A DNA stretch of 64,000 bases. Origin: a virus. A program made the position numbers and the translations under genes. The number at the start of each line of letters is the position of its first letter. Position 1 is the first letter of the stretch. Shown piece after piece: positions 1-64,000 of the stretch. The stretch is taken from positions 1 through 64,000 of the IMG/VR virus record IMGVR_UViG_3300021964_000028; one strand, 5' to 3'. A model generated the notes under the pieces. It ran no database searches, was not told where the DNA came from, and worked only from the letters and a program-made list of their open reading frames with translations.

Positions 1-9
1 TCACATAGT

Positions 10-993
10 ATGAATTTTGTGAAAGAGTGTATTGAGAATGGAGGTAGTATTCATCCACTGGTAACAGATTCTTCTATTCTTAAAGGACCTTCTCTAACAA
101 ATCCTTCGATTTATTTGGATGGGGATAAGATTCTAGTAAATCTAAGAAATATTAACTATACATTATATCATTCTGAGAAGAAGACCTATGAACATCCATG
201 GGGTCCTTTAGTTTATATTCATCCAGAAAATGATTGGAAGCTTCGCACAAAGAATATTCTGTGTGAGTATGATTCTAATATGAATCCAGTATGGCAAAGA
301 CATATTGATACATCAGACTTCCCTGATAAAGAACTTTGGGATTTTGTAGGTCTTGAAGACTCTAGAATTTTCCGTTGGGATGGAAGACTTTTTATGTGTG
401 GTGTCAGAAGAGATCTAGACACTATTGGTACTGGTAGAATGGAACTATCAGAGATTGAGATTGGTCCTGATTATGTGAAAGAGATTGCTCAATATCGTAT
501 TCCTACACCAGGTAATAGGGAATCTTATTGCGAAAAAAACTGGATGCCTATTGTTGATATGCCATGGCATTTTGTTAAGTGGACTAATGGTACAGAAGTT
601 GTAAGATATGATATTGAAACCAATACAACTGAGACAGTAGTTATTACTGATTGGAAAGATATTGGTTGTATTGATCTAAGAGGAGGATCTCAGGTTCTTC
701 CTTTTGGTGACGGTAAACATATTACACTTTGCCATGAAACATACTTAACCAAAAGTGAACAAGATCGTAAAGATGGTATCTATAGACATAGATTTATTGT
801 TTGGGATAAGAACTGGCAGATTGAAACAGTGTCTAAACAGTTTTCTTTTATGGAAGCAGAGATTGAGTTTGCTGTTGGTATGTGTGAATATGGTGATGAT
901 TATTTGATTACATTTGGATTCCAAGATAACGCTGCTTATCTTTTAAGAATGAATATTGATTATGTCAAAAAGTTTATCTATGGTGAAACATGA
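10..993 (+). CDS. beta-propeller glycan-associated protein (GH43/GH130-like), possibly 5' partial
   Basis: The protein has repeated strand-rich units and the signature GLEDSRIFRWDGRLF near residue 115. This resembles the GLEDPR-type motif of five-bladed propeller glycosidases and phosphorylases (GH43/GH130 clans). Other blade-like segments are DLRGGSQVLPF and EIEFAVGM. It probably binds or modifies a carbohydrate, in keeping with the glycosyltransferases and methyltransferases downstream. The reading frame is open from this ATG to the left edge of the window (in-frame TCA CAT AGT precede it), so the true protein may begin upstream and could be the C-terminal domain of a larger glycosyltransferase. 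Its end overlaps the next start by 4 bases. The fold assignment is tentative. Confidence 0.6.
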   Translation: MNFVKECIENGGSIHPLVTDSSILKGPSLTNPSIYLDGDKILVNLRNINYTLYHSEKKTYEHPWGPLVYIHPENDWKLRTKNILCEYDSNMNPVWQRHIDTSDFPDKELWDFVGLEDSRIFRWDGRLFMCGVRRDLDTIGTGRMELSEIEIGPDYVKEIAQYRIPTPGNRESYCEKNWMPIVDMPWHFVKWTNGTEVVRYDIETNTTETVVITDWKDIGCIDLRGGSQVLPFGDGKHITLCHETYLTKSEQDRKDGIYRHRFIVWDKNWQIETVSKQFSFMEAEIEFAVGMCEYGDDYLITFGFQDNAAYLLRMNIDYVKKFIYGET

Positions 994-1610
994 TTCTAAC
1001 ATTTAACAATATTACTACAAAATATGATATGAATATTAATGGAGTTATTCACGTAGGAGCTCATCATGGAGAAGAGATTCCTTTATATATCAATAATGGG
1101 ATTAAAAATATTGTCTTGTTTGAACCAGTAGAAAGAAACTTTGATATTGTTGCTAAACATGCAGCAAACTACGATGCAAATATTTTAGGATATCAAGTTG
1201 CTTTAGGTAGTGAACGTAAAACAGTTGATATGTATTTAAGCAGTAATATGTGTGAGAGTAGTTCTATCCTCAAACCTAAAGAACATCTCAATTTATATCC
1301 AGACATTACATTTAATGAAACTGAAACTATTGAAGTAAAGTTATTAGATGATTATAACTTTACAAAGTATAACTTTTTAAATATGGATGTACAGGGATAT
1401 GAACTTGAGGTTCTAAAAGGTGCTAAAAACACTTTAAATCATATTGATTATGTTTACTGTGAAGTTAATCGTGCAGAGATATATGAGAACAACGCATATA
1501 TAGAAGACATCGATAAGTTTTTGTCACAGTATTCATTTGAAAGAACTGAAACTAACTGGTGGCAAGATCATGATTGGGGTGATGCCCTTTATATAAAACA
1601 GGAGAATTGA
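990..1610 (+). CDS. FkbM-family SAM-dependent methyltransferase
   Basis: A 206-residue protein with an FkbM methyltransferase pattern. The SAM-binding motif I is NGVIHVGAHHGEE (about residues 17-29), followed by the acidic FEPVERN strand, and LNMDVQGYELEVLKGA (about 129-144) is the typical FkbM motif. These enzymes O-methylate sugars and other small hydroxylated substrates. The gene is coupled by an ATGA overlap to the propeller protein upstream and lies in a glycan-modification island. The likely role is methylating a sugar in virion or host-surface glycans; the substrate cannot be read from sequence. Confidence 0.85.
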   Translation: MILTFNNITTKYDMNINGVIHVGAHHGEEIPLYINNGIKNIVLFEPVERNFDIVAKHAANYDANILGYQVALGSERKTVDMYLSSNMCESSSILKPKEHLNLYPDITFNETETIEVKLLDDYNFTKYNFLNMDVQGYELEVLKGAKNTLNHIDYVYCEVNRAEIYENNAYIEDIDKFLSQYSFERTETNWWQDHDWGDALYIKQEN

Positions 1611-1615
1611 CTACA

Positions 1616-2227
1616 ATGACAACAACTACGACTACTACAGTAGATATTAATCTAGAAACCCTTTACAAGTATTATCAGTATTGGGATGAATCGCATCAAT
1701 GGTTAAAAGATTTTATTAATGAAAGGTCGGACGAAATTAAGACAGGAGTAGAAATTGGAGTTGCTTTCGGATCTAATATGAAAATGCTATTAGATGAAAC
1801 ATCTTTAACTAAACTCTGGGGTGTAGATACTTATTCTGAAGCAGCATGGAATGTTGGTGATCTTCTGAATGTTCATGAAGAGTTTGGATCTTTTGAAGGT
1901 TTATATCAACATATCCTTGCAATGCTGAAACCATACGGAACTAGAGCAAAAATTGTTCGTATGACATCTGAAGCAGGATCAAAGAAGTTTAAGAATGAAA
2001 GTCTAGATTTTGTTTTTATTGATGGCGATCATTTTGATCTTGAGAATGATCTAAAGTACTGGGAAAGAAAGGTTCGTGATGGTGGATACATCATGGGTCA
2101 TGATTGGAATCATCCTTCATTTGGAAATATTACTTCCTTCCTAAGAAATCATTATGATGAAGATCAACTTGTTGGTGTTGATGGTCCAGTCCACATTTGG
2201 TATGTAAAGAAAGGAGCATTTATGTGA
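1616..2227 (+). CDS. class I SAM methyltransferase (Methyltransf_24-like)
   Basis: The Rossmann-type motif is GVEIGVAFGSNMKMLL. It is followed by DFVFIDGDHFDLENDL and GGYIMGHDW, the IDGDH/GHDW pattern of the Methyltransf_24 family often found beside sugar-modifying enzymes. I chose the ATG rather than the in-frame TTG nine bases upstream because GGAG at 1601-1604 has usable spacing to the ATG and almost none to the TTG. The N-terminus starts with a run of threonines. It probably methylates a glycan intermediate together with the neighbouring FkbM proteins. Confidence 0.75.
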   Translation: MTTTTTTTVDINLETLYKYYQYWDESHQWLKDFINERSDEIKTGVEIGVAFGSNMKMLLDETSLTKLWGVDTYSEAAWNVGDLLNVHEEFGSFEGLYQHILAMLKPYGTRAKIVRMTSEAGSKKFKNESLDFVFIDGDHFDLENDLKYWERKVRDGGYIMGHDWNHPSFGNITSFLRNHYDEDQLVGVDGPVHIWYVKKGAFM

Positions 2228-2228
2228 T

Positions 2229-2885
2229 ATGAGTATTGATTATCGTAAGTGTATTGAAACAGTTCCATATCTTCCACCTAATCCGATTGTATTTGATGTT
2301 GGGTGTAACATCAATAAAATTGTAGAAGAAGATAATGCGGTATGGATTGAAAACTGGAATGATGATTTTACTTTATTATTTCTAGATAGATTTCAAGACG
2401 CTAAATGCTATGCTGTAGAACCTTTGCATTGGCAAGAGTTTGAAAATAGATGGGGAGATGATGAAAGAGTTGAGTTAATAAAACTTGCTCTTTCAGATAA
2501 AAATGGACAAGAGTTTATTTTCTATCCAGGAGATCGTCACGTCTTATCAAGTTTTTATATGCAAGATGATTTTTTGGGAGAACCATTACATACTGAAAAA
2601 GTAGAATGCAAAACCCTTGACACTTTATGTAAAGAACTATCTTTAGATCATATTGATTATTTAAAAATAGATGCTGAAGGTGCTGAGTTAAAAATCATTC
2701 AAGGAGCTAAAAATCTTTTGATGAGACATAATATCAAGTACGTTCAGTTTGAGTATGGACTTCCAGATGAAAACATTCCCTCTGCACATGAAGTTTCAAG
2801 ATCGTTAAAATATTGTGGTTACGAAGAAGTTTTAACTTCTGGTAGAGAACAACTGTGGACACATAGAGAGTATTATGATTTATAA
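2229..2885 (+). CDS. FkbM-family methyltransferase
   Basis: A 218-residue protein. IVFDVGCNINKI (about 19-31) is motif I, CYAVEPLHW is the acidic-loop strand, and YLKIDAEGAELKIIQGA (about 144-160) is the FkbM signature. It is the second FkbM paralogue of the island. It starts immediately after the preceding stop and overlaps the next gene by 11 bases, so the block is probably one operon. It probably methylates a hydroxyl on a sugar; the substrate is unknown. Confidence 0.85.
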   Translation: MSIDYRKCIETVPYLPPNPIVFDVGCNINKIVEEDNAVWIENWNDDFTLLFLDRFQDAKCYAVEPLHWQEFENRWGDDERVELIKLALSDKNGQEFIFYPGDRHVLSSFYMQDDFLGEPLHTEKVECKTLDTLCKELSLDHIDYLKIDAEGAELKIIQGAKNLLMRHNIKYVQFEYGLPDENIPSAHEVSRSLKYCGYEEVLTSGREQLWTHREYYDL

Positions 2886-3561
2886 CCTATCTCCTACTTG
2901 CCAGATACCTGATCTTGATCAGATCTATCTAAAATATTTTGGATCAAAAAAAGGAACTTTTGTAGAAGTTGGTGCTTTTGATGGTGAATCTGTATCTAAT
3001 ACTTCTTGTCTTGCTGATGCTGGATGGAAAGGATTTTATATTGAACCAGTAAAAGAGCACTTTGAACAATGTGTTAATAGGCATAAAAATAATAAAAAGA
3101 TTAAAGTATCTAACTATGCTATTGGAACAGAAGTAGGATATAAACCAGTTTATTGTTCTGGAATAGTGTCAACTTTAGATAAAGAACAGGCTGACATTGT
3201 TTCTTCAATGCATCTATTTGGTTATCCTCAGTTTACAGAATCAGAATGTAAACAAGTTAGGTTAGATAGTTATATGCAAATGGCAGATGTTCCTAAAAAC
3301 TTTGAGTTGTTAGTTGTTGATGTTGAGGGAAGAGAGGAGGATGTTTTTAAATCTTTTAGACTTGATTTGTGGAAACCAAAGATGATGATCATTGAACTTG
3401 TTGATGATCATTCTTATTTCCAAGAGAATGTAAAACTAATAACATCATGTCGAAAGTTGAGAGAATATATAAACACTGTGGGATATACTGAAGTATATCG
3501 TGATCATATAAACACAATCTTTGTTTCAAATGACAATATCATTAGCAATACCAACCTATAA
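2875..3561 (+). CDS. FkbM-family methyltransferase
   Basis: A 228-residue protein. GTFVEVGAFDGESVSNT (about 27-43) is motif I, GFYIEPVKEHF follows, and LLVVDVEGREEDVFKSF is the FkbM core. It is the third stand-alone FkbM-like enzyme in a row but is diverged from the two upstream, so this is a family set rather than a recent duplication. It overlaps genes at both ends. Confidence 0.82.
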   Translation: MIYNLSPTCQIPDLDQIYLKYFGSKKGTFVEVGAFDGESVSNTSCLADAGWKGFYIEPVKEHFEQCVNRHKNNKKIKVSNYAIGTEVGYKPVYCSGIVSTLDKEQADIVSSMHLFGYPQFTESECKQVRLDSYMQMADVPKNFELLVVDVEGREEDVFKSFRLDLWKPKMMIIELVDDHSYFQENVKLITSCRKLREYINTVGYTEVYRDHINTIFVSNDNIISNTNL

Positions 3562-4276
3562 TAGTTCTCAATATCTTTGGGATTGTATTGGACCTGCCAT
3601 TGATAGCGATATTATATCTGAGATTGTTATCCATGATGACAGATCTTCTGATGCAGAATATTTTAATCTTATTGAAACGATTTCAAAAATCGATACTAAT
3701 AAGATAAAGTTATATCGTGGTTCTAAAAATGAAAAAGCATATATTAACAAATATCTTGCCGTATCAAAATGTAAAAATGATTGGGTTTATCTTATAGATA
3801 GCGATAACTGGTTTGATAAATCAATATTAGATGTTATAAAAAATATAGATTTTTCAAAAGAAGATACTTGTTATCATATAAAAGAACTTCATATGACTGA
3901 TGGAAATATTGTTAAGTTTGATTATAAAAATAACTTTATAGATCTTTCAGTAGCAAAGAAAAATATCCAAGAAGGTACTAACTATATTAACTGGTTATTA
4001 AATACTGGTAACTTTATTGTAAATAAAAATAGTTATATTGATTCTCAACAGAGTGCTGTTCAAAGTTTAAGGAGAGGTGGTAAGAAGTTTAAAGATCCAA
4101 AAGGTGCTGATGTTTTATTGTTTTCTTATTGTTGGTTGAGATATAAAAATACATTTACTATTCTAGATGGATTCTATCATCACCATAGAATAAGACCAGG
4201 AAACTATTTTGTTCAAGAGTTGGATTATAATATGCAACTAACTAGAGAATATATGAATAAGATATTAGAACTATGA
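3530..4276 (+). CDS. GT2-like glycosyltransferase
   Basis: The N-terminus TISLAIPTYNSSQYL is the nucleotide-sugar-binding strand of GT-A family 2 transferases. IVIHDDRSSD and WVYLIDSDNWFDKSI supply the DXD-like metal-binding region near residue 90. I chose the ATG rather than a TTG nine bases upstream because it places the beta-strand at the exact N-terminus as is usual for the family. It overlaps the preceding methyltransferase by 32 bases. It is expected to add a sugar to a glycan whose identity is unknown. Confidence 0.75.
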   Translation: MTISLAIPTYNSSQYLWDCIGPAIDSDIISEIVIHDDRSSDAEYFNLIETISKIDTNKIKLYRGSKNEKAYINKYLAVSKCKNDWVYLIDSDNWFDKSILDVIKNIDFSKEDTCYHIKELHMTDGNIVKFDYKNNFIDLSVAKKNIQEGTNYINWLLNTGNFIVNKNSYIDSQQSAVQSLRRGGKKFKDPKGADVLLFSYCWLRYKNTFTILDGFYHHHRIRPGNYFVQELDYNMQLTREYMNKILEL

Positions 4277-5109
4277 TTACATTTCCACATATAGGATTTA
4301 TTGGAAGACTTGGAAATCAAATGTTCCAATATGCTGCCTTGGTAGGCATAGCGGATAACTATGGTTTGGATTATGCTTTAGCAAGAAAAAAACTACAGCT
4401 CTATGAATGCTTTAATATTGACACAAAAATAGTTTCATTTTATAATAATGAGTTTCATTGTCCAAATAAACTAGATTCTAGTGTTGTAGTTGATGGGCAT
4501 GTTATTTACATTCCTTCAGAAGAAGAGAATGCGAAGTTCTTATCAACACATTTTGACCAAGAGTTTTTAAATACTAATCATGACAATAAAAGTATCTTAG
4601 GATTCTTTCAAAACCATAAATATTTTTCTCATGTCGAAGATAAACTGAGAAAGAAGTTTGTATTTAGAAAAAAATATTCTGATATATCAGAACAGTATTT
4701 TTCTCAGATGTTTTCTGATACTGAAGTAATCTCTCTACATATAAGGAGAACGGACTACGTTAACTCACATGTCCTCAATAGTTTAGATATAAATTATTAT
4801 GAGAAAGCATTGAGTTTTTTCGATAAATCTTTACCTGTTCTAGTATTTTCTGATGATACTGAGTGGTGTGAAGAACAAAAAATATTCCAAGACGATAGGT
4901 TTATTATAATAAAAACTAATAATACTTATGTTGATATGTGCTTAATGTCTAAATGTGATTATCATATTATTGCCAACAGTTCTTTTAGTTGGTGGGGTTC
5001 TTGGTTAGCAAAAAGTAAAAAAACTATTTCACCTAAGCAGTGGTTTTTACCATACTGCGATTACATCGATTCTGATGGATTAAGATTACCACATTGGATT
5101 TCAATATGA
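4273..5109 (+). CDS. alpha-1,2-fucosyltransferase-like protein (GT11)
   Basis: A 278-residue protein with the GT11 hallmarks: N-terminal GRLGNQMFQYA, the GDP-fucose-binding HIRRTDYVN motif near residues 155-163, and C-terminal NSSFSWWGSWLA. Length and motif order match bacterial alpha-1,2-fucosyltransferases. It shares a 4-base overlap with both neighbours. It suggests that the glycan built by this island carries fucose or a related sugar. This is the most specific functional clue in the cluster. Confidence 0.88.
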   Translation: MITFPHIGFIGRLGNQMFQYAALVGIADNYGLDYALARKKLQLYECFNIDTKIVSFYNNEFHCPNKLDSSVVVDGHVIYIPSEEENAKFLSTHFDQEFLNTNHDNKSILGFFQNHKYFSHVEDKLRKKFVFRKKYSDISEQYFSQMFSDTEVISLHIRRTDYVNSHVLNSLDINYYEKALSFFDKSLPVLVFSDDTEWCEEQKIFQDDRFIIIKTNNTYVDMCLMSKCDYHIIANSSFSWWGSWLAKSKKTISPKQWFLPYCDYIDSDGLRLPHWISI

Positions 5110-8100
5110 ATGTCTCATTAATTTGTGCATGTAAAAATCGTTATAATGCACTGAGAGTTTCTTTAAACTCTTGGTTATCTTTTGATGAAATCAAAGAGAT
5201 TATTATTGTTGATTGGAGTTCCGATGAACCAATCAGTCATCTTACGAAACTGGATAAAAGAATAAAAGTTATAAGAGTCAATGATGAAAAGTACTTTAAT
5301 CAACCTCAACCATTAAATCTTGCTGCTAGTATTGCTACTGGAGATTATATTCTTAAAGTAGATACTGATTATATTATTAATCCTTACTTTGATTTCTTTG
5401 AGTTTTATAAAGTTGATGAAAACTCTTTCTTATGCGGACAAGATGATTATGAATGTAGACATGAGTATTGGGATGAGAATCTAAAAGGGTATGCGATTAA
5501 CTTCCACAACATGGATGTGGGAGAGTTGATGAAATATTCTCATACTTATAGTCCTTTATTTAAATATTTGACTGGACTATGTTTTGTGAGTAGAGAAAAC
5601 TTTTGGAAAGTCGGTGGATATGATGAACGCATGGGCAAGTATTATGCCTATGAAGATGATCAAATGACTAAAAGACTCACTATGATGGGTCTAGAGTGCA
5701 AAAAACTAACTCAAAACTATAATATTATCCACTTACCACACCCAGATAAGAAGAGATACGAAAACTTTGAGGGGTATGGTGAAGAATCTGATGATAATAA
5801 TATTGAAAATGTAAAACGAAGGATTGCTAATCCTAATACAAGTGAGTCTGACCGTTGGAATCTTGAATATCTTCTAGCAAAAATGAATGTAGAGGAAAAT
5901 GAGAAAAGATTTTCTGACTTAAATCACTATTATATTGATAGGATATATAAATGGGATGTGATGAACATTGATGACCAAAACTATGTTGCTACTAGAAAAG
6001 AAAAAATGAAAAAGTTATCAGAACTCAGTAGTGTTTCTTATGTTAGTTTAGAAGAAAGTGTAGAACGACGTAAAAAACTTGATGAATCTCTTAAAGCCCA
6101 TGGAGTTACAAACATCAGACCATTGATCTCAAAAAGATTTGCAGAGTGTGATGACGTAGTTACGGGTGAGTATGTTCACACATTAAATGATGGTACAAAG
6201 GGGTGTTGTGTTTCTCATTTAAAATCTATTTTAAAGTGGTATTATGAAACTGAGGAAGAGTATGGTTTCTTTTGTGAAGATGATCTAAGTCTTGATACTG
6301 TTGATTACTGGAACTTTACTTGGAAACAGTTTGTTGATGCACTTCCAGAAGATTGGGGATGTGTTCAAATGCTTCCTATTCGTGGTGACTTTGAAGATAT
6401 TAAAATCCGAGATAGATACTGGGATGATTGGTCAGTTACTGCATATATTATTAAAAGAGACTATGCAAAATACATTATAGATACTTATATCGTTGACGGC
6501 ACATATCATCTTGAACTAGATAATGGAGTTCAACCACTTATTGAAAATATTCTTTATACTAATGCTGGAAAAGTTTATACTATTCCAATGTTTGTAGAGG
6601 ATGTTCGCTTTACTTCTACTTTTGAAGGTGGAGATGGAGATGTAAAAGATGGTCAGAAACGTAATCACTATTATACTTACGACTATGTTATAAACTGGTG
6701 GAAAGATAATGGTTCTAACAGAACAGTTGAGGAACTTATGGGAAAATCATTTGAAGTTAAAGAACAACAAATAGAAGAGATTAGAAAAGAAATAGAAGAA
6801 GAGATGAGAGTTGCTTCTGAGTTTGTTGTAAATGAGAAAGATCTTCTTTTAACAGATGTTTCCAATGCAAATCTAAATGATTTACTTTTAGAGTATGCAT
6901 TGGACACCGAGAATCCAGTGAAAAACTTTAACATTGGCATGTGGTATGAGCATTACCGACATAATGCTCCAGCATTATCATTCTTCTTGAGATGTGCTGA
7001 GCGAACAGATAATCTTGACCTTGCTTATGAGGCACTGATCCATGCTTCCAATGCTTATGACAGACAAGGAACGAGGGATCAAACAGCAAAAGGACTTCTT
7101 CAACAAGCACTTTGTATTCATCCTAAAAGACCAGAAGCATACTATTTGTTAGCTAAGTTCTCTGAAAAGCGTCAGTGGTGGCAAGATTGTTATATCTTTG
7201 CTCATTGGGCAATTGAGTTTTGTGACTTTGATTGTGAACCATTGAAGACTGATGTTGAATATCCTGGTAAGTATGGTCTTCTCTTTCAGAAGCAACTTGC
7301 TGCATGGTGGTGGGGTAAAGGAGATGAATCCAGATCCCTTCTTCAAGACATGAAGAATAACTATGAGATGGATGATCGCCATTATGATATGGTTGGTAAT
7401 AATCTAATGAGAATGGGATCAGGACATATTCCAGAAGAGGTTATTAAATATCAGAAGAGAAAGCATGATAGATTGAAGTTTAAGTTCCCTGGATCAGAAA
7501 TGATTGAAAAAAATTATTCGCAAGCATTCCAGGACATGTTTATTCTTGCTGCAACTCAAGGTAAAACGAATGGACTTTATCTTGAAATAGGTGCTCAGCA
7601 ACCTTTCTATCAAAATAATACTGCTCTTCTTGAGACTAAATATGAATGGGATGGTATTTCTATTGAGATTCTTCCTGATTTGTGTGCTCAATTTTCGAGG
7701 GAGCGCAAAAATCAGATCATTTGCAAAGATGCAACAACTATCGATTATTTGAAGTTGCTTAATAACTTTGATAAAGGAACTGATTTTGATTATCTTCAAC
7801 TAGATGTTGAACCATCTAAGACTACTTTTGAATGCTTGTTAGCAATGCCATTCGAGAAGTATAGGTTTGGCATCATTACATATGAACATGATCATTATGT
7901 TGATATGACAGGATCTTATCGTGATAAGTCTAGGAAATATCTTAAGTTAATGGGATATGAAATGTTAGTTGCTAATGTTTCTCCAAACGATAACAGTCCT
8001 TTTGAGGATTGGTGGTATCATCCTGATCTTATTAATCCAGAAGTAGTTAATAAGATGAAGTCCGTATCAAATGAAACTGTTAATGTTGTTAAGTATATGT

Positions 8101-8111
8101 TTACCGATTAA
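5106..8111 (+). CDS. multi-domain glycosyltransferase: GT2 + GT25 + helical repeat + FkbM-like
   Basis: A chimeric protein of about 1001 residues. Residues 1-215 are a GT2 domain (SLICACKNRYNALR, KVDTDYII, AYEDDQMTKRL). About 300-510 is a GT25-like domain (GCCVSHLKSILKWYYET, FFCEDDLSLDT). About 530-575 is a charged coiled coil, and 590-770 is helical, TPR-like. About 785-990 resembles FkbM methyltransferases (YSQAFQDMF, GLYLEIGA, DYLQLDVE). I chose ATG, which overlaps the preceding stop as ATGA, over a TTG twelve bases upstream. One polypeptide could transfer two sugars and methylate one of them. The FkbM-like part lacks clear confirmation of catalytic competence. Confidence 0.8.
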   Translation: MNVSLICACKNRYNALRVSLNSWLSFDEIKEIIIVDWSSDEPISHLTKLDKRIKVIRVNDEKYFNQPQPLNLAASIATGDYILKVDTDYIINPYFDFFEFYKVDENSFLCGQDDYECRHEYWDENLKGYAINFHNMDVGELMKYSHTYSPLFKYLTGLCFVSRENFWKVGGYDERMGKYYAYEDDQMTKRLTMMGLECKKLTQNYNIIHLPHPDKKRYENFEGYGEESDDNNIENVKRRIANPNTSESDRWNLEYLLAKMNVEENEKRFSDLNHYYIDRIYKWDVMNIDDQNYVATRKEKMKKLSELSSVSYVSLEESVERRKKLDESLKAHGVTNIRPLISKRFAECDDVVTGEYVHTLNDGTKGCCVSHLKSILKWYYETEEEYGFFCEDDLSLDTVDYWNFTWKQFVDALPEDWGCVQMLPIRGDFEDIKIRDRYWDDWSVTAYIIKRDYAKYIIDTYIVDGTYHLELDNGVQPLIENILYTNAGKVYTIPMFVEDVRFTSTFEGGDGDVKDGQKRNHYYTYDYVINWWKDNGSNRTVEELMGKSFEVKEQQIEEIRKEIEEEMRVASEFVVNEKDLLLTDVSNANLNDLLLEYALDTENPVKNFNIGMWYEHYRHNAPALSFFLRCAERTDNLDLAYEALIHASNAYDRQGTRDQTAKGLLQQALCIHPKRPEAYYLLAKFSEKRQWWQDCYIFAHWAIEFCDFDCEPLKTDVEYPGKYGLLFQKQLAAWWWGKGDESRSLLQDMKNNYEMDDRHYDMVGNNLMRMGSGHIPEEVIKYQKRKHDRLKFKFPGSEMIEKNYSQAFQDMFILAATQGKTNGLYLEIGAQQPFYQNNTALLETKYEWDGISIEILPDLCAQFSRERKNQIICKDATTIDYLKLLNNFDKGTDFDYLQLDVEPSKTTFECLLAMPFEKYRFGIITYEHDHYVDMTGSYRDKSRKYLKLMGYEMLVANVSPNDNSPFEDWWYHPDLINPEVVNKMKSVSNETVNVVKYMFTD

Positions 8112-8119
8112 AAACTTGT

Positions 8120-8545
8120 ATGTACAAATACCAAATAAGCAGAGTTCTTGAGGTATTTGATGGATCTTCATTTGAAGCAGTTATAGATTTGGGTATGGGA
8201 GTCTATCTCAAGAAAGTTATATATTTGTCTGGAATAGATTCTCCAGACCCAAAGTCTACTGACCGAGAGACAAAGTTTTATGCATATAATGCTACGAATA
8301 AACTTCGTCATTACATAAAAGATGATTTAGTTGGAACACTATATGTGGAGGTCATTGATTATCATGATGACTGTGTGTGGGGTTATATCTACACAGAACA
8401 GTTTGATCATTCGATAAATAAACAAATGTATTTAATGGGATATGTTTGGGACAATGGAATCGATTTATCTAAGGAAGAACTTCCAAAAATAAGAGAACTT
8501 TTTGTTCTCAGTACACCACCTAAAAAGTATACGGGACTATTATGA
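8120..8545 (+). CDS. degenerate staphylococcal-nuclease-fold protein
   Basis: A 141-residue protein with the SNase order of elements: VFDGSSFEAVIDLG, YLSGIDSPD, FYAYNATNKL, and a C-terminal helix. It aligns with the canonical phage SNase encoded near 13.6-14.0 kb. The catalytic residues are altered: the position equal to nuclease Arg35 is Tyr35, Glu43 is Asp43, and the Arg87 position falls in DDCVWGYIY with no arginine. It is therefore probably not an active nuclease and may act as a binding module. It overlaps pcyA by 4 bases. Confidence 0.7.
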   Translation: MYKYQISRVLEVFDGSSFEAVIDLGMGVYLKKVIYLSGIDSPDPKSTDRETKFYAYNATNKLRHYIKDDLVGTLYVEVIDYHDDCVWGYIYTEQFDHSINKQMYLMGYVWDNGIDLSKEELPKIRELFVLSTPPKKYTGLL

Positions 8546-9246
8546 GAGACTTACATCCACTTATTCAAGGACTAGCAGATTCTATTCTGGATAGTTGGCA
8601 AGAAAACTTCGATCTTCGAGAAGTAGAGATTGTTGATGAGTTTAAACTCATTGAGATGTCTTCTGGGGATGAAGAAGAAGTTTATGTTGAAAACTATGTA
8701 TGGGAGACTGAAAAGTTTAGAAAGATTCATTTAGAAGTCGCTCAAATGAAATCTGGTCTTGACATTCTCCACACCAATATGTACCCAAGATATCAATATG
8801 ATATCCCTATCTATGGTGCAGATATTGTTGCGTCAGAAAAAGCAGTTGGTGCAGCAATCGTAGACATTAGCTCTATCAAACCAGATAGGTCTTTGCCACA
8901 ACAATATGAAATCTTAAACGTCCTCGATACAGAGTTTGAAAAAGATAAAAAGATGCCTGATTGGGGAGATGTATTTTCTGAGTATTGTGTTTTTGTAAGT
9001 CCATCCGAAGATGAATATCAAAAGTTTATCAATACTGCGTTTACATATTTAAACTATCATTGTGCTATTGCATATAATACCAAACCTATTTCAGAAAATA
9101 TTAGAGAGAACTACGAAGGTCATAAGTATTACTGTGATAAGCAAAGGCAAAATACCAAGACCAGAGCTGTATTGAGAAGTATCTTTGGCGAAGAGTTTGC
9201 CGATAAATACATCAAAGAAATGTTGTTTGATTACCCAGAGATCTAA
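8542..9246 (+). CDS. pcyA: phycocyanobilin:ferredoxin oxidoreductase
   Basis: A ferredoxin-dependent bilin reductase of 234 residues that converts biliverdin IX-alpha to phycocyanobilin in the host cytoplasm. HPLIQGLAD, FRKIHLEVA, GLDILHTNMYPR, YGADIV, GAAIVDIS and WGDVFSEYCVFV match cyanobacterial PcyA closely. Residues Glu65, His77 and Asp94 line up at a constant offset with the catalytic Glu76, His88 and Asp105 of Synechocystis PcyA. I favour PcyA over the phage enzyme PebS because of the HPLIQ N-terminus and these retained residues. A phage ferredoxin about 1.5 kb downstream could be its electron donor. No heme oxygenase gene is in the window. Confidence 0.92.
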   Translation: MRDLHPLIQGLADSILDSWQENFDLREVEIVDEFKLIEMSSGDEEEVYVENYVWETEKFRKIHLEVAQMKSGLDILHTNMYPRYQYDIPIYGADIVASEKAVGAAIVDISSIKPDRSLPQQYEILNVLDTEFEKDKKMPDWGDVFSEYCVFVSPSEDEYQKFINTAFTYLNYHCAIAYNTKPISENIRENYEGHKYYCDKQRQNTKTRAVLRSIFGEEFADKYIKEMLFDYPEI

Positions 9247-9665
9247 TGACTGAAGAACCAAGACGCACCGAAGTAATCCACAGTATTAAATATGCTGAGG
9301 ATGAATATCCAGAACAAGAGGATCAAGAAGTTTCTCCTAAACTAGAAGGTATTGATCTTGATAATACTCAAGAGATTGCTGACTACTACATGACAAAAAG
9401 TGGAGTTTTAGATCCAGATGAACTTGATGTTGAGAAAAAAGAAAAAGAACTTAGAGAAGATATTAAACAAGTTGTAGAAAACAAAGAAGACCTCATTGAG
9501 TATCTAACAAATCTACACGCTTCTATTGAAGTTATGGAAGAAAGAATCTATGAGTTGGAACTTAAAGCTGAAAAGAAAGAGAAAGCAAACTTGCCGATGA
9601 GACCACCTACTTCAGGAGGATCTGCTCTTAAAGGACTCAGCAACCTTCCTTTTGGGATCCTGTGA
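9246..9665 (+). CDS. acidic coiled-coil protein of unknown function
   Basis: A 139-residue, very acidic protein. Residues about 65-120 are predicted coiled coil (ELREDIKQVVENKEDLIEYL and a following heptad helix). The C-terminal tail is rich in Pro, Gly and Ser. The start overlaps the pcyA stop (TAATG). A late-promoter-like GATAAATA lies at 9202-9209 inside the end of pcyA, 37 bases upstream, so it may be expressed late. I do not recognise a family. The tail ends just before a strong promoter. Confidence 0.6.
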   Translation: MTEEPRRTEVIHSIKYAEDEYPEQEDQEVSPKLEGIDLDNTQEIADYYMTKSGVLDPDELDVEKKEKELREDIKQVVENKEDLIEYLTNLHASIEVMEERIYELELKAEKKEKANLPMRPPTSGGSALKGLSNLPFGIL

Positions 9666-9672
9666 GGGGGGC

Positions 9673-9706
9673 TTGACAAGTTTTAAAACATCAAGTATTA
9701 TAAATA
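9673..9706 (+). promoter_or_regulatory. composite early (sigma70-like) and late promoter
   Basis: TTGACA at 9673-9678 and TATTAT at 9696-9701 are separated by exactly 17 bases, a near-consensus sigma70 promoter. TATAAATA at 9699-9706 is a perfect T4-type late promoter overlapping the -10 element. The downstream outer-membrane protein would thus be transcribed both early and late. The psbA promoter has the same arrangement and spacing. Confidence 0.75.
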
Positions 9707-9710
9707 AACA

Positions 9711-9811
9711 TTCATGGAGCACTTGCTTCATGAACTGTAACAAACGAAGGCAAGTCGAGTCTTCTGTCATCTGTGGGTATACAACTCTACAAGTAAAAAT
9801 AGGTAATTAAA
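9711..9811 (+). promoter_or_regulatory. long structured 5' leader of the outer-membrane protein gene
   Basis: About 100 bases separate the promoter from the start codon. They contain a near-palindrome around CATGGAGCACTTGCTTCATG and the longer-range arms ACTTGC (9721-9726) and GCAAGT (9750-9755). The psbA leader contains the same pair of arms. A regulatory or stabilising role is inferred only. Confidence 0.4.
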
Positions 9812-10183
9812 ATGATTAAATCCGCTTTCGCAGCCCTTGCTGCTGCTCCCCTTTTCGCTGGCGCTGCTATGGCAGGTCCTTACGTTAACGTCGAAACCAA
9901 TGCTGGTTGGACTGGCTCGAACTACAATGGTGCTGCTACCGATCTCCACATTGGCTACGAAGGTGCCCTTGGTGAGCGTACTTCCTACTACGTTCAAGGT
10001 GGTGCTACCCTAGTGACTCCTGATGGTGGTGATGCTGACACCGTTCCTTCTGGTAAGGCAGGTCTTGGTTTCGCTGCTACCGAGCAACTCGGTTTCTATG
10101 GTGAAGTCTCCTTCGTCGGTTCTGGCGATAGCGACATCGACCGTGGTTATGGTGCTAAGGCAGGTGTGAAGTACAGCTTCTGA
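9812..10183 (+). CDS. secreted small outer-membrane beta-barrel protein
   Basis: A 123-residue protein with a clear Sec signal peptide (MIKSAFAALAAAPLFAGAAMA, cleavage after AMA at residue 21). Alternating hydrophobic/polar strands follow (SYYVQGGATLV, LGFYGEVSFVG), and the terminal Phe in GVKYSF is the usual BAM recognition end of outer-membrane barrels. Codon use is markedly GC-richer and more host-like than in neighbouring genes, which suggests high expression or recent host origin. It has its own strong promoter, long leader and terminator. Possible roles are altering host envelope permeability or blocking superinfection; neither is shown. Confidence 0.75.
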   Translation: MIKSAFAALAAAPLFAGAAMAGPYVNVETNAGWTGSNYNGAATDLHIGYEGALGERTSYYVQGGATLVTPDGGDADTVPSGKAGLGFAATEQLGFYGEVSFVGSGDSDIDRGYGAKAGVKYSF

Positions 10184-10206
10184 TCTAAAGATTAGATAAA
10201 ACTATT

Positions 10207-10230
10207 GGGGACTCTCTGAGTCCCCTTTTT
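10207..10230 (+). terminator. rho-independent terminator
   Basis: A perfect 8-bp stem GGGGACTC/GAGTCCCC with a 3-base loop is followed by TTTTT. It ends the barrel gene transcript. Confidence 0.9.
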
Positions 10231-10233
10231 ACT

Positions 10234-10395
10234 ATGAAGTATTTTTTTCATCCCCTTACTTTGATTAATCTGCTTATATGTGGATTCTTAGGAATCGTGC
10301 AAATAATACATACTCATACCCATTATCAAATGGATGTAGACGCAGATTCATATGTTCATAATTTTTTGAAAAAAAATCCAGACTACTGTAAGTAA
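10234..10395 (+). CDS. small single-pass membrane protein, unknown
   Basis: A 53-residue ORF (MKYFFHPLTLINLLICGFLG at the start) with one hydrophobic segment at about residues 7-25 and a His-rich stretch THTHY after it. It lies immediately after a terminator and before the hli promoter, with no clear ribosome-binding site, so its expression is uncertain. Confidence 0.35.
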   Translation: MKYFFHPLTLINLLICGFLGIVQIIHTHTHYQMDVDADSYVHNFLKKNPDYCK

Positions 10396-10424
10396 TAATA
10401 CTTAGTTTGTCATGATACACTAAC

Positions 10425-10461
10425 AGAGAATCTTGACATATTCTCTTTTGTACTATATACT
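10425..10461 (+). promoter_or_regulatory. stem-loop promoter cassette upstream of hli
   Basis: AGAGAAT (10425-10431) and ATTCTCT (10440-10446) form a perfect stem, followed by TTT. The -35 element TTGACA (10433-10438) lies in the loop and TATACT (10456-10461) is 17 bases further on. This terminator-with-promoter layout matches the cassettes around psbA and resembles PeSL elements of T4-type phages. Confidence 0.75.
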
Positions 10462-10488
10462 ATGTAAAGTTTTATTACAAACTGTAAC

Positions 10489-10692
10489 ATGACTGTAACA
10501 ACTAATGAGTATGGACAACAAAACATGTGGGCTGTCGAACCCCAAATGGTTGTTGAGGACTACAATAAGAAGGGTCTTCTTTCTCCCTGGCAACAGAAGG
10601 AGATGTACAATGGTCGCTGGGCAATGATGGGTCTCATCATGGGATTCGTTGCTTATGCCATTAACGGCAAGTTCTTCTTTGGTATCTTCTGA
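10489..10692 (+). CDS. hli: high-light-inducible protein (Hli)
   Basis: A 67-residue protein whose second half carries the chlorophyll-binding helix EMYNGRWAMMGLIMGFVAYA. It contains the conserved E, N, R and AM of the Hli/LHC family (Glu38, Asn41, Arg43, Ala45-Met46). Hli proteins sit in the thylakoid membrane and protect photosystem II and chlorophyll intermediates under stress. The gene begins about 27 bases after a strong sigma70-like -10 element and is followed by a small membrane peptide gene and ferredoxin. Confidence 0.93.
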   Translation: MTVTTNEYGQQNMWAVEPQMVVEDYNKKGLLSPWQQKEMYNGRWAMMGLIMGFVAYAINGKFFFGIF

Positions 10693-10701
10693 GACTTGAC
10701 A

Positions 10702-10788
10702 ATGACCGAACTTTTCTTTACAATCATTAGTATAGCATTCTTCGTAATGCTTGCTAAATCTATCGAAAAACTTTCAGAAACATACTAA
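10702..10788 (+). CDS. 28-residue membrane peptide coupled to ferredoxin
   Basis: A tiny ORF encoding one transmembrane helix ([15 protein letters not shown]) followed by a charged tail. It starts nine bases after the hli stop, and its stop overlaps the ferredoxin start (TAATG), so translation is probably coupled. Its size and shape recall small photosystem or cytochrome b6f subunits, but I cannot match it to a named one. Confidence 0.5.
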
Positions 10789-11081
10789 TGGCATTTACTA
10801 TCACTCTTCGTTTACCAGACGGCACTGAAAATATTATTCAATGTGAGGATGATCAATACATCCTTGATGCTGCTGAAGATGCAGATGTTGAAATGAACTA
10901 TTCATGCCGTGCAGGTGCCTGCTCTTCTTGTGCAGGTAAGATTGTAAGCGGTACTGTTGATCAAGGAGACCAGTCTTTTCTAGATGATGAACAGATTGAA
11001 TCCGGGTTTGTCCTAACCTGTGTTGCATATCCTACTTCTGACTGTGTTATTGAAACAGAAAAAGAAGAAGAACTGTTCTGA
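10788..11081 (+). CDS. petF: plant-type [2Fe-2S] ferredoxin
   Basis: A 97-residue ferredoxin with the cluster ligands Cys40, Cys45, Cys48 ([13 protein letters not shown]) and Cys78 (LTCVAYP), the pattern of photosynthetic PetF. It carries electrons from photosystem I to reductases. In this phage it could feed PcyA, which needs ferredoxin, as well as host FNR. It is translated in a tight cluster with hli and the thioredoxin-like gene. Confidence 0.93.
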
Positions 11082-11083
11082 TT

Positions 11084-11392
11084 ATGCCTAATAAGTTTTA
11101 TCTTTTCTCTAAAAAATCATGCGGTCCATGCGCTCTAGTTGAAAAATACTTTAATAATATTAAAGTAGATACTAGCATGATCGAAAAAATTGATTTAGAA
11201 GATTTTAGTGATACTCCTATTCCACAGGAAAATCTAAATCTTGCTAAAAAATATGGTGTAACCGCAACACCTGTATTAGTTATTACTGACAGTGAAGGTA
11301 ATAAACTTGTACAATATATTGGGGGTATGGGAATCACACAAAATATTAGATCTGCTGTAGAAACATATGCCCAACCCAAATCAACTGTATGA
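11084..11392 (+). CDS. thioredoxin-like protein
   Basis: A 102-residue protein with the redox motif CGPC (Cys13-Cys16) and the cis-proline segment TATPVLVI, both typical of the thioredoxin fold. The usual aromatic before the motif is replaced by SKKS. It may reduce phage or host enzymes such as ribonucleotide reductase, or Calvin-cycle proteins. It begins two bases after the ferredoxin stop. Confidence 0.85.
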   Translation: MPNKFYLFSKKSCGPCALVEKYFNNIKVDTSMIEKIDLEDFSDTPIPQENLNLAKKYGVTATPVLVITDSEGNKLVQYIGGMGITQNIRSAVETYAQPKSTV

Positions 11393-11396
11393 AGAC

Positions 11397-11516
11397 ATGC
11401 AAAAACTAAATGCTCTATATGAAGAGCTCTGTTGGGAGCACGATGATGAACTAGTTTTCACTCACGAAAACGGCAGAGTTATTATTTACAACAAACGATT
11501 GGAGGAAAAACAATGA
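11397..11516 (+). CDS. 39-residue hypothetical protein
   Basis: A short acidic ORF (MQKLNALYEELCWEHDDELV at the start) between the thioredoxin and a mini-hli gene. Its stop overlaps the next start as ATGA, which supports real translation. The ORF contains TGGAGG-like sequence near its end that serves as ribosome-binding site for the next gene. No family is recognised. Confidence 0.5.
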   Translation: MQKLNALYEELCWEHDDELVFTHENGRVIIYNKRLEEKQ

Positions 11517-11632
11517 AGTTTGGATTTACACCTGAGGCAGAGATCCTCAACGCTCGTGCTGCTATGATTGGATTCGTTGCAGCAGTTGGATCATATCTTA
11601 CTACTGGACAAATCATTCCAGGAGTCTGGTGA
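11513..11632 (+). CDS. hli: short high-light-inducible protein
   Basis: A 39-residue ORF. EILNARAAMIGFVAAVGSYL carries the Hli chlorophyll-binding motif (E-x2-N-x-R-x-AM-x-GF), followed by TTGQIIPGVW, a typical Hli C-terminus. It is the second hli of this cluster and is shorter than usual, close to the bare helix. GGAGG lies at 11501-11505 upstream of the start. Confidence 0.88.
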   Translation: MKFGFTPEAEILNARAAMIGFVAAVGSYLTTGQIIPGVW

Positions 11633-11705
11633 TGCTACTCCTGGTAACCATGATGCATGGTTCCAGTTCCAACAACTTAACATACTAAATAAACTTTAGT
11701 GAAAG

Positions 11706-11732
11706 GAGGGGATTAATCCTCTCTTTTGTTTT
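11706..11732 (+). terminator. probable rho-independent terminator
   Basis: GAGGGGA (11706-11712) pairs with TCCTCTC (11717-11723, one G-U pair), followed by TTTTGTTTT. It closes the hli/ferredoxin transcript. Confidence 0.7.
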
Positions 11733-11735
11733 AAT

Positions 11736-11764
11736 CTGACATGTTCTTTTTTACGTGTTATAGA
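11736..11764 (+). promoter_or_regulatory. sigma70-like promoter for the lysozyme gene
   Basis: CTGACA (11736-11741) and TATAGA (11759-11764) are separated by 17 bases. A small hairpin (CTACC/GGTAG, 11766-11782) lies in the short leader before the lysozyme start. Confidence 0.55.
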
Positions 11765-11803
11765 GCTACCCTAAAGAGGTAGATGTAGAGTTCTATTATT
11801 TAC

Positions 11804-12424
11804 ATGCTAAACAAAATTCTTTCCCTCGCATTAATCAATGTTGTTCCAGCAGCTTGTGCTTATCCAAGTATTAATGAGATCAAAAATCCACCTGCTCTCA
11901 CGATAGAACCTGTGGTTGGTTTGGTTGATACCGAGAAAGTGGTTGAAATCGAAGTAGTTGAAAAATCTTGGAAGTGTCCTGGATGTAATGACAATGAAAA
12001 GTATGTCCTTGAAAAACTCCAAGAGAAAACCCGAATCTCAGATCGTAATGCATTGGCAACGATCATGGGAAATATTAAATCAGAAAGTAACTTCATTCCC
12101 AATATTTGTGAGGGAGGTGCTAGAGTTCCTTACGATCGTTGCTATAGCGGTGGTTACGGACTCATTCAGTGGACCAGTCTAGGTCGCTATAATAACCTTA
12201 GTAAGTTCTGTAATAAGTATGATTGCGACCCTAGCAGTTTGGAAGGACAGACACGATACATGATTAATGAGAGTGTTTTCCAACGGTATCTGCCCGAGTT
12301 CGAAGGTGGTGGTCAAACTGTTGCTCAGTACATGGTTCCTGCTTACTATTGGTTGGGATGGGGAATCAAAGGATATCGTGAGCAGTATGCTTACGATTAT
12401 ACTAAGAAGATGATTTATGTGTGA
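11804..12424 (+). CDS. secreted lysozyme-like protein (phage tail-lysozyme fold)
   Basis: A 206-residue protein with a signal peptide (residues 1-19, ending AACA) and a C-terminal domain of about residues 62-200. ALATIMGNIKSESNF, GGYGLIQWTS and RYNNLSKF match the Phage_lysozyme2 (tail lysozyme) family, with Glu94 the likely catalytic acid. A CPGC pair at about 58-61 and further cysteines suggest disulfides in the periplasm. It would cleave host peptidoglycan during lysis. The next gene is also secreted, suggesting a lysis/envelope cassette. It has its own promoter. Confidence 0.8.
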   Translation: MLNKILSLALINVVPAACAYPSINEIKNPPALTIEPVVGLVDTEKVVEIEVVEKSWKCPGCNDNEKYVLEKLQEKTRISDRNALATIMGNIKSESNFIPNICEGGARVPYDRCYSGGYGLIQWTSLGRYNNLSKFCNKYDCDPSSLEGQTRYMINESVFQRYLPEFEGGGQTVAQYMVPAYYWLGWGIKGYREQYAYDYTKKMIYV

Positions 12425-12430
12425 TAAATA
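12423..12430 (+). promoter_or_regulatory. late promoter GATAAATA
   Basis: GATAAATA fits the cyanophage late consensus NATAAATA. It lies 20 bases before the metallopeptidase start and overlaps the lysozyme stop codon. Confidence 0.65.
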
Positions 12431-12450
12431 ATGGTAAATGATTTATTCCT

Positions 12451-13119
12451 ATGACTAAACTATTCTCCGTTCTTTTGGCAGGGTTAGCAATAACATCCCC
12501 AACAGCATTAGCTAAAGAAAAAGGATTTAAAGCATTCAATACTATGGGTTCTATGGGTTGCATGATTTTACGAGAATGCACCGACAATGTTAGACAAATC
12601 CGAAGTATCGAAGATATTAAATCTGCTTATCCTGATTCTGATTATTCTGCTGTTGAGTATGAGTTTAACCAAATGCTTTTATCCCTTAATAAGATCGGAG
12701 TTATGGTTTTTCTAGGTGATCAAAAATATTTTCCTGTCGAAAATAGAGGTGTATATCATACAGTAAGTAATAACTTTTTTTTAAATGATGCTTTTATGCA
12801 TCGTCAATCAACACTTATGTCGGTCATTCGTCATGAAGGTTGGCACTCCGCTCAAGATTGTATGGCAGGAACCATTGATAATAGTATGATTGCTATTATT
12901 AAACCAGAAGAAGACGTTCCTCCAATCTGGCGTGAGATTACAGAAAAGACTTATCCAAAATCTGCCGTGCCATGGGAAGCAGAAGCAATGTGGGCAGGTA
13001 AAACTGAAGGCATGACCATGAAAGCATTAGAGTCATGTGCTAGGGGCACTATGTGGACAGATTATGAACCGACACCACTTACAGAAAAGTGGTTAAAAGA
13101 GAATGGTTTTATTAAATAA
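12451..13119 (+). CDS. secreted HExxH zinc metallopeptidase-like protein
   Basis: A 222-residue protein with a signal peptide (cleavage near ALA, residue 21). It has the zinc-binding motif HEGWH at residues 128-132 in the context SVIRHEGWHSAQD. A downstream acidic segment EAEAMWAG (176-183) could supply the third metal ligand. Several cysteines (about 37, 43, 137, 196) suggest disulfides. The pattern is that of a gluzincin-like peptidase acting in the periplasm or outside the cell. It follows the lysozyme gene and has a late promoter, so it may help disrupt the envelope. Substrate and family are not identified. Confidence 0.65.
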   Translation: MTKLFSVLLAGLAITSPTALAKEKGFKAFNTMGSMGCMILRECTDNVRQIRSIEDIKSAYPDSDYSAVEYEFNQMLLSLNKIGVMVFLGDQKYFPVENRGVYHTVSNNFFLNDAFMHRQSTLMSVIRHEGWHSAQDCMAGTIDNSMIAIIKPEEDVPPIWREITEKTYPKSAVPWEAEAMWAGKTEGMTMKALESCARGTMWTDYEPTPLTEKWLKENGFIK

Positions 13120-13125
13120 ATAATC

Positions 13126-13452
13126 ATGAAATCTTTACTAAGGTCTATGCTTCCTAAAAAAATAAAAGATGGGAATGATGATGATGAGTTTGATTGGAGA
13201 GAAGAAGGTATATCAAGTCTAGTTCGACTCATTGTTTTAGTATGGACTGGAGCGATACTGACACTTAACTATGTTTCTATTCCAGGTATTCCACAACAAA
13301 AAATTGATCCTACATTTATTGCCAGTGTCTTTACTGGAACTTTAGCTACTTTTGGGGTGACTCCATCCAAGTCTAATAGTAATAATAATGGTAATGGAAA
13401 TACTAAACCAGTACAAACTCTTAAGAAAAAAGAAGAAGAGATTAGTAAGTGA
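13126..13452 (+). CDS. holin-like small membrane protein
   Basis: A 108-residue protein with a charged N-terminus, two hydrophobic segments (about residues 33-52 and 66-80) and a lysine-rich hydrophilic C-terminus after an asparagine-rich linker. Two helices with a charged tail next to a lysozyme gene is typical of holins, but no holin family signature is recognised, so the role is inferred. A late-promoter-like AATAAATA at 13115-13122 is too close to serve this start. The stop overlaps the next GTG start. Confidence 0.5.
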   Translation: MKSLLRSMLPKKIKDGNDDDEFDWREEGISSLVRLIVLVWTGAILTLNYVSIPGIPQQKIDPTFIASVFTGTLATFGVTPSKSNSNNNGNGNTKPVQTLKKKEEEISK

Positions 13453-13649
13453 ACTTATTGCTTCGTCCTTTATCTGATATTAATAATCCTACTTGGAGTG
13501 TTATTATATCTCTATTGATATTATTGTTTGGAGTAGCTTATTACATATATACAATAATGAGATTAGCATACCAGGAGTTAGAAGATGGGGGCATTGAAAC
13601 CACCGAGCAGGAAGAGCTGCTACAACTTCCGAGTGACGGAGATCAATAG
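13449..13649 (+). CDS. small single-pass membrane protein
   Basis: A 66-residue protein starting at GTG (GTGA overlap with the previous stop), with one transmembrane helix (WSVIISLLILLFGVAYYIY, about 16-34) and an acidic C-terminus. It overlaps the thermonuclease start by 65 bases, which is long for this genome. It could take part in lysis, but nothing specific shows this. Confidence 0.5.
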   Translation: MNLLLRPLSDINNPTWSVIISLLILLFGVAYYIYTIMRLAYQELEDGGIETTEQEELLQLPSDGDQ

Positions 13650-14046
13650 GGTTCTTGATGGAGATACTATTGATGTTACTATTGACTTGGGGTTTGACCT
13701 CTATAAGAAAGAAAGAGTTAGAGTTGCAGGAGTTGATACACCAGAGAAGCGAACCAAAAACTTAGAGGAGAAAGCACTTGGAATCGACGCAACCAACTGG
13801 CTCAAAGAAAAACTCGAAGGCACGTTGGCTGGTGATGATGAGTTGTCTGTTAGGACTGAACTTGTTGGTGGCACTGGCAAATACGGGCGTCTTCTGGGTT
13901 GGCTTTACATTGGGGACGACAGTGTGTCCCTTAACGAGCAAATGATTGCCGAAGGACTAGCGTGGGCATACGATGGTGGTACTAAACAAAAAGATTTTGA
14001 AGAACTTCGTGAGATACGCAGGATGTTAGGAACTCTTGTAGAGTAA
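13585..14046 (+). CDS. thermonuclease / staphylococcal nuclease homologue
   Basis: A 153-residue protein with a complete SNase domain. VLDGDTIDVTIDLG, RVRVAGVDTPEKRT and YGRLLGWLY carry the equivalents of catalytic Arg35 (Arg46), Asp40 (Asp51), Glu43 (Glu54) and Arg87 (Arg102). It should be a calcium-dependent nuclease that degrades DNA or RNA. There is no signal peptide. AGGAG lies at 13573-13577 upstream of the start. It contrasts with the catalytically degenerate paralogue at 8.1-8.5 kb. Confidence 0.9.
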   Translation: MGALKPPSRKSCYNFRVTEINRVLDGDTIDVTIDLGFDLYKKERVRVAGVDTPEKRTKNLEEKALGIDATNWLKEKLEGTLAGDDELSVRTELVGGTGKYGRLLGWLYIGDDSVSLNEQMIAEGLAWAYDGGTKQKDFEELREIRRMLGTLVE

Positions 14047-14321
14047 TGAATACTGCACAGAGAATAGCAGAACCAGATGGTATAACTATTCGTAAAGAGT
14101 TTAGAGTTATACCCCAACCAGAAACACAAATACAAATAGATAAACAAGTAATTGATAGAACTGTTAATCCAGATGGTTCTGTTACAACGGTAGAAATATG
14201 TGATGGTGCTCTAGAAATAGGACCAATGAAAACGTGTTTAAATGAATTTGGTCCTTTACAATCCATTGGTATTGTTGCTGCTATAGCATTTTTGATTATA
14301 CTTTGGAAAAAACTTAAGTAG
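14046..14321 (+). CDS. small protein with C-terminal membrane anchor
   Basis: A 91-residue protein. The first 65 residues are polar, with two cysteines. The C-terminus is one hydrophobic helix (SIGIVAAIAFLIILW) ending in lysines, suggesting a tail-anchored membrane protein. It overlaps the thermonuclease stop by one base. No family is recognised. Confidence 0.55.
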   Translation: MNTAQRIAEPDGITIRKEFRVIPQPETQIQIDKQVIDRTVNPDGSVTTVEICDGALEIGPMKTCLNEFGPLQSIGIVAAIAFLIILWKKLK

Positions 14322-14330
14322 GAGAATCAA

Positions 14331-14585
14331 ATGCAAAAAGTAATCAACACAATCGCACTTCTTTCTGGACTTGTATCTTTGTCTGTTCTTGCCTCTGCTG
14401 GATATCTTTATGTAAATAAAGATGCTTTACTTGAAGATGCACGTAGACGAGCAACAGAAGCAGTTACAAAAGCGATAGCAGATACTCTTCCTAAAATGAT
14501 AGATTCTGCAATGCCAGAGATTCCAGAACCTCCTAAGTTTCCAACAGAAACTGGTGGAGTTATACCACAATATAATGTTAAATAA
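14331..14585 (+). CDS. small membrane-anchored protein
   Basis: An 84-residue protein with an N-terminal hydrophobic segment (about residues 5-27, signal-anchor type), an alpha-helical middle rich in Ala and Arg, and a proline-rich tail. GGAG lies upstream of the start. It is one of several small envelope proteins in this cassette. Function is unknown. Confidence 0.55.
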   Translation: MQKVINTIALLSGLVSLSVLASAGYLYVNKDALLEDARRRATEAVTKAIADTLPKMIDSAMPEIPEPPKFPTETGGVIPQYNVK

Positions 14586-14591
14586 TAAATA
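14584..14591 (+). promoter_or_regulatory. late promoter AATAAATA
   Basis: AATAAATA matches the late consensus. It overlaps the preceding stop and lies 47 bases before the repeat-containing structural protein. Confidence 0.55.
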
Positions 14592-14638
14592 TTTAAAACC
14601 AAAAAATATAATGATATTAAAATCTGAGATCAATATTG

Positions 14639-16336
14639 ATGTCTAAAAAAATAAAGTCACCTAAAGAATTATTTGAACAAAAGAGGCAGGATCTTTTAGA
14701 TAGATTGAACAGCCAAAAAATAATGGAAGAAGAATCTCTTAAAAATAAAGAGATATCTAGGAGAGTATTGAGTCCAAGAATATTATTTGGTGACCAGGAT
14801 ATAGTTGAAGAACCCATACGAAAGGATGTAGTTGTAGAAGAGATACAGGAAGAAGATTTTGAGGAGAAGTTTAATCTTCTTCTCAGCGATGTAGATTACC
14901 TAAAAGAATGTATTGATTCTGATAAAAAATACGGTAAGGAAATAAAGTTCTTAAAAAGATCTATTGATAACTTTAAGAAAGAAATTGACGAAGAAGAAAA
15001 GTTTGATGCAACTTACATTTATAGAAATATTTGTGATTTAAAAGAGACTATTGAAAATATTAGAAATGAAATCCCAGAAGTTCCAGAACCTATTAGATAT
15101 GATAATGATTTAAATGAACTTAGAAATGTTATTATAGAAGTAAAAAAATCTATTCCAGAAGTTCCAGAAGTAAAATATTATGATGATCAGATTGATGAGT
15201 TATTAAACAGTATAAAAGATGTTAGGAGTCAAGTAGAAAATCTACCAGAAGTAAAGTATTATGATTATCAACTAACTAAGATTGAAGAAAAGATTGAAGA
15301 AGTTAATAAATGTATTCCTGTAGTACCTGAAATAAAATATTATGATGATGATATAACCTATCTTGAAGATAAAGTTGATTCTGTTAAAAAATCTATACCT
15401 GTAGTGCCTGAAGTAAGATACTATGATGGTGAGATCGAACTCATTGAAAACCAGATAGAAAATCTAAAGAAAAGTATTGATACTTTACCTGAGGTAAAGT
15501 ACTATGATTCTGATATAAAGTCGTTGTTAGAAAAGATTGGTCATCTTAAATCTTCTCTTTTAGATTTACCCGAACCCAAATACTATGACGATGAAATAAA
15601 ATCTTTAGATTTCAAACTAAAAGAAATCAAAGAGTCTATTCCAAAACCTCAGGTTATTCCTGAAGTAAAATACTATGATGATGAAATCCGTACATTACAA
15701 TCTGATGTTAATGATTTATTTAAAAAAGTTTCTTTGATTAAAATAACTGATGGAAAACAGATTGAAAAACTTCAAGATGATTATCAAAAAAATAATGAAA
15801 TATTAAATGAAAAGATTAAAAACTTAGAAGAAATCTTTGAGTACTTTAATAAGTCTCAAGAAGAGGCACTAAATGAAGAGCTTGCTGAACCTCCTGAGAC
15901 AAAAAATAGTGATCCATTAACTCCATTAAACCAAGAGTTCGTAACATTCAAGCAACTGCAAGATCATTACAGAACTTTTATCAATAGGATTCAACAACAA
16001 ATATCTACACTAGGAGGTGGCGGTGAAACGCAACTGAAATATTTGGATGATATTGTTGGCATTTCATCTAATCCAGAAGCATACGATGGTAAATATCTAA
16101 AATATAATCATGCTATTCGTAAGTTTGAGTTTAGTACTATTGTTGGTGAATCGGGAGACTTTACTGGAACATTGACGGGTCTATTTGATGTTGATGAAAC
16201 TGGATTGACTGATGGAGACATAATAGTTTACAATGCATCTTCAGAAAAGTTTGTATTTATTTCACCATCTACGCTTGGCATTAATGTGGATGCTAACCCA
16301 GATCCTAATATTGACGACTATGGAACTTATAACTAG
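14639..16336 (+). CDS. coiled-coil repeat fibre-like structural protein
   Basis: A protein of about 565 residues. The middle contains eight units of about 27 residues, each with a version of PEVKYYDDEI followed by a heptad helix. This suggests a long trimeric or dimeric fibre with regular breaks. The last 110 residues are glycine- and beta-rich (LGGGGETQLKYLDDIVG, LTDGDIIVYN), like a fibre tip. I chose ATG over a TTG three bases upstream. The gene is preceded by a late promoter and followed by other structural genes. A tail- or neck-fibre role is inferred. Confidence 0.65.
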   Translation: MSKKIKSPKELFEQKRQDLLDRLNSQKIMEEESLKNKEISRRVLSPRILFGDQDIVEEPIRKDVVVEEIQEEDFEEKFNLLLSDVDYLKECIDSDKKYGKEIKFLKRSIDNFKKEIDEEEKFDATYIYRNICDLKETIENIRNEIPEVPEPIRYDNDLNELRNVIIEVKKSIPEVPEVKYYDDQIDELLNSIKDVRSQVENLPEVKYYDYQLTKIEEKIEEVNKCIPVVPEIKYYDDDITYLEDKVDSVKKSIPVVPEVRYYDGEIELIENQIENLKKSIDTLPEVKYYDSDIKSLLEKIGHLKSSLLDLPEPKYYDDEIKSLDFKLKEIKESIPKPQVIPEVKYYDDEIRTLQSDVNDLFKKVSLIKITDGKQIEKLQDDYQKNNEILNEKIKNLEEIFEYFNKSQEEALNEELAEPPETKNSDPLTPLNQEFVTFKQLQDHYRTFINRIQQQISTLGGGGETQLKYLDDIVGISSNPEAYDGKYLKYNHAIRKFEFSTIVGESGDFTGTLTGLFDVDETGLTDGDIIVYNASSEKFVFISPSTLGINVDANPDPNIDDYGTYN

Positions 16337-16337
16337 G

Positions 16338-16345
16338 TATAAATA
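16338..16345 (+). promoter_or_regulatory. late promoter TATAAATA
   Basis: A perfect TATAAATA directly after the preceding stop and 33 bases before the next structural gene. Confidence 0.75.
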
Positions 16346-16378
16346 AGATAGATATAATTCATAAGAGACTATTTTACC

Positions 16379-17905
16379 ATGGCAAATAGATTACAACTCA
16401 AAAGAGGTACAGGAGTCCCTGGAAGTATTTTTTATGAGGGAGAACCAGTATTAGATTTATCTGATAAATCACTATATGTCGGTGATAGCGATGGCAATGG
16501 TACAGGTGCTGGAACATCTATTGCCAATGCTGAAACATTCTTAGCAAGTCTTCAGATCCTTTCTAGAGCAACGACTGCTGGTCCAGGTGCTGTTAATTTT
16601 TATGAGGATGCAGATAACGGAACTAACAGAGTTAGTTTGATTGCTCCTGCCACACTGGCATCTGATCTGGATCTCACACTTCCAGCAACTGATGGATCTG
16701 CATCTCAGGTTCTGGCAACAGATGGATTAGGTAATCTTTCATTCATTGATGCTGTCGCATCTTTGTCGGTCGGTGCAGATAGTGGAACTAATGACTCAGT
16801 TTCTCTTCTGTCAGATGTTCTCACATTTACTGGTGGTGAAGGTATTGACACCACAGTAACTGATAACACCATTACTATTGCTGGAGAAGATGCTACTGAT
16901 GCAAATAAAGGTATTGCATCATTCTCCGATACTACTGACTTCAGTGTATCTTCAGGTGATGTATCTCTTGCAGATACAGTTGTCAAGACCGTAACCACTG
17001 ATAGTGGTGCTCTGACTCCTTCTTCACATGGATTCAGTGTTCTAGGTGGCGAGGGTATGAATGTTACCCATACTGGAACAACCATTACTGTAGCTGGTGA
17101 AGACGCTACTGATGCAAATAAAGGTATTGCATCATTCGATTCTGGTGACTTTGTTGTTACATCTGGTGCGGTTGCTCTTGGTGCAACTTTTGTTCACTCA
17201 GTAACAACTGATTCTGGTGAACTAACTCCATCAAACCATACATATTCCATTCTTGGTGGTGAAGGTATGGATGTTACTCATACTGGAACGACTATTACTG
17301 TTGCTGGTGAAGATGCTAGTGACAGCAACAAGGGTGTTGCTTCATTCGATTCTGGTGACTTCTCTGTTTCTTCTGGTAACGTAACTCTTGCAGACAGTGC
17401 TGATGGTGCTGTACTTGCAGTCAGTGGAACTACAAACGAAGTAGAAGTATCCAGATCAAATGGAACTGTAACCATTGGTCTTCCTAATGATGTAACTATT
17501 GGAAATGATCTGACTGTTTCTGGTAATCTTCGAGTTATTGGTACTGCAGTAACATTCAGCGCAGAGACCACAAAAATTGAAGATAGATTAATCGAACTCG
17601 GTCTTGTTAATGGTGCAGCACCAAGTTCTGCTACTACATGGGATACTGGTATTGCATTCAACTATCATGCAACTAGTGCTAAGAAGTCGGCACTTGTATG
17701 GTTGAATAATCAGTTTATGGTTGCTGCTTCTGAGATTTCTGAATCTTCAGATGCTGGAACTGCCGATCCTCAAATTTCTATCACATCATTTGCTCCATTG
17801 GCATCTAATGGACTCTACATTGGTGGAATCACTGCTGGAGATGAAGTCATAAATAGTTCCAAAGAGGCAGTGAACCTTATTTTTGATGGAGGAACTTATA
17901 GCTAA
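16379..17905 (+). CDS. repeat-containing virion structural / tail fibre protein
   Basis: A 508-residue protein. The N-terminus LQLKRGTGVPGSIFYEGEPV with YVGDSDG resembles the attachment domain found at the start of phage tropism-determinant and fibre proteins. Three tandem units of about 70 residues follow, with GGEGMDVTHTGTTITVAGED and DANKGIASF motifs. The C-terminal third (FSAETTKIEDRLIELG, GIAFNYHA) resembles fibre tips of other cyanophages. It should be a virion-surface fibre under the late promoter just upstream. Confidence 0.7.
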   Translation: MANRLQLKRGTGVPGSIFYEGEPVLDLSDKSLYVGDSDGNGTGAGTSIANAETFLASLQILSRATTAGPGAVNFYEDADNGTNRVSLIAPATLASDLDLTLPATDGSASQVLATDGLGNLSFIDAVASLSVGADSGTNDSVSLLSDVLTFTGGEGIDTTVTDNTITIAGEDATDANKGIASFSDTTDFSVSSGDVSLADTVVKTVTTDSGALTPSSHGFSVLGGEGMNVTHTGTTITVAGEDATDANKGIASFDSGDFVVTSGAVALGATFVHSVTTDSGELTPSNHTYSILGGEGMDVTHTGTTITVAGEDASDSNKGVASFDSGDFSVSSGNVTLADSADGAVLAVSGTTNEVEVSRSNGTVTIGLPNDVTIGNDLTVSGNLRVIGTAVTFSAETTKIEDRLIELGLVNGAAPSSATTWDTGIAFNYHATSAKKSALVWLNNQFMVAASEISESSDAGTADPQISITSFAPLASNGLYIGGITAGDEVINSSKEAVNLIFDGGTYS

Positions 17906-18141
17906 TGAACTTTGAAGTTGAGTACACTGATATCATTAGAGCATATCAGGCGAGAACCACTGATTTTTTAAATCAACTGATTACTGCAGAGGCAAAACTT
18001 CATGCCTCTGCAGATTATATTAATAAACTAGAACAAAGAACTAAAGAGTTGGAAGCAGAAAACCAAAAACTTTCTACTGCAAAACCAACAAGAACTAAAA
18101 AGACGGAATCAAAAACTGATACTGTAATCGATTATAACTGA
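17905..18141 (+). CDS. small coiled-coil protein
   Basis: A 78-residue protein with a predicted coiled coil at about residues 25-60 (AEAKLHASADYINKLEQRTK) and a Lys/Thr-rich tail. The start overlaps the preceding stop (TAATG). A CATAAATA late-like element at 17848-17855 lies inside the upstream gene. It is probably an accessory structural or chaperone protein of the neighbouring fibre, but no family is known. Confidence 0.55.
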   Translation: MNFEVEYTDIIRAYQARTTDFLNQLITAEAKLHASADYINKLEQRTKELEAENQKLSTAKPTRTKKTESKTDTVIDYN

Positions 18142-18161
18142 AAAAATATTATCTTTTAATA

Positions 18162-18791
18162 ATGGCAAACATACTAAAACCAAAAAGATCTGGCGTAGCA
18201 TCTTCTATACCAACAACCAGTAATCTTTCTGACGGAGAAATCGCTATAAACAGTGCAGATAAAAAAATATATCTCCGTGATGGACTTAATATTTTAACCA
18301 TCGCAAACAAGTCGATTAGTACATACGGTATTCAATATAATTTTGATACCGCTACTACATCTTCAGATCCTGGAACTGGTGGACTCAAGTTTAATTTTGC
18401 AGTCACTAGTGGTACTTCAGGAAATTCTTATGAAGCATATGTGAGTGAGAGCGATAGTAATAGTGTCGGTATCATTGGTATCCTAGATACTCTTACAGAA
18501 TCTACTAATGATAAGAAGGCACTCATTGTTCTTTATAAAGAGGATGATCAATCAGTAAACTTTAAGTTTTACGTAACTGGTCAAACTGATAATGGTAATT
18601 ATAGGACCCTAAATATTGAATACATTGATCGTGATGGGTGGAATCAGGTGTCCGATGGTGACCAAGTATTTTTCTGCATCTCTCTAATTGGTGACAAAGG
18701 AGATGCTGGTGTTGTTCTTACATCTCCAAATGGAACCCAGTATCGCCTTGTCGTTGATAACTCTGGGAATTTGACGACAACATTGGCATAA
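18162..18791 (+). CDS. virion structural protein with fibre-type N-terminus
   Basis: A 209-residue protein whose N-terminus LKPKRSGVASSIPTTSNLSD with INSADKKIYLRDG resembles that of the larger fibre protein upstream, so both probably attach to the same virion structure. The remainder is a beta-rich globular domain (LTESTNDKKALIVLYKEDD). It ends just before a terminator/promoter hairpin that marks the border with the psbA region. Confidence 0.6.
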   Translation: MANILKPKRSGVASSIPTTSNLSDGEIAINSADKKIYLRDGLNILTIANKSISTYGIQYNFDTATTSSDPGTGGLKFNFAVTSGTSGNSYEAYVSESDSNSVGIIGILDTLTESTNDKKALIVLYKEDDQSVNFKFYVTGQTDNGNYRTLNIEYIDRDGWNQVSDGDQVFFCISLIGDKGDAGVVLTSPNGTQYRLVVDNSGNLTTTLA

Positions 18792-18799
18792 GGCAGGCA

Positions 18800-18834
18800 G
18801 GGGGAGTTGACCCCCCTTTTTTATGCCCTATAAT
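18800..18834 (+). promoter_or_regulatory. terminator hairpin with embedded promoter (PeSL-like)
   Basis: GGGGG (18800-18804) pairs with CCCCC (18811-18815), followed by TTTTTT, a good terminator for the structural operon. TTGACC (18807-18812) overlaps the loop and 3' arm, and TATAAT (18829-18834) follows after 16 bases. A transcript from here would enter the psbA leader region. Confidence 0.7.
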
Positions 18835-18878
18835 AAGCAGGTCTTCGGGACATCCCCAAATCAAATCTCCAAGAGGGG

Positions 18879-18912
18879 TTGACAAGGGCGAAAAACCGTA
18901 GTAACATAAATA
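18879..18912 (+). promoter_or_regulatory. composite early and late promoter of psbA
   Basis: TTGACA (18879-18884), a 17-base spacer and TAACAT (18902-18907) form a sigma70-like promoter. CATAAATA (18905-18912) is a late promoter overlapping the -10. The distance from the start of TTGACA to the start of the late element is 26 bases, the same as at 9673-9706. Confidence 0.65.
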
Positions 18913-19091
18913 CATCAACACGTTAAGGAATGTAACGTTTCTTAAATCGTTGTAAACACTTGCTGAAAACGGACTAATCTCCTTACCGAGGCTAAGCAAG
19001 TAAAATATGCCTCTCATATCCTGGACTGAGGGTGTCTAGGAAATAAGTACCTCCACCATTTCCCTGATGGATCTACTTAACGTACATTTCA
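18913..19091 (+). promoter_or_regulatory. structured psbA 5' leader
   Basis: About 180 untranslated bases. They contain ACTTGCT (18958-18964) paired with AGCAAGT (18995-19001). A second hairpin lies next to the start codon, with outer arms TAAGTA (19044-19049) and TACTTA (19074-19079) and inner arms CCAT and ATGG. These may control psbA mRNA stability or translation. No known riboswitch was recognised. Confidence 0.45.
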
Positions 19092-20168
19092 ATGACTACT
19101 CTTTCACAACAACGACAATCAAATACTTGGGAACAGTTTTGCAACTGGGTTACCTGCACCGATAACCGTCTTTATGTCGGTTGGTTTGGAGTCCTCATGA
19201 TTCCTTGCCTACTTGCTGCCACTACCTGTTTCATTATTGCCTTCATTGCTGCACCTCCTGTTGACATTGATGGCATTCGTGAACCAGTTGCTGGTTCACT
19301 TCTCTACGGTAACAACATTATCTCTGGTGCTGTCGTTCCCAGCTCCAATGCTATCGGTCTACACTTCTACCCCATCTGGGAAGCTGCTTCTCTAGATGAG
19401 TGGCTTTACAACGGTGGTCCTTTCCAACTGGTTGTGTTTCACTTTCTCATCGGTATCTATGCTTACATGGGTCGTGAGTGGGAACTCTCCTACCGCCTGG
19501 GTATGCGTCCTTGGATTTGTGTTGCATACTCTGCACCTGTTGCTGCTGCATCCGCAGTCTTCCTCGTCTATCCTTTCGGTCAAGGTTCTTTCTCTGACGC
19601 CATGCCTTTGGGCATCTCTGGAACCTTCAACTACATGCTTGTCTTCCAAGCAGAGCACAACATTCTGATGCACCCCTTCCACATGCTGGGCGTCGCTGGT
19701 GTTTTTGGTGGTTCTCTGTTCAGTGCTATGCACGGTTCGCTTGTTACGTCCTCGCTGGTTCGTGAGACAACTGAAACGGAATCTCAGAACTACGGTTACA
19801 AGTTCGGACAAGAAGAAGAGACATACAACATCGTAGCCGCTCATGGTTACTTCGGTCGTTTGATCTTCCAATACGCTTCATTCAACAACTCACGTTCACT
19901 GCACTTCTTCCTTGCCGCATGGCCGGTTGTAGGAATCTGGTTCACTGCATTGGGCGTAAGCACCATGGCATTTAACCTCAATGGATTCAACTTCAACCAA
20001 TCAATCCAGTCCTCCGATGGACACGTCGTTAACACCTGGGCAGACATCCTCAACCGAGCAGGTCTCGGAATGGAAGTCATGCACGAACGTAACGCTCACA
20101 ACTTCCCGCTCGATCTTGCGTCAACTAGCTCCACACCTGTGGCCCTAGTTGCACCATCTGTCGGTTGA
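19092..20168 (+). CDS. psbA: photosystem II reaction-centre protein D1
   Basis: A complete 358-residue D1 protein. The ligand and cofactor residues are present in [18 protein letters not shown] (TyrZ and the Asp170 equivalent), [14 protein letters not shown] (His190 and His198) and [14 protein letters not shown] (His332, Glu333, His337, Asp342, with the C-terminal processing site after Ala344). Numbering here is one lower than in the standard protein. The residue equal to 130 is Glu (GREWELS), the high-light D1:2 form. There is no intron or frameshift. Phage D1 replaces photodamaged host D1 during infection. Its codons are more GC-rich than neighbouring genes, as expected of a host-derived gene. 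Confidence 0.99.
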
Positions 20169-20193
20169 GTTAGTTAGAAAAACTGAATAACAA

Positions 20194-20219
20194 GAAAGAG
20201 ACCTTTAGGTCTCTTTTTT
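20194..20219 (+). terminator. psbA terminator
   Basis: GAGACC (20198-20203) pairs with GGTCTC (20208-20213), with flanking A and T runs and TTTTTT at the end. Confidence 0.92.
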
Positions 20220-20247
20220 ATTCAATATTAACCAATCCCCAAACCGT

Positions 20248-20286
20248 CCACCTCTGCTTGACGGGGGTGGTTTTTTATTGTATAAT
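20248..20286 (+). promoter_or_regulatory. PeSL-like terminator-promoter cassette (copy B)
   Basis: CCACCTC (20248-20254) pairs with GGGGTGG (20264-20270, one G-U pair), followed by TTTTTT. TTGACG (20258-20263) lies in the loop and TATAAT (20281-20286) follows after exactly 17 bases. Closely similar cassettes precede the next three gene groups. Confidence 0.85.
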
Positions 20287-20307
20287 GACCTCATACAACA
20301 CAAAAGA

Positions 20308-20676
20308 ATGTTTAATTTTTTCAAAAAGAAACCTCTTATTGGATTAGAACTGGCTGCTAAAGTCAAAGAGCTTGGGCATTTAAGTAAAACTGAGATTGCT
20401 ATTGCTTGTGGTTACTATCGAGTGGTGGGCGGTGAACCCATAGCACTTTTTACTGATTTTTATACTGCAATTCTAGATTCTAGAGGTATAGATTTAGGAC
20501 CCCACCGCAAGCTTTCTTACATAGCAACAGTTCAGGGCAACGGCAATCTGCTGATCGGTACGGCATATACGGCTATGATGGGGTTATATCCTGGTGATCA
20601 TCTTGAAATCAAACTCGGCAAGAATGAGATCACATTGACTCGTATGGGTCCACTAGAGGATCCATGGTTCCCCTAA
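20308..20676 (+). CDS. cyAbrB-like transcriptional regulator
   Basis: A 122-residue protein. It matches cyanobacterial AbrB-like regulators in the N-terminal part (LAAKVKELGHLSKTEIAIAC) and the AbrB-type C-terminal part (HRKLSYIATVQGNGNLLIG, AYTAMMGLYPGDHLEIKLG). In the host this family tunes nitrogen, carbon and cell-physiology genes and binds DNA as an oligomer. The start is set at ATG because an in-frame TTG further upstream lies before the transcription start implied by the TATAAT at 20281-20286. The phage copy could re-programme host transcription soon after infection; its early-type promoter fits this. Confidence 0.85.
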   Translation: MFNFFKKKPLIGLELAAKVKELGHLSKTEIAIACGYYRVVGGEPIALFTDFYTAILDSRGIDLGPHRKLSYIATVQGNGNLLIGTAYTAMMGLYPGDHLEIKLGKNEITLTRMGPLEDPWFP

Positions 20677-20704
20677 ATATACAAACCAATTCTCAAACTG
20701 TCCA

Positions 20705-20739
20705 CCACCTCCTTACGGGGTGGTTTTTTATTATATAAT
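20705..20739 (+). promoter_or_regulatory. PeSL-like terminator-promoter cassette (copy C)
   Basis: CCACC (20705-20709) pairs with GGTGG (20719-20723), followed by TTTTTT, and TATAAT lies at 20734-20739. The -35 position holds CCTTAC or CTTACG, a degraded form of the CTTGACG seen in copy B. The sequence after the -10 (CTCATACAAAACAAACAC) also resembles copy B. Confidence 0.75.
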
Positions 20740-20763
20740 ACTCTCATACAAAACAAACACAAC

Positions 20764-21396
20764 ATGATCATCAACGGACTCAAAATTAAATCAGGTGCTA
20801 ACCTTAAGGGTGCTGACCTTACTGGTGCTGACCTTGAGGATGCTAACCTTAGGGGCGCTAACCTTAGGGGCGCTAACCTTAAGGATGCTGTCCTTTATGG
20901 TGCTAACCTTGATGGTGCTAACCTTAAGGATGCTGACCTTACTGGTGCTAACCTTAAGGATGCTGTCTTTTATGGTGCTAACCTTGAGGGTGCTAACCTT
21001 AGGGGCGCTAACCTTGATGGTGCTGACCTTGAGGTTGCTAACCTTAAGGATGCTGACCTTGAAGGTGCTAACCTTAGGGAGGCTGATCTTTTCGGTGCTA
21101 ACCTCACTGGTGCTGACCTTAGGGACGCTGACCTTGAGGATGCTGACCTTGGGGATACTGATCTTAAGTGTACTGACCTTACGGGTGCTAATCTTAAGTG
21201 TGCTGACCTTGAAGGTGCTGATCTTTATGGTGCTAATCTTAAGTGTGCTGACCTTACGGGTGCTAACCTTAAGGATGCTGACCTTAGGTACGCTGACCTT
21301 GAAGGTGCTGATCTTTATGGTGCTAACCTTGATGGTGCTAACCTTAGGGGAACTATTTTAGAAGATAAGGATCAACGAGAACTATTCCTAAACTGA
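20764..21396 (+). CDS. pentapeptide-repeat protein 1
   Basis: A 210-residue protein made almost entirely of about 37 consecutive A(D/N)Lxx repeats after the short leader MIINGLKIKSG. It should fold as a right-handed quadrilateral beta-helix. Some pentapeptide proteins mimic DNA and inhibit gyrase, but most cyanobacterial ones have no known role, so none is assigned. The DNA is a low-complexity repeat prone to slippage. It is preceded by its own cassette promoter. Confidence 0.9.
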   Translation: MIINGLKIKSGANLKGADLTGADLEDANLRGANLRGANLKDAVLYGANLDGANLKDADLTGANLKDAVFYGANLEGANLRGANLDGADLEVANLKDADLEGANLREADLFGANLTGADLRDADLEDADLGDTDLKCTDLTGANLKCADLEGADLYGANLKCADLTGANLKDADLRYADLEGADLYGANLDGANLRGTILEDKDQRELFLN

Positions 21397-21461
21397 CCAC
21401 TGAACCCCCACAGGGCACTCAAATGCCTTATACTAAGCACATAGCAAACCAGGATTACCAA

Positions 21462-22043
21462 ATGAAAATCAACGGACACGAAATTAAATCAGGTGATAAC
21501 CTTTATGGTGCTAACCTTAAGGATGTTGACCTTGAGGGTGCTGATCTTAGGTGGGCTAACCTTACGGGTGCTAATCTTGAGGGCGCTGACCTTAGGGGTG
21601 CTGTTCTTAGGTGGGCTAACCTTAAGGATGCTAACCTTAAGGACGCTGACCTTACTGGTGCTTACCTTAGTGGTGCCTTCCTTGAGGATGCTTGCCTTGA
21701 GGGTGCTAACCTTAAGGATGCTGACCTTAGGTACGCTGACCTTACTGGTGCTTACCTTAGTGGTGCCTTCCTTGAGGATGCTTGCCTTGAGGGTGCTAAC
21801 CTTAAAGGTGCTGACTTAAGGGGTGCTGACTTTAGGAGGGCTAATCTTACGGATGCTAATCTTATGTGGGCTAATCTTAAGAATGCTGACCTCAGGAATG
21901 CTGACCTTAAAGGTGCCGATATAACAGGAACTATTCTTGAGAAGAAAGAAGATGATAAAGACCTTAAGATTAAAGAACTTGAAGAAGAACTGAAGAAATA
22001 TAAAGATACACTTAAGTCACTAAAGGGTCTTATGGACACCTGA
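21462..22043 (+). CDS. pentapeptide-repeat protein 2 with C-terminal coiled coil
   Basis: A 193-residue protein. The leader [11 protein letters not shown] matches that of the neighbouring pentapeptide protein, which is why this ATG is preferred to one 39 bases upstream. About 28 pentapeptide repeats follow, then a coiled coil ([20 protein letters not shown]) that could dimerise the helix. It is a paralogue of the gene upstream, probably by duplication. No separate promoter cassette is seen between the two genes. Confidence 0.88.
21643..21805 (+). repeat. 90-bp internal duplication in pentapeptide gene 2
   Basis: Bases 21643-21715 and 21733-21805 are identical over 73 bases with a period of 90. 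This adds 30 residues (six pentapeptides) in frame and is probably a recent slippage or unequal recombination event. Confidence 0.85.
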
Positions 22044-22051
22044 ATAACCGT

Positions 22052-22090
22052 CCACCTCCTCTTCACAGAGGCGGTTTTTTATTGTATAAT
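22052..22090 (+). promoter_or_regulatory. PeSL-like terminator-promoter cassette (copy D)
   Basis: CCACCTC (22052-22058) pairs with GAGGCGG (22068-22074) with one mismatch, followed by TTTTTT. TTCACA (22062-22067) is the -35 in the loop, and TATAAT (22085-22090) is 17 bases on. The sequence ACCGTCCACCTC is shared with copy B. Confidence 0.8.
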
Positions 22091-22112
22091 AACCTTATCT
22101 ACATCAGACATC

Positions 22113-22511
22113 ATGACTTACAACGCTGAACTGACATTCAAATTTGATGCTACCTACACTCATGATTACAATCGTGGGTTTGCATCTCACCTTGGTGCTG
22201 ATGATTTTGTTCCTGAAGAGCATTTCCTGATCACAGCACCTGCACAAGATCTCAATGCCAAACAGTATTTCAAACTCTTTGAGAAGTTCATGCTGTGTGT
22301 AGGTATGGACCCCGCAGCTATTCGCTCTGGTGCTATGTCACTGGTGTTTAATGAGTTTGTCCGTGAAGAAGAGCAACGTAAGGTCTGTAAAGAGTATGAA
22401 CTGACTATGGATGAAGACCTCCGTAGTAAGTATGAAGAATTCAAAGAAGCAGATGAAGCATGGGCAAATCTCAAGAAAGGTCCTATGGGTACTGTTATTG
22501 AGGAAGACTGA
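22113..22511 (+). CDS. conserved-looking hypothetical protein
   Basis: A 132-residue, acidic protein that is mostly helical after residue 50. It has no signal peptide, membrane segment or recognised motif. It is the first gene after a strong cassette promoter and leads a run of about twelve overlapping small genes, so it is probably expressed early. Confidence 0.65.
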   Translation: MTYNAELTFKFDATYTHDYNRGFASHLGADDFVPEEHFLITAPAQDLNAKQYFKLFEKFMLCVGMDPAAIRSGAMSLVFNEFVREEEQRKVCKEYELTMDEDLRSKYEEFKEADEAWANLKKGPMGTVIEED

Positions 22512-22930
22512 TGGGTATGATGGACTACTTCCGATCTTCCTATGATATAGGAGAATCATTTACTAATGTTCCTTGTCAAACAAAAGACATTGAAGATGGT
22601 ATTGGTGGCACGATGACTCAATACTGGTTGTCTCCTGATGGGCAACTGTATTGGATTGATTACTCACATACTGCCGACTTTGTAGAACTCAAAGAAGGTG
22701 ATGAGGGATATCAAGAAGGTAAGTTAGCACTTCTAAACTTTCAGTGGATTCCTAATGGAACTCATGGTAGAGTAAGACCGATGTATCTTACCAAATATAT
22801 TACTGTGTATCCTGAAAGTTGGGATGGTGAGTGGGAACACTGGCCTGAGTGTCGTATCCACTTTAAAGGAGGTGTGCTACAAGACTATGAATGTTCATCT
22901 AAAGGAGAATGGAAGCATGAAACTAATTAA
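22511..22930 (+). CDS. hypothetical protein
   Basis: A 139-residue protein starting MGMMDYFRSSYDIGE and rich in Trp, Tyr and Gly, with two cysteines near the C-terminus. It overlaps the previous stop by one base. The aromatic beta-rich composition suggests a small globular fold. No family is recognised with confidence. Confidence 0.65.
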   Translation: MGMMDYFRSSYDIGESFTNVPCQTKDIEDGIGGTMTQYWLSPDGQLYWIDYSHTADFVELKEGDEGYQEGKLALLNFQWIPNGTHGRVRPMYLTKYITVYPESWDGEWEHWPECRIHFKGGVLQDYECSSKGEWKHETN

Positions 22931-23189
22931 GTTTGGTACTCTTGAAGACTACGGCACAGGATACTATATGACTGTGCTCACAACTAAAAGTTATTCCCTA
23001 CTTCAGGTGGCATTTGACATTGGTGAGTATAGTAGATGGATTGAGTGGCCTTATCTCCAAATTACTATGGGATATGGTAAACTATTCTCATTCCTATTCT
23101 CCATTGGTAAGTTGGGATTTACTTTTGATATCTGTGGACGCAACTGGCGTGACACATCGTTCTATGATACTGGGAGTCAAGTAGCATGA
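22917..23189 (+). CDS. hypothetical protein
   Basis: A 90-residue protein with aromatic-rich segments (GYYMTVLTTKSYSLLQVAF). The ATG used here follows AAAGGAGAATGGAAGC, a good ribosome-binding site, and overlaps the upstream gene by 14 bases. An in-frame ATG 93 bases upstream is less likely. Function is unknown. Confidence 0.6.
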   Translation: MKLIKFGTLEDYGTGYYMTVLTTKSYSLLQVAFDIGEYSRWIEWPYLQITMGYGKLFSFLFSIGKLGFTFDICGRNWRDTSFYDTGSQVA

Positions 23190-23308
23190 TTACTACTATT
23201 ATGGCAGGATTTGCCTTCGGATACTGTGTGATGGACATCATCATGAATTATCGTACTCGTCGTGCTGTTGACGAGATGCTCAAATCTACTCTGGAGAATG
23301 ACAAATGA
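23186..23308 (+). CDS. 40-residue hypothetical protein
   Basis: A tiny ORF (MITTIMAGFAFGYCVMDIIM at the start) with ATGA overlaps at both ends and a short hydrophobic N-terminal helix followed by a charged helix. The tight overlaps support translation. It may be a small membrane-associated protein. Confidence 0.55.
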   Translation: MITTIMAGFAFGYCVMDIIMNYRTRRAVDEMLKSTLENDK

Positions 23309-23706
23309 ACAAACAAAACGGATTTATTGAACCTGCTGCTGTTGTTGTAGGTGCTATTGTAATTATTGGTGTGGTCACTATCATTGTGGGTGGTCCTGTC
23401 TATAATGTATGGGCACGAGGACTTGCTGGTAAAGCACAACTACAAGAGGCAGAATATACTCGTCAGGTAGCAGTGCTTGAGGCACAAGCAAAGAAAGATT
23501 CAGCACAACAACTTGCTGATGCTGAAGTGATTCGTGCTCAGGGTGTGGCAAAAGCAAACTCTATCATTGGTGAGAGTTTGAAGGATAATCCTGCTTATCT
23601 TCAGTATCTCTGGATCACTGAAGGTGAGAAAGATTCTAACCGCACAGTGTATATGGTCCCCAGCAATGGTGGTGCTCCCGTTCCTACATTTGACATTCAA
23701 AAATGA
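23305..23706 (+). CDS. membrane-anchored SPFH/band-7 tail-like protein
   Basis: A 133-residue protein. The transmembrane helix (AAVVVGAIVIIGVVTIIVGG, residues 11-30) is followed by an Ala/Glu-rich helix with ADAEVIRAQGVAKANSII and LKDNPAYLQYLWI. This matches the end of band-7/SPFH (prohibitin-like) proteins, but the SPFH domain itself is missing. It may assemble with host band-7 proteins in the membrane, or the similarity may be only to the coiled-coil tail. Confidence 0.6.
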   Translation: MNKQNGFIEPAAVVVGAIVIIGVVTIIVGGPVYNVWARGLAGKAQLQEAEYTRQVAVLEAQAKKDSAQQLADAEVIRAQGVAKANSIIGESLKDNPAYLQYLWITEGEKDSNRTVYMVPSNGGAPVPTFDIQK

Positions 23707-24065
23707 TCTTCAGTAGAGCAGTGCTTGGCACAGGTAATAAGAAAACTAAGTTAAGTTGGTGGGACTACTGGATTGGTCACTGCTGGATGACTGGTTGGCA
23801 GAGCATCAAACATTCATTCCAAAACTGGGCAGATCTGATGACTGGCAACTGGAAAGATTACGCTCTCATGTTCTATGATGATCCATATGAAGAGTGTCGT
23901 GATTGCTTCTGGTCTTATCTGGGAGAAGATGACACTCTACCAAAAGAGTTTCTTGAGCATCTACAAGATATGGTAGACCGCATTGATCGTGGTGAAGAGA
24001 AACTCATACCAATGGACTTAGACCAACTGAACCGTATTTCTGATTTACTTGAGGATGTAGAATGA
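23703..24065 (+). CDS. hypothetical protein
   Basis: A 120-residue protein, Trp-rich in the first half (WWDYWIGHCWMTGWQSIKHS) and acidic-helical in the second. It has ATGA-type overlaps with both neighbours. No family is recognised. Confidence 0.6.
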   Translation: MIFSRAVLGTGNKKTKLSWWDYWIGHCWMTGWQSIKHSFQNWADLMTGNWKDYALMFYDDPYEECRDCFWSYLGEDDTLPKEFLEHLQDMVDRIDRGEEKLIPMDLDQLNRISDLLEDVE

Positions 24066-24247
24066 CTTACACTATCACCAAAGAAATGAAAATCATCAAC
24101 GATGAAGATGGTTTCAGTTATCATTTCTCATCGGATGAGTATGGAACTGTAAGTATGCAGGATGGTAATGGAGAAGAAGTTGAAACCATTCACATCCCCA
24201 AAGATTGTATTCAGTGTGTGATTGATGTATTGGAGCAATTCAAATGA
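24062..24247 (+). CDS. hypothetical protein
   Basis: A 61-residue acidic protein with a beta-rich pattern (FSYHFSSDEYGTVSMQDGNG). It overlaps both neighbours by 4 bases, which supports coupled translation. Function is unknown. Confidence 0.55.
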   Translation: MTYTITKEMKIINDEDGFSYHFSSDEYGTVSMQDGNGEEVETIHIPKDCIQCVIDVLEQFK

Positions 24248-24444
24248 CTGACAAAACTAAACTACTCAAGATGATTGAGAATGCTCTACAAACAGCACCA
24301 CCTAATGAGGAGGCAGAAGCACAAGCAGTAATTGATGCCACTGCTGATTGGTTTGAAGAAGTTTTGGGTCAAATTGGTATCACACCATCTTGTATTCCCA
24401 CACTTTTGAGGTGGCAGGCTCATCAACACGAATATTATGACTGA
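24244..24444 (+). CDS. hypothetical protein
   Basis: A 66-residue helical, acidic protein. Its ATADWFEEVL segment weakly resembles the ADWQLDQV segment of two paralogous small proteins just downstream. It overlaps the next gene by 8 bases. Confidence 0.55.
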   Translation: MTDKTKLLKMIENALQTAPPNEEAEAQAVIDATADWFEEVLGQIGITPSCIPTLLRWQAHQHEYYD

Positions 24445-24619
24445 ACGCAACTTCACTCAAGAACTTCAACACTGGACTTATAATGACCCAGAATATGGAG
24501 ACGATATTGAGCATCTTGATTATCGTGCTTTGATTGGTGTTATTACTGAATTGTGTGATAGAATAGAGCAGTTGGAGAAGGACAACGAACTTTTGAAATC
24601 TTATGCTTGGGAACAATGA
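24437..24619 (+). CDS. hypothetical coiled-coil protein
   Basis: A 60-residue acidic protein ending in a short coiled coil (VITELCDRIEQLEKDNELLK). It overlaps both neighbours. Function is unknown. Confidence 0.55.
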   Translation: MTERNFTQELQHWTYNDPEYGDDIEHLDYRALIGVITELCDRIEQLEKDNELLKSYAWEQ

Positions 24620-24849
24620 CTGAACAACATCCACTGACTGACGAGATCTGCAAAAGTATTGCTGCTTCTTATCCTTACGAAGTAACAGAGGACATGCGTG
24701 CCGCTGCTGATTGGCAGTTGGACCAGGTGATTAAATGGGCACAAAGAAATTGCTGGTGTTGGTTTGAAAAATCAAGTCAAAAAAAATCTTTTATTGTTGA
24801 ACTTGAAAAAGCGATGCGCCCACAACAACAGGAGAATAACAATGACTGA
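24616..24849 (+). CDS. hypothetical protein, MTEQHPLT paralogue 1
   Basis: A 77-residue protein beginning MTEQHPLT, with RAAADWQLDQVIKWAQRN in the middle and LEKAMRPQ near the end. It is paralogous to the protein two genes downstream. I chose ATG over a TTG nine bases upstream; the ATG gives an ATGA overlap. Function is unknown. Confidence 0.6.
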   Translation: MTEQHPLTDEICKSIAASYPYEVTEDMRAAADWQLDQVIKWAQRNCWCWFEKSSQKKSFIVELEKAMRPQQQENNND

Positions 24850-25099
24850 AACTTGGTATCTTTTGTACGGTGGCGATTCAGTAGACGGCTGCGGGCCGGG
24901 CGAATACGAAGGTCGAACCCGTGATGTCTCTGCTGCGGCCAAGCACCACATAAAAATCAGCAATAACCCTTATTCGACAGGCTATGTCCAGGTGATTACT
25001 GACAAAGAAGTCGTTCGGTATTCCAGCATTCTTGGCTATAGCCCTGCTACCTCAGAACTAAAAGAAGCGATTAAACAACAACAGGAGGACAACTCATGA
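24842..25099 (+). CDS. hypothetical protein of unusual base composition
   Basis: An 85-residue protein (MTETWYLLYGGDSVDGCGPG at the start). Its first hundred bases include GCGGGCCGGGCG and are much richer in G+C than anything around it, suggesting transfer. It sits between two paralogous MTEQHPLT genes. The ATG used has AGGAG upstream (24830-24834); an in-frame start 78 bases earlier is rejected because it lies deep in the upstream gene. Confidence 0.6.
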   Translation: MTETWYLLYGGDSVDGCGPGEYEGRTRDVSAAAKHHIKISNNPYSTGYVQVITDKEVVRYSSILGYSPATSELKEAIKQQQEDNS

Positions 25100-25365
25100 C
25101 TGAACAACACCCACTGACCACAGCACAGATCAAGAAACTCGTCAGGAGATATATGCTCGACATGGAGAGCGGTGAGTATTCGTTTGGGGAGGATGCTGTA
25201 CGTGCTGTTGCTGATTGGCAGTTGGACCAGGTGTTGATTTGGCTTAATGACAACCTTGCTTGTGGTAACTATCTACGTCCCAAGGGCTACTCTCACCATA
25301 AGATTGACGTTAATGAAGTTCTTTATGACTTAGAGGAAGCAATGCGCCCACAGGAGGACAACTAA
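25096..25365 (+). CDS. hypothetical protein, MTEQHPLT paralogue 2
   Basis: An 89-residue protein sharing MTEQHPLT, AVADWQLDQV and LEEAMRPQ with the protein two genes upstream. It is preceded by the ribosome-binding stretch AGGAGGACAACT, which recurs before the next gene. The pair marks a local duplication. Confidence 0.6.
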   Translation: MTEQHPLTTAQIKKLVRRYMLDMESGEYSFGEDAVRAVADWQLDQVLIWLNDNLACGNYLRPKGYSHHKIDVNEVLYDLEEAMRPQEDN

Positions 25366-25622
25366 TGGAAACCTTGGCTGAGAATACAATGCAAGACAAA
25401 ACCTGGACAGTAATGAATGACCTTGAAGATGCATTCAGTCAAATTACAACATTTAGTTTTCTTCTTAATCAACTGCAAGAAGCAGTAGACTCTGGTGATC
25501 AACAACGAATTGTTGATACTACAGCGGCACTCAATGCATTTTATCTTCCCTATTGCACCAACTGGGACATCAAGTTTAATGCTGCATGGAAGCGTGTTGT
25601 AAACGACGGAAGCATTTTGTGA
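25365..25622 (+). CDS. hypothetical helical protein
   Basis: An 85-residue, predicted all-helical acidic protein. It starts at a TAATG overlap behind AGGAGGACAACT and is the last gene of the small overlapping cluster. About 100 bases separate it from petE. Confidence 0.55.
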   Translation: METLAENTMQDKTWTVMNDLEDAFSQITTFSFLLNQLQEAVDSGDQQRIVDTTAALNAFYLPYCTNWDIKFNAAWKRVVNDGSIL

Positions 25623-25721
25623 AGAGAGAATGGTGGAAGTCAGGAAGTCAAAACAAGTCCTTGTTACAATCAGATAAAGTTGATAGTAAAAATACTACAT
25701 ACAGTAGTCACATTAAGACTT

Positions 25722-26045
25722 ATGAAGTTTTTCTTTGCTTTATTTGCCGCACTATTTTTAGCACTCCCTGCTTGGGCTGTTGACGTTCAAATGGGTGCAA
25801 ACGGTAATCTTGTTTTTGAACCTGCTGAAGTTTCTATTGCTGCTGGGGAGTCAGTTCATTTTGTTAATAACATGCTTCCTCCTCATAATGTTATTGTAGA
25901 AGATCATCCCGAACTATCGCACGAAGGTCTCTCTATGTTACCAGGCGAAGACTTTACTATTGACTTTCCTGAGGCAGGAGATTATACTTACTGGTGTGCT
26001 CCACATAAAGGCGCTGGTATGATTGGAACTGTTCACGTATCTTAG
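25722..26045 (+). CDS. petE: plastocyanin
   Basis: A 107-residue protein with a Sec signal peptide (cleavage after AWA, residue 19) directing it to the thylakoid lumen. The four type-1 copper ligands are present: His55 (PPHNV), Cys92, His95 and Met100 (YWCAPHKGAGM). Plastocyanin carries electrons from cytochrome b6f to photosystem I or terminal oxidases. I chose the ATG directly before the signal peptide over one 42 bases upstream. No convincing promoter was seen in the 100 bases before it; TTGATA at 25680-25685 has no good -10. Confidence 0.96.
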   Translation: MKFFFALFAALFLALPAWAVDVQMGANGNLVFEPAEVSIAAGESVHFVNNMLPPHNVIVEDHPELSHEGLSMLPGEDFTIDFPEAGDYTYWCAPHKGAGMIGTVHVS

Positions 26046-26047
26046 TT

Positions 26048-26278
26048 ATGACAATCCCATATTATATTGATGACCCTATTACATTTAATAGGGTAGAAGT
26101 TCCACAAGAAATTGTTTTTTATTGTGACTCTTTTACTGTCTATGCTAATCGAAATGACTTACGTTACTATGATTGTATTTCTATGCAGATGGGATATTAT
26201 GGAAATTCAAAACATCATTTAAAAGAAATGAGAGATAAGTTTTTTGATAGTATTCCAGTCCACAGTATTTTTGAATAA
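26048..26278 (+). CDS. hypothetical protein
   Basis: A 76-residue protein rich in Tyr and Phe (VEVPQEIVFYCDSFTVYANR). It lies two bases after the plastocyanin stop and overlaps the next ORF by one base, so it is probably co-transcribed with petE and talC. No family is recognised. Confidence 0.55.
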   Translation: MTIPYYIDDPITFNRVEVPQEIVFYCDSFTVYANRNDLRYYDCISMQMGYYGNSKHHLKEMRDKFFDSIPVHSIFE

Positions 26279-26412
26279 TGAATCACGCTGATCACACTAC
26301 GTTGGAGCATTTATTCCATATGTTTCTTTGTTGTATTGCTGGTTTAGGAATCGGCACCTTAGCCATCTGGGGTTATAATCAAATCAAATCAAATAAAAAT
26401 CATAATCCATGA
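26278..26412 (+). CDS. 44-residue membrane protein
   Basis: A small ORF with a His-rich N-terminus (MNHADHTTLEHLFHM), one hydrophobic helix (CCIAGLGIGTLAIW) and a charged tail. It links petE to talC through a TAATG overlap upstream and an ATGA overlap downstream. It may be an electron-transport accessory, by context only. Confidence 0.5.
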   Translation: MNHADHTTLEHLFHMFLCCIAGLGIGTLAIWGYNQIKSNKNHNP

Positions 26413-27059
26413 AAATCTTTTTAGATACCGCTGACACTCAACTGATTGAAAAATATTTTGATACTGGATTAGTAGATGGTGTCACTACTAATCCCACACT
26501 AATCATGAAGAGTGGTAAAGATCCCAGAGATGTTTACCAACATATTAAAGACATTGGTGTTCAAGACATTAGCATGGAAGTTGTTGGTGATTTTGAACAA
26601 ATGTATTGCGAAGGATACAAACTAGCACAAGAGTTTGGATCTGTTGCAACTATCAAAGTTCCTTGTACTAGAGAAGGTTTACACATATGTAGAGCACTCT
26701 CTAGAGAAGGGATTAAGGTAAACGTTACATTAATCTTTAACATTGCTCAAGCAGTTCTTTCTGCTAAAGCAGGAGCTCATTATGTATCTCCTTTTGTTGG
26801 AAGACTTGATGATCAATCTATTGCTGGACTTGAAGTTATACGGGGTATTTCTGAAGTCTATCGAGTTCATGGAGTCAAGACACAAGTTCTATCTGCATCA
26901 ATCCGCAGTGTACATAGAGCAGTACGGTCTTGGTATAATGGTGCTCAGGTAGTTACGATGCCACCAAAAGTATTTAATGATATGTATGATCATATTCTTA
27001 CTGACAAGGGACTTGAGATCTTTAACAAAGATTGGGAATCCGTAAATGCAAAAGTTTAA
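26409..27059 (+). CDS. talC: transaldolase (TalC/FSA type)
   Basis: A 216-residue protein with the small TalC fold: MKIFLDTAD, DGVTTNPTLI, TIKVPCT carrying the Schiff-base Lys83, NVTLIFN, and YVSPFVGRLDD. It interconverts sugars in the non-oxidative pentose-phosphate pathway in the cytoplasm. In cyanophages it works with Zwf and Gnd to raise NADPH and ribose supply, while CP12 slows the Calvin cycle. The zwf gene follows after a 52-residue ORF, and cp12 lies near 47.5 kb. Confidence 0.97.
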   Translation: MKIFLDTADTQLIEKYFDTGLVDGVTTNPTLIMKSGKDPRDVYQHIKDIGVQDISMEVVGDFEQMYCEGYKLAQEFGSVATIKVPCTREGLHICRALSREGIKVNVTLIFNIAQAVLSAKAGAHYVSPFVGRLDDQSIAGLEVIRGISEVYRVHGVKTQVLSASIRSVHRAVRSWYNGAQVVTMPPKVFNDMYDHILTDKGLEIFNKDWESVNAKV

Positions 27060-27204
27060 CGAAGTAATACTAAACATTACTATCGCAATCATCGACTTCC
27101 TCTATAGAGGAAGAAACTATCAACGTTTTTGGGTGCTTGATGAGATTGCTCGGGCACCCTATTTTGCGTTTCTGAATACGGCAATGGGAGGACTAGAATC
27201 ATGA
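27046..27204 (+). CDS. truncated plastoquinol terminal oxidase (PTOX) remnant
   Basis: A 52-residue ORF. NYQRFWVLDEIARAPYFAFL closely resembles the N-terminal iron-ligand region of PTOX/alternative oxidase (RFxVLETxARVPYFAFxS), but after YFAFL it ends within about 10 residues. Full-length phage PTOX is far longer and needs later ExxH motifs that are absent. The ligand Glu of LET appears as Asp (LDE). The start overlaps talC and the stop overlaps zwf (ATGA), so it may persist as a translational coupler. It is probably an inactive deletion product. Confidence 0.7.
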   Translation: MQKFNEVILNITIAIIDFLYRGRNYQRFWVLDEIARAPYFAFLNTAMGGLES

Positions 27205-28532
27205 AAGGGTTAGTTATCTTTGGTGCTACTGGAGATTTATGTAAACGAAAACTTATTCCTGCACTTTATAATCTTCATAAGAAAAATCTTTTACCAAAGG
27301 ATCTTGTGATTGTAGGTTCTGCAAGAAGAGATCCAGGAGTAAAGGCGTGGAAAGAATCTTTAGGTGAATATCCTGAAGATTTTATGTATCATTTAGATTA
27401 TCAATCATCTGATCTTTCAACAATCAAGTCTTTGAAAAATCTAGGTGACTATGAAGATACAACTTATTTCCTCTCTGTTCCACCAGAAAGGTATGGCGAT
27501 GCGGTTACCAATCTAAAAAAAGCAGGTAAGTTAAATGACCCAGAAACATCCCGTGTGGTTATCGAAAAACCCTTTGGTTACGATCTTCAATCTGCTAATC
27601 GTCTATCATCTGTGGTGGCTGGACATTTACGCGAGAAACAAGTCTATCGCATTGACCATTATCTTGGTAAAGATACTGTTAATAATATCCTTGCCACCCG
27701 TTTTAGCAATATATTATTGGAACCTCTATGGAACAGGCAGTACATAGAAGAAGTTCAAATCTTTGCTACCGAAACCATTGGTTGGGAAGGTCGTTCACAG
27801 TACTATGAGGGTGCTGGAGTTGTCAGAGACATGTTACAGAACCATTTGCTACAGGTTCTTGCATTGATTGCTATGGAACCTCCATGCAAAATTGATGCGA
27901 GAGAAATTCGCAGGGAAAAAACAAAAGTTCTTGCTGCAACTAGACTTGGACAAAGACTTGTTTGTGGGCAGTACATTGGATATAAAGATGAAGATGGTGT
28001 AGATCAAAGTTCTATCACTCCAACTTTTGTTGCTGGTGATCTTTATATTGATAACTGGAGATGGGAAGGAGTTCCATTTCATTTTATGACAGGTAAAAAA
28101 CTGCCTGTTGATTGTGTTGAAGTTATTATTAAATTTAAATCACCACCACAAACATTATTTGAAGGTCATGATTGTAATGATCGTATTGTTATGAGATTGC
28201 AACCAGATCCTCATTTGGATATGCGGATTGATATTAAAGCTCCTGGTCTAAATGATTATGTTGAACCAGCAATATTACAATATCATTACCCACTTGAAAA
28301 ATCTGTTGATGGTTATGAAAAACTTCTTTATGATGCAATTAATAAAGATCAATCTCACTTTGTACATTCTGAGGAAGTGTTGGAATCTTGGAGAATAGTT
28401 GATGATCTTTTATGTAAGGGTGATAGATGTCCTATAAGAACAGTGCCTTATGTATACCATAGCGGTCTTTGGGGACCAGAATGTAAAACTAATCTCATTA
28501 CTAAATGGGATTATCCATTAAAACTTAAGTAG
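27201..28532 (+). CDS. zwf: glucose-6-phosphate 1-dehydrogenase
   Basis: A 443-residue protein. The N-terminal NADP-binding motif is LVIFGATGDLCKRKL. The family signature YRIDHYLGKDTVNNIL includes the substrate-binding Lys and the His of the active site, and VVIEKPFGYDL is present. It is somewhat shorter than typical bacterial Zwf (about 490-510 residues). It catalyses the first, NADPH-forming step of the oxidative pentose-phosphate pathway. It is downstream of talC and is followed by a possible gnd remnant. Confidence 0.96.
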   Translation: MKGLVIFGATGDLCKRKLIPALYNLHKKNLLPKDLVIVGSARRDPGVKAWKESLGEYPEDFMYHLDYQSSDLSTIKSLKNLGDYEDTTYFLSVPPERYGDAVTNLKKAGKLNDPETSRVVIEKPFGYDLQSANRLSSVVAGHLREKQVYRIDHYLGKDTVNNILATRFSNILLEPLWNRQYIEEVQIFATETIGWEGRSQYYEGAGVVRDMLQNHLLQVLALIAMEPPCKIDAREIRREKTKVLAATRLGQRLVCGQYIGYKDEDGVDQSSITPTFVAGDLYIDNWRWEGVPFHFMTGKKLPVDCVEVIIKFKSPPQTLFEGHDCNDRIVMRLQPDPHLDMRIDIKAPGLNDYVEPAILQYHYPLEKSVDGYEKLLYDAINKDQSHFVHSEEVLESWRIVDDLLCKGDRCPIRTVPYVYHSGLWGPECKTNLITKWDYPLKLK

Positions 28533-28540
28533 GAGGATCT

Positions 28541-28579
28541 ATGAAAGTAGGAATGAGGGAATGGAAACCGAATGAGTAA
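28541..28579 (+). pseudogene. 12-residue ORF, possible gnd deletion scar
   Basis: ATG preceded by a perfect AGGAGG opens MKVGMREWKPNE and then stops. MKVGM is how many 6-phosphogluconate dehydrogenases (Gnd) begin, and gnd is the usual neighbour of zwf in cyanophages. The likely reading is that gnd was deleted, leaving its ribosome-binding site, first codons and last codons. The match is only five residues, so this is tentative. Confidence 0.4.
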
Positions 28580-28621
28580 ACGAAAAAGTATTTGATTATG
28601 CTCGTATTAGGGCAACGATGT

Positions 28622-28629
28622 AATAAATA
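28622..28629 (+). promoter_or_regulatory. late promoter AATAAATA
   Basis: AATAAATA lies 25 bases before the next start codon and matches the late consensus. Confidence 0.65.
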
Positions 28630-28654
28630 TTTTTATCGTCCCTTTTTTAAAAAA

Positions 28655-28984
28655 ATGGCAAAACTTTCAGAAAAGATTACTGATGAACAGGTTGAAGAGT
28701 TTGATCTTAGAAAATCATTAGAACTTATTGAAAGATGTAGGTTTAAACAAGAAGATAAGCCTGGCATTGTTACCTATCATGATATTGAGTTGAATAAAAA
28801 GTATAGGATCAATAACCCAGGTCATAAAGGAACTCATAATCAAATCGTAGAAGTCACTAGTTTCTTATACAAGTGGAACGTTGATGAAATGGTAGAGCAA
28901 CCCCTTGGTGTTGGAATAAAGTTCCAAAAAAATAATAAGAGTGGAACTTACTACAAGATATCACATTTAAATGCAGTTGATTAA
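28655..28984 (+). CDS. hypothetical protein
   Basis: A 109-residue protein beginning MAKLSEKITDEQVEEFDLRK, charged and without membrane segments. This ATG is preferred to in-frame starts 57-63 bases upstream because a late promoter lies between them. It precedes a glutaredoxin gene. No family is recognised. Confidence 0.65.
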   Translation: MAKLSEKITDEQVEEFDLRKSLELIERCRFKQEDKPGIVTYHDIELNKKYRINNPGHKGTHNQIVEVTSFLYKWNVDEMVEQPLGVGIKFQKNNKSGTYYKISHLNAVD

Positions 28985-28989
28985 CTATT

Positions 28990-29226
28990 ATGGACTTTGT
29001 TATTTACACTAAAAATGGATGTTATTATTGTGATCAGATAAAAAAGGTATTAACGCTTGCAAATATTGAGTATTTGACCTATGATTTAGATAAAGATTTT
29101 ACTAGAGAGGATTTTTATTCTAAGTTTGGGACTGGTGCTACTTTCCCTCAAGTACTTCTAAATGGAAATCCACTTGGAGGATGTACGCAAACAATCAAAT
29201 ATATAAAAGAAAACAACCTTTTTTAA
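28990..29226 (+). CDS. glutaredoxin
   Basis: A 78-residue protein with the active-site motif CYYC (Cys11-Cys14), the cis-Pro segment TFPQVLLNG and the glutathione-binding GGCTQTIKY, all typical of glutaredoxins. It uses glutathione to reduce disulfides, for example in ribonucleotide reductase during phage DNA synthesis. It lies five bases after the preceding stop. Confidence 0.93.
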   Translation: MDFVIYTKNGCYYCDQIKKVLTLANIEYLTYDLDKDFTREDFYSKFGTGATFPQVLLNGNPLGGCTQTIKYIKENNLF

Positions 29227-29228
29227 AT

Positions 29229-29579
29229 GTGGAACAGGAAGTGTATTACGACGTAGAAAAATCTATTGATTACGCTTTTGAGGGAAAGTTTGTCATGAAG
29301 TTTTATGATTATTTGAAGGTTCGTAAAACTTTAAAACGAGAAGTAGAAGAGTTTATTTTAAGTGAAACTGCACAAAGTATTTCTTATATGATTAATGATC
29401 TTGAGGAATATATTAAAGGTGGTTCTGACGAACAACATAAACAACTTCGTGAGGGATATGGACATATTCCTAAACCTCAGGCAAGAAAAATTAAAAACTA
29501 TCTTAGTGAAATACTAGAAGATGCGGAGAAGTACAACTATGAGAAGAGGAGAGGAAGACGAAAAAAAGCAACTAAATAA
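29229..29579 (+). CDS. hypothetical charged helical protein
   Basis: A protein of about 116 residues (MEQEVYYDVEKSIDYAFEGK if the GTG is used) with a very basic C-terminus (KRRGRRKKATK) that could bind nucleic acid. The start is uncertain. An in-frame ATG 48 bases upstream has GGAGG touching the start codon and overlaps glutaredoxin, so the GTG just after the glutaredoxin stop is preferred. The 3' end overlaps the next gene by 41 bases. Confidence 0.55.
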   Translation: MEQEVYYDVEKSIDYAFEGKFVMKFYDYLKVRKTLKREVEEFILSETAQSISYMINDLEEYIKGGSDEQHKQLREGYGHIPKPQARKIKNYLSEILEDAEKYNYEKRRGRRKKATK

Positions 29580-29754
29580 TACAGATGATCCTTTAGAGAT
29601 TAATAAAGGATTTGAGTTAATGCTAAAACGGAACAGGAGGGAATCACCTAAGCCTAAAACCTTTCAAGTTAGGTTTGGTAAGATGATATCTCTCTTCGGA
29701 AGAGAGATTCATTTTAACTTTAACCTAGAACTTGATATTAAAAAATCAAAGTAA
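29539..29754 (+). CDS. hypothetical protein
   Basis: A 71-residue protein with an N-terminal charged part and a C-terminal beta-rich part (FGKMISLFGREIHFNFNLEL). The ATG used has GGAGAAG eight bases upstream, better than an in-frame ATG 18 bases earlier. It overlaps the preceding gene. Function is unknown. Confidence 0.5.
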   Translation: MRRGEEDEKKQLNNTDDPLEINKGFELMLKRNRRESPKPKTFQVRFGKMISLFGREIHFNFNLELDIKKSK

Positions 29755-29771
29755 CTCTCGGGAGAAATAAA

Positions 29772-29996
29772 ATGGAACAAGCATTAATACTCACCATGTC
29801 TGTAATGATGACCTTGCTATTCTTTTTAGTTGGTGGTATAGTAGGTTGGATCGCAAATAGAACTTATTTGGAGCACCAACCGATCAACATGCATCCCGAG
29901 TTTTTTGATCAGGATGGCAACATTATTCCAGATGAAATCCTAGCAGTACGTTTTGAGAATGACAATGACACAGAAGACTACGACGACGAAGACTAA
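29772..29996 (+). CDS. small membrane protein with acidic tail
   Basis: A 74-residue protein. An N-terminal transmembrane helix (VMMTLLFFLVGGIVGWIA) is followed by a hydrophilic tail ending in a run of Asp and Glu (NDTEDYDDED). GGGAG lies upstream. Similar small anchored proteins are common in cyanomyoviruses, with no assigned role. Confidence 0.6.
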   Translation: MEQALILTMSVMMTLLFFLVGGIVGWIANRTYLEHQPINMHPEFFDQDGNIIPDEILAVRFENDNDTEDYDDED

Positions 29997-30558
29997 CCGA
30001 AGAAAACCAGCGATACAACCTACCAGTCTAGATTCAAACTGTTTTCAGCATGAGATTCTAGAACTAGTAAGCAATCAAAGGAGTGCCAGCAAAAAAATCC
30101 AATATCTACAAGAGTATCGTAACAATGCTCTTGTATCTCTTTTTATTTGGAACTTTGATGATTCTGTAATCAGTCTTCTTCCTCCTGGAGAAGTTCCTTA
30201 TGCAGATATCAAAGAAATGAGTTCAGTTGGAGGCACTCTTTCTGATTCTGTTAATAGACAACTTAGTGGACAAGGAAAAGGTGTTGGATATAATGGAGTT
30301 GATGGCGATATTCGTCAAGGAAAAACTTCATTGAGAAATGAGTACGATAAACTTTATAACTTTGTAAAAAATGGCAACAAAACATTGTCATCTATTCGTA
30401 GAGAGACTATGTTTATTAATATGCTTCAAGGATTGCATCCAAGTGAAGCAGAACTTCTGTGCTTAGTAAAGGATAAGAAGTTGACTGACAAGTATAAAAT
30501 TACTTGGCAAAATGTAAAAGACGCTTATCCAGATATTCGATGGGGAGGTCGTTCTTAA
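29959..30558 (+). CDS. conserved T4-like phage protein of unknown function
   Basis: A protein of about 199 residues with a threonine-rich basic N-terminus, a central LFIWNFDDSVISLLPPGEVP motif and a C-terminal helical region (ETMFINMLQGLHPSEAELLC). The whole resembles a conserved T4-like phage family (possibly DUF6433; not verified). A second ATG lies two codons on. It overlaps the preceding gene by 38 bases. A replication or nucleotide-metabolism role would fit the neighbours but is not shown. Confidence 0.6.
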   Translation: MTMTQKTTTTKTNRRKPAIQPTSLDSNCFQHEILELVSNQRSASKKIQYLQEYRNNALVSLFIWNFDDSVISLLPPGEVPYADIKEMSSVGGTLSDSVNRQLSGQGKGVGYNGVDGDIRQGKTSLRNEYDKLYNFVKNGNKTLSSIRRETMFINMLQGLHPSEAELLCLVKDKKLTDKYKITWQNVKDAYPDIRWGGRS

Positions 30559-30581
30559 TATAAACCCGATTTATAGTATTC

Positions 30582-30881
30582 ATGGCAAATAAAATTAATC
30601 CAAGCGACCCATCATCATATGGGTGCCAGATTCTTCTCGAAAAAACGACCATTGAACAAGCAAAAGATAAATCTTTTCCAAATGATGCTCGATTGATTTG
30701 GTATGTTGTAGATGGAGAACAACATATGGATCTGACAAGATGTAAAAAAGTCGCAGATCTTTTTGATCTTTATTATGACAGATATGGGAAAGGTGCTGTT
30801 CAAAAAATAGATTTTGGATATGGTACTATAAATCCTAAACTCTGGGGTAATACAAATAAATCTAAGAAGAGTAAAAAATGA
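30582..30881 (+). CDS. hypothetical protein
   Basis: A 99-residue protein (MANKINPSDPSSYGCQILLE at the start) with a well-mixed globular composition, YVVDGEQHMDLTRCKKVADL in the middle and a lysine-rich C-terminus. It overlaps the next gene by 4 bases. No family is recognised. Confidence 0.6.
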   Translation: MANKINPSDPSSYGCQILLEKTTIEQAKDKSFPNDARLIWYVVDGEQHMDLTRCKKVADLFDLYYDRYGKGAVQKIDFGYGTINPKLWGNTNKSKKSKK

Positions 30882-31072
30882 GTGAAGGATTTAAGGATGA
30901 AAAAGTTGAGATTGAAGTTCAACTTAATAAAAATGAGATCAACAAAATCTTGAAAAAATACAAACAAGCAAAAAAATACATGAAGTCTTCTTTGTATGAA
31001 GTTAAAAAGTTGAATGGAACTGAAACATACATAACTAATCTTATTAAGGAAGCGGAGGATACTCCTTTGTAA
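30878..31072 (+). CDS. hypothetical charged helical protein
   Basis: A 64-residue lysine/glutamate-rich protein with a probable coiled coil (VQLNKNEINKILKKYKQAKK). It overlaps the previous stop by 4 bases and directly abuts speD. Function is unknown. Confidence 0.55.
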   Translation: MSEGFKDEKVEIEVQLNKNEINKILKKYKQAKKYMKSSLYEVKKLNGTETYITNLIKEAEDTPL

Positions 31073-31399
31073 ATGGGAAAGCATTATTTGTTGAATCTCT
31101 ATGGATGCCCTTTTAAACTTTTAGATGACCTTGCTATCTTGACAGATCTATTAGAAAATGCTGCTTATGCTAGTGGTGCTCAAGTCATTCAGAGCATCCA
31201 TAAAAAGTTTAAACCTCAAGGCGTAACAGTATTAACATTACTTTCAGAAAGTCATATTAGTATTCATACATGGCCTGAAGATGGAAATGCTGCGGTTGAC
31301 ATCTTTACTTGTGGTGATTGTAATCCAAAGATTGGATGTGATATTATTATCCAACAACTATGTGCAACCGATTATACACTAAGTTATATTGAACGCTGA
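31073..31399 (+). CDS. speD: S-adenosylmethionine decarboxylase proenzyme
   Basis: A 108-residue protein with the self-processing site SESHISIHTWPE. Cleavage between Glu59 and Ser60 would generate the pyruvoyl cofactor. CGDCNP and the compact length match the bacterial class of SpeD. It supplies decarboxylated SAM for spermidine synthesis, which helps DNA packing. Polyamine genes of this type recur in cyanophages. Confidence 0.93.
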   Translation: MGKHYLLNLYGCPFKLLDDLAILTDLLENAAYASGAQVIQSIHKKFKPQGVTVLTLLSESHISIHTWPEDGNAAVDIFTCGDCNPKIGCDIIIQQLCATDYTLSYIER

Positions 31400-31489
31400 C
31401 TAAAATCAACTTTTAAATCCAAAAAAGTCGGAAAAAAAATCCCAGCAAATTTTTGGTCTGTAGGGTCGAAGCAAAACTTTACCCTCCAC

Positions 31490-31518
31490 TTGACTAAATA
31501 AAATATGAGATCTATTAT
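31490..31518 (+). promoter_or_regulatory. sigma70-like promoter of the riboswitch transcript
   Basis: TTGACT (31490-31495) and TATTAT (31513-31518) are separated by 17 bases. Transcription would begin about 31525, just before the structured RNA. Confidence 0.75.
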
Positions 31519-31525
31519 GACTCAT

Positions 31526-31599
31526 ACGTTCATCCGATTCGCTGTTTGCGAATAGCGAATCGGACGCAAGTAAGTCGCGGAACGGAGTTCGTTCATCCC
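31526..31599 (+). promoter_or_regulatory. predicted glutamine riboswitch (glnA / Downstream-peptide type)
   Basis: ACGTTC (31526-31531) pairs with GGAACG (31579-31584) as P1. CCGATTCGCT (31534-31543) pairs perfectly with AGCGAATCGG (31554-31563) as a 10-bp stem, and the single-stranded core ACGCAAGTAAGT follows. This matches, from memory, the core of the glnA and Downstream-peptide RNAs, which bind glutamine in cyanobacteria and their phages. A second CGTTCATCC at 31590-31598, just before the start codon, could compete for the P1 strand. The short peptide gene downstream is the expected context. Confidence 0.75.
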
Positions 31600-31761
31600 A
31601 TGTTAGAACTATTATTCTATACAACTCTCACCTGCCAGCAAACTGATGCTATCATCCTGCGTATGCAGAAAAATGAGAACATTAGTAATGCCCTTAGGAT
31701 TGAGTTAGTTGAGACAATGAAGGAGTCAAATCCTGAATGTTATTGGGACGCAAACGACTGA
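31600..31761 (+). CDS. riboswitch-controlled downstream peptide
   Basis: A 53-residue peptide (MLELLFYTTLTCQQTDAIIL at the start) with an N-terminal hydrophobic stretch. Starting at this ATG places the coding region directly after the predicted glutamine riboswitch; an earlier in-frame start would run through the RNA structure. Peptides of this size directly follow Downstream-peptide RNAs in marine cyanobacteria and phages. Its role is unknown; a nitrogen-status function is inferred from the riboswitch. Confidence 0.75.
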   Translation: MLELLFYTTLTCQQTDAIILRMQKNENISNALRIELVETMKESNPECYWDAND

Positions 31762-31801
31762 AGGAACGGGGCAACAATCCCATTCTTTTAGGAGTAGACT
31801 A

Positions 31802-31972
31802 ATGCTTAACACACTTAATATGATTAGAACGCAGATTCAAAAGCAATCTGCTCTCCATGACGCTCAGATTTCTCATACTGCTTATCGTGGTATTGAGTAT
31901 AACATCTGTGGTCATGAACCCAAGGAAACCCGCGGTACATTCTGCTATCGCGGCCATACTTATAATAAGTGA
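31802..31972 (+). CDS. DUF4278-like small protein
   Basis: A 56-residue protein with the repeated YRG..Y pattern (TAYRGIEY and FCYRGHTY) of the cyanobacterial DUF4278 family, here in a short form with two cysteines. AGGAG lies at 31791-31795. It follows the riboswitch peptide, probably on the same transcript, and ends just before a stem-loop promoter cassette. The function of the family is unknown. Confidence 0.6.
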   Translation: MLNTLNMIRTQIQKQSALHDAQISHTAYRGIEYNICGHEPKETRGTFCYRGHTYNK

Positions 31973-31993
31973 GTTACTTGTAAACGTATGGAA

Positions 31994-32030
31994 GAGGGTT
32001 CTTGACGAACCCTCTTTTTTTGTGTAAAAT
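31994..32030 (+). promoter_or_regulatory. PeSL-like terminator-promoter cassette (copy E)
   Basis: GAGGGTTC (31994-32001) pairs perfectly with GAACCCTC (32007-32014), followed by TTTTTTT. TTGACG (32002-32007) forms the loop, and TAAAAT (32025-32030) follows after 17 bases. It ends the riboswitch transcript and starts the thyX group. Confidence 0.85.
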
Positions 32031-32051
32031 ATGGGAGGTTCTAAAAAGAAA

Positions 32052-32228
32052 ATGAACAAAGAAAAAGTATCACTCATTATCAAAAATATGGAATCTCTTG
32101 TTCGACTCCTTAAGATTGAGATTGAGCAGGAAGAAGAAAATGTACTTGGAGAATATGAACTGTTCCCCGGTTATCCAGTAAATCTTCCAGATTCGAAATA
32201 TGAACCAGACTACTATGAGGAACCGTAA
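32052..32228 (+). CDS. small acidic coiled-coil protein
   Basis: A 58-residue protein (MNKEKVSLIIKNMESLVRLL at the start), helical and acidic, ending in proline/tyrosine-rich sequence. An in-frame ATG at 32031 directly follows the -10 element and would lie before the transcript start, so the later ATG is chosen. Function is unknown. Confidence 0.5.
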   Translation: MNKEKVSLIIKNMESLVRLLKIEIEQEEENVLGEYELFPGYPVNLPDSKYEPDYYEEP

Positions 32229-32431
32229 TGGGAATGTATGAATCTTTAAACTGCTTTGAAGAAGCACTTAAACATTTCGGTACTAGAGTAGAAATGATTA
32301 CTGCCATGGAAATGGCAAGAAAGATATCTGCTGAGGATGCCTATCAAATGATTAAGGATGAACTCAAAGAAGTAAAAAAATGTCGTAAACAAATTAAAAA
32401 AGGAAATCAAAATGAATGTTCGTCTGATTAG
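32228..32431 (+). CDS. hypothetical helical protein
   Basis: A 67-residue helical, charged protein (AMEMARKISAEDAYQMIKDE) that overlaps its neighbours by 1 and 20 bases. It is between a cassette promoter and thyX. No family is recognised. Confidence 0.55.
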   Translation: MGMYESLNCFEEALKHFGTRVEMITAMEMARKISAEDAYQMIKDELKEVKKCRKQIKKGNQNECSSD

Positions 32432-33065
32432 TGTTACACCTGATTCCGAAAAAACTATGGGGTATGTTGCCCGTGTTAGCAACCCCTCTAACCAAGAGAA
32501 TCCAAAGGTTGCGGGTCTTCTTAAGTATTGTGTAAATCATCAGCATTGGAGCGTCTTTGAGCAGGCATTCATGACGCTTGAGATTGAGACTACCCGTGGA
32601 CTAGCAGCTCAAATCCTGAGGCACCGTAGTTTCACATATCAAGAGTTCTCACAACGGTATGCCGATAGTTCTTTGTTGAGTTCAAATATTCCTCTTCCTG
32701 AACTTCGTCGTCAAGATACAAAAAACCGTCAGAATTCTATTGATGATATTGATGAATTTAAAGTTCAGAAGTATCAAATGTTGATGCAAGATTATTTTTC
32801 CAGAGGTATGGAACTATATCAAGAAATGCTCACTGATGGAATTGCAAAGGAATGTGCTCGCTTTGTGCTTCCTCTGGCAACTCCTACCCGTCTTTATATG
32901 GCAGGTAGTTGCAGGTCTTGGATCACATATATTGCACTCCGAGAAAAAAATGGAACGCAAAAAGAGCATATGGATATTGCTAAAGAATGTAAAAAAATCT
33001 TTGCCGAGCAATTTCCTATCTGTACAGAAGCACTTGGGGGGGTAGAAAATCAATGGGTTCTGTAA
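32412..33065 (+). CDS. thyX: flavin-dependent thymidylate synthase
   Basis: A 217-residue protein with the ThyX signature RHRSFTYQEFSQRY (residues 70-83) and the C-terminal segment VLPLATPTRLYMAGSCRSW. ThyX makes dTMP from dUMP using FAD and methylene-tetrahydrofolate. It supports phage DNA synthesis, using reducing power from the pentose-phosphate genes. AGGAAATC precedes the start. Confidence 0.97.
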   Translation: MNVRLISVTPDSEKTMGYVARVSNPSNQENPKVAGLLKYCVNHQHWSVFEQAFMTLEIETTRGLAAQILRHRSFTYQEFSQRYADSSLLSSNIPLPELRRQDTKNRQNSIDDIDEFKVQKYQMLMQDYFSRGMELYQEMLTDGIAKECARFVLPLATPTRLYMAGSCRSWITYIALREKNGTQKEHMDIAKECKKIFAEQFPICTEALGGVENQWVL

Positions 33066-33071
33066 TGTATC

Positions 33072-33079
33072 CATAAATA
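33072..33079 (+). promoter_or_regulatory. late promoter CATAAATA
   Basis: CATAAATA lies just after thyX and 28 bases before the next start. Confidence 0.65.
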
Positions 33080-33106
33080 AATTCATATCATTAAGAGGTG
33101 AAAATT

Positions 33107-33355
33107 TTGGCAACATATCCCGTCGTCAATAAACAAACAGGTGAACAAAAAGAGGTTATCATGAGTATTCATGACTGGGGTCAGTGGTGTAAAGATAACC
33201 CAGATTGGACACGCGACTGGTCTGATCCTTCTACCTGTCCTTCTGCTTGTGAAGTGGGAGATTGGCAGAATAAGTTAGTCGCTAAAAACCCTGGTTGGAA
33301 TGAAGTTTTGGATAGAGCTTCTAAAATGCCAGGATCAAAAGTAAGTAAAATCTGA
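33107..33355 (+). CDS. conserved small cyanophage protein
   Basis: A protein of about 82 residues that, with a TTG start, begins MATYPVVNKQTGEQKEV, the form in which such proteins usually begin. AGAGG at 33094-33098 has suitable spacing to the TTG but touches an upstream in-frame GTG. It is Trp-rich, with DWGQWCKDNPDWTRDWSDP and two cysteines. Function is unknown. It lies under a late promoter. Confidence 0.6.
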   Translation: MATYPVVNKQTGEQKEVIMSIHDWGQWCKDNPDWTRDWSDPSTCPSACEVGDWQNKLVAKNPGWNEVLDRASKMPGSKVSKI

Positions 33356-33360
33356 ACCCT

Positions 33361-34137
33361 ATGCCCGCAAAGAAAAACAAAACAGGTATTGGCATCGCAA
33401 CTCCAGTTCCATTTGGTATGAGCAATCGCGTTATGAAAAGAAAAAAACCCATTAATACCAGTTTTATCAAAAAAATTGAACCTCTAACGGACAATCAAGA
33501 AACTTTATTTGATAAGTATGCACAAGATCAAAATCTTGTTGCTTATGGTGCAGCTGGCACAGGTAAAACATTTATTACCCTTTACAACGCGCTTTTAGAT
33601 GTTCTTAATGAAAAAACACCATACGAAAAGATTTACATTGTAAGATCTCTCGTTGCTACTAGGGAGATTGGATTCCTTCCTGGAGACCATGAAGATAAAT
33701 CATCATTGTACCAAATTCCATACAAAAACATGGTCAAATACATGTTTGAAGTGGATGAGGCATCAAATGAGATGCTATATGCAAATCTAAAGACTCAAGG
33801 GACTATTTCTTTCTGGTCTACTTCATTTATTCGTGGAACAACTTTAGATAAATCAATTATTATTGTGGATGAGTTCCAGAACCTTAACTTCCATGAACTA
33901 GATTCTATTATTACTCGCGTTGGGATAGACTCTAAGATTATGTTCTGTGGAGACGCTACTCAAACAGATTTACTTAAAGAAAGAGAGCGTAATGGTATTA
34001 TTGATTTTATGAGAATCTTGCAATCTATGCCATCTTTTGATATTATTGAGTTTGGCGTAGAAGATATTGTCCGCTCAGGTCTTTGCAAAGAATATCTGGT
34101 TGCCAAAGAAACACTAAAAGCTGATTTGGATTTATGA
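33361..34137 (+). CDS. phoH: PhoH-like ATPase
   Basis: A 258-residue protein with Walker A GAAGTGKT (residues 63-70), Walker B SIIIVDEFQN, and GDATQTDL, matching PhoH family P-loop ATPases. These are widespread in marine phages; the role is uncertain, with RNA or phosphate-stress links proposed. It lies between a late-promoted small gene and an exonuclease, overlapping the latter by 4 bases. Confidence 0.93.
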   Translation: MPAKKNKTGIGIATPVPFGMSNRVMKRKKPINTSFIKKIEPLTDNQETLFDKYAQDQNLVAYGAAGTGKTFITLYNALLDVLNEKTPYEKIYIVRSLVATREIGFLPGDHEDKSSLYQIPYKNMVKYMFEVDEASNEMLYANLKTQGTISFWSTSFIRGTTLDKSIIIVDEFQNLNFHELDSIITRVGIDSKIMFCGDATQTDLLKERERNGIIDFMRILQSMPSFDIIEFGVEDIVRSGLCKEYLVAKETLKADLDL

Positions 34138-34802
34138 TTTTTAATCATGTTGATTTGGAGCTCCCTCGTCTTGAGAGGGAGCATATCGATGGAGTTCGTT
34201 ATTATAAAGTACATGATAATGATGAACTCCATCGCTTTGTTTCTATTACTTCTGTCATCAGTCATTATAAAAAAGACTTTTTTAATAAATGGAGGCAGCG
34301 AGTTGGTGTAGAAGAAGCTGATAGGATTACTAAAAAAGCAACTAGTCGAGGAACTGACGCTCACACTTTAATCGAGCATCATTTAAAAAATGAATCGTTA
34401 CCTAAAGTTCGACCTATTTCCGAACTTTTGTTCAAGATTGCTAAACCAGCTTTAAATCGTATAAATAATATTCATACTCTTGAGGGATCACTTTATAGTA
34501 CATATTTTGGTATTGCAGGTACTGTGGACTGTATTGCCGAGTTTGATGGAGAACTCGCCATTATTGACTTTAAAACCTCAGTAAAACCAAAACCTAGAGA
34601 GTGGATTGATGGTTATTTCGTACAATGCTGTGCTTATGCATGTATGTTGTATGAACTTACTGGGATTACGGTAAAGAAGTTTGTTATTATCATGACTTGT
34701 GAAAATGGTGAAGTAGAAGTATACGAAGAATACGACAAGAAAAAATATATTAAACTATTAACTCAATATATCAGGAAGTTTGTCGATGATAAGACTTCTT
34801 GA
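34134..34802 (+). CDS. PD-(D/E)XK exonuclease
   Basis: A 222-residue protein. The nuclease core is in GIAGTVDCIAEF followed by LAIIDFKTSVKPK, giving the D...(D)xK catalytic arrangement. Upstream GTDAHTLIEHHL is typical of MGME1/RecB-like phage exonucleases. It probably processes DNA ends in recombination or degrades host DNA. A promoter for gp33 begins within its last codons. Confidence 0.85.
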   Translation: MIFNHVDLELPRLEREHIDGVRYYKVHDNDELHRFVSITSVISHYKKDFFNKWRQRVGVEEADRITKKATSRGTDAHTLIEHHLKNESLPKVRPISELLFKIAKPALNRINNIHTLEGSLYSTYFGIAGTVDCIAEFDGELAIIDFKTSVKPKPREWIDGYFVQCCAYACMLYELTGITVKKFVIIMTCENGEVEVYEEYDKKKYIKLLTQYIRKFVDDKTS

Positions 34803-34827
34803 CATTGATGTGTTATAATGATAACAT
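34799..34827 (+). promoter_or_regulatory. sigma70-like promoter upstream of gp33
   Basis: TTGACA (34799-34804) and TAACAT (34822-34827) are 17 bases apart, the same hexamers as at psbA. A separate TATAAT at 34814-34819 has no matching -35. Confidence 0.5.
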
Positions 34828-34850
34828 TGTGCAAGTATTATGGAGATTAA

Positions 34851-35144
34851 ATGTCACTCAATCTATTGAATTTAATGCAAATAGACTACAAACAAGAGTT
34901 TTCAAAAGAGATAGAATCAAAGTTTATTCTCCCTGCAAAGTTTGCACAAGAGATAGAAACTATAGTAAAAAATGAAGACAATATGTCATATATTGATGCT
35001 ATCATTTTTTACTGCGAAAAAAATAAAATAGAACTAGAATCTGTTCCTAAACTCATACCAAAACCTCTAAAAGAGAAGATTAAATATGAAGCTATGGAAC
35101 TAAACTTTTTGAAAAAAACCTCTCGAGCTAGATTAAAGATTTGA
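34851..35144 (+). CDS. 33: late transcription coactivator gp33-like
   Basis: A 97-residue protein whose pattern NMSYIDAIIFYCEKNKIELE followed by VPKLIPKPLKEKIKYEAMEL matches T4 gp33 (MSYLEA...FLEENSI, KFIPSGIIEKIQSEA). gp33 bridges RNA polymerase and the sliding clamp and activates late promoters. Many NATAAATA promoters in the window depend on such a system. It overlaps gp59 by 4 bases. I first considered UvsY but the motif order fits gp33. Confidence 0.8.
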   Translation: MSLNLLNLMQIDYKQEFSKEIESKFILPAKFAQEIETIVKNEDNMSYIDAIIFYCEKNKIELESVPKLIPKPLKEKIKYEAMELNFLKKTSRARLKI

Positions 35145-35737
35145 AATTGGACCCTCACGATTGCTTCAAAACCTATTTGTCAATCAAAAATCATTTTACT
35201 CAGGAAAAGTACGATTATCATAAGTACTGTGGAAAAACAAGATCGTCTTTGCAATCTTTTTACAAGAGAAAAGATAGATTCTTTTTTGAAAAAATGAGTC
35301 GTCAAAAAAGTGATGAAGAGATCTTGAGTTTTTTTGTTGCAAACTTTTCAAGTGCTGAAGATCCACAATCTTTATGGATTGGTGACATTATCAAGGAAGG
35401 TGAATCAGTTTATTTAAACTGGCAGAAAAAATCACAATCATTGAAATATTGTTTTGAGCAAGAAATAAATGATCTCTTTTTGGATGATGATTTTGTCTCA
35501 TTGTTTAAAATCAATGGTTCTTCCCATCCAAAGATCTTAAAAAAGTTTTTAAGAAAAGAAGTTTCTTTAGAAACACTAGTGATTCTAGATAAAATCTTAA
35601 ACTTCAGACAAAGATTTGACAAAAAACTTACTGATCCAGTATGGCAGTTTGTTTCTCTCAAGATCAAAAAGTATTCATCATTTATACATATTGATATATT
35701 TAAGTTTAAACGTATTTTAAAGGAGTGTTTAGAATGA
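35141..35737 (+). CDS. 59: gp59-like helicase loader
   Basis: A 198-residue protein. CFKTYLSIKNHFTQEKYDYHK, KRKDRFFFEKMS and SLWIGDI match T4 gp59 (YKLYLMIKQHMNGKYD, KRRDKYFFQKLS, DAWIGDI). It loads the gp41 helicase onto gp32-coated forks. The start is TTG within a TTGA overlap of the gp33 stop, as no earlier ATG fits. It is beside gp32, its partner. Confidence 0.9.
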   Translation: MKLDPHDCFKTYLSIKNHFTQEKYDYHKYCGKTRSSLQSFYKRKDRFFFEKMSRQKSDEEILSFFVANFSSAEDPQSLWIGDIIKEGESVYLNWQKKSQSLKYCFEQEINDLFLDDDFVSLFKINGSSHPKILKKFLRKEVSLETLVILDKILNFRQRFDKKLTDPVWQFVSLKIKKYSSFIHIDIFKFKRILKECLE

Positions 35738-36075
35738 CATTTTTCGATTCTGATCTTGTTAGGGCAGAACTAGCAGAGATCTCTGAACTTCAGGAAGATC
35801 TTTACAGAAATGTGTTTAACTTTTATAGGATGGATAAACAACAGAAAGTTAATCATGTTGAACTCCTCCAAAAGTTGCTGGAGAAACAGAGAGTATTGTA
35901 TACTCGTATGAGTCTTTCTGATGATCCAGAAGCACAGGATATTAAAAATAAAATCATTGAGTCTGCTAAACTGATGGGTCTGGACGAAGGGGTTGACATT
36001 TCATTCATGTTTGGTAACATGGAAAAAGCACTAGTCCAGATGAAGAAGGACATTGACAAGCACACCGATCACTAA
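35734..36075 (+). CDS. DUF1825-family protein
   Basis: A 113-residue protein whose start MTFFDSDLVRAELAEISELQ resembles cyanobacterial DUF1825 proteins (MxFFDSEIVQ...). A conserved helical body and MEKALVQMKKDID end follow. The ATG is preferred to a TTG nine bases upstream because AGGAG at 35720-35724 has proper spacing to it. It lies between gp59 and gp32, suggesting a replication link, but its role is unknown. Confidence 0.75.
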   Translation: MTFFDSDLVRAELAEISELQEDLYRNVFNFYRMDKQQKVNHVELLQKLLEKQRVLYTRMSLSDDPEAQDIKNKIIESAKLMGLDEGVDISFMFGNMEKALVQMKKDIDKHTDH

Positions 36076-36156
36076 TACACTATTCTTATGCGGCTAGGGA
36101 ATCCGCACCAAAGCAAACCCAAACAGGCCAAATACTTACAAAAATACGAGGTTCAC

Positions 36157-37128
36157 ATGTCATTTGAAACCCTAAAAAAACAGTCCCGTCTAGGAACTCT
36201 TACTGAAAAACTTGTTAAAGAAGTTGAAAAAAGTTCCGCCCGTGGTTCTGTTGATGACCGCTTTTGGAAACCAGAAATGGACAAAGGTGGTACTGGTTAT
36301 GCCGTAATCCGTTTTCTACCTGCACCAGAAGGTGAAGACATGCCATGGGCAAAAGTCTTCAGTCATGCTTTCCAAGGTCCTGGTGGTTGGTTGATTGACA
36401 ACTGTCTGACTACTAACGGAGGAAAGTGTCCAGTTTGTGCAGAAAATAACAAACTATGGAACAGTGGTCTAGAGTCTGATAAAAATATCGCACGTAATCG
36501 TAAGCGTAAACTGTCTTACTATTCTAATATTTACGTTGTTAAGGATCCACTTCACCCAGAAAACGAGGGCAAAGTGTTCCTCTATAAGTTCGGCAAGAAG
36601 ATTCATGATAAGATTCTTGCTGCTATGCAACCAGAGTTTGAAGATGAAGAAGCAATCGATCCATTCGACTTCTGGCAAGGTGCCAACTTCAAACTGAAAC
36701 TGGCAAAAGTTGATGGTTATTGGAACTATGATAAGTCTGAGTTCGCTGCAACATCTGCTCTTCTGGATGATGATGATGCCTTGGAAGCAATCTGGAATAA
36801 GGAGTATTCTCTCCAAGAACTGGTTGCTCTCGATAAGTTCAAGTCTTATGACGATCTCGAAAAGCGTCTAAATGTAGTTCTTGGAGTTGGTAAGGTTGCG
36901 CCTAAGTCTCAGTCTTTTGATGAAGAGGAAAAATATGAAGCATTCTCCCCCAAAACCACTAAGACTGATAACGTAATGGAGCAACTAGAAGAAGCTGCCC
37001 GTTCTGCCCGAGCACCCGAACCACCTGAAACCATGAAGCGAGAACTTGCTAATCTATCTTCTATGGTTGATAAAGATGAAGATGATGCAATGGCAATGTT
37101 TAATGCTCTAGCAAATGATGATTTTTAA
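36157..37128 (+). CDS. 32: single-stranded DNA-binding protein gp32
   Basis: A 323-residue protein beginning MSFETLKKQSRLGTLTEKLV, the basic gp32 N-terminus used for cooperative binding. A zinc motif follows (His71, Cys83, Cys91, Cys94 in HAFQ...NCLTTNGGKCPVC), and the C-terminus is acidic (SSMVDKDEDDAMAMF). It coats ssDNA in replication and recombination. An earlier in-frame ATG 69 bases upstream is rejected by this N-terminal motif. The leader contains a TGCGG/CCGCA hairpin (36089-36107) that might take part in autoregulation. Confidence 0.95.
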   Translation: MSFETLKKQSRLGTLTEKLVKEVEKSSARGSVDDRFWKPEMDKGGTGYAVIRFLPAPEGEDMPWAKVFSHAFQGPGGWLIDNCLTTNGGKCPVCAENNKLWNSGLESDKNIARNRKRKLSYYSNIYVVKDPLHPENEGKVFLYKFGKKIHDKILAAMQPEFEDEEAIDPFDFWQGANFKLKLAKVDGYWNYDKSEFAATSALLDDDDALEAIWNKEYSLQELVALDKFKSYDDLEKRLNVVLGVGKVAPKSQSFDEEEKYEAFSPKTTKTDNVMEQLEEAARSARAPEPPETMKRELANLSSMVDKDEDDAMAMFNALANDDF

Positions 37129-37796
37129 TCAAATAGTTTAGCATTAAATCCTTTCTTGAGGGTTCTGGACACATATTGTTCAGAACCTTTTTTATATTCC
37201 ATTATTTCTTCAATGTCATCAAATAGAGTAGTAAGATACTTTGGTTTTAGTGTAAATATGGTTCTTTTTTTCTCTTCTATTCTTGTCTCATATTCATAGT
37301 TTGTCACTGGTACTGTAATATTTTCTTTAAGAACCTGTCCATCTCTAGTCGAATAGTATTCCATAGAAAAAGTTCTATCTACATGAAGACCACCAGGAAA
37401 CACTACTGTACCAGTCTCATCTTTTTGTTCTATTGATTCATAGTGATGAACTTTATAAAGATTTTCATAACTACCATATTTTCTTAGCATCAGTTCATCA
37501 AAACTTTCTTGTGGTAGTGGCCATTCATTTTGTAGGTTTAAGATGTTGTTTGATAGTAAAACTACCCAATCCAAAGTCGATTCGCCATACAGATCATATG
37601 CCACGTTATCTGGTCTTTGGTTGCCAACTATAAAATACTTAGTAAAATAGTTGACGTTTTTGAAAATCTCGCTTCTGATTTGTCCTCTTTTAAAGAGATT
37701 TTTTACTGTGATATAGTTTCTAACACTATCATTACTTGGGTTTACGTTGACGTAATCAAAGTTAGGAACTTGTCTAAAGTAAGGTCTTAATGCCAT
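37125..37796 (-). CDS. 53: baseplate wedge subunit gp53
   Basis: A 223-residue protein. YFRQVPNFDYVNVNP, AYDLYGESTLDWVVLLSNNI and WPLPQESFDELMLRKYG are the typical gp53 LysM-like and baseplate motifs. gp53 joins neighbouring wedges of the baseplate. It is the last gene of the reverse-strand block gp4-gp48-gp53, and its end overlaps the gp32 end by 4 bases, so the two transcripts converge. Confidence 0.9.
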   Translation of the reverse strand: MALRPYFRQVPNFDYVNVNPSNDSVRNYITVKNLFKRGQIRSEIFKNVNYFTKYFIVGNQRPDNVAYDLYGESTLDWVVLLSNNILNLQNEWPLPQESFDELMLRKYGSYENLYKVHHYESIEQKDETGTVVFPGGLHVDRTFSMEYYSTRDGQVLKENITVPVTNYEYETRIEEKKRTIFTLKPKYLTTLFDDIEEIMEYKKGSEQYVSRTLKKGFNAKLFD

Positions 37797-37798
37797 TT

Positions 37799-39049
37799 TT
37801 AGTACCCCATACCGCTAGCTTTTTCTTGGTCGTCTCTATAGATTGGTTCGAGTTCTGAGAATGTTAGACTGAGATTATATGATGTCATTGATCCATCTGG
37901 ATATGTCATGTAAGATCCATCGGGAGTATAATCAGTAGTGATGTTTGTTAGGGCACAAGTTTTGATGTTGTTTAAGAATGGATGAGGTGCTCCAGTTTCC
38001 CCAAAGATGTACTGCAAATCAAACACATTTGGAGATTTTAAAAATAGTCCAGTGTTTGCTTTTTGTACGGCAGATTCTTTTTTCAATACTCTTATAATAT
38101 TTCGTATATTATTTGCTTCTGCTGGTTCTCTTGGAGTAAACTTGTAGTTATATGAGAATGTTCTAAGTGATGGACCTTGGAAAAGCATTTCAAGATTATT
38201 ATTTAAAACTGCACCAGTTGTTCTTGTAATCACATTTGCGCCAACTGCTTGACCAGCAAAATATGCTGTAATATATGCCCCAAGACCTTCCGTTGCTAAA
38301 AGATCATCGGCAAATGCTTTGCTATCTGTGATAAGACCTTTAAAAGCATCTGCAAATTTCCCATCACCTATACTATTGATAGCATTTGTTGCTGCTCCTG
38401 CTGCCCTTGCTTGGAAAACATTCATTTGATCTTGATTCCAAGAGACTGCGTTAGTGTCTCTAATCCCTGGTTGCATTGGTAAGAAAATGGTTGTCCCAAG
38501 TGATTTTTTTCTTCCAGGAGATTCTGTGGATGCAGTATTAAAATCATCTCTAGGTAAACCAGGAGGAATATATTCAATAACAGTTATTTTTAAATAATCA
38601 AGTTCAGAGTCTCTTTTAAGTGGATATGATAGAGATGTTATTGGTGCGGTTCTTCTTTCGACTGTTGGCGTAGATTGATTTAATTCACCAGTTGAACCTA
38701 GATTAAAAGAAGCATCATTTTCAGAAACTGCAAAGTTAGTATTTGACCAATAATCCGATGCATTTTTGATTGTATTAGTATAAACTGGATTATTTACTAG
38801 TTCTTCCATAAAGAAATCTGGAGCGCCCAACTGAAAAGCATCTCCAGTGTTTAAGTTATAATCTGCCCAACTTATAGATCCATCAGAGTTAAAATAGTTT
38901 GCACCAGCAGATACCTCATTATTACTTAAAGGTATTTCTGGTGTTCGATTTATTTTTACCTGAGACCCAGAGTCATTTTTTGCTTCAACGTTAAATGATA
39001 AACCATCAATAAGGGTTGTGGGACTTACACTACCTTGACTTAATGCCAT
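37799..39049 (-). CDS. 48: baseplate tail-tube cap gp48
   Basis: A 416-residue protein. The C-terminal half carries FSYNYKFTPREPAEANNI and MTSYNLSLTFSELEPIYRDD, both characteristic of T4 gp48-type tail-tube cap proteins, and the middle is Ala/Gly-rich and helical. gp48 with gp54 forms the platform on which the tail tube grows. It is read from a late promoter on the reverse strand just upstream. Confidence 0.88.
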   Translation of the reverse strand: MALSQGSVSPTTLIDGLSFNVEAKNDSGSQVKINRTPEIPLSNNEVSAGANYFNSDGSISWADYNLNTGDAFQLGAPDFFMEELVNNPVYTNTIKNASDYWSNTNFAVSENDASFNLGSTGELNQSTPTVERRTAPITSLSYPLKRDSELDYLKITVIEYIPPGLPRDDFNTASTESPGRKKSLGTTIFLPMQPGIRDTNAVSWNQDQMNVFQARAAGAATNAINSIGDGKFADAFKGLITDSKAFADDLLATEGLGAYITAYFAGQAVGANVITRTTGAVLNNNLEMLFQGPSLRTFSYNYKFTPREPAEANNIRNIIRVLKKESAVQKANTGLFLKSPNVFDLQYIFGETGAPHPFLNNIKTCALTNITTDYTPDGSYMTYPDGSMTSYNLSLTFSELEPIYRDDQEKASGMGY

Positions 39050-39064
39050 TTACACTATTTTTAG

Positions 39065-39520
39065 TTATTTATAGGGGTTTAGTTCGTCTTCTGTTATAAT
39101 CTTAAACTCTACCATATGGTCTTCGCACCATTCCCTAGCAGCTTTCCATTTTGCAATATTTTTAGTATACATCATAACTTCATTAATGAAAGTTTTCTTT
39201 TGCTTTCCTTTTGTCTGCTTTGGTTCTATGGTTTGTTTTTTCGGTTTAACTTCTACAACGTATTTTTTAATATTGCCACTATTTTCTTTAATCTTTACAA
39301 TAAAGTCAGGAAAATATCTACGGACTTTTTTTGTCGTAGGATCAAAGTAAGGAATAAAAAATTCTTCACTACCCCATTCCATTATCTTCTCGTTTAGATC
39401 ACAGTACCTCATGAACTTAAGTTCCCAAGAAGATCTGTAAACTATGTTACTTGGGTTTCCTTTATATTTTTCTGGATGCTTAGGATGAAACTTTCCCTGA
39501 TGATATTTACTTTCTCGCAT
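39065..39520 (-). CDS. 4: head completion protein gp4
   Basis: A 151-residue protein. KYKGNPSNIVYRSSWELKFM, FIPYFDPTTKKVRRYFPDF and VVEVKPKKQT resemble T4 gp4 and its TnsA-like nuclease fold (E...PDF...EVKPK). It completes filled heads before tail joining. It is first in the reverse-strand block, with a late promoter immediately upstream. Confidence 0.88.
   Translation of the reverse strand: MRESKYHQGKFHPKHPEKYKGNPSNIVYRSSWELKFMRYCDLNEKIMEWGSEEFFIPYFDPTTKKVRRYFPDFIVKIKENSGNIKKYVVEVKPKKQTIEPKQTKGKQKKTFINEVMMYTKNIAKWKAAREWCEDHMVEFKIITEDELNPYK
39066..39073 (-). promoter_or_regulatory. reverse-strand late promoter for gp48
   Basis: TATTTATA on the plus strand reads TATAAATA on the minus strand, 16 bases before the gp48 start and inside the gp4 3' end. 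Confidence 0.7.
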
Positions 39521-39543
39521 ACATAATATATAAGATCAAAAAG

Positions 39544-39551
39544 TATTTATA
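39544..39551 (-). promoter_or_regulatory. reverse-strand late promoter for gp4
   Basis: TATTTATA on the plus strand reads TATAAATA on the minus strand, 23 bases before the gp4 start. It lies immediately before the gp54 start on the other strand. Confidence 0.75.
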
Positions 39552-39552
39552 A

Positions 39553-40413
39553 ATGTCTGCTGTACCCCCAAAGAGTTATAGTATAAGTGACTTTAAATCT
39601 AGGGCATTAAATCTTGCACAGACCTCGTTATACCAACTTACCATAGTTCCTCCACCAAGAATATTTCAACAAACTGAGAATATTAGTTTGCTGTGCCATG
39701 AAGCAACTTTGCCTGGTTCATCATTAGCGACTCATCAAGTAACTAATGACCATCATGGTGTTACTGAGAAGATGGCATATAGAAGAATGTATGATGAATC
39801 ATTTAACCTAACATTTTATGTTGATCATCAATATAATGTAGTTGATTTTTTTGAAAAGTGGATTGAGTTTGTTGTTGGACAAGGATACACTCAATCACGA
39901 AATGCTTATAGAGAAGATACTGCATTTTATAGGATGACATATCCTGTAGACTATAAGCAAACAATCTATATAAGTAAGTTTGAAAAGGATTACTTTAGAC
40001 CAACCAAAGCACCATTAGATCCAAAAAAACGTGGTGGATCTAACTTAGAATATGAACTTATTGGAGCTTTTCCTTATAATATAGTTTCTATGCCAGTATC
40101 ATATAATCAAAGTGATATTTTAAAGTGTTCTGTTGGTTTTTATTTCACACGTTATGTTGTTGAGAAGAAAGGAACAGTTACTTACGGATCACCTGGATTT
40201 GCAAACTCAGGAAATCCCACTGCTCAAAGAACTCCTCCAACTACTTCTCAACAACCAATAAATGCTTTTGATTATAGTAAAATGACTGGATTTAAATTCG
40301 ATAACTATTATAATAACTTTGGTGTTGATGCTCAAGATAATACTAACTTTGGAAACTTCTTTAATGGTAGAAGAGTTGATCAAGGAGTATTTGGAGCAGA
40401 AGCACAAGCATAA
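39553..40413 (+). CDS. 54: baseplate tail-tube initiator gp54-like
   Basis: A 286-residue protein with tail-tube-fold features: LYQLTIVPPPRIF, LLCHEATLPGSSLATHQV and FNLTFYVDHQYNVVDFFEKW. This is the pattern of gp54 and related tube initiators that start tail-tube polymerisation on gp48. It is longer than the main tail tube protein gp19, and its position next to gp48 and gp26 supports gp54. The last 70 residues are Asn/Gly-rich. Confidence 0.82.
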   Translation: MSAVPPKSYSISDFKSRALNLAQTSLYQLTIVPPPRIFQQTENISLLCHEATLPGSSLATHQVTNDHHGVTEKMAYRRMYDESFNLTFYVDHQYNVVDFFEKWIEFVVGQGYTQSRNAYREDTAFYRMTYPVDYKQTIYISKFEKDYFRPTKAPLDPKKRGGSNLEYELIGAFPYNIVSMPVSYNQSDILKCSVGFYFTRYVVEKKGTVTYGSPGFANSGNPTAQRTPPTTSQQPINAFDYSKMTGFKFDNYYNNFGVDAQDNTNFGNFFNGRRVDQGVFGAEAQA

Positions 40414-40446
40414 CCCTACTAAATACATGTACTGATACATCAAATT

Positions 40447-41163
40447 ATGCCGTTACCAAAAATTGCAACGCCAACTTATGAACTTGAGTTGCTATCTACA
40501 GGAAAAACTGTTAAGTATAGACCTTTCTTGGTAAAAGAAGAAAAAGTCCTTCTTATTGCTATGGAAAGTGAAGATGTTAAACAGATTACTAATGCACTAA
40601 AGCAAGTATTGAAGTCTTGCATCTTAACGAGAGGTATTAAAGTTGAAGAACTTCCTACTTTTGATATTGAATATTTGTTTTTAAACATTAGAGGGAAGTC
40701 TGTTGGTGAAGAGATTGAAGTAAATCTGATCGCTCCAGACGACGGAGAAACCTCAGTGTCTGTAACTATAAATGTAGAAGACATTGGTATTGAAAGATCA
40801 GAAAATCATGAAAAAACTATCAAACTGGATTCAAATCTACGAATGGAGATGAAATATCCATCTCTAGATGAGTTTATTAAAAACAACTTTGATTTTCAAG
40901 AGCAAACCTTAGAGCAGTCATTTGATCTTATTGCTGGTTGTGTAGATAAGATTTATAATGAAGAAGAAGTTTGGTCTTCTGCTGACTGCACTAAAAAAGA
41001 CATTATTGAGTTCTTGGGTCAAATGAATAGTATTCAGTTTAAGGCAGTTGATGAGTTTTTCAATACTATGCCAAAACTTTCTCATAAGGTAACTTTTACA
41101 AATCCAAATACTGGGGTTGAGAATGTTGTCAAGTTGGAGGGACTAGCAAGTTTTTTCGGTTAG
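40447..41163 (+). CDS. 26: baseplate hub protein gp26-like
   Basis: A 238-residue protein. TYELELLSTGKTVKYRPFLV, KEEKVLLIAMESEDVKQI and a C-terminal region FKAVDEFFNTMPKLSHKV are typical of T4-like gp26 baseplate proteins. gp26 is needed to assemble the hub. A small gp51-like gene follows after two bases, as in related phages. Confidence 0.85.
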   Translation: MPLPKIATPTYELELLSTGKTVKYRPFLVKEEKVLLIAMESEDVKQITNALKQVLKSCILTRGIKVEELPTFDIEYLFLNIRGKSVGEEIEVNLIAPDDGETSVSVTINVEDIGIERSENHEKTIKLDSNLRMEMKYPSLDEFIKNNFDFQEQTLEQSFDLIAGCVDKIYNEEEVWSSADCTKKDIIEFLGQMNSIQFKAVDEFFNTMPKLSHKVTFTNPNTGVENVVKLEGLASFFG

Positions 41164-41165
41164 GA

Positions 41166-41339
41166 ATGGTTTACATGGATTTAGAAAACTACTTTCAAGT
41201 TAGCTTTTCTATGATTCAGTACCATAAATATTCATTAACGGAATATGAAAACTTAATGCCTTGGGAAAGAGATATTTACGTTGGAATGTTGATTAATCAT
41301 TTAGAGGAAGAAAAACTAAAACAACAACAGTCCACATGA
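41166..41339 (+). CDS. small gp51-like baseplate hub assembly protein
   Basis: A 57-residue protein with MPWERDIYVGMLINHLEEEK near the C-terminus, the pattern of short proteins encoded directly after gp26 and often equated with gp51. It overlaps the next gene by 4 bases. The assignment rests on position and this motif. Confidence 0.6.
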   Translation: MVYMDLENYFQVSFSMIQYHKYSLTEYENLMPWERDIYVGMLINHLEEEKLKQQQST

Positions 41340-43240
41340 AGAAAGAAGAAGAACAAAAACTAGATTCTCTTTTAGATAGCATAAGATCCGAAAATAGTGG
41401 GTCGAAGAATGTTGTTGTAAAAAAGATTGATCCAAAAAAACTTTTACCAGATGCTTCCAAAAAAACTACTGGCGATCAAAACTCTGATGATAAGGCGCTT
41501 AAGTCCATACAAAAAGAGTTAGTTGAGATAAAAAAAAGTGTTAATGCTATAGTAGAAGCTTTTAAAAAGCAAAATCAACTTGCTAGATCTTCAATGGAGA
41601 GACAAAGGCAAGCAAAAAATACTAAAAGAAAAAAGGATAGAGAATCGTCTTTAGAATCTAAATCTAATGCAAAACGTGAAGGTGGTAAAATAGAAAAAGC
41701 AATATCACCCTTTGCAGAGTTTTTTGAAAAAATAATGAACTTTTTCAAGTTCATTCTTCTTGGGGGATTTCTTAAAGGACTTCTTAATATTATAAAAAAT
41801 CCTAAAATATTATTAAAACCATTACAAAATATTATTAATAGTATTGTTGGATTTTTTAATGGTATTATTAAATGGATTGATGATAATGTTATTGGTCCAA
41901 TAAGAACTCTTATTGATTATATAAATGGCGGAATAAAAAATGTAGTTAATACTATTAATGATATTATTAAAGCATTACCAAGTTGGTTGCCAAAACCAGA
42001 CCCAATAGATAATCCGCCAACAATACCACAGATACCAAATCTTCCCCAGATACCTGAAGCGACTTTTGCTAATGATCCAGTAAAGACTATACCAGTAGTT
42101 GCTCAGTTTGAAGAAGGTGGTGAAGTACAAAATATCAATAATTATAACAACGCCAATAACGTCACTAATAGTACAAACAATGTCACTAATAGTACAAACA
42201 ATGTCACTAATAACACTATTAAGGCTGGATCGACTGTTCTTCCGAGAAATAGATCTGTCAATGTTAATGACTTGTCATTTGCAAAAGGTGGTCAAATCGA
42301 AAATGATACTGGACTTACGATTAGTGGTCTGGGTAAAGACACTCAGTTGATTGCTGCTCAACCTGGAGAGGTTGTTATTAATGCTAAAGCAGCTGAAAAC
42401 TTTGGCGTTGATAAGTTATTGACAATCAACGCCAAATATGGTGGACCAGTAGCAAACAAACCTAGAGATGTTGCTTCCAATAAGATCAAAGCAATGGCAA
42501 GTGGTGGTTATGCTGGTGGAAAGATTAAATACTTTAGTGTTAATGGTGGAGGAAATAAACTTTTAAACCCTGGTCAAACTTATACTTATTCTGATTTGAG
42601 AATGCATCATAGTGGTCCAACTACTAGAAGAACAGATGGATATCCAAAAGACTATACACTATTACATGGAACTGATTTATCATCAGCACCTAATGCAGAT
42701 ATTCCAGTACCACTAGATTCTGAAGTTATATTTAAAGATAAATCTGGGGGATATGGAAGCACTGTAGTTGTCAAGAATGCCACAGGAAATATGCTTTTTG
42801 CCCACCTTAGTAGAATGGGCAACTTTGGGGTGGGGGATAAAATAAAAGCAGGAACTATCATCGGTACTCAAGGAAGTACTGGTGGAAACTATGCTGACCA
42901 TTTACATATGGATGCAGAACCTGCAGGACATGAAGCATTTGTTAACTACATTACTTCAGGAAAACCAACGTTCGGATCAACATCTGCAGCAGGCAAATCT
43001 TCATCGGGAGAGATTGAGACTGAAATGAGTAGATCTGGAAGTCTTCAGATTCCATCTGCAGAAAATGTTGATAGTGGAATGAATTTTCTTAGATCTCTTG
43101 GACCTATGTCTGGTCAGATGAAATCTGGTGGAAGTGTAGCAAATACACCGAACCAGAAACCTGTTCCATCATTTAGTTCTATTGATCCTGCTAATCCATC
43201 TTTGTTGGTCGTAAAATCTATCTATAATCTTGTAGGATAA
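41336..43240 (+). CDS. tail/baseplate protein with M23 peptidase domain
   Basis: A 634-residue protein with a charged coiled-coil N-terminus, hydrophobic segments at about 130-200, and an Asn/Thr repeat (NNVTNSTNNVTNSTNNVTNN, about 265-290). About 400-545 is an M23 (LytM-like) domain with LLHGTDLSS, FAHLSRMG and ADHLHMD supplying zinc ligands. M23 enzymes cut peptidoglycan cross-links, so this virion protein could open the wall at DNA entry. A second wall hydrolase follows directly. Confidence 0.78.
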   Translation: MKKEEEQKLDSLLDSIRSENSGSKNVVVKKIDPKKLLPDASKKTTGDQNSDDKALKSIQKELVEIKKSVNAIVEAFKKQNQLARSSMERQRQAKNTKRKKDRESSLESKSNAKREGGKIEKAISPFAEFFEKIMNFFKFILLGGFLKGLLNIIKNPKILLKPLQNIINSIVGFFNGIIKWIDDNVIGPIRTLIDYINGGIKNVVNTINDIIKALPSWLPKPDPIDNPPTIPQIPNLPQIPEATFANDPVKTIPVVAQFEEGGEVQNINNYNNANNVTNSTNNVTNSTNNVTNNTIKAGSTVLPRNRSVNVNDLSFAKGGQIENDTGLTISGLGKDTQLIAAQPGEVVINAKAAENFGVDKLLTINAKYGGPVANKPRDVASNKIKAMASGGYAGGKIKYFSVNGGGNKLLNPGQTYTYSDLRMHHSGPTTRRTDGYPKDYTLLHGTDLSSAPNADIPVPLDSEVIFKDKSGGYGSTVVVKNATGNMLFAHLSRMGNFGVGDKIKAGTIIGTQGSTGGNYADHLHMDAEPAGHEAFVNYITSGKPTFGSTSAAGKSSSGEIETEMSRSGSLQIPSAENVDSGMNFLRSLGPMSGQMKSGGSVANTPNQKPVPSFSSIDPANPSLLVVKSIYNLVG

Positions 43241-46107
43241 TGGCATTACCACAAATACTAGGAGTAGCAGCAAGATTATTAGCAAAAGAGGGGGCGAAAG
43301 GTCTTACAAAATCTGCTGCCAAAAAAGTAGTTCAAGGAAAAGCTAAGAACTTGGCAAGAGAGAATGTAAGACAATATGCCAAGAAAAAGTTGAAAGAGAG
43401 GATGGTTTCTGGCGGATCAGGACAATCTGTAGGACCAAATATCCAAGAGAAAAAAGTATCAACAGCAAAACTGTTAAACATACCCAAACCTAAAGCACCA
43501 AAACTAGGGAAAGGATCTACTGGTAAATCAAAATATTCTCCAATATTAAAAGAGTTATCTTCAATAAATCAAGCACTAAAATCACTGCAATCTACTTTAA
43601 AAAACTCTCAGAATATTGCAAAAAAAGAAGAAACTAATAGAAGAATACAACAATCCAGACAAAGATATTCGGATAGGGAATCTTCATTAGAAGATAAAGA
43701 TTCTGGTAGCGAAAAATCTGAAAAGGAAGAAGAACAACAATCTCTTGGATTTTTTGATATAATCAAAAGATTTTTTGGAAATATTTTAGCTGGTGGATTA
43801 TTAAAGCTACTTCTTAATAACAAGGACAAGATATTTAAAGGTATCAACCTCGGCATTAAAAACTGGAGGCATATAACCAGATTTTTGCTGGGACCAGAAC
43901 TTAGAAAACCTTTATCTAAACTATTAAAGTTTACTGCAAAGTCTTTATTAAATCCTTTTTACCTTCCAGGCAAAATACTTAAAGGTAGTATAAAACTATT
44001 AGGTAAAGGTATAAAACTAACCTTTAAGGGAATAGCGGGTGCAATAAATCTTGCTATAAAATCTGCATTAAAGGTTGCTAAAGGCATTATAGCGTCGATT
44101 AAAGCTGGTGCTAAACTTGGAGGAAAATCACTTAGGTTGGGTGTTAAAGGTGCTCAAGCAGCAGCTAGATTTGGTAGATCTGCTCTAAGATTTGGTAATA
44201 GAGCAGCTAAAGCATTTACTGGTGCTTTGAAGGGTGGACAAGGATTGAAAGGAGCAACTCAGGCAGTTGGAACTGCCTCTCAAAGATCTGCTCGTCAATC
44301 TGCTGCAATAAGGGCACAAGCACAAAAGGCAAAGGAAGCAAAACAAGCAGCGGAAAAAGCAAAGAAAGCGAAAGAAGCAGCAGATAAAGCAAAGAAAGCA
44401 AAAGAAGCAGCGGAAAAAGCAAAGAAAGCGAAAGAAGCGGCAGCTGCAGCACAAAAGGCAAAAGCAGCATCTAGTGCAGCAACAACTGCTGGAACTGTTG
44501 CTAAAGCAGCTAGAAGATCTATAAGAATACCTATTATTGGTCCACTTCTAGTTGCACTTGACTCTTGGTTAAGTGGAGATCCACCAAGTCAAACATTGTT
44601 CAAAGCTGGTGGCGCTGCTATTGGTGGATTACTTGGAAACTTTATTCCCATTCCTATTTTAGGAATGATGCTTGGTGAATATATTGGTGAGTATGTTGGT
44701 AATCTATTTTATTATGGTATCAAAACTCCAGGTGGTTGGAAAAAGGCGGGTGAGATTTTATTTGATGATTTAAAGAAGGCATTTAATACTGGTAAACAAG
44801 TTCTAGATTGGTTGGGTAAAGGTGTTACCCGTTATGTAACTAACTGGCCAAAACTAAGAATCCCAAATCCAGCTATTCCTGGTCCATTAAGAGCGGCATT
44901 AGAAGCAGCTACATTATGGAGATCTGGTAAGTTTGAAGGGATGCATGATTTCTTAGGTAAGTTTCCTTTAAGTCCGTTTAAGTTTATTTCTGATAATCAG
45001 TGGTTTGGAAACAAGAAAGGTAAGTTCTCACATATTCCAGATCCTTCATTTATGGTTAGAGATCCTGTGGCATTTCTTAAGCATGTTAAAAACTCATTTA
45101 TGGGAACTTCTAACGAAAAACCAAACTATACACCACCACCATTAGGTGATATGAAACTTCCTGGTGATGGAAGTGCAACTCAACCATCGGGAAGTGATGG
45201 CAATACACCAAATCCAGCTGCAGGTTTAGATACAAGACTTAGTGTTGGTACTGGGGAGTTTGGTGAAGGACCACTTATTAAAGCAGCAACTGCTACTGGA
45301 ATCAAAGGAAAAGAACTTGCTGCTTTCTTAGCACAAATGTCTCATGAAACTGGAGGTTTTCAGTTCCCTAGAGAGTTGAGTGGAGGAGCATCGCATTATG
45401 GTGGTGGTGGTCCTTGGACAGCGCCTAATGGAAAAACTTATAAAGCAAAGTTCCATGGTAGAGGTTATGTTCAACTAACACATGACTACAACTATGAAAA
45501 ATATGGAAAAATGTTTGGTGTTGACTTGCTAAGCAATCCAGATCTTGCAATGGATGGTGAACTTGCTGCTAAGATCGCAGTTGCTTATTGGAAGTCAACT
45601 GTCAGACCTGTAGTAAATGGTAACTGGGATAATGTATTTTTACATTCAAAAGCGATCAACTATCCTGCTGCGACTAGAGAAGATCAAGTTAATGGGATGG
45701 AAGATAGAAAAGCAAAATATAGAAAATACGTCGAAAAGTTAAATGCTGGTAAGATAACAACACCTGAAGCAACTCCTAAATCACCTACAGTTCCTTCGCC
45801 AGAGCAACAAGATAATGAAACTGAAAACCCTCGCAGAGCAACTGATAAACTAAATCAATCTACTTCATCTGCGTTAAGTATGTCTTCTCCTTCGCAAAAA
45901 ATGGATACTAGCGTATTGAGTCAAAAAGCATCTTATGAACAAAAACGTGGTGGAATGACTGTACTACCTCTTCCTATGGGAAATGGCGGTGGAGATTCTT
46001 TTGGTGGAGGATCTTCAGTTTTACCATTACCTCCAGGATCTACATCTAAGATGTTAAATAGTTATTATAAAAGTCAACTCTTAGGCAACTTGTATAAAAA
46101 CGGATAA
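43240..46107 (+). CDS. large tail protein with GH19-type (chitinase/lysozyme) domain
   Basis: A 955-residue protein. Its N-terminal half has basic and amphipathic helices and an Ala/Lys/Glu repeat of about 50 residues (KAKKAKEAADKAKKAKEAA). About residues 665-850 are a GH19-like hydrolase: AAFLAQMSHETGGF with catalytic Glu, KFHGRGYVQLTHDYNY, and DGELAAKIAVAYW. The C-terminus is Gly/Ser-rich. It probably belongs to the tail tip or tape-measure region and cleaves glycan strands during injection, complementing the M23 protein upstream. Confidence 0.78.
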   Translation: MALPQILGVAARLLAKEGAKGLTKSAAKKVVQGKAKNLARENVRQYAKKKLKERMVSGGSGQSVGPNIQEKKVSTAKLLNIPKPKAPKLGKGSTGKSKYSPILKELSSINQALKSLQSTLKNSQNIAKKEETNRRIQQSRQRYSDRESSLEDKDSGSEKSEKEEEQQSLGFFDIIKRFFGNILAGGLLKLLLNNKDKIFKGINLGIKNWRHITRFLLGPELRKPLSKLLKFTAKSLLNPFYLPGKILKGSIKLLGKGIKLTFKGIAGAINLAIKSALKVAKGIIASIKAGAKLGGKSLRLGVKGAQAAARFGRSALRFGNRAAKAFTGALKGGQGLKGATQAVGTASQRSARQSAAIRAQAQKAKEAKQAAEKAKKAKEAADKAKKAKEAAEKAKKAKEAAAAAQKAKAASSAATTAGTVAKAARRSIRIPIIGPLLVALDSWLSGDPPSQTLFKAGGAAIGGLLGNFIPIPILGMMLGEYIGEYVGNLFYYGIKTPGGWKKAGEILFDDLKKAFNTGKQVLDWLGKGVTRYVTNWPKLRIPNPAIPGPLRAALEAATLWRSGKFEGMHDFLGKFPLSPFKFISDNQWFGNKKGKFSHIPDPSFMVRDPVAFLKHVKNSFMGTSNEKPNYTPPPLGDMKLPGDGSATQPSGSDGNTPNPAAGLDTRLSVGTGEFGEGPLIKAATATGIKGKELAAFLAQMSHETGGFQFPRELSGGASHYGGGGPWTAPNGKTYKAKFHGRGYVQLTHDYNYEKYGKMFGVDLLSNPDLAMDGELAAKIAVAYWKSTVRPVVNGNWDNVFLHSKAINYPAATREDQVNGMEDRKAKYRKYVEKLNAGKITTPEATPKSPTVPSPEQQDNETENPRRATDKLNQSTSSALSMSSPSQKMDTSVLSQKASYEQKRGGMTVLPLPMGNGGGDSFGGGSSVLPLPPGSTSKMLNSYYKSQLLGNLYKNG

Positions 46108-47408
46108 TGGAAAATAAAGACGTACTATCTGGTAATATTGAAAAGTTTCTTATAACAAGTTTTAAGACCAATGCGTCTATTGATATTAGTGCTGGCATAA
46201 CCGACTTAAGATACTATGAAAATATTTTATCCAATACTATAAGTTTGTCTGTTGTATTTACAGACACTGGATATAAGCAAAATTCTAATGTTAAAGAATC
46301 TATATCAGTTTTAGATGGATTGCCATTAAGAGGTGGAGAAGAAGTTGATATAGTCATAGAAGATGCGAAGGATAATCCAACAAGGTTAAAACTAAAACTT
46401 TATGTTAATAGAGTTAAAAGTGTAAACTCTAACACCAATACTGAAACTTATATAATCGATTTTTGCAGCGCAGAGACATTTGCCAACGAACAAAGTAGAG
46501 TAGTTGAAAGATATAGTGGTAAGATTTCTGAGAATGTTAAAACTATTTTAACCGATAAACTAAAGACTAATAAAAATATTATTCTTGATGATACTCTTGT
46601 TGATTATGAGTTTATTGGTAATGATAGAAAACCGCTTCATGTTTGTACTTGGTTAGCATCAAGATCAGTTCCTTCTGGATATGGCAAAAAGAATGCCTCT
46701 GCTGGTTACTTTTTATATGAAACATCAGACGCATTTAACTTTAGATCTATTGATGGACTAATGAGTCAAAAACCAAAGAATCAATATGTTTACAGTGATA
46801 CTGCTGAAAAGAAAGATGGTTTTGAGAAAGTTTTATCATATGGTATTGATAGAAATATTGACTTGCAGGAGCAACTAATACTTGGATCTTACGCTAATAG
46901 ATCAATATTCTTTGACTTTTATGCTATGGATTATGAGGTTAGAAACTATAGTGTCGATTCAGATCAAAATGGAAAAGCAGTAAACCTTGGAAAGGATGAA
47001 AATAATCATGTTGCAGATCAGTTTAGACAACCGATATCGAGATTAATGTCACATATTCTTGATGTTGGAACTCTTCCTCCAGGTAAAACTCCAGTATCTC
47101 AGTTAGAAAACTGGAAAACTAGTCCATTAAATCCAACTTATGATGTCAAAACCACAATGGTTCAATCAGTCATGAGATATAATCAAATGTTCTCTATTAA
47201 GATAAATATAGTAGTAGCTGGAGATTTTGGTTTAAAGTCAGGAGATGTAGTTTATTTTGAGTTCCCTCAAGTAAAAGCGGGAGATCCTGATGTTGATGTG
47301 TTGTCTTCTGGCAAATATGTTATTTCCAGTTTATGTCACAGAATAACTTCTGCCGACACATTTACTAGTATGACGCTAGTAAGGGATACATTTAGAAAAC
47401 AAAAGTAA
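46107..47408 (+). CDS. baseplate hub protein, gp27-like
   Basis: A 433-residue beta-rich protein between the tail hydrolases and gp5. SLSVVFTDTGYKQNSNVKES, LSYGIDRNIDLQEQLILGSY and DVVYFEFPQVKAGDPD give the overall pattern of the hub ring (gp27/gp44-like) on which the gp5 spike sits. The identity is based on order and fold-like features rather than strong motifs. The following gene is cp12. Confidence 0.72.
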   Translation: MENKDVLSGNIEKFLITSFKTNASIDISAGITDLRYYENILSNTISLSVVFTDTGYKQNSNVKESISVLDGLPLRGGEEVDIVIEDAKDNPTRLKLKLYVNRVKSVNSNTNTETYIIDFCSAETFANEQSRVVERYSGKISENVKTILTDKLKTNKNIILDDTLVDYEFIGNDRKPLHVCTWLASRSVPSGYGKKNASAGYFLYETSDAFNFRSIDGLMSQKPKNQYVYSDTAEKKDGFEKVLSYGIDRNIDLQEQLILGSYANRSIFFDFYAMDYEVRNYSVDSDQNGKAVNLGKDENNHVADQFRQPISRLMSHILDVGTLPPGKTPVSQLENWKTSPLNPTYDVKTTMVQSVMRYNQMFSIKINIVVAGDFGLKSGDVVYFEFPQVKAGDPDVDVLSSGKYVISSLCHRITSADTFTSMTLVRDTFRKQK

Positions 47409-47418
47409 GGAGGAACAA

Positions 47419-47634
47419 ATGGAAAAGTCAATCGAAGATCATATTGAAAAGGATAAAAAAATCCTTGAAAATCCAATGATCTCTCCACAAATGAGAAGAC
47501 ACACCCAAGATGAGCTGGAACATCTGGAGTTGTATCATAAAAATCATCCCGAAGACCATCATGATCCAACAGCATTAGAAATGTATTGTGACGAAAATCC
47601 AGATGCTAACGAATGTAGAATTTACGAAGACTGA
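47419..47634 (+). CDS. cp12: Calvin-cycle inhibitor CP12
   Basis: A 71-residue protein. The C-terminal motif MYCDENPDANECRIYED matches CP12 (YCDxNPxAxECRxY) with its cysteine pair spaced by eight residues. The N-terminal part is helical and acidic and lacks the second cysteine pair, as in other phage forms. CP12 binds GAPDH and phosphoribulokinase and shuts down the Calvin cycle, favouring the pentose-phosphate pathway served here by talC and zwf. A strong AAGGAGG precedes it. It lies between baseplate hub genes. Confidence 0.93.
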   Translation: MEKSIEDHIEKDKKILENPMISPQMRRHTQDELEHLELYHKNHPEDHHDPTALEMYCDENPDANECRIYED

Positions 47635-50018
47635 TGATTCAAGAAGGGTTTTTAAAAAGTCAGCAAGTAGGACGTGACGGATTTGTATGGTGGATTGGTC
47701 AAGTTGTTCTTGAAGATCAGTGGGTAGTTAATATTCCTGGTCGTAGAACTGCTACCACTTCAGATCACTTGGGATTTGATTATAGATACAAAGTTCGTAT
47801 TATGGGATACCATACTGCGGATGTTCAAGCACTTCCCGATGAAGATCTTCCTTGGGCAGGTGTAATGCTTCCTGTAACTGCAGGAACTGGTAATGGTGGA
47901 GCTTCTCAAACACCAAGCATTAGGCAAGGTGACTTTTGCTATGGTTTTTTCTTAGATGGTGAAAATGCTCAACATCCAATCATTATGGGTTTGATTGGAT
48001 ACAATCAATATGTTTCTATTAGCAAACTTCCTGCTGCTGCCTTTCAACCTTTCAGTGGATATACCAGTAGAGATCTTATCGCAAGGTATAACTTAAATGT
48101 TGTACAAGAACCCGCAAAAGCACAACAAAACCCAGAAGGAGTAACACAACAGCAAGGGCAAGAAATAAATCCACAAGTTAATAACTCCAATATTCCAAAA
48201 AAGGATGGCGCTTCTGCTGAGCAAGCAATTGATGGATATGAAGCTGAGTATTTAGATTCTGAATGTGAACCAATCGCTATAAGCAAAATGCAAAGGGATA
48301 TTAAAAATGCAATCCAAAAAATTGAAAAATATAAAAAAACACTATCAAAATGGGAGAATGCTGTATCTACAAAAGTAAATGACATTAGAAATGATCTAAG
48401 CACCACAAATGTAACTAACTTTCTTGACAATCTTATTCAGTTTGAGATTGATGGATCAACAAAATCTCTTAGCGAAGTAATAAAATGGGTTTTTGTAGAA
48501 TCACAAAAGTTTGTTACTAAAAAAATAAATGACGCTGCTAAAGTATCTTATTTCAATCTATTTCCAAATCAAAGACCACAATTAAAAGAAGGTATTGAGA
48601 AAGCTAGTGAAGCGGTAGTTTGTCTTTTTAGAAACTTAATATCCAATCTGTTAAAAATGATTGGTAACTTCTTAAAAGATTCTTTGAATAAGTTTGTAAA
48701 TGTTCCTCTTTGTGCCGTTGAAAATCTATTGGGAGGAATTTTTGGTGCTATCACTGGTCTTATTAATGGTGCATTAAATAATATTTTAGAACCTATTGCA
48801 TCTTTACTTGGAAACGCTTTTGATATTGCTGGAGATGTTCTAGACTTTATTACTGAACTTTTATCATTTATTCTTTGTGACGAAAAACCAGATTGCGCTA
48901 AAACAACCGAATGGAGTATATGGGATGGTCCAGAACCATCTGCAAATCTAGACGTTGCTTCTATTGTTGATAAAGTTAAAGGTATTGCATCTGCTGTTTC
49001 TAACTTTGATATTGATCTAGATTTTATTGGAGACGTAAATCTTGCTGGAATAATTGATAATGTTGCAGGTTGCTTTACTGGTCCTATCTTGTGTGGTCCT
49101 CCCACTGTGACTATCTTCGGTGGTGGTGGTTCTGGGGCGACTGCAAATGCAATCGTTAGCGGTGCAGGAAAACTGATTGGTGCTGATATTACTGTACCTG
49201 GATCTGGATATACTTCTGCACCATTTGTTAAGTTCCAAGATAACTGTGGAAAAGGTAAAGGTGGATTTGGAAGAAGTAAAATAGATGATCAAGGACGTGT
49301 TGCAAGTATTCAAATAGTTACCTCTGGAACTGGATATTTACCTACATTTGACGGAAGTTATGGTGGTGATGGAAGAACTTGGGCAGATAAAGATGATACG
49401 ATTGTTCAGAGAGCAGATGGAACTTGGGATTCTCCTTATGGACCAGGAGAAGAAGTTATATTAAATCCAGGAGATCAGGTTCTTTTCCCTGGAAATGATA
49501 CATATGAAGAGATTACTGATGGATCAGTAGTAGTTACACCTCAACAACAGGATCAAGAACAACAGGATCAAGAACTAGTTGAACCTATTTCAAGTGATGG
49601 ATCAGTAGTAGTTACACCTCAACAACAGGATCAAGAACAACAGGATCAAGAACTAGTTGAACCTATTTCAAGTGATGGTCAATATCCAGTTGTTTTAGAG
49701 TTGATTGATGTTATTATAGATAGTCCAGGATATTCTTATAGTATTTCAGATGAAATAACTGTAACACCAGATAATGGTGTCAGAATATTCCCAATAATCA
49801 GTCCTATCGGATCTATTATTGGTGTAACAGTGGCAAGTGGTGGATTTGGATTCACAGACATTCCTGAGATAACAATTAGTTCTCAAACAGGATTTAATGC
49901 AAGACTTACTCCAGTACTAGGAACTAAGTTTGTTGGTGAGCAAGAGATTTCTGAGATTGATGATCCAGAAATCATAACAAAAGTGGTAACTGTAGTTGAT
50001 TGTGTAGGTAGATTCTAA
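47634..50018 (+). CDS. 5: baseplate hub/spike protein gp5
   Basis: A 794-residue protein. Residues 1-130 form the OB-fold: FVWWIGQVVLEDQW, YKVRIMGYHTADVQALPDED, LPWAGVMLPVTAGTG, GDFCYGFFLDGENAQHPIIM. A helical section and glycine-rich beta repeats follow. There is no T4-type lysozyme insert, in keeping with the separate hydrolases upstream. Near residues 629-680 a 26-residue Gln/Asp-rich unit is duplicated. The start overlaps the cp12 stop by one base. Confidence 0.88.
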   Translation: MIQEGFLKSQQVGRDGFVWWIGQVVLEDQWVVNIPGRRTATTSDHLGFDYRYKVRIMGYHTADVQALPDEDLPWAGVMLPVTAGTGNGGASQTPSIRQGDFCYGFFLDGENAQHPIIMGLIGYNQYVSISKLPAAAFQPFSGYTSRDLIARYNLNVVQEPAKAQQNPEGVTQQQGQEINPQVNNSNIPKKDGASAEQAIDGYEAEYLDSECEPIAISKMQRDIKNAIQKIEKYKKTLSKWENAVSTKVNDIRNDLSTTNVTNFLDNLIQFEIDGSTKSLSEVIKWVFVESQKFVTKKINDAAKVSYFNLFPNQRPQLKEGIEKASEAVVCLFRNLISNLLKMIGNFLKDSLNKFVNVPLCAVENLLGGIFGAITGLINGALNNILEPIASLLGNAFDIAGDVLDFITELLSFILCDEKPDCAKTTEWSIWDGPEPSANLDVASIVDKVKGIASAVSNFDIDLDFIGDVNLAGIIDNVAGCFTGPILCGPPTVTIFGGGGSGATANAIVSGAGKLIGADITVPGSGYTSAPFVKFQDNCGKGKGGFGRSKIDDQGRVASIQIVTSGTGYLPTFDGSYGGDGRTWADKDDTIVQRADGTWDSPYGPGEEVILNPGDQVLFPGNDTYEEITDGSVVVTPQQQDQEQQDQELVEPISSDGSVVVTPQQQDQEQQDQELVEPISSDGQYPVVLELIDVIIDSPGYSYSISDEITVTPDNGVRIFPIISPIGSIIGVTVASGGFGFTDIPEITISSQTGFNARLTPVLGTKFVGEQEISEIDDPEIITKVVTVVDCVGRF
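49518..49673 (+). repeat. 78-bp perfect tandem duplication in gp5
   Basis: Bases 49518-49595 are repeated without change at 49596-49673, duplicating a 26-residue in-frame unit containing VVVTPQQQDQEQQDQE. The identity implies a recent event or strong conservation. Confidence 0.95.
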
Positions 50019-50638
50019 TGGCAGAACCAGTACGTTGCTACCATACTATTAGATATGGTAATGATCATGGAGAAATAATTTTTGGACACGTTCATGACGA
50101 TGAGATTATTTCTGGTTGTCAGATTAGAACTGCAAATGATGGTGGGCGTCATTATATAACTATGGATAGTTCTGGTCTTTCTGAGACTGGTAGAAAAGGT
50201 GGAACTATAATGTCATCACCAGGATCCACTCAGATTGTTTGTGGTATGGATGTCGCAAAAGAAATACCAGCATTTATTACAATAGCGAAAAATGGTGATA
50301 TTGTTTTTAAAGCAAAACGGGGAAGGATCAGATTTATAGCAGAAAATATTGATTTGATTGCTAGTGGATCTGATGGAAAAAATGGTAGAATCTTACTAAA
50401 AGGTAATGAAAAGGTTAGTATTAAAACTCAAATGTTTGATGTTGATGCTAATGCTTCGTGTAAAATAGTTTCAGAAAATACTGTAGATATTATAGGAAAA
50501 TCTATATTAAATGTTTATGGTGGTTTAATAGATTTTGCTGATGGAGCAACATCTATTAAAGGAGGAAAAGCATTGGGTGGATCATTCCCATTCAGTAATG
50601 AAATTAAAAACTCACCTATTATTGGAGACTTTTTATAA
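50018..50638 (+). CDS. beta-helical spike-like baseplate protein
   Basis: A 206-residue beta-rich protein. The pattern IAENIDLIASGSDGKNGRIL with DIIGKSILNVYGGLIDFADG resembles the needle beta-helix of gp5/VgrG-type spikes. Because the preceding gp5 lacks such an end, this protein may supply the needle in trans. It overlaps the gp5 stop by one base. The function is inferred. Confidence 0.6.
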   Translation: MAEPVRCYHTIRYGNDHGEIIFGHVHDDEIISGCQIRTANDGGRHYITMDSSGLSETGRKGGTIMSSPGSTQIVCGMDVAKEIPAFITIAKNGDIVFKAKRGRIRFIAENIDLIASGSDGKNGRILLKGNEKVSIKTQMFDVDANASCKIVSENTVDIIGKSILNVYGGLIDFADGATSIKGGKALGGSFPFSNEIKNSPIIGDFL

Positions 50639-51604
50639 ATGGCGAAACTACCTGATTGTCATATAACTAAGAGACTCTTTGTTGGCGAAGGTTTAGCCGC
50701 ATGTCTAGGAGTATCTGCAGCTGAGATTCGTGGTTCTGCATATATTGAAGGTCCTGCCGTTGTAGGTGTCCCATTAAAGTTTCTTCCATATGAAGCTGGG
50801 GTGATGATCAGTAATGTTCAAAATACTGATATGCTTGCAGTACCAGCTCCAAGTATTGTAAAAATACGATCTACATCAGTACCAACACCGATTGATGTAG
50901 TTATTGGAGATATTGCTGGACCTGTAGGAGTTAATATCTTCTGTGGTCCTATGCCATTTGTTGTTTCATCAACATCTATTTCTTTAAATACTTTATTGCG
51001 ATTTGATGTTTCTAACTTTGACTCAAAGGTTGCATCTCTAAAATCTGATATTGGAGCAAAGTTTTTTGCAGGAACAAAACTTGAAACTGGATTTGATTCT
51101 AATCTGGGATTAGCATTTAATGCGGCACCTTTATTTGGTGAAGCTCCAGCAGCATATCCAGACTTTGCTAGTGATGCTACAACTTTAAACACAACTTACG
51201 GTATTGCTCTTTCTAAAAAACCATTTGATATTTTACACCCAACTAAGGATGGACATAGACTTAGATATGTTTCTTTAGAAGGACCAGCAGCAGAAGTATA
51301 TTGTAGGGGTAAATCTACTTCTGATGTTATTGATCTGCCAGATTATTGGTTGGGATTGGTTGAGGAAGATTCTATAACCGTTAACTTAACTTCAGTTGGT
51401 AGTGATCAAAATCTATACGTCAAAGAAATTGTAGACAACAAGATTTATGTTGGTGGTGGAGTATTGATGAATGGAGAAAGATTATTTAAGTACCACTATA
51501 CAGTATTTGCAGAAAGAAAAGATACTGAAAAGAATATTCCAGAATATAAAGGGTTGACACCAGATGACTATCCAGGCGATAATAGTGAATATAGATTGAG
51601 TTAG
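50639..51604 (+). CDS. virion structural protein with fibre-processing-type C-terminus
   Basis: A 321-residue protein. The C-terminal part HPTKDGHRLRYVSLEGPAAE, DLPDYWLGLVEEDSITVNL and ANN-like beta strands match the end of many cyanophage fibre/structural proteins (HPTKxGxRLRxxxLEGPE), probably an assembly or trimerisation domain. The N-terminal part is beta-rich. It probably belongs to the baseplate/spike apparatus. Confidence 0.65.
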   Translation: MAKLPDCHITKRLFVGEGLAACLGVSAAEIRGSAYIEGPAVVGVPLKFLPYEAGVMISNVQNTDMLAVPAPSIVKIRSTSVPTPIDVVIGDIAGPVGVNIFCGPMPFVVSSTSISLNTLLRFDVSNFDSKVASLKSDIGAKFFAGTKLETGFDSNLGLAFNAAPLFGEAPAAYPDFASDATTLNTTYGIALSKKPFDILHPTKDGHRLRYVSLEGPAAEVYCRGKSTSDVIDLPDYWLGLVEEDSITVNLTSVGSDQNLYVKEIVDNKIYVGGGVLMNGERLFKYHYTVFAERKDTEKNIPEYKGLTPDDYPGDNSEYRLS

Positions 51605-51605
51605 A

Positions 51606-52283
51606 ATGAAAAAAGTTCATGAGTTATTTCCTCTGGTAATCTACCAGGGAAGTTTGGATTGCCATGAAGAGTTTAAAAGAGATAATATAGAAAGTTTAAA
51701 GAAGTATTGGTTTAATGGTTATGAGCATGAATCTCCAGAAGCGTCGTCAAATATTTTTGCCCATTTAAATACTGACTATTCTGTGTTCTTCAAATCACTT
51801 AGAAAGGTATTTGATGATTATTTTGATACGTTGAATATAAAATATGATAGATTAAGTTATCATATATGCAAATCATGGGTTGTTTATCATAGAGATGATA
51901 CTACTCCGCCAATGGCACCACATAATCACAATGAGGCAAATATAAGTTTTGTGTATTATTTAAATACTGACGAAACTTCTGATAGATTTGTTGCTATGCA
52001 AATGAATAACAGTAATGAAGTATGTCAAGGATTCTTTGATACTGCTGACGTACATAACCTCATGACAAACTTCAATAGATATAACTGCAATAACTATACA
52101 ATAACTCCTATAGAAGGTTCTGTTATTGTAATGCCTACTCAAACGTTCCATAAGACTATTAAAAAGAAAGCTAGAACAAATGAAAGAATTGCTATTGCTG
52201 GAGATGTTCGGGTTACTTTAAAACCAGAACATTTTAAACATCATCAAGGTTGTACACATCCCTCACAATGGTTGGAAATATGA
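51606..52283 (+). CDS. 2-oxoglutarate/Fe(II)-dependent oxygenase
   Basis: A 225-residue protein. The putative iron ligands are in PHNHNEANISF (His106 and His108) and PTQTFHKTI (His182), and Arg194 (NERIAIAGDV) could bind 2-oxoglutarate, the arrangement of double-stranded beta-helix dioxygenases. Such genes are abundant in cyanomyoviruses; substrates may be virion proteins. It is encoded among structural genes, one base after the preceding stop. Confidence 0.8.
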   Translation: MKKVHELFPLVIYQGSLDCHEEFKRDNIESLKKYWFNGYEHESPEASSNIFAHLNTDYSVFFKSLRKVFDDYFDTLNIKYDRLSYHICKSWVVYHRDDTTPPMAPHNHNEANISFVYYLNTDETSDRFVAMQMNNSNEVCQGFFDTADVHNLMTNFNRYNCNNYTITPIEGSVIVMPTQTFHKTIKKKARTNERIAIAGDVRVTLKPEHFKHHQGCTHPSQWLEI

Positions 52284-52606
52284 CGTATAAGATTGTAAAT
52301 GATTCTAGAAAACCTATTTTAATAAAACATTCTGAAATATGTTCCCCTCCACCAAATGATCTTCTCATAGATGATGTTGATACATCTTATCCAGGGATTG
52401 TTATTAAATACGAAAATGGTTATTTGATTGAAGATGGTGTTCATAGAATGGCAAAACTTCAAAAACAAGGAATATTTGAGTCTCTATTTTATGTTGTAAG
52501 TATTGAAGAATATAGGAATGGAATGGTTTCCATGAAGTATCGAGAAACTTTTATAACTCTAGGTGCATGGAATCATAACTTTTTATCGCCAAGACCTCAC
52601 AAATAA
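52280..52606 (+). CDS. ParB/Srx-fold-like small protein
   Basis: A 108-residue protein. YENGYLIEDGVHRMAKLQKQ resembles the nucleotide-binding DGxHR motif of ParB/sulfiredoxin-like domains. The ATG used gives an ATGA overlap with the oxygenase; an in-frame TTG 30 bases upstream is less likely. It could act with the oxygenase. The fold assignment is by motif only. Confidence 0.5.
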   Translation: MTYKIVNDSRKPILIKHSEICSPPPNDLLIDDVDTSYPGIVIKYENGYLIEDGVHRMAKLQKQGIFESLFYVVSIEEYRNGMVSMKYRETFITLGAWNHNFLSPRPHK

Positions 52607-52609
52607 ATA
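52602..52609 (+). promoter_or_regulatory. late promoter AATAAATA
   Basis: AATAAATA overlaps the preceding stop and lies 26 bases before the next structural gene. Confidence 0.65.
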
Positions 52610-52635
52610 AACCATAGCAATGTTATGCGGAAGAA

Positions 52636-54264
52636 ATGGCTAAAAAAAGGAATGTTGAATCTATCGATAAGATTACATCCCAACTTATTACTGATAAGGT
52701 AGATATTGATAGATTTGCTAGAGAGCAAATAGTTACTTTAGAAACTGCTAAAGTACCCTATCAAGAGGCATCTAAAAATTTAGATCTTTATTTGCTTGAA
52801 AGTTGTCAAGAAGTAAATACTGCTTATGAAAATGTAGAAAAATCTTATCAAAAGAGAATAGATGCTGGCGGTGCCAGTGATTTATTTTGGAGGATTGTGG
52901 GAGTATCTAGTCTTACTTCTACTACTCCAAATCCGAATACTGGACCACAAACAAAAGTTGTCGGTGTTTCATATGAGTTAAGATGTGAACGTTTGTCGAG
53001 AACGTATGATGCACAAGAAAATGTTGGATCAGGTTCTTCCACTTTTGATTTTAACCCTTCTAGCGTTCAAATATATCTTGGGAGAGAAGCGGGTATTGGT
53101 GATCAGCAACCATTAACGTCAGCTGGTAGTGATATGGATAGTGTTTTTAAACCTGTCAATCTTCATGGGATAAAGATAGATATAGAACCATATAGTAGAG
53201 ATGTTCTCGAAACTTATGTAAATGTTTCGATTGGAACCGCTGATCTTGGAGGAACAAGACTATTTTTAGGTGAAATATATGATGATATTGAAATTGGACA
53301 GTTAGTTTCTTCAGAACCACAAATCTTATTTCCAGACTCTGGTGTTAATATTGTAACTGGCGTTGGTACTGCAATCGCAAATCTTACAGGAATACCAAAT
53401 ACTTCTGGTGTAAATGGTGAGATAGTGACCTATGTTGATTTACGAGACCCCGTAACTCAACTTGTAACTGCTCCATTATTTGATGGGCAATATCCGACAT
53501 TCACATTTTCAATATCTCCAGATCAAGTCTCTGATAGTATTTCTGTTGGTGAACGTGATAGTCCTTATGAGCTTCAACAAGTGAAAAAAATGGTTGCATC
53601 TGATGCTGGAACAGGTGTAGAAGTAGAATACGATAACTCTGGGGTGGAAGTGTATAATGCAGAATGGCCACATTTTATGGACGGATATCCAGACCCTAAG
53701 AATGTTAGTCGTATTATTAGAGAACCTAAAGTTGGAAGTGGAAAAGTATATTATCCAATTGGATTTGATAGAAAACCTTTGAAAGCTAGTGGTGGTAATG
53801 CTGCTGAGGGAGATACCAGAACAATATCGGAGTATATTTCTACATTTGGTGGATTTTTTGATCCTAACTCACCACAACATCCAGATTTTGTCCCCGCATA
53901 TAGTAGTCAACTTAACAATACTCCAGAAATAGATGCTGAAATAAAATCTAATGAAACTGAAGCTTTACAAAAAGAGAGTTCATTGAAATATAATGATGAG
54001 TTTTATAATAGTATTTCTCTTGCCAACAAAATAAAAAAGGAATATAATGATTTTAATATTAGAATATGGGCATATAGAGTTCAAATCGGAAAAGCTAAAC
54101 AGGAAAAACTAGAAAAAGAAGAGTTTAAAACTCTTATCAATAATGATACATATAAACCTGTTGCCAATACTGGAGGGCCTCCAGTAGTAGATAGAAACTA
54201 TCCAATGTCTTCTAATACCACTTTAATGACTTCGGCAGTTTTGACATTTGATATCACTGTATAA
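52636..54264 (+). CDS. virion structural protein (conserved, unknown location)
   Basis: A 542-residue protein. The N-terminal helix (TSQLITDKVDIDRFAREQIV) is followed by a beta-rich body with Gly/Asp turns and a helical section near the end (SLANKIKKEYNDFNIRIWAY). Length, late promoter and place in the structural cluster indicate a baseplate, tail or fibre-attachment protein. No T4 counterpart is recognised. Confidence 0.65.
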   Translation: MAKKRNVESIDKITSQLITDKVDIDRFAREQIVTLETAKVPYQEASKNLDLYLLESCQEVNTAYENVEKSYQKRIDAGGASDLFWRIVGVSSLTSTTPNPNTGPQTKVVGVSYELRCERLSRTYDAQENVGSGSSTFDFNPSSVQIYLGREAGIGDQQPLTSAGSDMDSVFKPVNLHGIKIDIEPYSRDVLETYVNVSIGTADLGGTRLFLGEIYDDIEIGQLVSSEPQILFPDSGVNIVTGVGTAIANLTGIPNTSGVNGEIVTYVDLRDPVTQLVTAPLFDGQYPTFTFSISPDQVSDSISVGERDSPYELQQVKKMVASDAGTGVEVEYDNSGVEVYNAEWPHFMDGYPDPKNVSRIIREPKVGSGKVYYPIGFDRKPLKASGGNAAEGDTRTISEYISTFGGFFDPNSPQHPDFVPAYSSQLNNTPEIDAEIKSNETEALQKESSLKYNDEFYNSISLANKIKKEYNDFNIRIWAYRVQIGKAKQEKLEKEEFKTLINNDTYKPVANTGGPPVVDRNYPMSSNTTLMTSAVLTFDITV

Positions 54265-54267
54265 ATA
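54260..54267 (+). promoter_or_regulatory. late promoter TATAAATA
   Basis: A perfect TATAAATA overlaps the preceding stop, 32 bases before the next gene. Confidence 0.75.
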
Positions 54268-54299
54268 ATAAAAAATCGCCTCAAGATAGTAAAAATATT

Positions 54300-54920
54300 A
54301 TGTCTAAGTCTATTATCAATGTCGGTGCATTTGCTAATGACGCTAATGGAGATAGTTTAAGAGCAGCAGGTCAAAAAATCAATGACAACTTTACTGAGAT
54401 CTATGATTATCTTGGGAATGGATCTGCAATTTCTGGCACTGTTCAATCTGCACAAACTGCATATTATTCTGAGATATCGGGAATCTCCACTTATTCCAAA
54501 GGATTAGCAGATAGTCCTCAGATTGCTGTAGATGGTGTTTCATGTGCAGGTATTGTTACTATGGCAAATAGTAACATTGTTGGAACTGCAGCAACATTTA
54601 TTGCTGCAGGTATAACTACGGTAAGTTCTTCTTTACAAGCATTTCATAAAGTTGATTATAGTAATAACGACGTACAAGTACATATTTCAGATTTTAAATC
54701 AGGATCTGTTTTTGAAGTTATTCTTAGAAACACATCTGGTGGTTCTAGAAATATTCAAATTTTCACAAGTGAAACTGATACTGGTCATGTCGCCGTTCCT
54801 TTATTAGGATCACCCTATGATACTTTAGTTACTACTGGAATTATTAGTCTTGGTGCTACCAGAATGATGAGTGTACGAATATGGAATGAGAACGGTTCCG
54901 TCTACGGCACGTATGGTTGA
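54300..54920 (+). CDS. virion structural protein
   Basis: A 206-residue protein. The N-terminus MSKSIINVGAFANDANGDSL followed by GQKINDNFTEIYDYLG is a pattern found at the start of many phage fibre and decoration proteins. The rest is beta-rich. It is under a late promoter. A sigma70-like promoter for the next genes begins at its stop codon. Confidence 0.65.
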   Translation: MSKSIINVGAFANDANGDSLRAAGQKINDNFTEIYDYLGNGSAISGTVQSAQTAYYSEISGISTYSKGLADSPQIAVDGVSCAGIVTMANSNIVGTAATFIAAGITTVSSSLQAFHKVDYSNNDVQVHISDFKSGSVFEVILRNTSGGSRNIQIFTSETDTGHVAVPLLGSPYDTLVTTGIISLGATRMMSVRIWNENGSVYGTYG

Positions 54921-54945
54921 CAACTGCCCTCCACCCTGCTAAGAT
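54917..54945 (+). promoter_or_regulatory. sigma70-like promoter inside the structural region
   Basis: TTGACA (54917-54922) overlaps the upstream stop, and TAAGAT (54940-54945) follows after 17 bases. It would drive three small genes before the next terminator. Confidence 0.7.
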
Positions 54946-54974
54946 ATATGGGTAATCGAGAACAGGACAACGAA

Positions 54975-55151
54975 ATGCAAAATGAGTACCTGACAAGGTG
55001 CGTTGTAGATCCATCTCGTAAAACAGTTTATATCTATGGGAGTGAAGGAAACGAAAATGAAATCGTTTGCGAGACCATTGATCAGTTTATGAACATGCTT
55101 AAGTTTATTCGTGCTACAGTTGATGAAGACATTTTAGGTTACGCTGAATGA
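54975..55151 (+). CDS. hypothetical protein
   Basis: A 58-residue protein (MQNEYLTRCVVDPSRKTVYI at the start), acidic, with mixed strand and helix. An ATG 27 bases upstream lies before the predicted transcript start, and AGGA at 54964-54967 fits this ATG. It overlaps the next gene by 4 bases. Function is unknown. Confidence 0.6.
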   Translation: MQNEYLTRCVVDPSRKTVYIYGSEGNENEIVCETIDQFMNMLKFIRATVDEDILGYAE

Positions 55152-55336
55152 GACCAGAAACACGAGAAGCAATGGAAATGTTGTTCTCTGCTAAATGGAA
55201 CTTGCCAAAAGCAGCACAACATGCTAATCTTACTAATAAGGAGATGAAGATTACTTTTAACGAGTATTGCAACTTTCATCCTCCATTATTATATGAACTT
55301 GATTTAGAAAATCCCGAACTATTACCTACTGACTAA
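55148..55336 (+). CDS. small helical protein
   Basis: A 62-residue protein with NLPKAAQHANLTNKEMKITF, which looks like a helix-turn-helix-type segment, so DNA binding is possible. ATGA/TAATG-type overlaps with both neighbours support translation. The family is not identified. Confidence 0.55.
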   Translation: MRPETREAMEMLFSAKWNLPKAAQHANLTNKEMKITFNEYCNFHPPLLYELDLENPELLPTD

Positions 55337-55506
55337 TGAAAATCAATCTTTGGTATTCCGAACAAAAAAAACAATGGAGATGGGTGTTGTGTGATGATAC
55401 TGATAGAATGAGACAAGAGTCTGGTCAACAACCATTTCTAAGAGATGCAATGGAAGACGTTACAAATACTGTAGAATATATGCTTAAAACAATGCAATCT
55501 GAGTAA
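55336..55506 (+). CDS. 56-residue hypothetical protein
   Basis: A Trp- and Gln-rich N-terminus (MKINLWYSEQKKQWRWVLCD) and a helical C-terminus. It begins at a TAATG overlap and ends just before a strong terminator, completing a three-gene unit. Function is unknown. Confidence 0.55.
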   Translation: MKINLWYSEQKKQWRWVLCDDTDRMRQESGQQPFLRDAMEDVTNTVEYMLKTMQSE

Positions 55507-55508
55507 AA

Positions 55509-55547
55509 AGAAGAGGCTGTGTTTATTCACAGTCTCTTCTTTTTTTG
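55509..55547 (+). terminator. strong rho-independent terminator
   Basis: A stem of 11-13 bp, AGAAGAGGCTGTG with CACAGTCTCTTCT (one G-U pair) around a TTTATT loop, is followed by a T run. Confidence 0.92.
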
Positions 55548-55550
55548 ATT

Positions 55551-55558
55551 GATAAATA
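55551..55558 (+). promoter_or_regulatory. late promoter GATAAATA
   Basis: GATAAATA lies 30 bases before the giant structural gene, directly after the terminator. Confidence 0.7.
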
Positions 55559-55588
55559 ACTTATAACGGAAACTATAATGTAAATAAA

Positions 55589-58500
55589 ATGGGTCTCTCC
55601 AGATTAGATAATTTTCTAAAGTCAACTCGCGGAACTATTCTTTACGTTGACCCAAATAGTCTTGACTCAACTGATAGCATTGAAAATCAAGGTAACTCTT
55701 TGACCAGACCCTTTAAAACTATTCAAAGGGCATTGGTTGAAGCATCTAGATTCTCATATCAAAGGGGAAAAGGTAACGATAGATTCGGTAAAACAACTAT
55801 TCTACTTTATCCAGGCGACCACATTGTAGATAATAGACCTGGATGGATTCCTACTAGTAACTCATTCACCCTAAGAACTAGTGAGGTTAGAGACGACTTT
55901 GGTGAATGGACATTAGACACTAACTTTGACCTAAACTCAGAAAGAAACGCTTTATACAAACTAAACAGTATTCATGGTGGTGTCATTGTACCTAGAGGTA
56001 CTTCTATTGTTGGTTTAGATTTAAGAAAAACTAGGATTATTCCTAGGTATGTTCCAAGTCCAACAAATGATCAGATTGAAGCATCTGCTATTTTTAGAGT
56101 AACTGGTGCATGTTATTTATGGCAGTTTACTATTCTAGATGCTGATCCAAATACCACATGTTATGCTGATTACACTACTAACCAGTTTATTCCAAACTTC
56201 TCTCACCACAAACTGAGAGTATTTGAATATGCTGATGGTGTTAATAATGTAGTCATTAATGATGCGTTTATTAATGGTACTGCAGGTGAGTTCGATAGAA
56301 CTGATCTTGACATGTACTATGAGAAAGTTGGTATTGTTTACGGTCAGAATGCTGGTAGAGAGATTCCAAATGACTATCCACCATCTGATCTAGTTGATAT
56401 TGAACCAGTTATTGATGAATATAGAATCGTTGGTCCAAAGGGTGATGAAGTAGGTATTGCTAGTATCCGTTCTGGCAATGGAACACTTTCTTCAACTCTT
56501 GTTACTGTTACAACATCTGAACCACTTGATGGTATCAGTGTGAATACTGCTATCGAGATTCAGGGCGTATCAACTCCTGGATATGATGGTAAATATGTAG
56601 TTTCTGGTGTTAATAGTCCAACAGAATTTGAATATAAGGTACAAAATCCTCCTCCAGAAGCATTAGGAAACGTAACATCTTCAACTGTCAATCTGATTGT
56701 TGATACGGTATCATCTGCATCACCATATGTCTTTAACTGTACGCTACGAAGCGTATATGGTATGTGTGGTCTATTAGCAGATGGATCTAAAGCAACTGGT
56801 TTCGTATCGATGGTGGTTGCTCAATATACTGGTGTTGGTCTGCAAAAGGATGAGAATGCATTTGTTAAGTATGATACTACTTCAGGTACATACAAGGATG
56901 CTACATCAAATCTTATCAATCTTTCATCAAATACTTTATCGCAATATAAACCAGATTATGAGAACTTCCATATTAAAGCGACAAATAACTCTTACTTACA
57001 GTTAGTTTCTGTATTCGCTATTGGATTCTCTCATCAGTTTGTATCTGAGAATGGTGCAGATATTTCTCTCAATAACTCCAACTCAAACTTTGGTAATAAA
57101 GCACTTGTTTCAAAAGGATTTAAACAGGATGCATTCAGAAAAGATGATGTTGGATATATCAGTCATTTAATTGCACCAAAAGAACTAGAGTCCGAAGACT
57201 ATACAGTAGAGTTTTATTCTATTGACGTAAATACTACAGTTGGTGTTGGAAGTACATCAAGAATGTACTTATATAATCAAACTAACGAAAACATTGTTCC
57301 AAATACTGTATTTGACGGATTTAGGGTTGGTGCTAAAGAAAATGATAAAATCTTCTTAGATGTATTTGATACGGCAGGTATTAAGAGTACCTATTCGGCA
57401 ACTATTGTTATGCCGAATGCAGATTTTACTGATGGCATTTATGGCGCATATAGAAGAGACGATTTAGAGTTTTCATCAAAGAAACAGTTCTCAGTAAGAA
57501 GAACAAATAATGATACTGAGAATGACATTTTCAATAATGTCATTTCTTTCAATGAACCTCACCAATTCTTAACTGGTGAATCTGTAAGAATATTATCTGA
57601 TAATGGTAACTTACCTGATGGTATTGAAGAGGATAGAGTTTATTTTGTTATTACAGATTCTCTAGATCCAGTTGGATTAGGAACTACACAGATCAAACTG
57701 GCAACATCACTATCAGACTCCTTCCAAGAAAATGTGGTATCTATTAATGAAAAAGGCGGAAACTTAAAGATTATCAGTAAAGTATCTGATAAAGTTGCTG
57801 GAGATTATGGACATCCTCTCCAATGGGATGATCAATACAATCAATGGTATTTAAATGTATCAAAGATTTCTGTCAGTAATCTAGGAGAAAATGATCTTTA
57901 TAATGGTATTGTTGGACTTGGAACGACATCTCTTGGCAATGCTACATCCAGAACTTACTTTAAGAGAAAGATTGATAATAGATCATATTCTGACAACCTC
58001 TATAGTTTGAGATTTGTTATTCCAAAAGATTCTAACATTGAATCTAGAGATCCACTTGATTCATTTATTTTACAAGAATCTAGTGCAGGCATTACAACAT
58101 CTACAGAAGTTGTAAAGTATTTTGATCCAACAGGATCACTATCACTATCAAACTCAACAGAACTTAGAAATCCAAGATTTATTTCCACATGTAGTTGGAG
58201 TGCTGGTCAAATCACTGTTGGCACAGAACTACCACACGATCTTGTTCCTGGTTCTGAAGTAACTATTATTAATGCTATCAGTGCTAATAATACTGATGGA
58301 ACATTTAATAAAGGTTATAACGGATCATTTACTGTTACTGGTGTCAATAACTCTAGAGAGTTTACCTATAACTATGAATATGATCCAGGTGCATTCCAAA
58401 GTGATGTAAATACGAGAGACGAAAATCTTCCACGTTTCTATAAGAGTAAGTTAAGAAATACTTTCCAAGCATATAAGATTGAGAATGTTAAGCAATACAT

Positions 58501-61500
58501 TCCAAGTTATCAGGATGGTGTTTATCATATTATTCCAATAAGAGCTTCAGAGTCTCCTATTGTTGCACCATTTACTGATAAGAAATATACACAGTCTTTA
58601 AGGAATCTATATCCTAGACTTGATAGAGACAATCTAGTATCAGATCCAAAAGAAGCAAGATCATTTGCTACCTCAGAGAAGATTGGTATTGTTGTTGTAG
58701 ATGATCCACACAATAGTTTGACTAAAGAATCATCAAGATCATTCTTAAAAGATCTTGGTGTGGGTGTTGGAGTAACAAACATTGTATCTGATAGTGTGGG
58801 AGTATCCCATACAATCTTTACTGATATTGATCATAGTCTTTTTGGTATTACAAACCTAAGTATCCAAAGTATTGGATCTCAATATATTCCAGGCATTTAC
58901 TATAATGTCCCATTAACATCTGGAGTATCATCAACTACAGGATTTAATGCAACTGCTAGAGTGAGCGTTAGTGCTGCTGGTACTATTACAGATGTTACTA
59001 TCATGAATCCTGGTAGTGCATATGGTATTGGTAATACATTATCACTTGCAACAAATATAAGCAGACAGGTTGGATCGTATGATGCGACAGTAAGAGTTGA
59101 AGGTATTAATGATGCAACTGGCGAAACTCTAGAAGTTTCTGGTATTGGAACTGGTAACTATACAAATCTGTATAGAATCTCTGGATATGAAGTTGGAGAT
59201 GCTAAGAAGGTATTTGCTTATTCATCTGAAGATATTATAGAACCAAATACTGGTGTAAATAGAATCATCGTTAGATCTACTGATAATGCTTCGATGATTA
59301 ATGTTGGTAGATCAATCAAATCTTCCAGTGTCATTTATGATAATAGAGTTGGAGTTGCTACCTTTACATTCCCAAGAGCTCATGGTTTCTCTTTAGATGA
59401 TAAAGTTAGAGTTGGTGGAGCAACAACTGAAGTATTCAATGGAGACTTTATTGTTAAGTCTGTAGAATCTACAAGTTCTTTTGTTGCACCAACAAAGTTA
59501 AGTATCAATGTTAAAGGGTGGGATACTATAACTCCTATCGGAACTCCTATCTTCCATCCACATGGTTTAACATCAAGAGGAGGAACAGTTTCAAACGAAT
59601 CTGAACTATATTCTTCAAGACTATTCACTACTTATGCTGGTGTTTCTACACAAATCGGAAATACTATTAATGTATCCGACTCTAACAATGATCCAATCAC
59701 TATTAACAGCGCAGTAGAAAGAGGGTTTAAACTTGGGGATTATGTTCAGATTGGAAATGAGATTCTAAGAATCAGATCTGGAGTTTCCAGCGATACTGTA
59801 TATGTTTTTAGATCTCTACTAGGAACTGCAAAAGAAACTCATAGAGATACTAGCGTAATCAATAAGATTAAGGTACAACCTATTGAGTTTAGAAGAAACT
59901 CTATTATTAAAGCTTCTGCACATACGTTTGAATATGTTGGTTTTGGTCCTGGTAACTATTCAACATCACTACCAGATAAGCAAGATAGAGTTCTAGGTTC
60001 ACAGGAAGAAGTTCGCGCTATTTCTGAAAAGAATGAAGGTGGCGTGGTATTCTTCAGTGGAATGAATAGTAATGGAGATTTCTATACTGGTAACAAGAAA
60101 ATCAACTCTTCTACTGGTGAAGAAAATCTGTTTGATCTACCTGTACCAACAGTAACTGGTGAAGAACCAGATAAATCTAAATCAATCTTTGGTTTTGAGG
60201 TACTATCTCCAATGGAGATTAGTATTGGTAGAGCTATTAGAGTTGAAGGTGGAAAGGACAAGAACGTTGTATCAAGATTTGATGGTCCAGTAATCTTTAA
60301 TAACAAACTCACATCATATTCTACTAAAGGTATTGAAGCAAACTCCTTATATCTCCAGGGTTCTGAAAACGTATCTAGAAAGTATACTTTATCTGGAACA
60401 AAACCAGATTATACTGGAAACTATGGTGATATCGTATTTTATTCAGATCCTAAGGATAAGGGATATACTGGATGGGTTTATACTCAAGAAAATAGATGGA
60501 TGAATTGGGGATTTATTGGTGGACCAGCAATCCAACTATCAACAAATAATAATAATGTAGGATTTATTTCTGCAATCAATATTGTTGGTCTAGGTCTGAC
60601 ATTAACCACTCAATACACTTCAGGTGCTAATGGTGGTATTTCTACTATTATTATTGATGATAATCCACTGATTGCCATTTCAACTGGTCCTTATAACCAA
60701 CTTGTTGGTAATGCCAATCAAATGAACTTTGTTGGTGGTGGTATTACACTATCACAGATTGGACCTGCTGGAATAGTTACCGTCTACATGGAGAAGATCA
60801 ATGTAGAAGCACTAGCACCATCTGGTCCATATCAGTCCATTCAGTTCCATGAAAGCGATGATACATTTGGCGGTGTTCCTTATTTTGCGTATAACAATGT
60901 AACTGGAACACTTGATATTGGTCCTACATCTTGGACAAGTGATGGATTTGTAAGCTTTGGAACTACAAATCCAACATCTAAAGTTGAGATTTATACTGCT
61001 GCTGAAAGAGCACTTTATATTAACTCTACTTCTGGTACTGGTGAGATTGTAAGGATTGAAAACGTTGGTAGTGACCTGAGTCCATTCATCATTGATATTG
61101 ATGGTAACGTTGGTATCAATACTGGAAATGTTCTAGCAGGTATTTCTCTACAAGTTAATGGTAATATTGGTGTTGTTGGAGATATTAGATTCTTCAATCC
61201 AAATCAATCATTCTATGCTGGATTTAAGGCACAGGATGACCTTAGCACTAATCTTGTTTGGGAACTTCCAAAGATTGTTGGTTCTGCTAAGAGTATTATG
61301 ATTAGTGAAACTTCTGGAACTATTGGATGGTCTACAATCTCAGATCTATTAGCAATAACATCAACCGATGCTCTACCTGAAGGAGATGCAAATCTTTATC
61401 ATACTGTTCAAAGAGTTGTTAATGCTTACATGAACTCTTTAGGAAAACAGGTTGGTATTGCAATCACGTATAATCCAACTACACAAAAGATTGATTATGA

Positions 61501-61555
61501 GACATGTTTAGAAGAAGGTAAATATTTCTTCTCTAGTTTTGGAGTTATGCTTTGA
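55589..61555 (+). CDS. giant beta-rich virion structural protein, probable tail fibre
   Basis: A 1988-residue protein. The N-terminal domain has ILYVDPNSLDSTDSIENQGN and TRPFKTIQRALVEASRFSYQ, the start of a pectate-lyase-like beta-helix, with TTILLYPGDHIVDNRPGW. Many Ig-like or beta-sandwich segments follow, and the C-terminal part (VGINTGNVLAGISLQVNGNI, ending GKYFFSSFGVML) resembles fibre tips. It is probably a long tail-fibre or baseplate-fibre subunit. It has its own late promoter and a terminator shared with the convergent gene. Confidence 0.75.
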   Translation: MGLSRLDNFLKSTRGTILYVDPNSLDSTDSIENQGNSLTRPFKTIQRALVEASRFSYQRGKGNDRFGKTTILLYPGDHIVDNRPGWIPTSNSFTLRTSEVRDDFGEWTLDTNFDLNSERNALYKLNSIHGGVIVPRGTSIVGLDLRKTRIIPRYVPSPTNDQIEASAIFRVTGACYLWQFTILDADPNTTCYADYTTNQFIPNFSHHKLRVFEYADGVNNVVINDAFINGTAGEFDRTDLDMYYEKVGIVYGQNAGREIPNDYPPSDLVDIEPVIDEYRIVGPKGDEVGIASIRSGNGTLSSTLVTVTTSEPLDGISVNTAIEIQGVSTPGYDGKYVVSGVNSPTEFEYKVQNPPPEALGNVTSSTVNLIVDTVSSASPYVFNCTLRSVYGMCGLLADGSKATGFVSMVVAQYTGVGLQKDENAFVKYDTTSGTYKDATSNLINLSSNTLSQYKPDYENFHIKATNNSYLQLVSVFAIGFSHQFVSENGADISLNNSNSNFGNKALVSKGFKQDAFRKDDVGYISHLIAPKELESEDYTVEFYSIDVNTTVGVGSTSRMYLYNQTNENIVPNTVFDGFRVGAKENDKIFLDVFDTAGIKSTYSATIVMPNADFTDGIYGAYRRDDLEFSSKKQFSVRRTNNDTENDIFNNVISFNEPHQFLTGESVRILSDNGNLPDGIEEDRVYFVITDSLDPVGLGTTQIKLATSLSDSFQENVVSINEKGGNLKIISKVSDKVAGDYGHPLQWDDQYNQWYLNVSKISVSNLGENDLYNGIVGLGTTSLGNATSRTYFKRKIDNRSYSDNLYSLRFVIPKDSNIESRDPLDSFILQESSAGITTSTEVVKYFDPTGSLSLSNSTELRNPRFISTCSWSAGQITVGTELPHDLVPGSEVTIINAISANNTDGTFNKGYNGSFTVTGVNNSREFTYNYEYDPGAFQSDVNTRDENLPRFYKSKLRNTFQAYKIENVKQYIPSYQDGVYHIIPIRASESPIVAPFTDKKYTQSLRNLYPRLDRDNLVSDPKEARSFATSEKIGIVVVDDPHNSLTKESSRSFLKDLGVGVGVTNIVSDSVGVSHTIFTDIDHSLFGITNLSIQSIGSQYIPGIYYNVPLTSGVSSTTGFNATARVSVSAAGTITDVTIMNPGSAYGIGNTLSLATNISRQVGSYDATVRVEGINDATGETLEVSGIGTGNYTNLYRISGYEVGDAKKVFAYSSEDIIEPNTGVNRIIVRSTDNASMINVGRSIKSSSVIYDNRVGVATFTFPRAHGFSLDDKVRVGGATTEVFNGDFIVKSVESTSSFVAPTKLSINVKGWDTITPIGTPIFHPHGLTSRGGTVSNESELYSSRLFTTYAGVSTQIGNTINVSDSNNDPITINSAVERGFKLGDYVQIGNEILRIRSGVSSDTVYVFRSLLGTAKETHRDTSVINKIKVQPIEFRRNSIIKASAHTFEYVGFGPGNYSTSLPDKQDRVLGSQEEVRAISEKNEGGVVFFSGMNSNGDFYTGNKKINSSTGEENLFDLPVPTVTGEEPDKSKSIFGFEVLSPMEISIGRAIRVEGGKDKNVVSRFDGPVIFNNKLTSYSTKGIEANSLYLQGSENVSRKYTLSGTKPDYTGNYGDIVFYSDPKDKGYTGWVYTQENRWMNWGFIGGPAIQLSTNNNNVGFISAINIVGLGLTLTTQYTSGANGGISTIIIDDNPLIAISTGPYNQLVGNANQMNFVGGGITLSQIGPAGIVTVYMEKINVEALAPSGPYQSIQFHESDDTFGGVPYFAYNNVTGTLDIGPTSWTSDGFVSFGTTNPTSKVEIYTAAERALYINSTSGTGEIVRIENVGSDLSPFIIDIDGNVGINTGNVLAGISLQVNGNIGVVGDIRFFNPNQSFYAGFKAQDDLSTNLVWELPKIVGSAKSIMISETSGTIGWSTISDLLAITSTDALPEGDANLYHTVQRVVNAYMNSLGKQVGIAITYNPTTQKIDYETCLEEGKYFFSSFGVML

Positions 61556-61556
61556 T

Positions 61557-61590
61557 AAAAAAAAGGGAGGGTTTGATCCCTCCCTTTTTT
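61557..61590. terminator. bidirectional terminator
   Basis: A run of A, GGGAGGG (61565-61571), a TTTGAT loop, CCCTCCC (61578-61584) and a T run serve both strands between two convergent genes. Confidence 0.92.
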
Positions 61591-61591
61591 A

Positions 61592-62224
61592 TTAACACTC
61601 AGGCATTACTAAGACGTTATATGTGATTTGTTGTTTTGTTGGAGAGAGTGATGCTCTTGTTCTCCAATCCAGAGCATTCTTTCTTCTAACTGCAAACTCG
61701 ATAGATTGTCCTGGTTTTAGGAAATACTCAGTTGGGAATGGAACTTCTTGCAGTCTTCCCCACTTTCTCCACCAGTTCCAACCATATCCATAGAAATAAT
61801 ATTGTCTGGTGTTTAAGATTTCTTCTTTTGAAAATAAGAACATATATCCATTTGGATTATCTCCTCCACCATCTCTATTTCTTTGGAATCCCCACCAATA
61901 TCTCCAATACCATCCATAGTTTAGACTCAATGAAGAAAGGTTCCTTCCAATAATACCTTCAATCCAGTCAGTGTCAATATCTGGAAGGTTTGGTAACTGA
62001 ATGTAGTTTGCAACAGTTCTAGTGACTGTTCTTCCAAAAGAATCTACTTCTGGTCCAGGAAAAGTTTCTCCAGGAGTTAGGATTCTAATCTCATTAGTTC
62101 CTGTACCTTCAATAGAAAGATAGTTAAAAATAACCCTTACATTTCCACCAGTATTATTGGTATACAGTGTAAAATCGTTCTGCTCACAAAAGTAACCAGT
62201 CAATACTTCAGTAATCGATGCCAT
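61592..62224 (-). CDS. aromatic-rich virion-associated protein
   Basis: A 210-residue protein on the opposite strand to its neighbours. Residues about 100-160 are extraordinarily rich in Trp and Tyr (LNYGWYWRYWWGFQRN, YYFYGYGWNWWRKWG). The ends look beta-sandwich-like (YNVLVMPEC). Such clusters can bind carbohydrate or stack in a trimer, so a surface or adhesin role is possible but not shown. It is read from a reverse late promoter that is back-to-back with the promoter of the next fibre gene. Confidence 0.6.
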   Translation of the reverse strand: MASITEVLTGYFCEQNDFTLYTNNTGGNVRVIFNYLSIEGTGTNEIRILTPGETFPGPEVDSFGRTVTRTVANYIQLPNLPDIDTDWIEGIIGRNLSSLSLNYGWYWRYWWGFQRNRDGGGDNPNGYMFLFSKEEILNTRQYYFYGYGWNWWRKWGRLQEVPFPTEYFLKPGQSIEFAVRRKNALDWRTRASLSPTKQQITYNVLVMPEC

Positions 62225-62248
62225 TTTATCTTTAGAATACTTCTTCTA

Positions 62249-62270
62249 TATTTATTTAGAGATATAAATA
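62249..62270. promoter_or_regulatory. divergent pair of late promoters
   Basis: TATTTATT (62249-62256) reads AATAAATA on the minus strand, and TATAAATA (62263-62270) is on the plus strand. Only six bases separate them. Confidence 0.75.
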
Positions 62271-62307
62271 GTTAAAAATTTCAACTAAGAGGGGAGAGTG
62301 AACCTCA

Positions 62308-64000
62308 ATGGCAATTCAGAAGAACTTTGTCGTTAAAAATGGTCTTGAGGTAAGTGAAGCTCTAATCTATGCAGACAAAGTTGCCGATCAAGTAGGTATT
62401 GGTACGACAAGTATTGACGGTAACTGCAAAGTAGAAGTTAGGGGCAATATTAAGGTTAGGAACTTATACCTTGCAGAAACGCTTGGTATTGGATCAATAC
62501 CAAATCTGCAAGGAACAACGGTAGACTATGGATATGGTCGAATACTATCAGGTATTGTAACGTCTATTGTGGGCACGTCTTTGACGTACTCGTCGGGTGT
62601 AATAAACAAGTTTTATTCAGTATCGGGATTTGTAACATCTCTTGCTGGATCTGGAGTAACGTATACAAATGCGTATCTCACAAATATTGAAAACACTCAT
62701 TTAAAAGTATCTGGTATTTCAACCTTTGATGCTGATGTAAGATTTGAAGATACCAGAAAACTAAAGTTTGGTAATAGTGATGATTTTGAGATTTATCATG
62801 ATGGTTCAAATTCTTATATTCGTGATGTAGGTGCTGGTAACGTCTATATTGATTCTGTTGATGGTTCTATCAATCTTAGAGTCAATGGTACTGAAAATGC
62901 TATTGTTTGTAATGAAAATACTTCTGTAGGTTTATATTATAATAATGTCCAGAAACTGTCAACCACAGCTGAGGGTATACAGGTTGATCCTGGCGTTTCT
63001 GTTGGGAATACTGCTGGACAAGCATATTCTTCACAAGATATTGCTGTATTCCGGACCACTAATCCAAATCTATCCAAGTTAAGAATCGTTGAGAGTAGAG
63101 ATGTAACTGGAAATACTTGGAAATCTGCAAATACAAGGATCCAAAAGACTATTGGATCCACTGACATGGGTTATATCCAGTTTAATGGTGAGGGAAACTC
63201 CAAAGGTATGGAGTTTGGAACAGAAAATGATGAAAAGTTTGCTCAGTTTATCAGAGAGGGATCTGTAGAACTTTATTATGATAATGTTAAAAAGTTTGAA
63301 ACTATTTCGGATGGTATTAAAATCTATGATGACACAGTAAATGCTGGCATTTTAGATTTCTCACCAAATGGAATCGTAACATCAAGATCTGGAATAGTAA
63401 CTTATTACGGTGATGGTAATAACCTAGATCTATATTACAATGATGCTACTGGTATTGGTATCGGAACAACAGGTGGACTTGTAGGTTATGCAGTAACATT
63501 TTTAGACCTTAAAGGTGATGGTATTTCTACTGCATATTATGGTGGTCCGCAAGGCATTACAACCATTTTCTTTGAAGATAAGAAAGCAGGTACAGTTGCA
63601 ATCGGTACATTACCACCACCAAATCCCAAAAATGGTCAAACTTGGTATAGTACAGAATATGCTAGGACATTTGTTTATATTAAAGAAGATGCTCTGGGAT
63701 ATGGTGGAGCAGCAAATGTCTGGGTAGATGCAGCACCATTTAACGTTGGTATTATTTCTGCTCTATCCAGAGTTTCATTTGATCCAGGAACACCATCACA
63801 ACCAGCAATATATTTCAGTGGAGACACATCAACTGGAGTGTACTCTCCAAGTTCAGGAAACTTTAATATAGTTTCTTTAGCAAGCACTATTATAAATGTT
63901 ACTCCAAAAGGAGCAAATGTTTATGGTGGAGATGGACGTGACGGATATCTAACCGTAAATGAATCGGGTATAAACGTAGTTGGAGTTGCAAGTGTCAATA
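62308..64000 (+). CDS. fibre-like virion structural protein (3' end beyond window)
   Basis: The open frame continues to the right edge without a stop, giving at least 564 residues. The N-terminus MAIQKNFVVKNGLEVSEALI, with repeated short beta units such as KLKFGNSDDFEIYHDGSNSY and GLYYNNVQKLSTTAEGIQV, is typical of cyanophage tail fibres. GGGGAGAG precedes the start by about ten bases. It is under the plus-strand late promoter of the divergent pair. Only the missing C-terminus could show which fibre it is. Confidence 0.75.
   Translation, partial: MAIQKNFVVKNGLEVSEALIYADKVADQVGIGTTSIDGNCKVEVRGNIKVRNLYLAETLGIGSIPNLQGTTVDYGYGRILSGIVTSIVGTSLTYSSGVINKFYSVSGFVTSLAGSGVTYTNAYLTNIENTHLKVSGISTFDADVRFEDTRKLKFGNSDDFEIYHDGSNSYIRDVGAGNVYIDSVDGSINLRVNGTENAIVCNENTSVGLYYNNVQKLSTTAEGIQVDPGVSVGNTAGQAYSSQDIAVFRTTNPNLSKLRIVESRDVTGNTWKSANTRIQKTIGSTDMGYIQFNGEGNSKGMEFGTENDEKFAQFIREGSVELYYDNVKKFETISDGIKIYDDTVNAGILDFSPNGIVTSRSGIVTYYGDGNNLDLYYNDATGIGIGTTGGLVGYAVTFLDLKGDGISTAYYGGPQGITTIFFEDKKAGTVAIGTLPPPNPKNGQTWYSTEYARTFVYIKEDALGYGGAANVWVDAAPFNVGIISALSRVSFDPGTPSQPAIYFSGDTSTGVYSPSSGNFNIVSLASTIINVTPKGANVYGGDGRDGYLTVNESGINVVGVASVN

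Follow-up and report, generated by a model that had tools for sequence, protein, structure and literature searches.

A cyAbrB homologue encoded by T4-like cyanophages within a putative terminator-promoter cassette

The window, i.e. the whole stretch of 64,000 nucleotides that was analysed, is part of a 90,681-base IMG/VR virus record (IMGVR_UViG_3300021964_000028). It contains T4-like genes, including those for tail tube, baseplate tube cap, gp32 and gp59, together with the cyanophage auxiliary genes psbA, transaldolase, glucose-6-phosphate dehydrogenase, thyX and phoH; as judged from this gene content, the source virus is a T4-like cyanomyovirus of the lytic type. An open reading frame lies just downstream of psbA (Table 1), where a sequence-only reading of the same DNA had placed a gene for a cyAbrB-like regulator; it is here termed abrB. 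An alternative upstream TTG at 20278 is in frame and open, but falls within the promoter (TATAAT at 20281-20286), so that the ATG is the sensible start.

Table 1. Features at the abrB locus of the window and cyAbrB-type N-domain genes of other cyanophages.
Feature	Position	Strand	Remarks
psbA (photosystem II D1)	19092..20168	+	upstream neighbour of abrB
psbA terminator hairpin	20195..20216	+	predicted to insulate abrB from psbA
Composite terminator-promoter 5' of abrB	20248..20286	+	9-bp hairpin, T-run, TATAAT
Phage cyAbrB gene (abrB)	20308..20676	+	122 aa; ATG 20308, stop 20676
abrB product layout			leader MFNFFKKK; N-domain ~residues 10-60; AbrB-type C-domain ~residues 65-113
Second copy of element	20704..20739	+	putative abrB terminator and promoter of pentapeptide-repeat gene; weak -35
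Pentapeptide-repeat protein gene	20764..21396	+	next cassette
Second pentapeptide-repeat protein gene	21423..22043	+	context
Third copy of element	22054..22090	+	before ORF 22113; one stem mismatch; -35-like TTCACA
Prochlorococcus phage P-TIM68 N-domain gene	KM359505.1 55868-56026 (L167:3001-3159)		annotated hypothetical; without DNA-binding domain
Fusion in phage WH11-B	L169:1647-2207		N-domain + ArdA-like
Synechococcus phage B23 gp246	L168:2905-3333		cyAbrB-type N-domain + different C-terminal region

The similarity to cyAbrBs, which had been proposed to extend over almost the whole protein, does so. The AbrB-like family profile PF14250 matches residues 50-110 over all 70 of its positions (69.5 bits, 2.6e-19; curated cut-off 25 bits). 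The first 50 residues are without Pfam coverage, and PHROG and NCBIfam assigned no family to the protein; however, because residues 10-60 align with the host N-domain in an alignment with 62 host cyAbrBs, the similarity spans nearly the full length. Many positions that are invariant across these 62 host proteins are retained, including K18, V19, K27, C34, G35, Y36, F51, Y52, R67, S70, Y71, N78, G79, G84, Y87 and G96. The cysteine of the CGY motif, which is the counterpart of Cys34 in Synechocystis cyAbrB2, is invariant among the phage copies; glutathionylation of Cys34 in cyAbrB2 blocks DNA binding (PMC13421787). By every feature testable here, the window protein is thus a member of the cyAbrB family.

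In its two-domain layout, PF14250 match and Cys34 counterpart the protein resembles cyAbrB1 and cyAbrB2 (Sll0359 and Sll0822) of Synechocystis and the picocyanobacterial cyAbrBs. Unlike these host proteins it is phage-encoded and has an added leader, MFNFFKKK; MFNFFKK also opens every complete T4-like relative, and no other phage genes sharing MFNFFKKK were found. In the window copy the linker is shorter by about seven residues, most of its glycine-rich part being gone, and several host-conserved basic residues of the C-domain are lost, with K85 replaced by T and the LGRKQI motif reading LGKNEI, losses that could make it bind DNA less strongly. Relatives L004-L007 and L067 retain K85.

AlphaFold2, run with 44 sequences, gave a model with a mean pLDDT of 82 (about 92 for the N-domain, which is predicted as helix-helix-hairpin-helix, and 83-92 for most of the C-domain). 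The top PDB matches by Foldseek are AbrB, SpoVT and MazE, with probabilities mostly of 0.9-1.0 and E-values of 0.02 and up; since these E-values are modest, it is the consistency of the matches that argues for the predicted AbrB-type fold of the C-domain. The first viral match is the 'AbrB family transcriptional regulator' of Krakvirus (uncultured phage MedDCM-OCT-S39-C11), and small SpoVT-AbrB proteins of cyanophages Syn30 and S-SRM01, with the AbrB fold, are known here as fold-search matches by name.

The near-consensus promoter reported by the sequence-only reading is present, TTGACG-17-TATAAT (20258-20286) matching at 11 of 12 positions, although a promoter scan by itself does not reach significance (2 sites observed versus 3.9 expected in shuffles), and it proves to be one part of a composite element. 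The -35 TTGACG sits in the loop and 3' arm of a hairpin (-14.1 kcal/mol, z -3.3), with TATAAT following the T-run. The composite element is credible because it recurs 5' of abrB in independent contigs, as compared with 0-1 elements per 64 kb in random sequences of the same composition. By a strict scan it precedes abrB in seven contigs, i.e. the window and six relatives (L002, L005, L007, L068, L069 and L009), with a variant form in L004 and L006; in related contigs it also stands before many unrelated genes. The element is a predicted early promoter joined to a predicted terminator, at which transcription from upstream would end and a fresh transcript would begin. Bracketed by copies of it, abrB shows the layout of a self-contained, putatively monocistronic cassette; this mobile-looking terminator-promoter arrangement was absent from the earlier reading. 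Upstream of psbA, a hairpin with embedded TTGACC followed by TATAAT is present at 18799-18834, and the psbA promoter may be of the same composite type.

Promoter-terminator cassettes of T4-type phages, termed PeSLs, were reportedly described by Arbiol in 2010 and Comeau in 2014. The element at abrB is like them in combining a sigma70-like promoter with a stem-loop terminator, in being repeated within a variable region (the window has three copies around abrB, and numerous others occur in relatives) and in flanking putatively exchangeable genes. It differs from them in that its -35 box is contained in the terminator hairpin, TATAAT coming after the T-run. The bracketing copies and varied abrB neighbours in relatives make it a candidate for a role in gene exchange. 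PeSLs have been judged unlikely to explain the S-PM2 ORFanage (PMC4503421).

The neighbours of abrB differ between relatives. The gene comes after psbA in the window and L002; in L068 and L069 it has psbD and a further small ORF ahead of it. It follows zwf in L005 and is preceded in L007 by a series of glycosyltransferase-like genes, and in L006 the gp46/47 region is close by. The psbA adjacency noted by the earlier reading is thus real but incidental, and a functional unit of abrB and psbA is rejected because of the varying neighbours. psbA has its own terminator. On the 3' side of abrB there is an array of pentapeptide-repeat genes, two in the window (20764-22043) and more in L002 (5744-8097), the number of which is apparently variable.

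A tblastn search of 50,697 phage records (E<=1e-5) found no relative of the abrB protein. With relaxed limits the sole long match in these records was the Krakvirus AbrB (L012; 24.5% identical over 84%), which itself passes PF14250 (28.9 bits) and differs from the window gene in adjoining tail genes. In IMG/VR, ten further T4-like contigs carry relatives with about 60-99% identity in the region matched, the gene being cut by the contig end in some of them. Since independent contigs place abrB among T4-like phage genes, host contamination or a chimera is rejected as its source. The distribution is scattered and the gene is rare among sequenced phages, a rarity that counts against the main reading given below.

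The family of Synechococcus RCC307 carries PF14250 genes in 61 of 61 genomes searched, at 2-13 per genome, so that a host cyAbrB partner would always be present. A search of host genomes gave 54 loci, the best 57% identical, and identity to picocyanobacterial cyAbrBs in alignments is 41-60%. Phylogenetic analysis places the protein inside, rather than outside, the family: the T4-like phage copies (8 distinct rows) form one clade with support of 100/100, which nests inside the picocyanobacterial cyAbrB group (98/99 node), supporting a host origin of the phage gene. The placement of Krakvirus L012 within the T4-like clade was attributed to a long-branch artefact, its branch length being 10, and was rejected; without L012, the clade is 100/100. 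A second full-length cyAbrB lineage, siphovirus-like, has its gene between large terminase and portal (L070, L075, L079, L091 and relatives), and another copy, L008, lies near tail-fibre genes. The gap between large terminase and portal is an unusual place for a regulator. Separate captures of the phage cyAbrBs are likely, a single origin of all of them being not rejected (AU p 0.077). No published description of a phage cyAbrB was found in a literature search; as far as the literature searched shows, a phage-encoded cyAbrB in T4-like cyanophages is new.

Pieces of cyAbrB are found more widely among cyanophages. A search with the N-domain identified two stand-alone versions. One, of 52 aa, is encoded by the isolate P-TIM68 (47% identical, 5e-10); the other, from IMG/VR (L170:3001-3156), is 83% identical to that of P-TIM68. 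In several other cyanophages, including isolates (L010, L011, L099-L114), the N-domain is fused to an ArdA-like C-terminal domain, as in the 'antirestriction protein' of Synechococcus phages WH11-B and 7B11-B. The ArdA assignment is based on Pfam and PHROG profiles, with a Pfam match above cut-off in one fusion (L010, 27.7 bits) and weak matches in others; Foldseek with the fusion proteins gave nothing useful for an ArdA fold. Together with gp246 of phage B23, four designs can be distinguished, i.e. full-length cyAbrB, stand-alone N-domain, N-domain-ArdA-like fusion and N-domain with another tail. Phages thus seem to reuse the N-domain as a module, which lends interference with the cyAbrB system more credibility than a single stray gene could. 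A broader and speculative proposal, which is possible but rather doubtful, is that cyanophages repeatedly target cyAbrB, by at least four designs, a pattern that would make cyAbrB a xenogeneic silencer or a layer of defence which phages have to subvert.

Previous work on Synechocystis has shown by ChIP-seq that cyAbrB2 coats long AT-rich tracts comprising 15.7% of the genome, represses genes within bound tracts and excludes sigma factors, and that cyAbrB1 binds cyAbrB2 and has sites in common with it; the authors liken cyAbrB2 to H-NS and suggest a defence against foreign DNA, its oligomerisation being putative (PMC11368403). The AT-rich preference demonstrated is that of Synechocystis cyAbrB2; for picocyanobacterial and phage proteins it is putative, a point against the main reading given below. 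There are precedents for full-length host AT-binding nucleoid proteins in phages, i.e. H-NS in phage EPV1 and Lsr2 homologues in actinophages, which, like the phage cyAbrB, are apparently host-acquired and have signs of early expression, the role of EPV1 H-NS being inferred rather than tested; they differ in belonging to an unrelated protein family and in having hosts of another phylum (PMC3097231, PMC7074111).

The reading that we favour, with a probability of roughly one half, is that the phage cyAbrB binds AT-rich DNA together with, or instead of, the host cyAbrB, so retuning host genes. An ancestral T4-like cyanomyovirus would have captured a cyAbrB gene from a picocyanobacterial host and carried it, flanked by a terminator-promoter element on either side, as a monocistronic cassette. 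The promoter suggests that the host's RNA polymerase and principal sigma factor transcribe the gene, probably early in infection. The product is predicted to fold into an N-domain and an AbrB-type DNA-binding domain and, from what is known of the family, may dimerise and bind AT-rich DNA alongside or in place of the host protein. Nucleoid occupancy would thereby be altered and host genes under cyAbrB control retuned; silencing on the AT-rich phage genome may also be adjusted. The action would be like that of full-length phage H-NS or Lsr2 homologues, rather than that of a pure poison subunit. An early-made, DNA-binding phage cyAbrB is favoured because of the biology of cyAbrB2, the gap in GC content between the window (36%) and the host loci measured (49-64%), and the EPV1 and Lsr2 precedents. 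Early timing, DNA binding and mixing with the host cyAbrB are what we infer, and redirection of host transcription by the phage protein, as proposed from the sequence at the outset, is plausible.

It may be, instead, that mixed oligomers of phage and host cyAbrB bind DNA poorly and so relieve silencing of phage or host genes, as is the case with truncated H-NS relatives. The loss of linker and host-conserved basic residues in the C-domain is consistent with such a dominant-negative partner, and the N-domain-ArdA-like fusions suggest that the N-domain can serve as a docking module. However, the AbrB-type C-domain is kept whole in all complete T4-like copies, the window protein retains R67, K68, S70, Y71, N78, G84, Y87 and G96, and lysine 85 persists in the five relatives named above. 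The dominant-negative role put forward by the sequence-only reading is thus weakened for the window protein, since its DNA-binding domain is retained, and we consider it a live but rather unlikely rival there; a natural candidate for such a partner is the N-domain encoded alone by P-TIM68, which, with its IMG/VR relative, demonstrates that a truncated form exists.

The protein could also act within the phage alone, by binding promoters of the phage (the composite elements may be among them) and so timing its early or middle transcription, whilst barely touching the host. In favour of this are the repeated copies of the element, both around abrB and in related phages, and the common control of their own genes by AbrB-type proteins. 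The occurrence of the element before many unrelated genes in related contigs, and the fact that no known phage-specific regulator comes nearly as close to the protein as host nucleoid proteins do, make this quite improbable. Alternatively, abrB might be a shuffled moron under weak selection, carried between recombination-prone elements and of little effect, as the variable neighbourhood, flanking repeats and scattered distribution would allow. The dN/dS values bear on this in both directions, being near 1 for the closest phage pairs, where few changes are involved, an observation that also counts against the main reading, but mostly 0.33-0.58, and up to 0.75, for deeper pairs. The frame is open, family residues are conserved throughout a deep clade of phage copies, and the same gene stands beside terminase and portal in what appears to be a separate phage lineage, so that a mere passenger appears very improbable.

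Phage-encoded homologues of nucleoid proteins are already known as a kind, to which cyAbrB adds another variant, and the favoured reading implies that the host's own regulator may serve the virus as a means of interfering with host gene control. It suggests a route by which phages that carry photosynthesis genes may reprogram host carbon, nitrogen and photosystem genes via one global regulator. The question of an H-NS-like silencer of foreign DNA in cyanobacteria has been raised only recently, for cyAbrB2, and the phage cyAbrB and phage fragments are natural tools for testing that idea.
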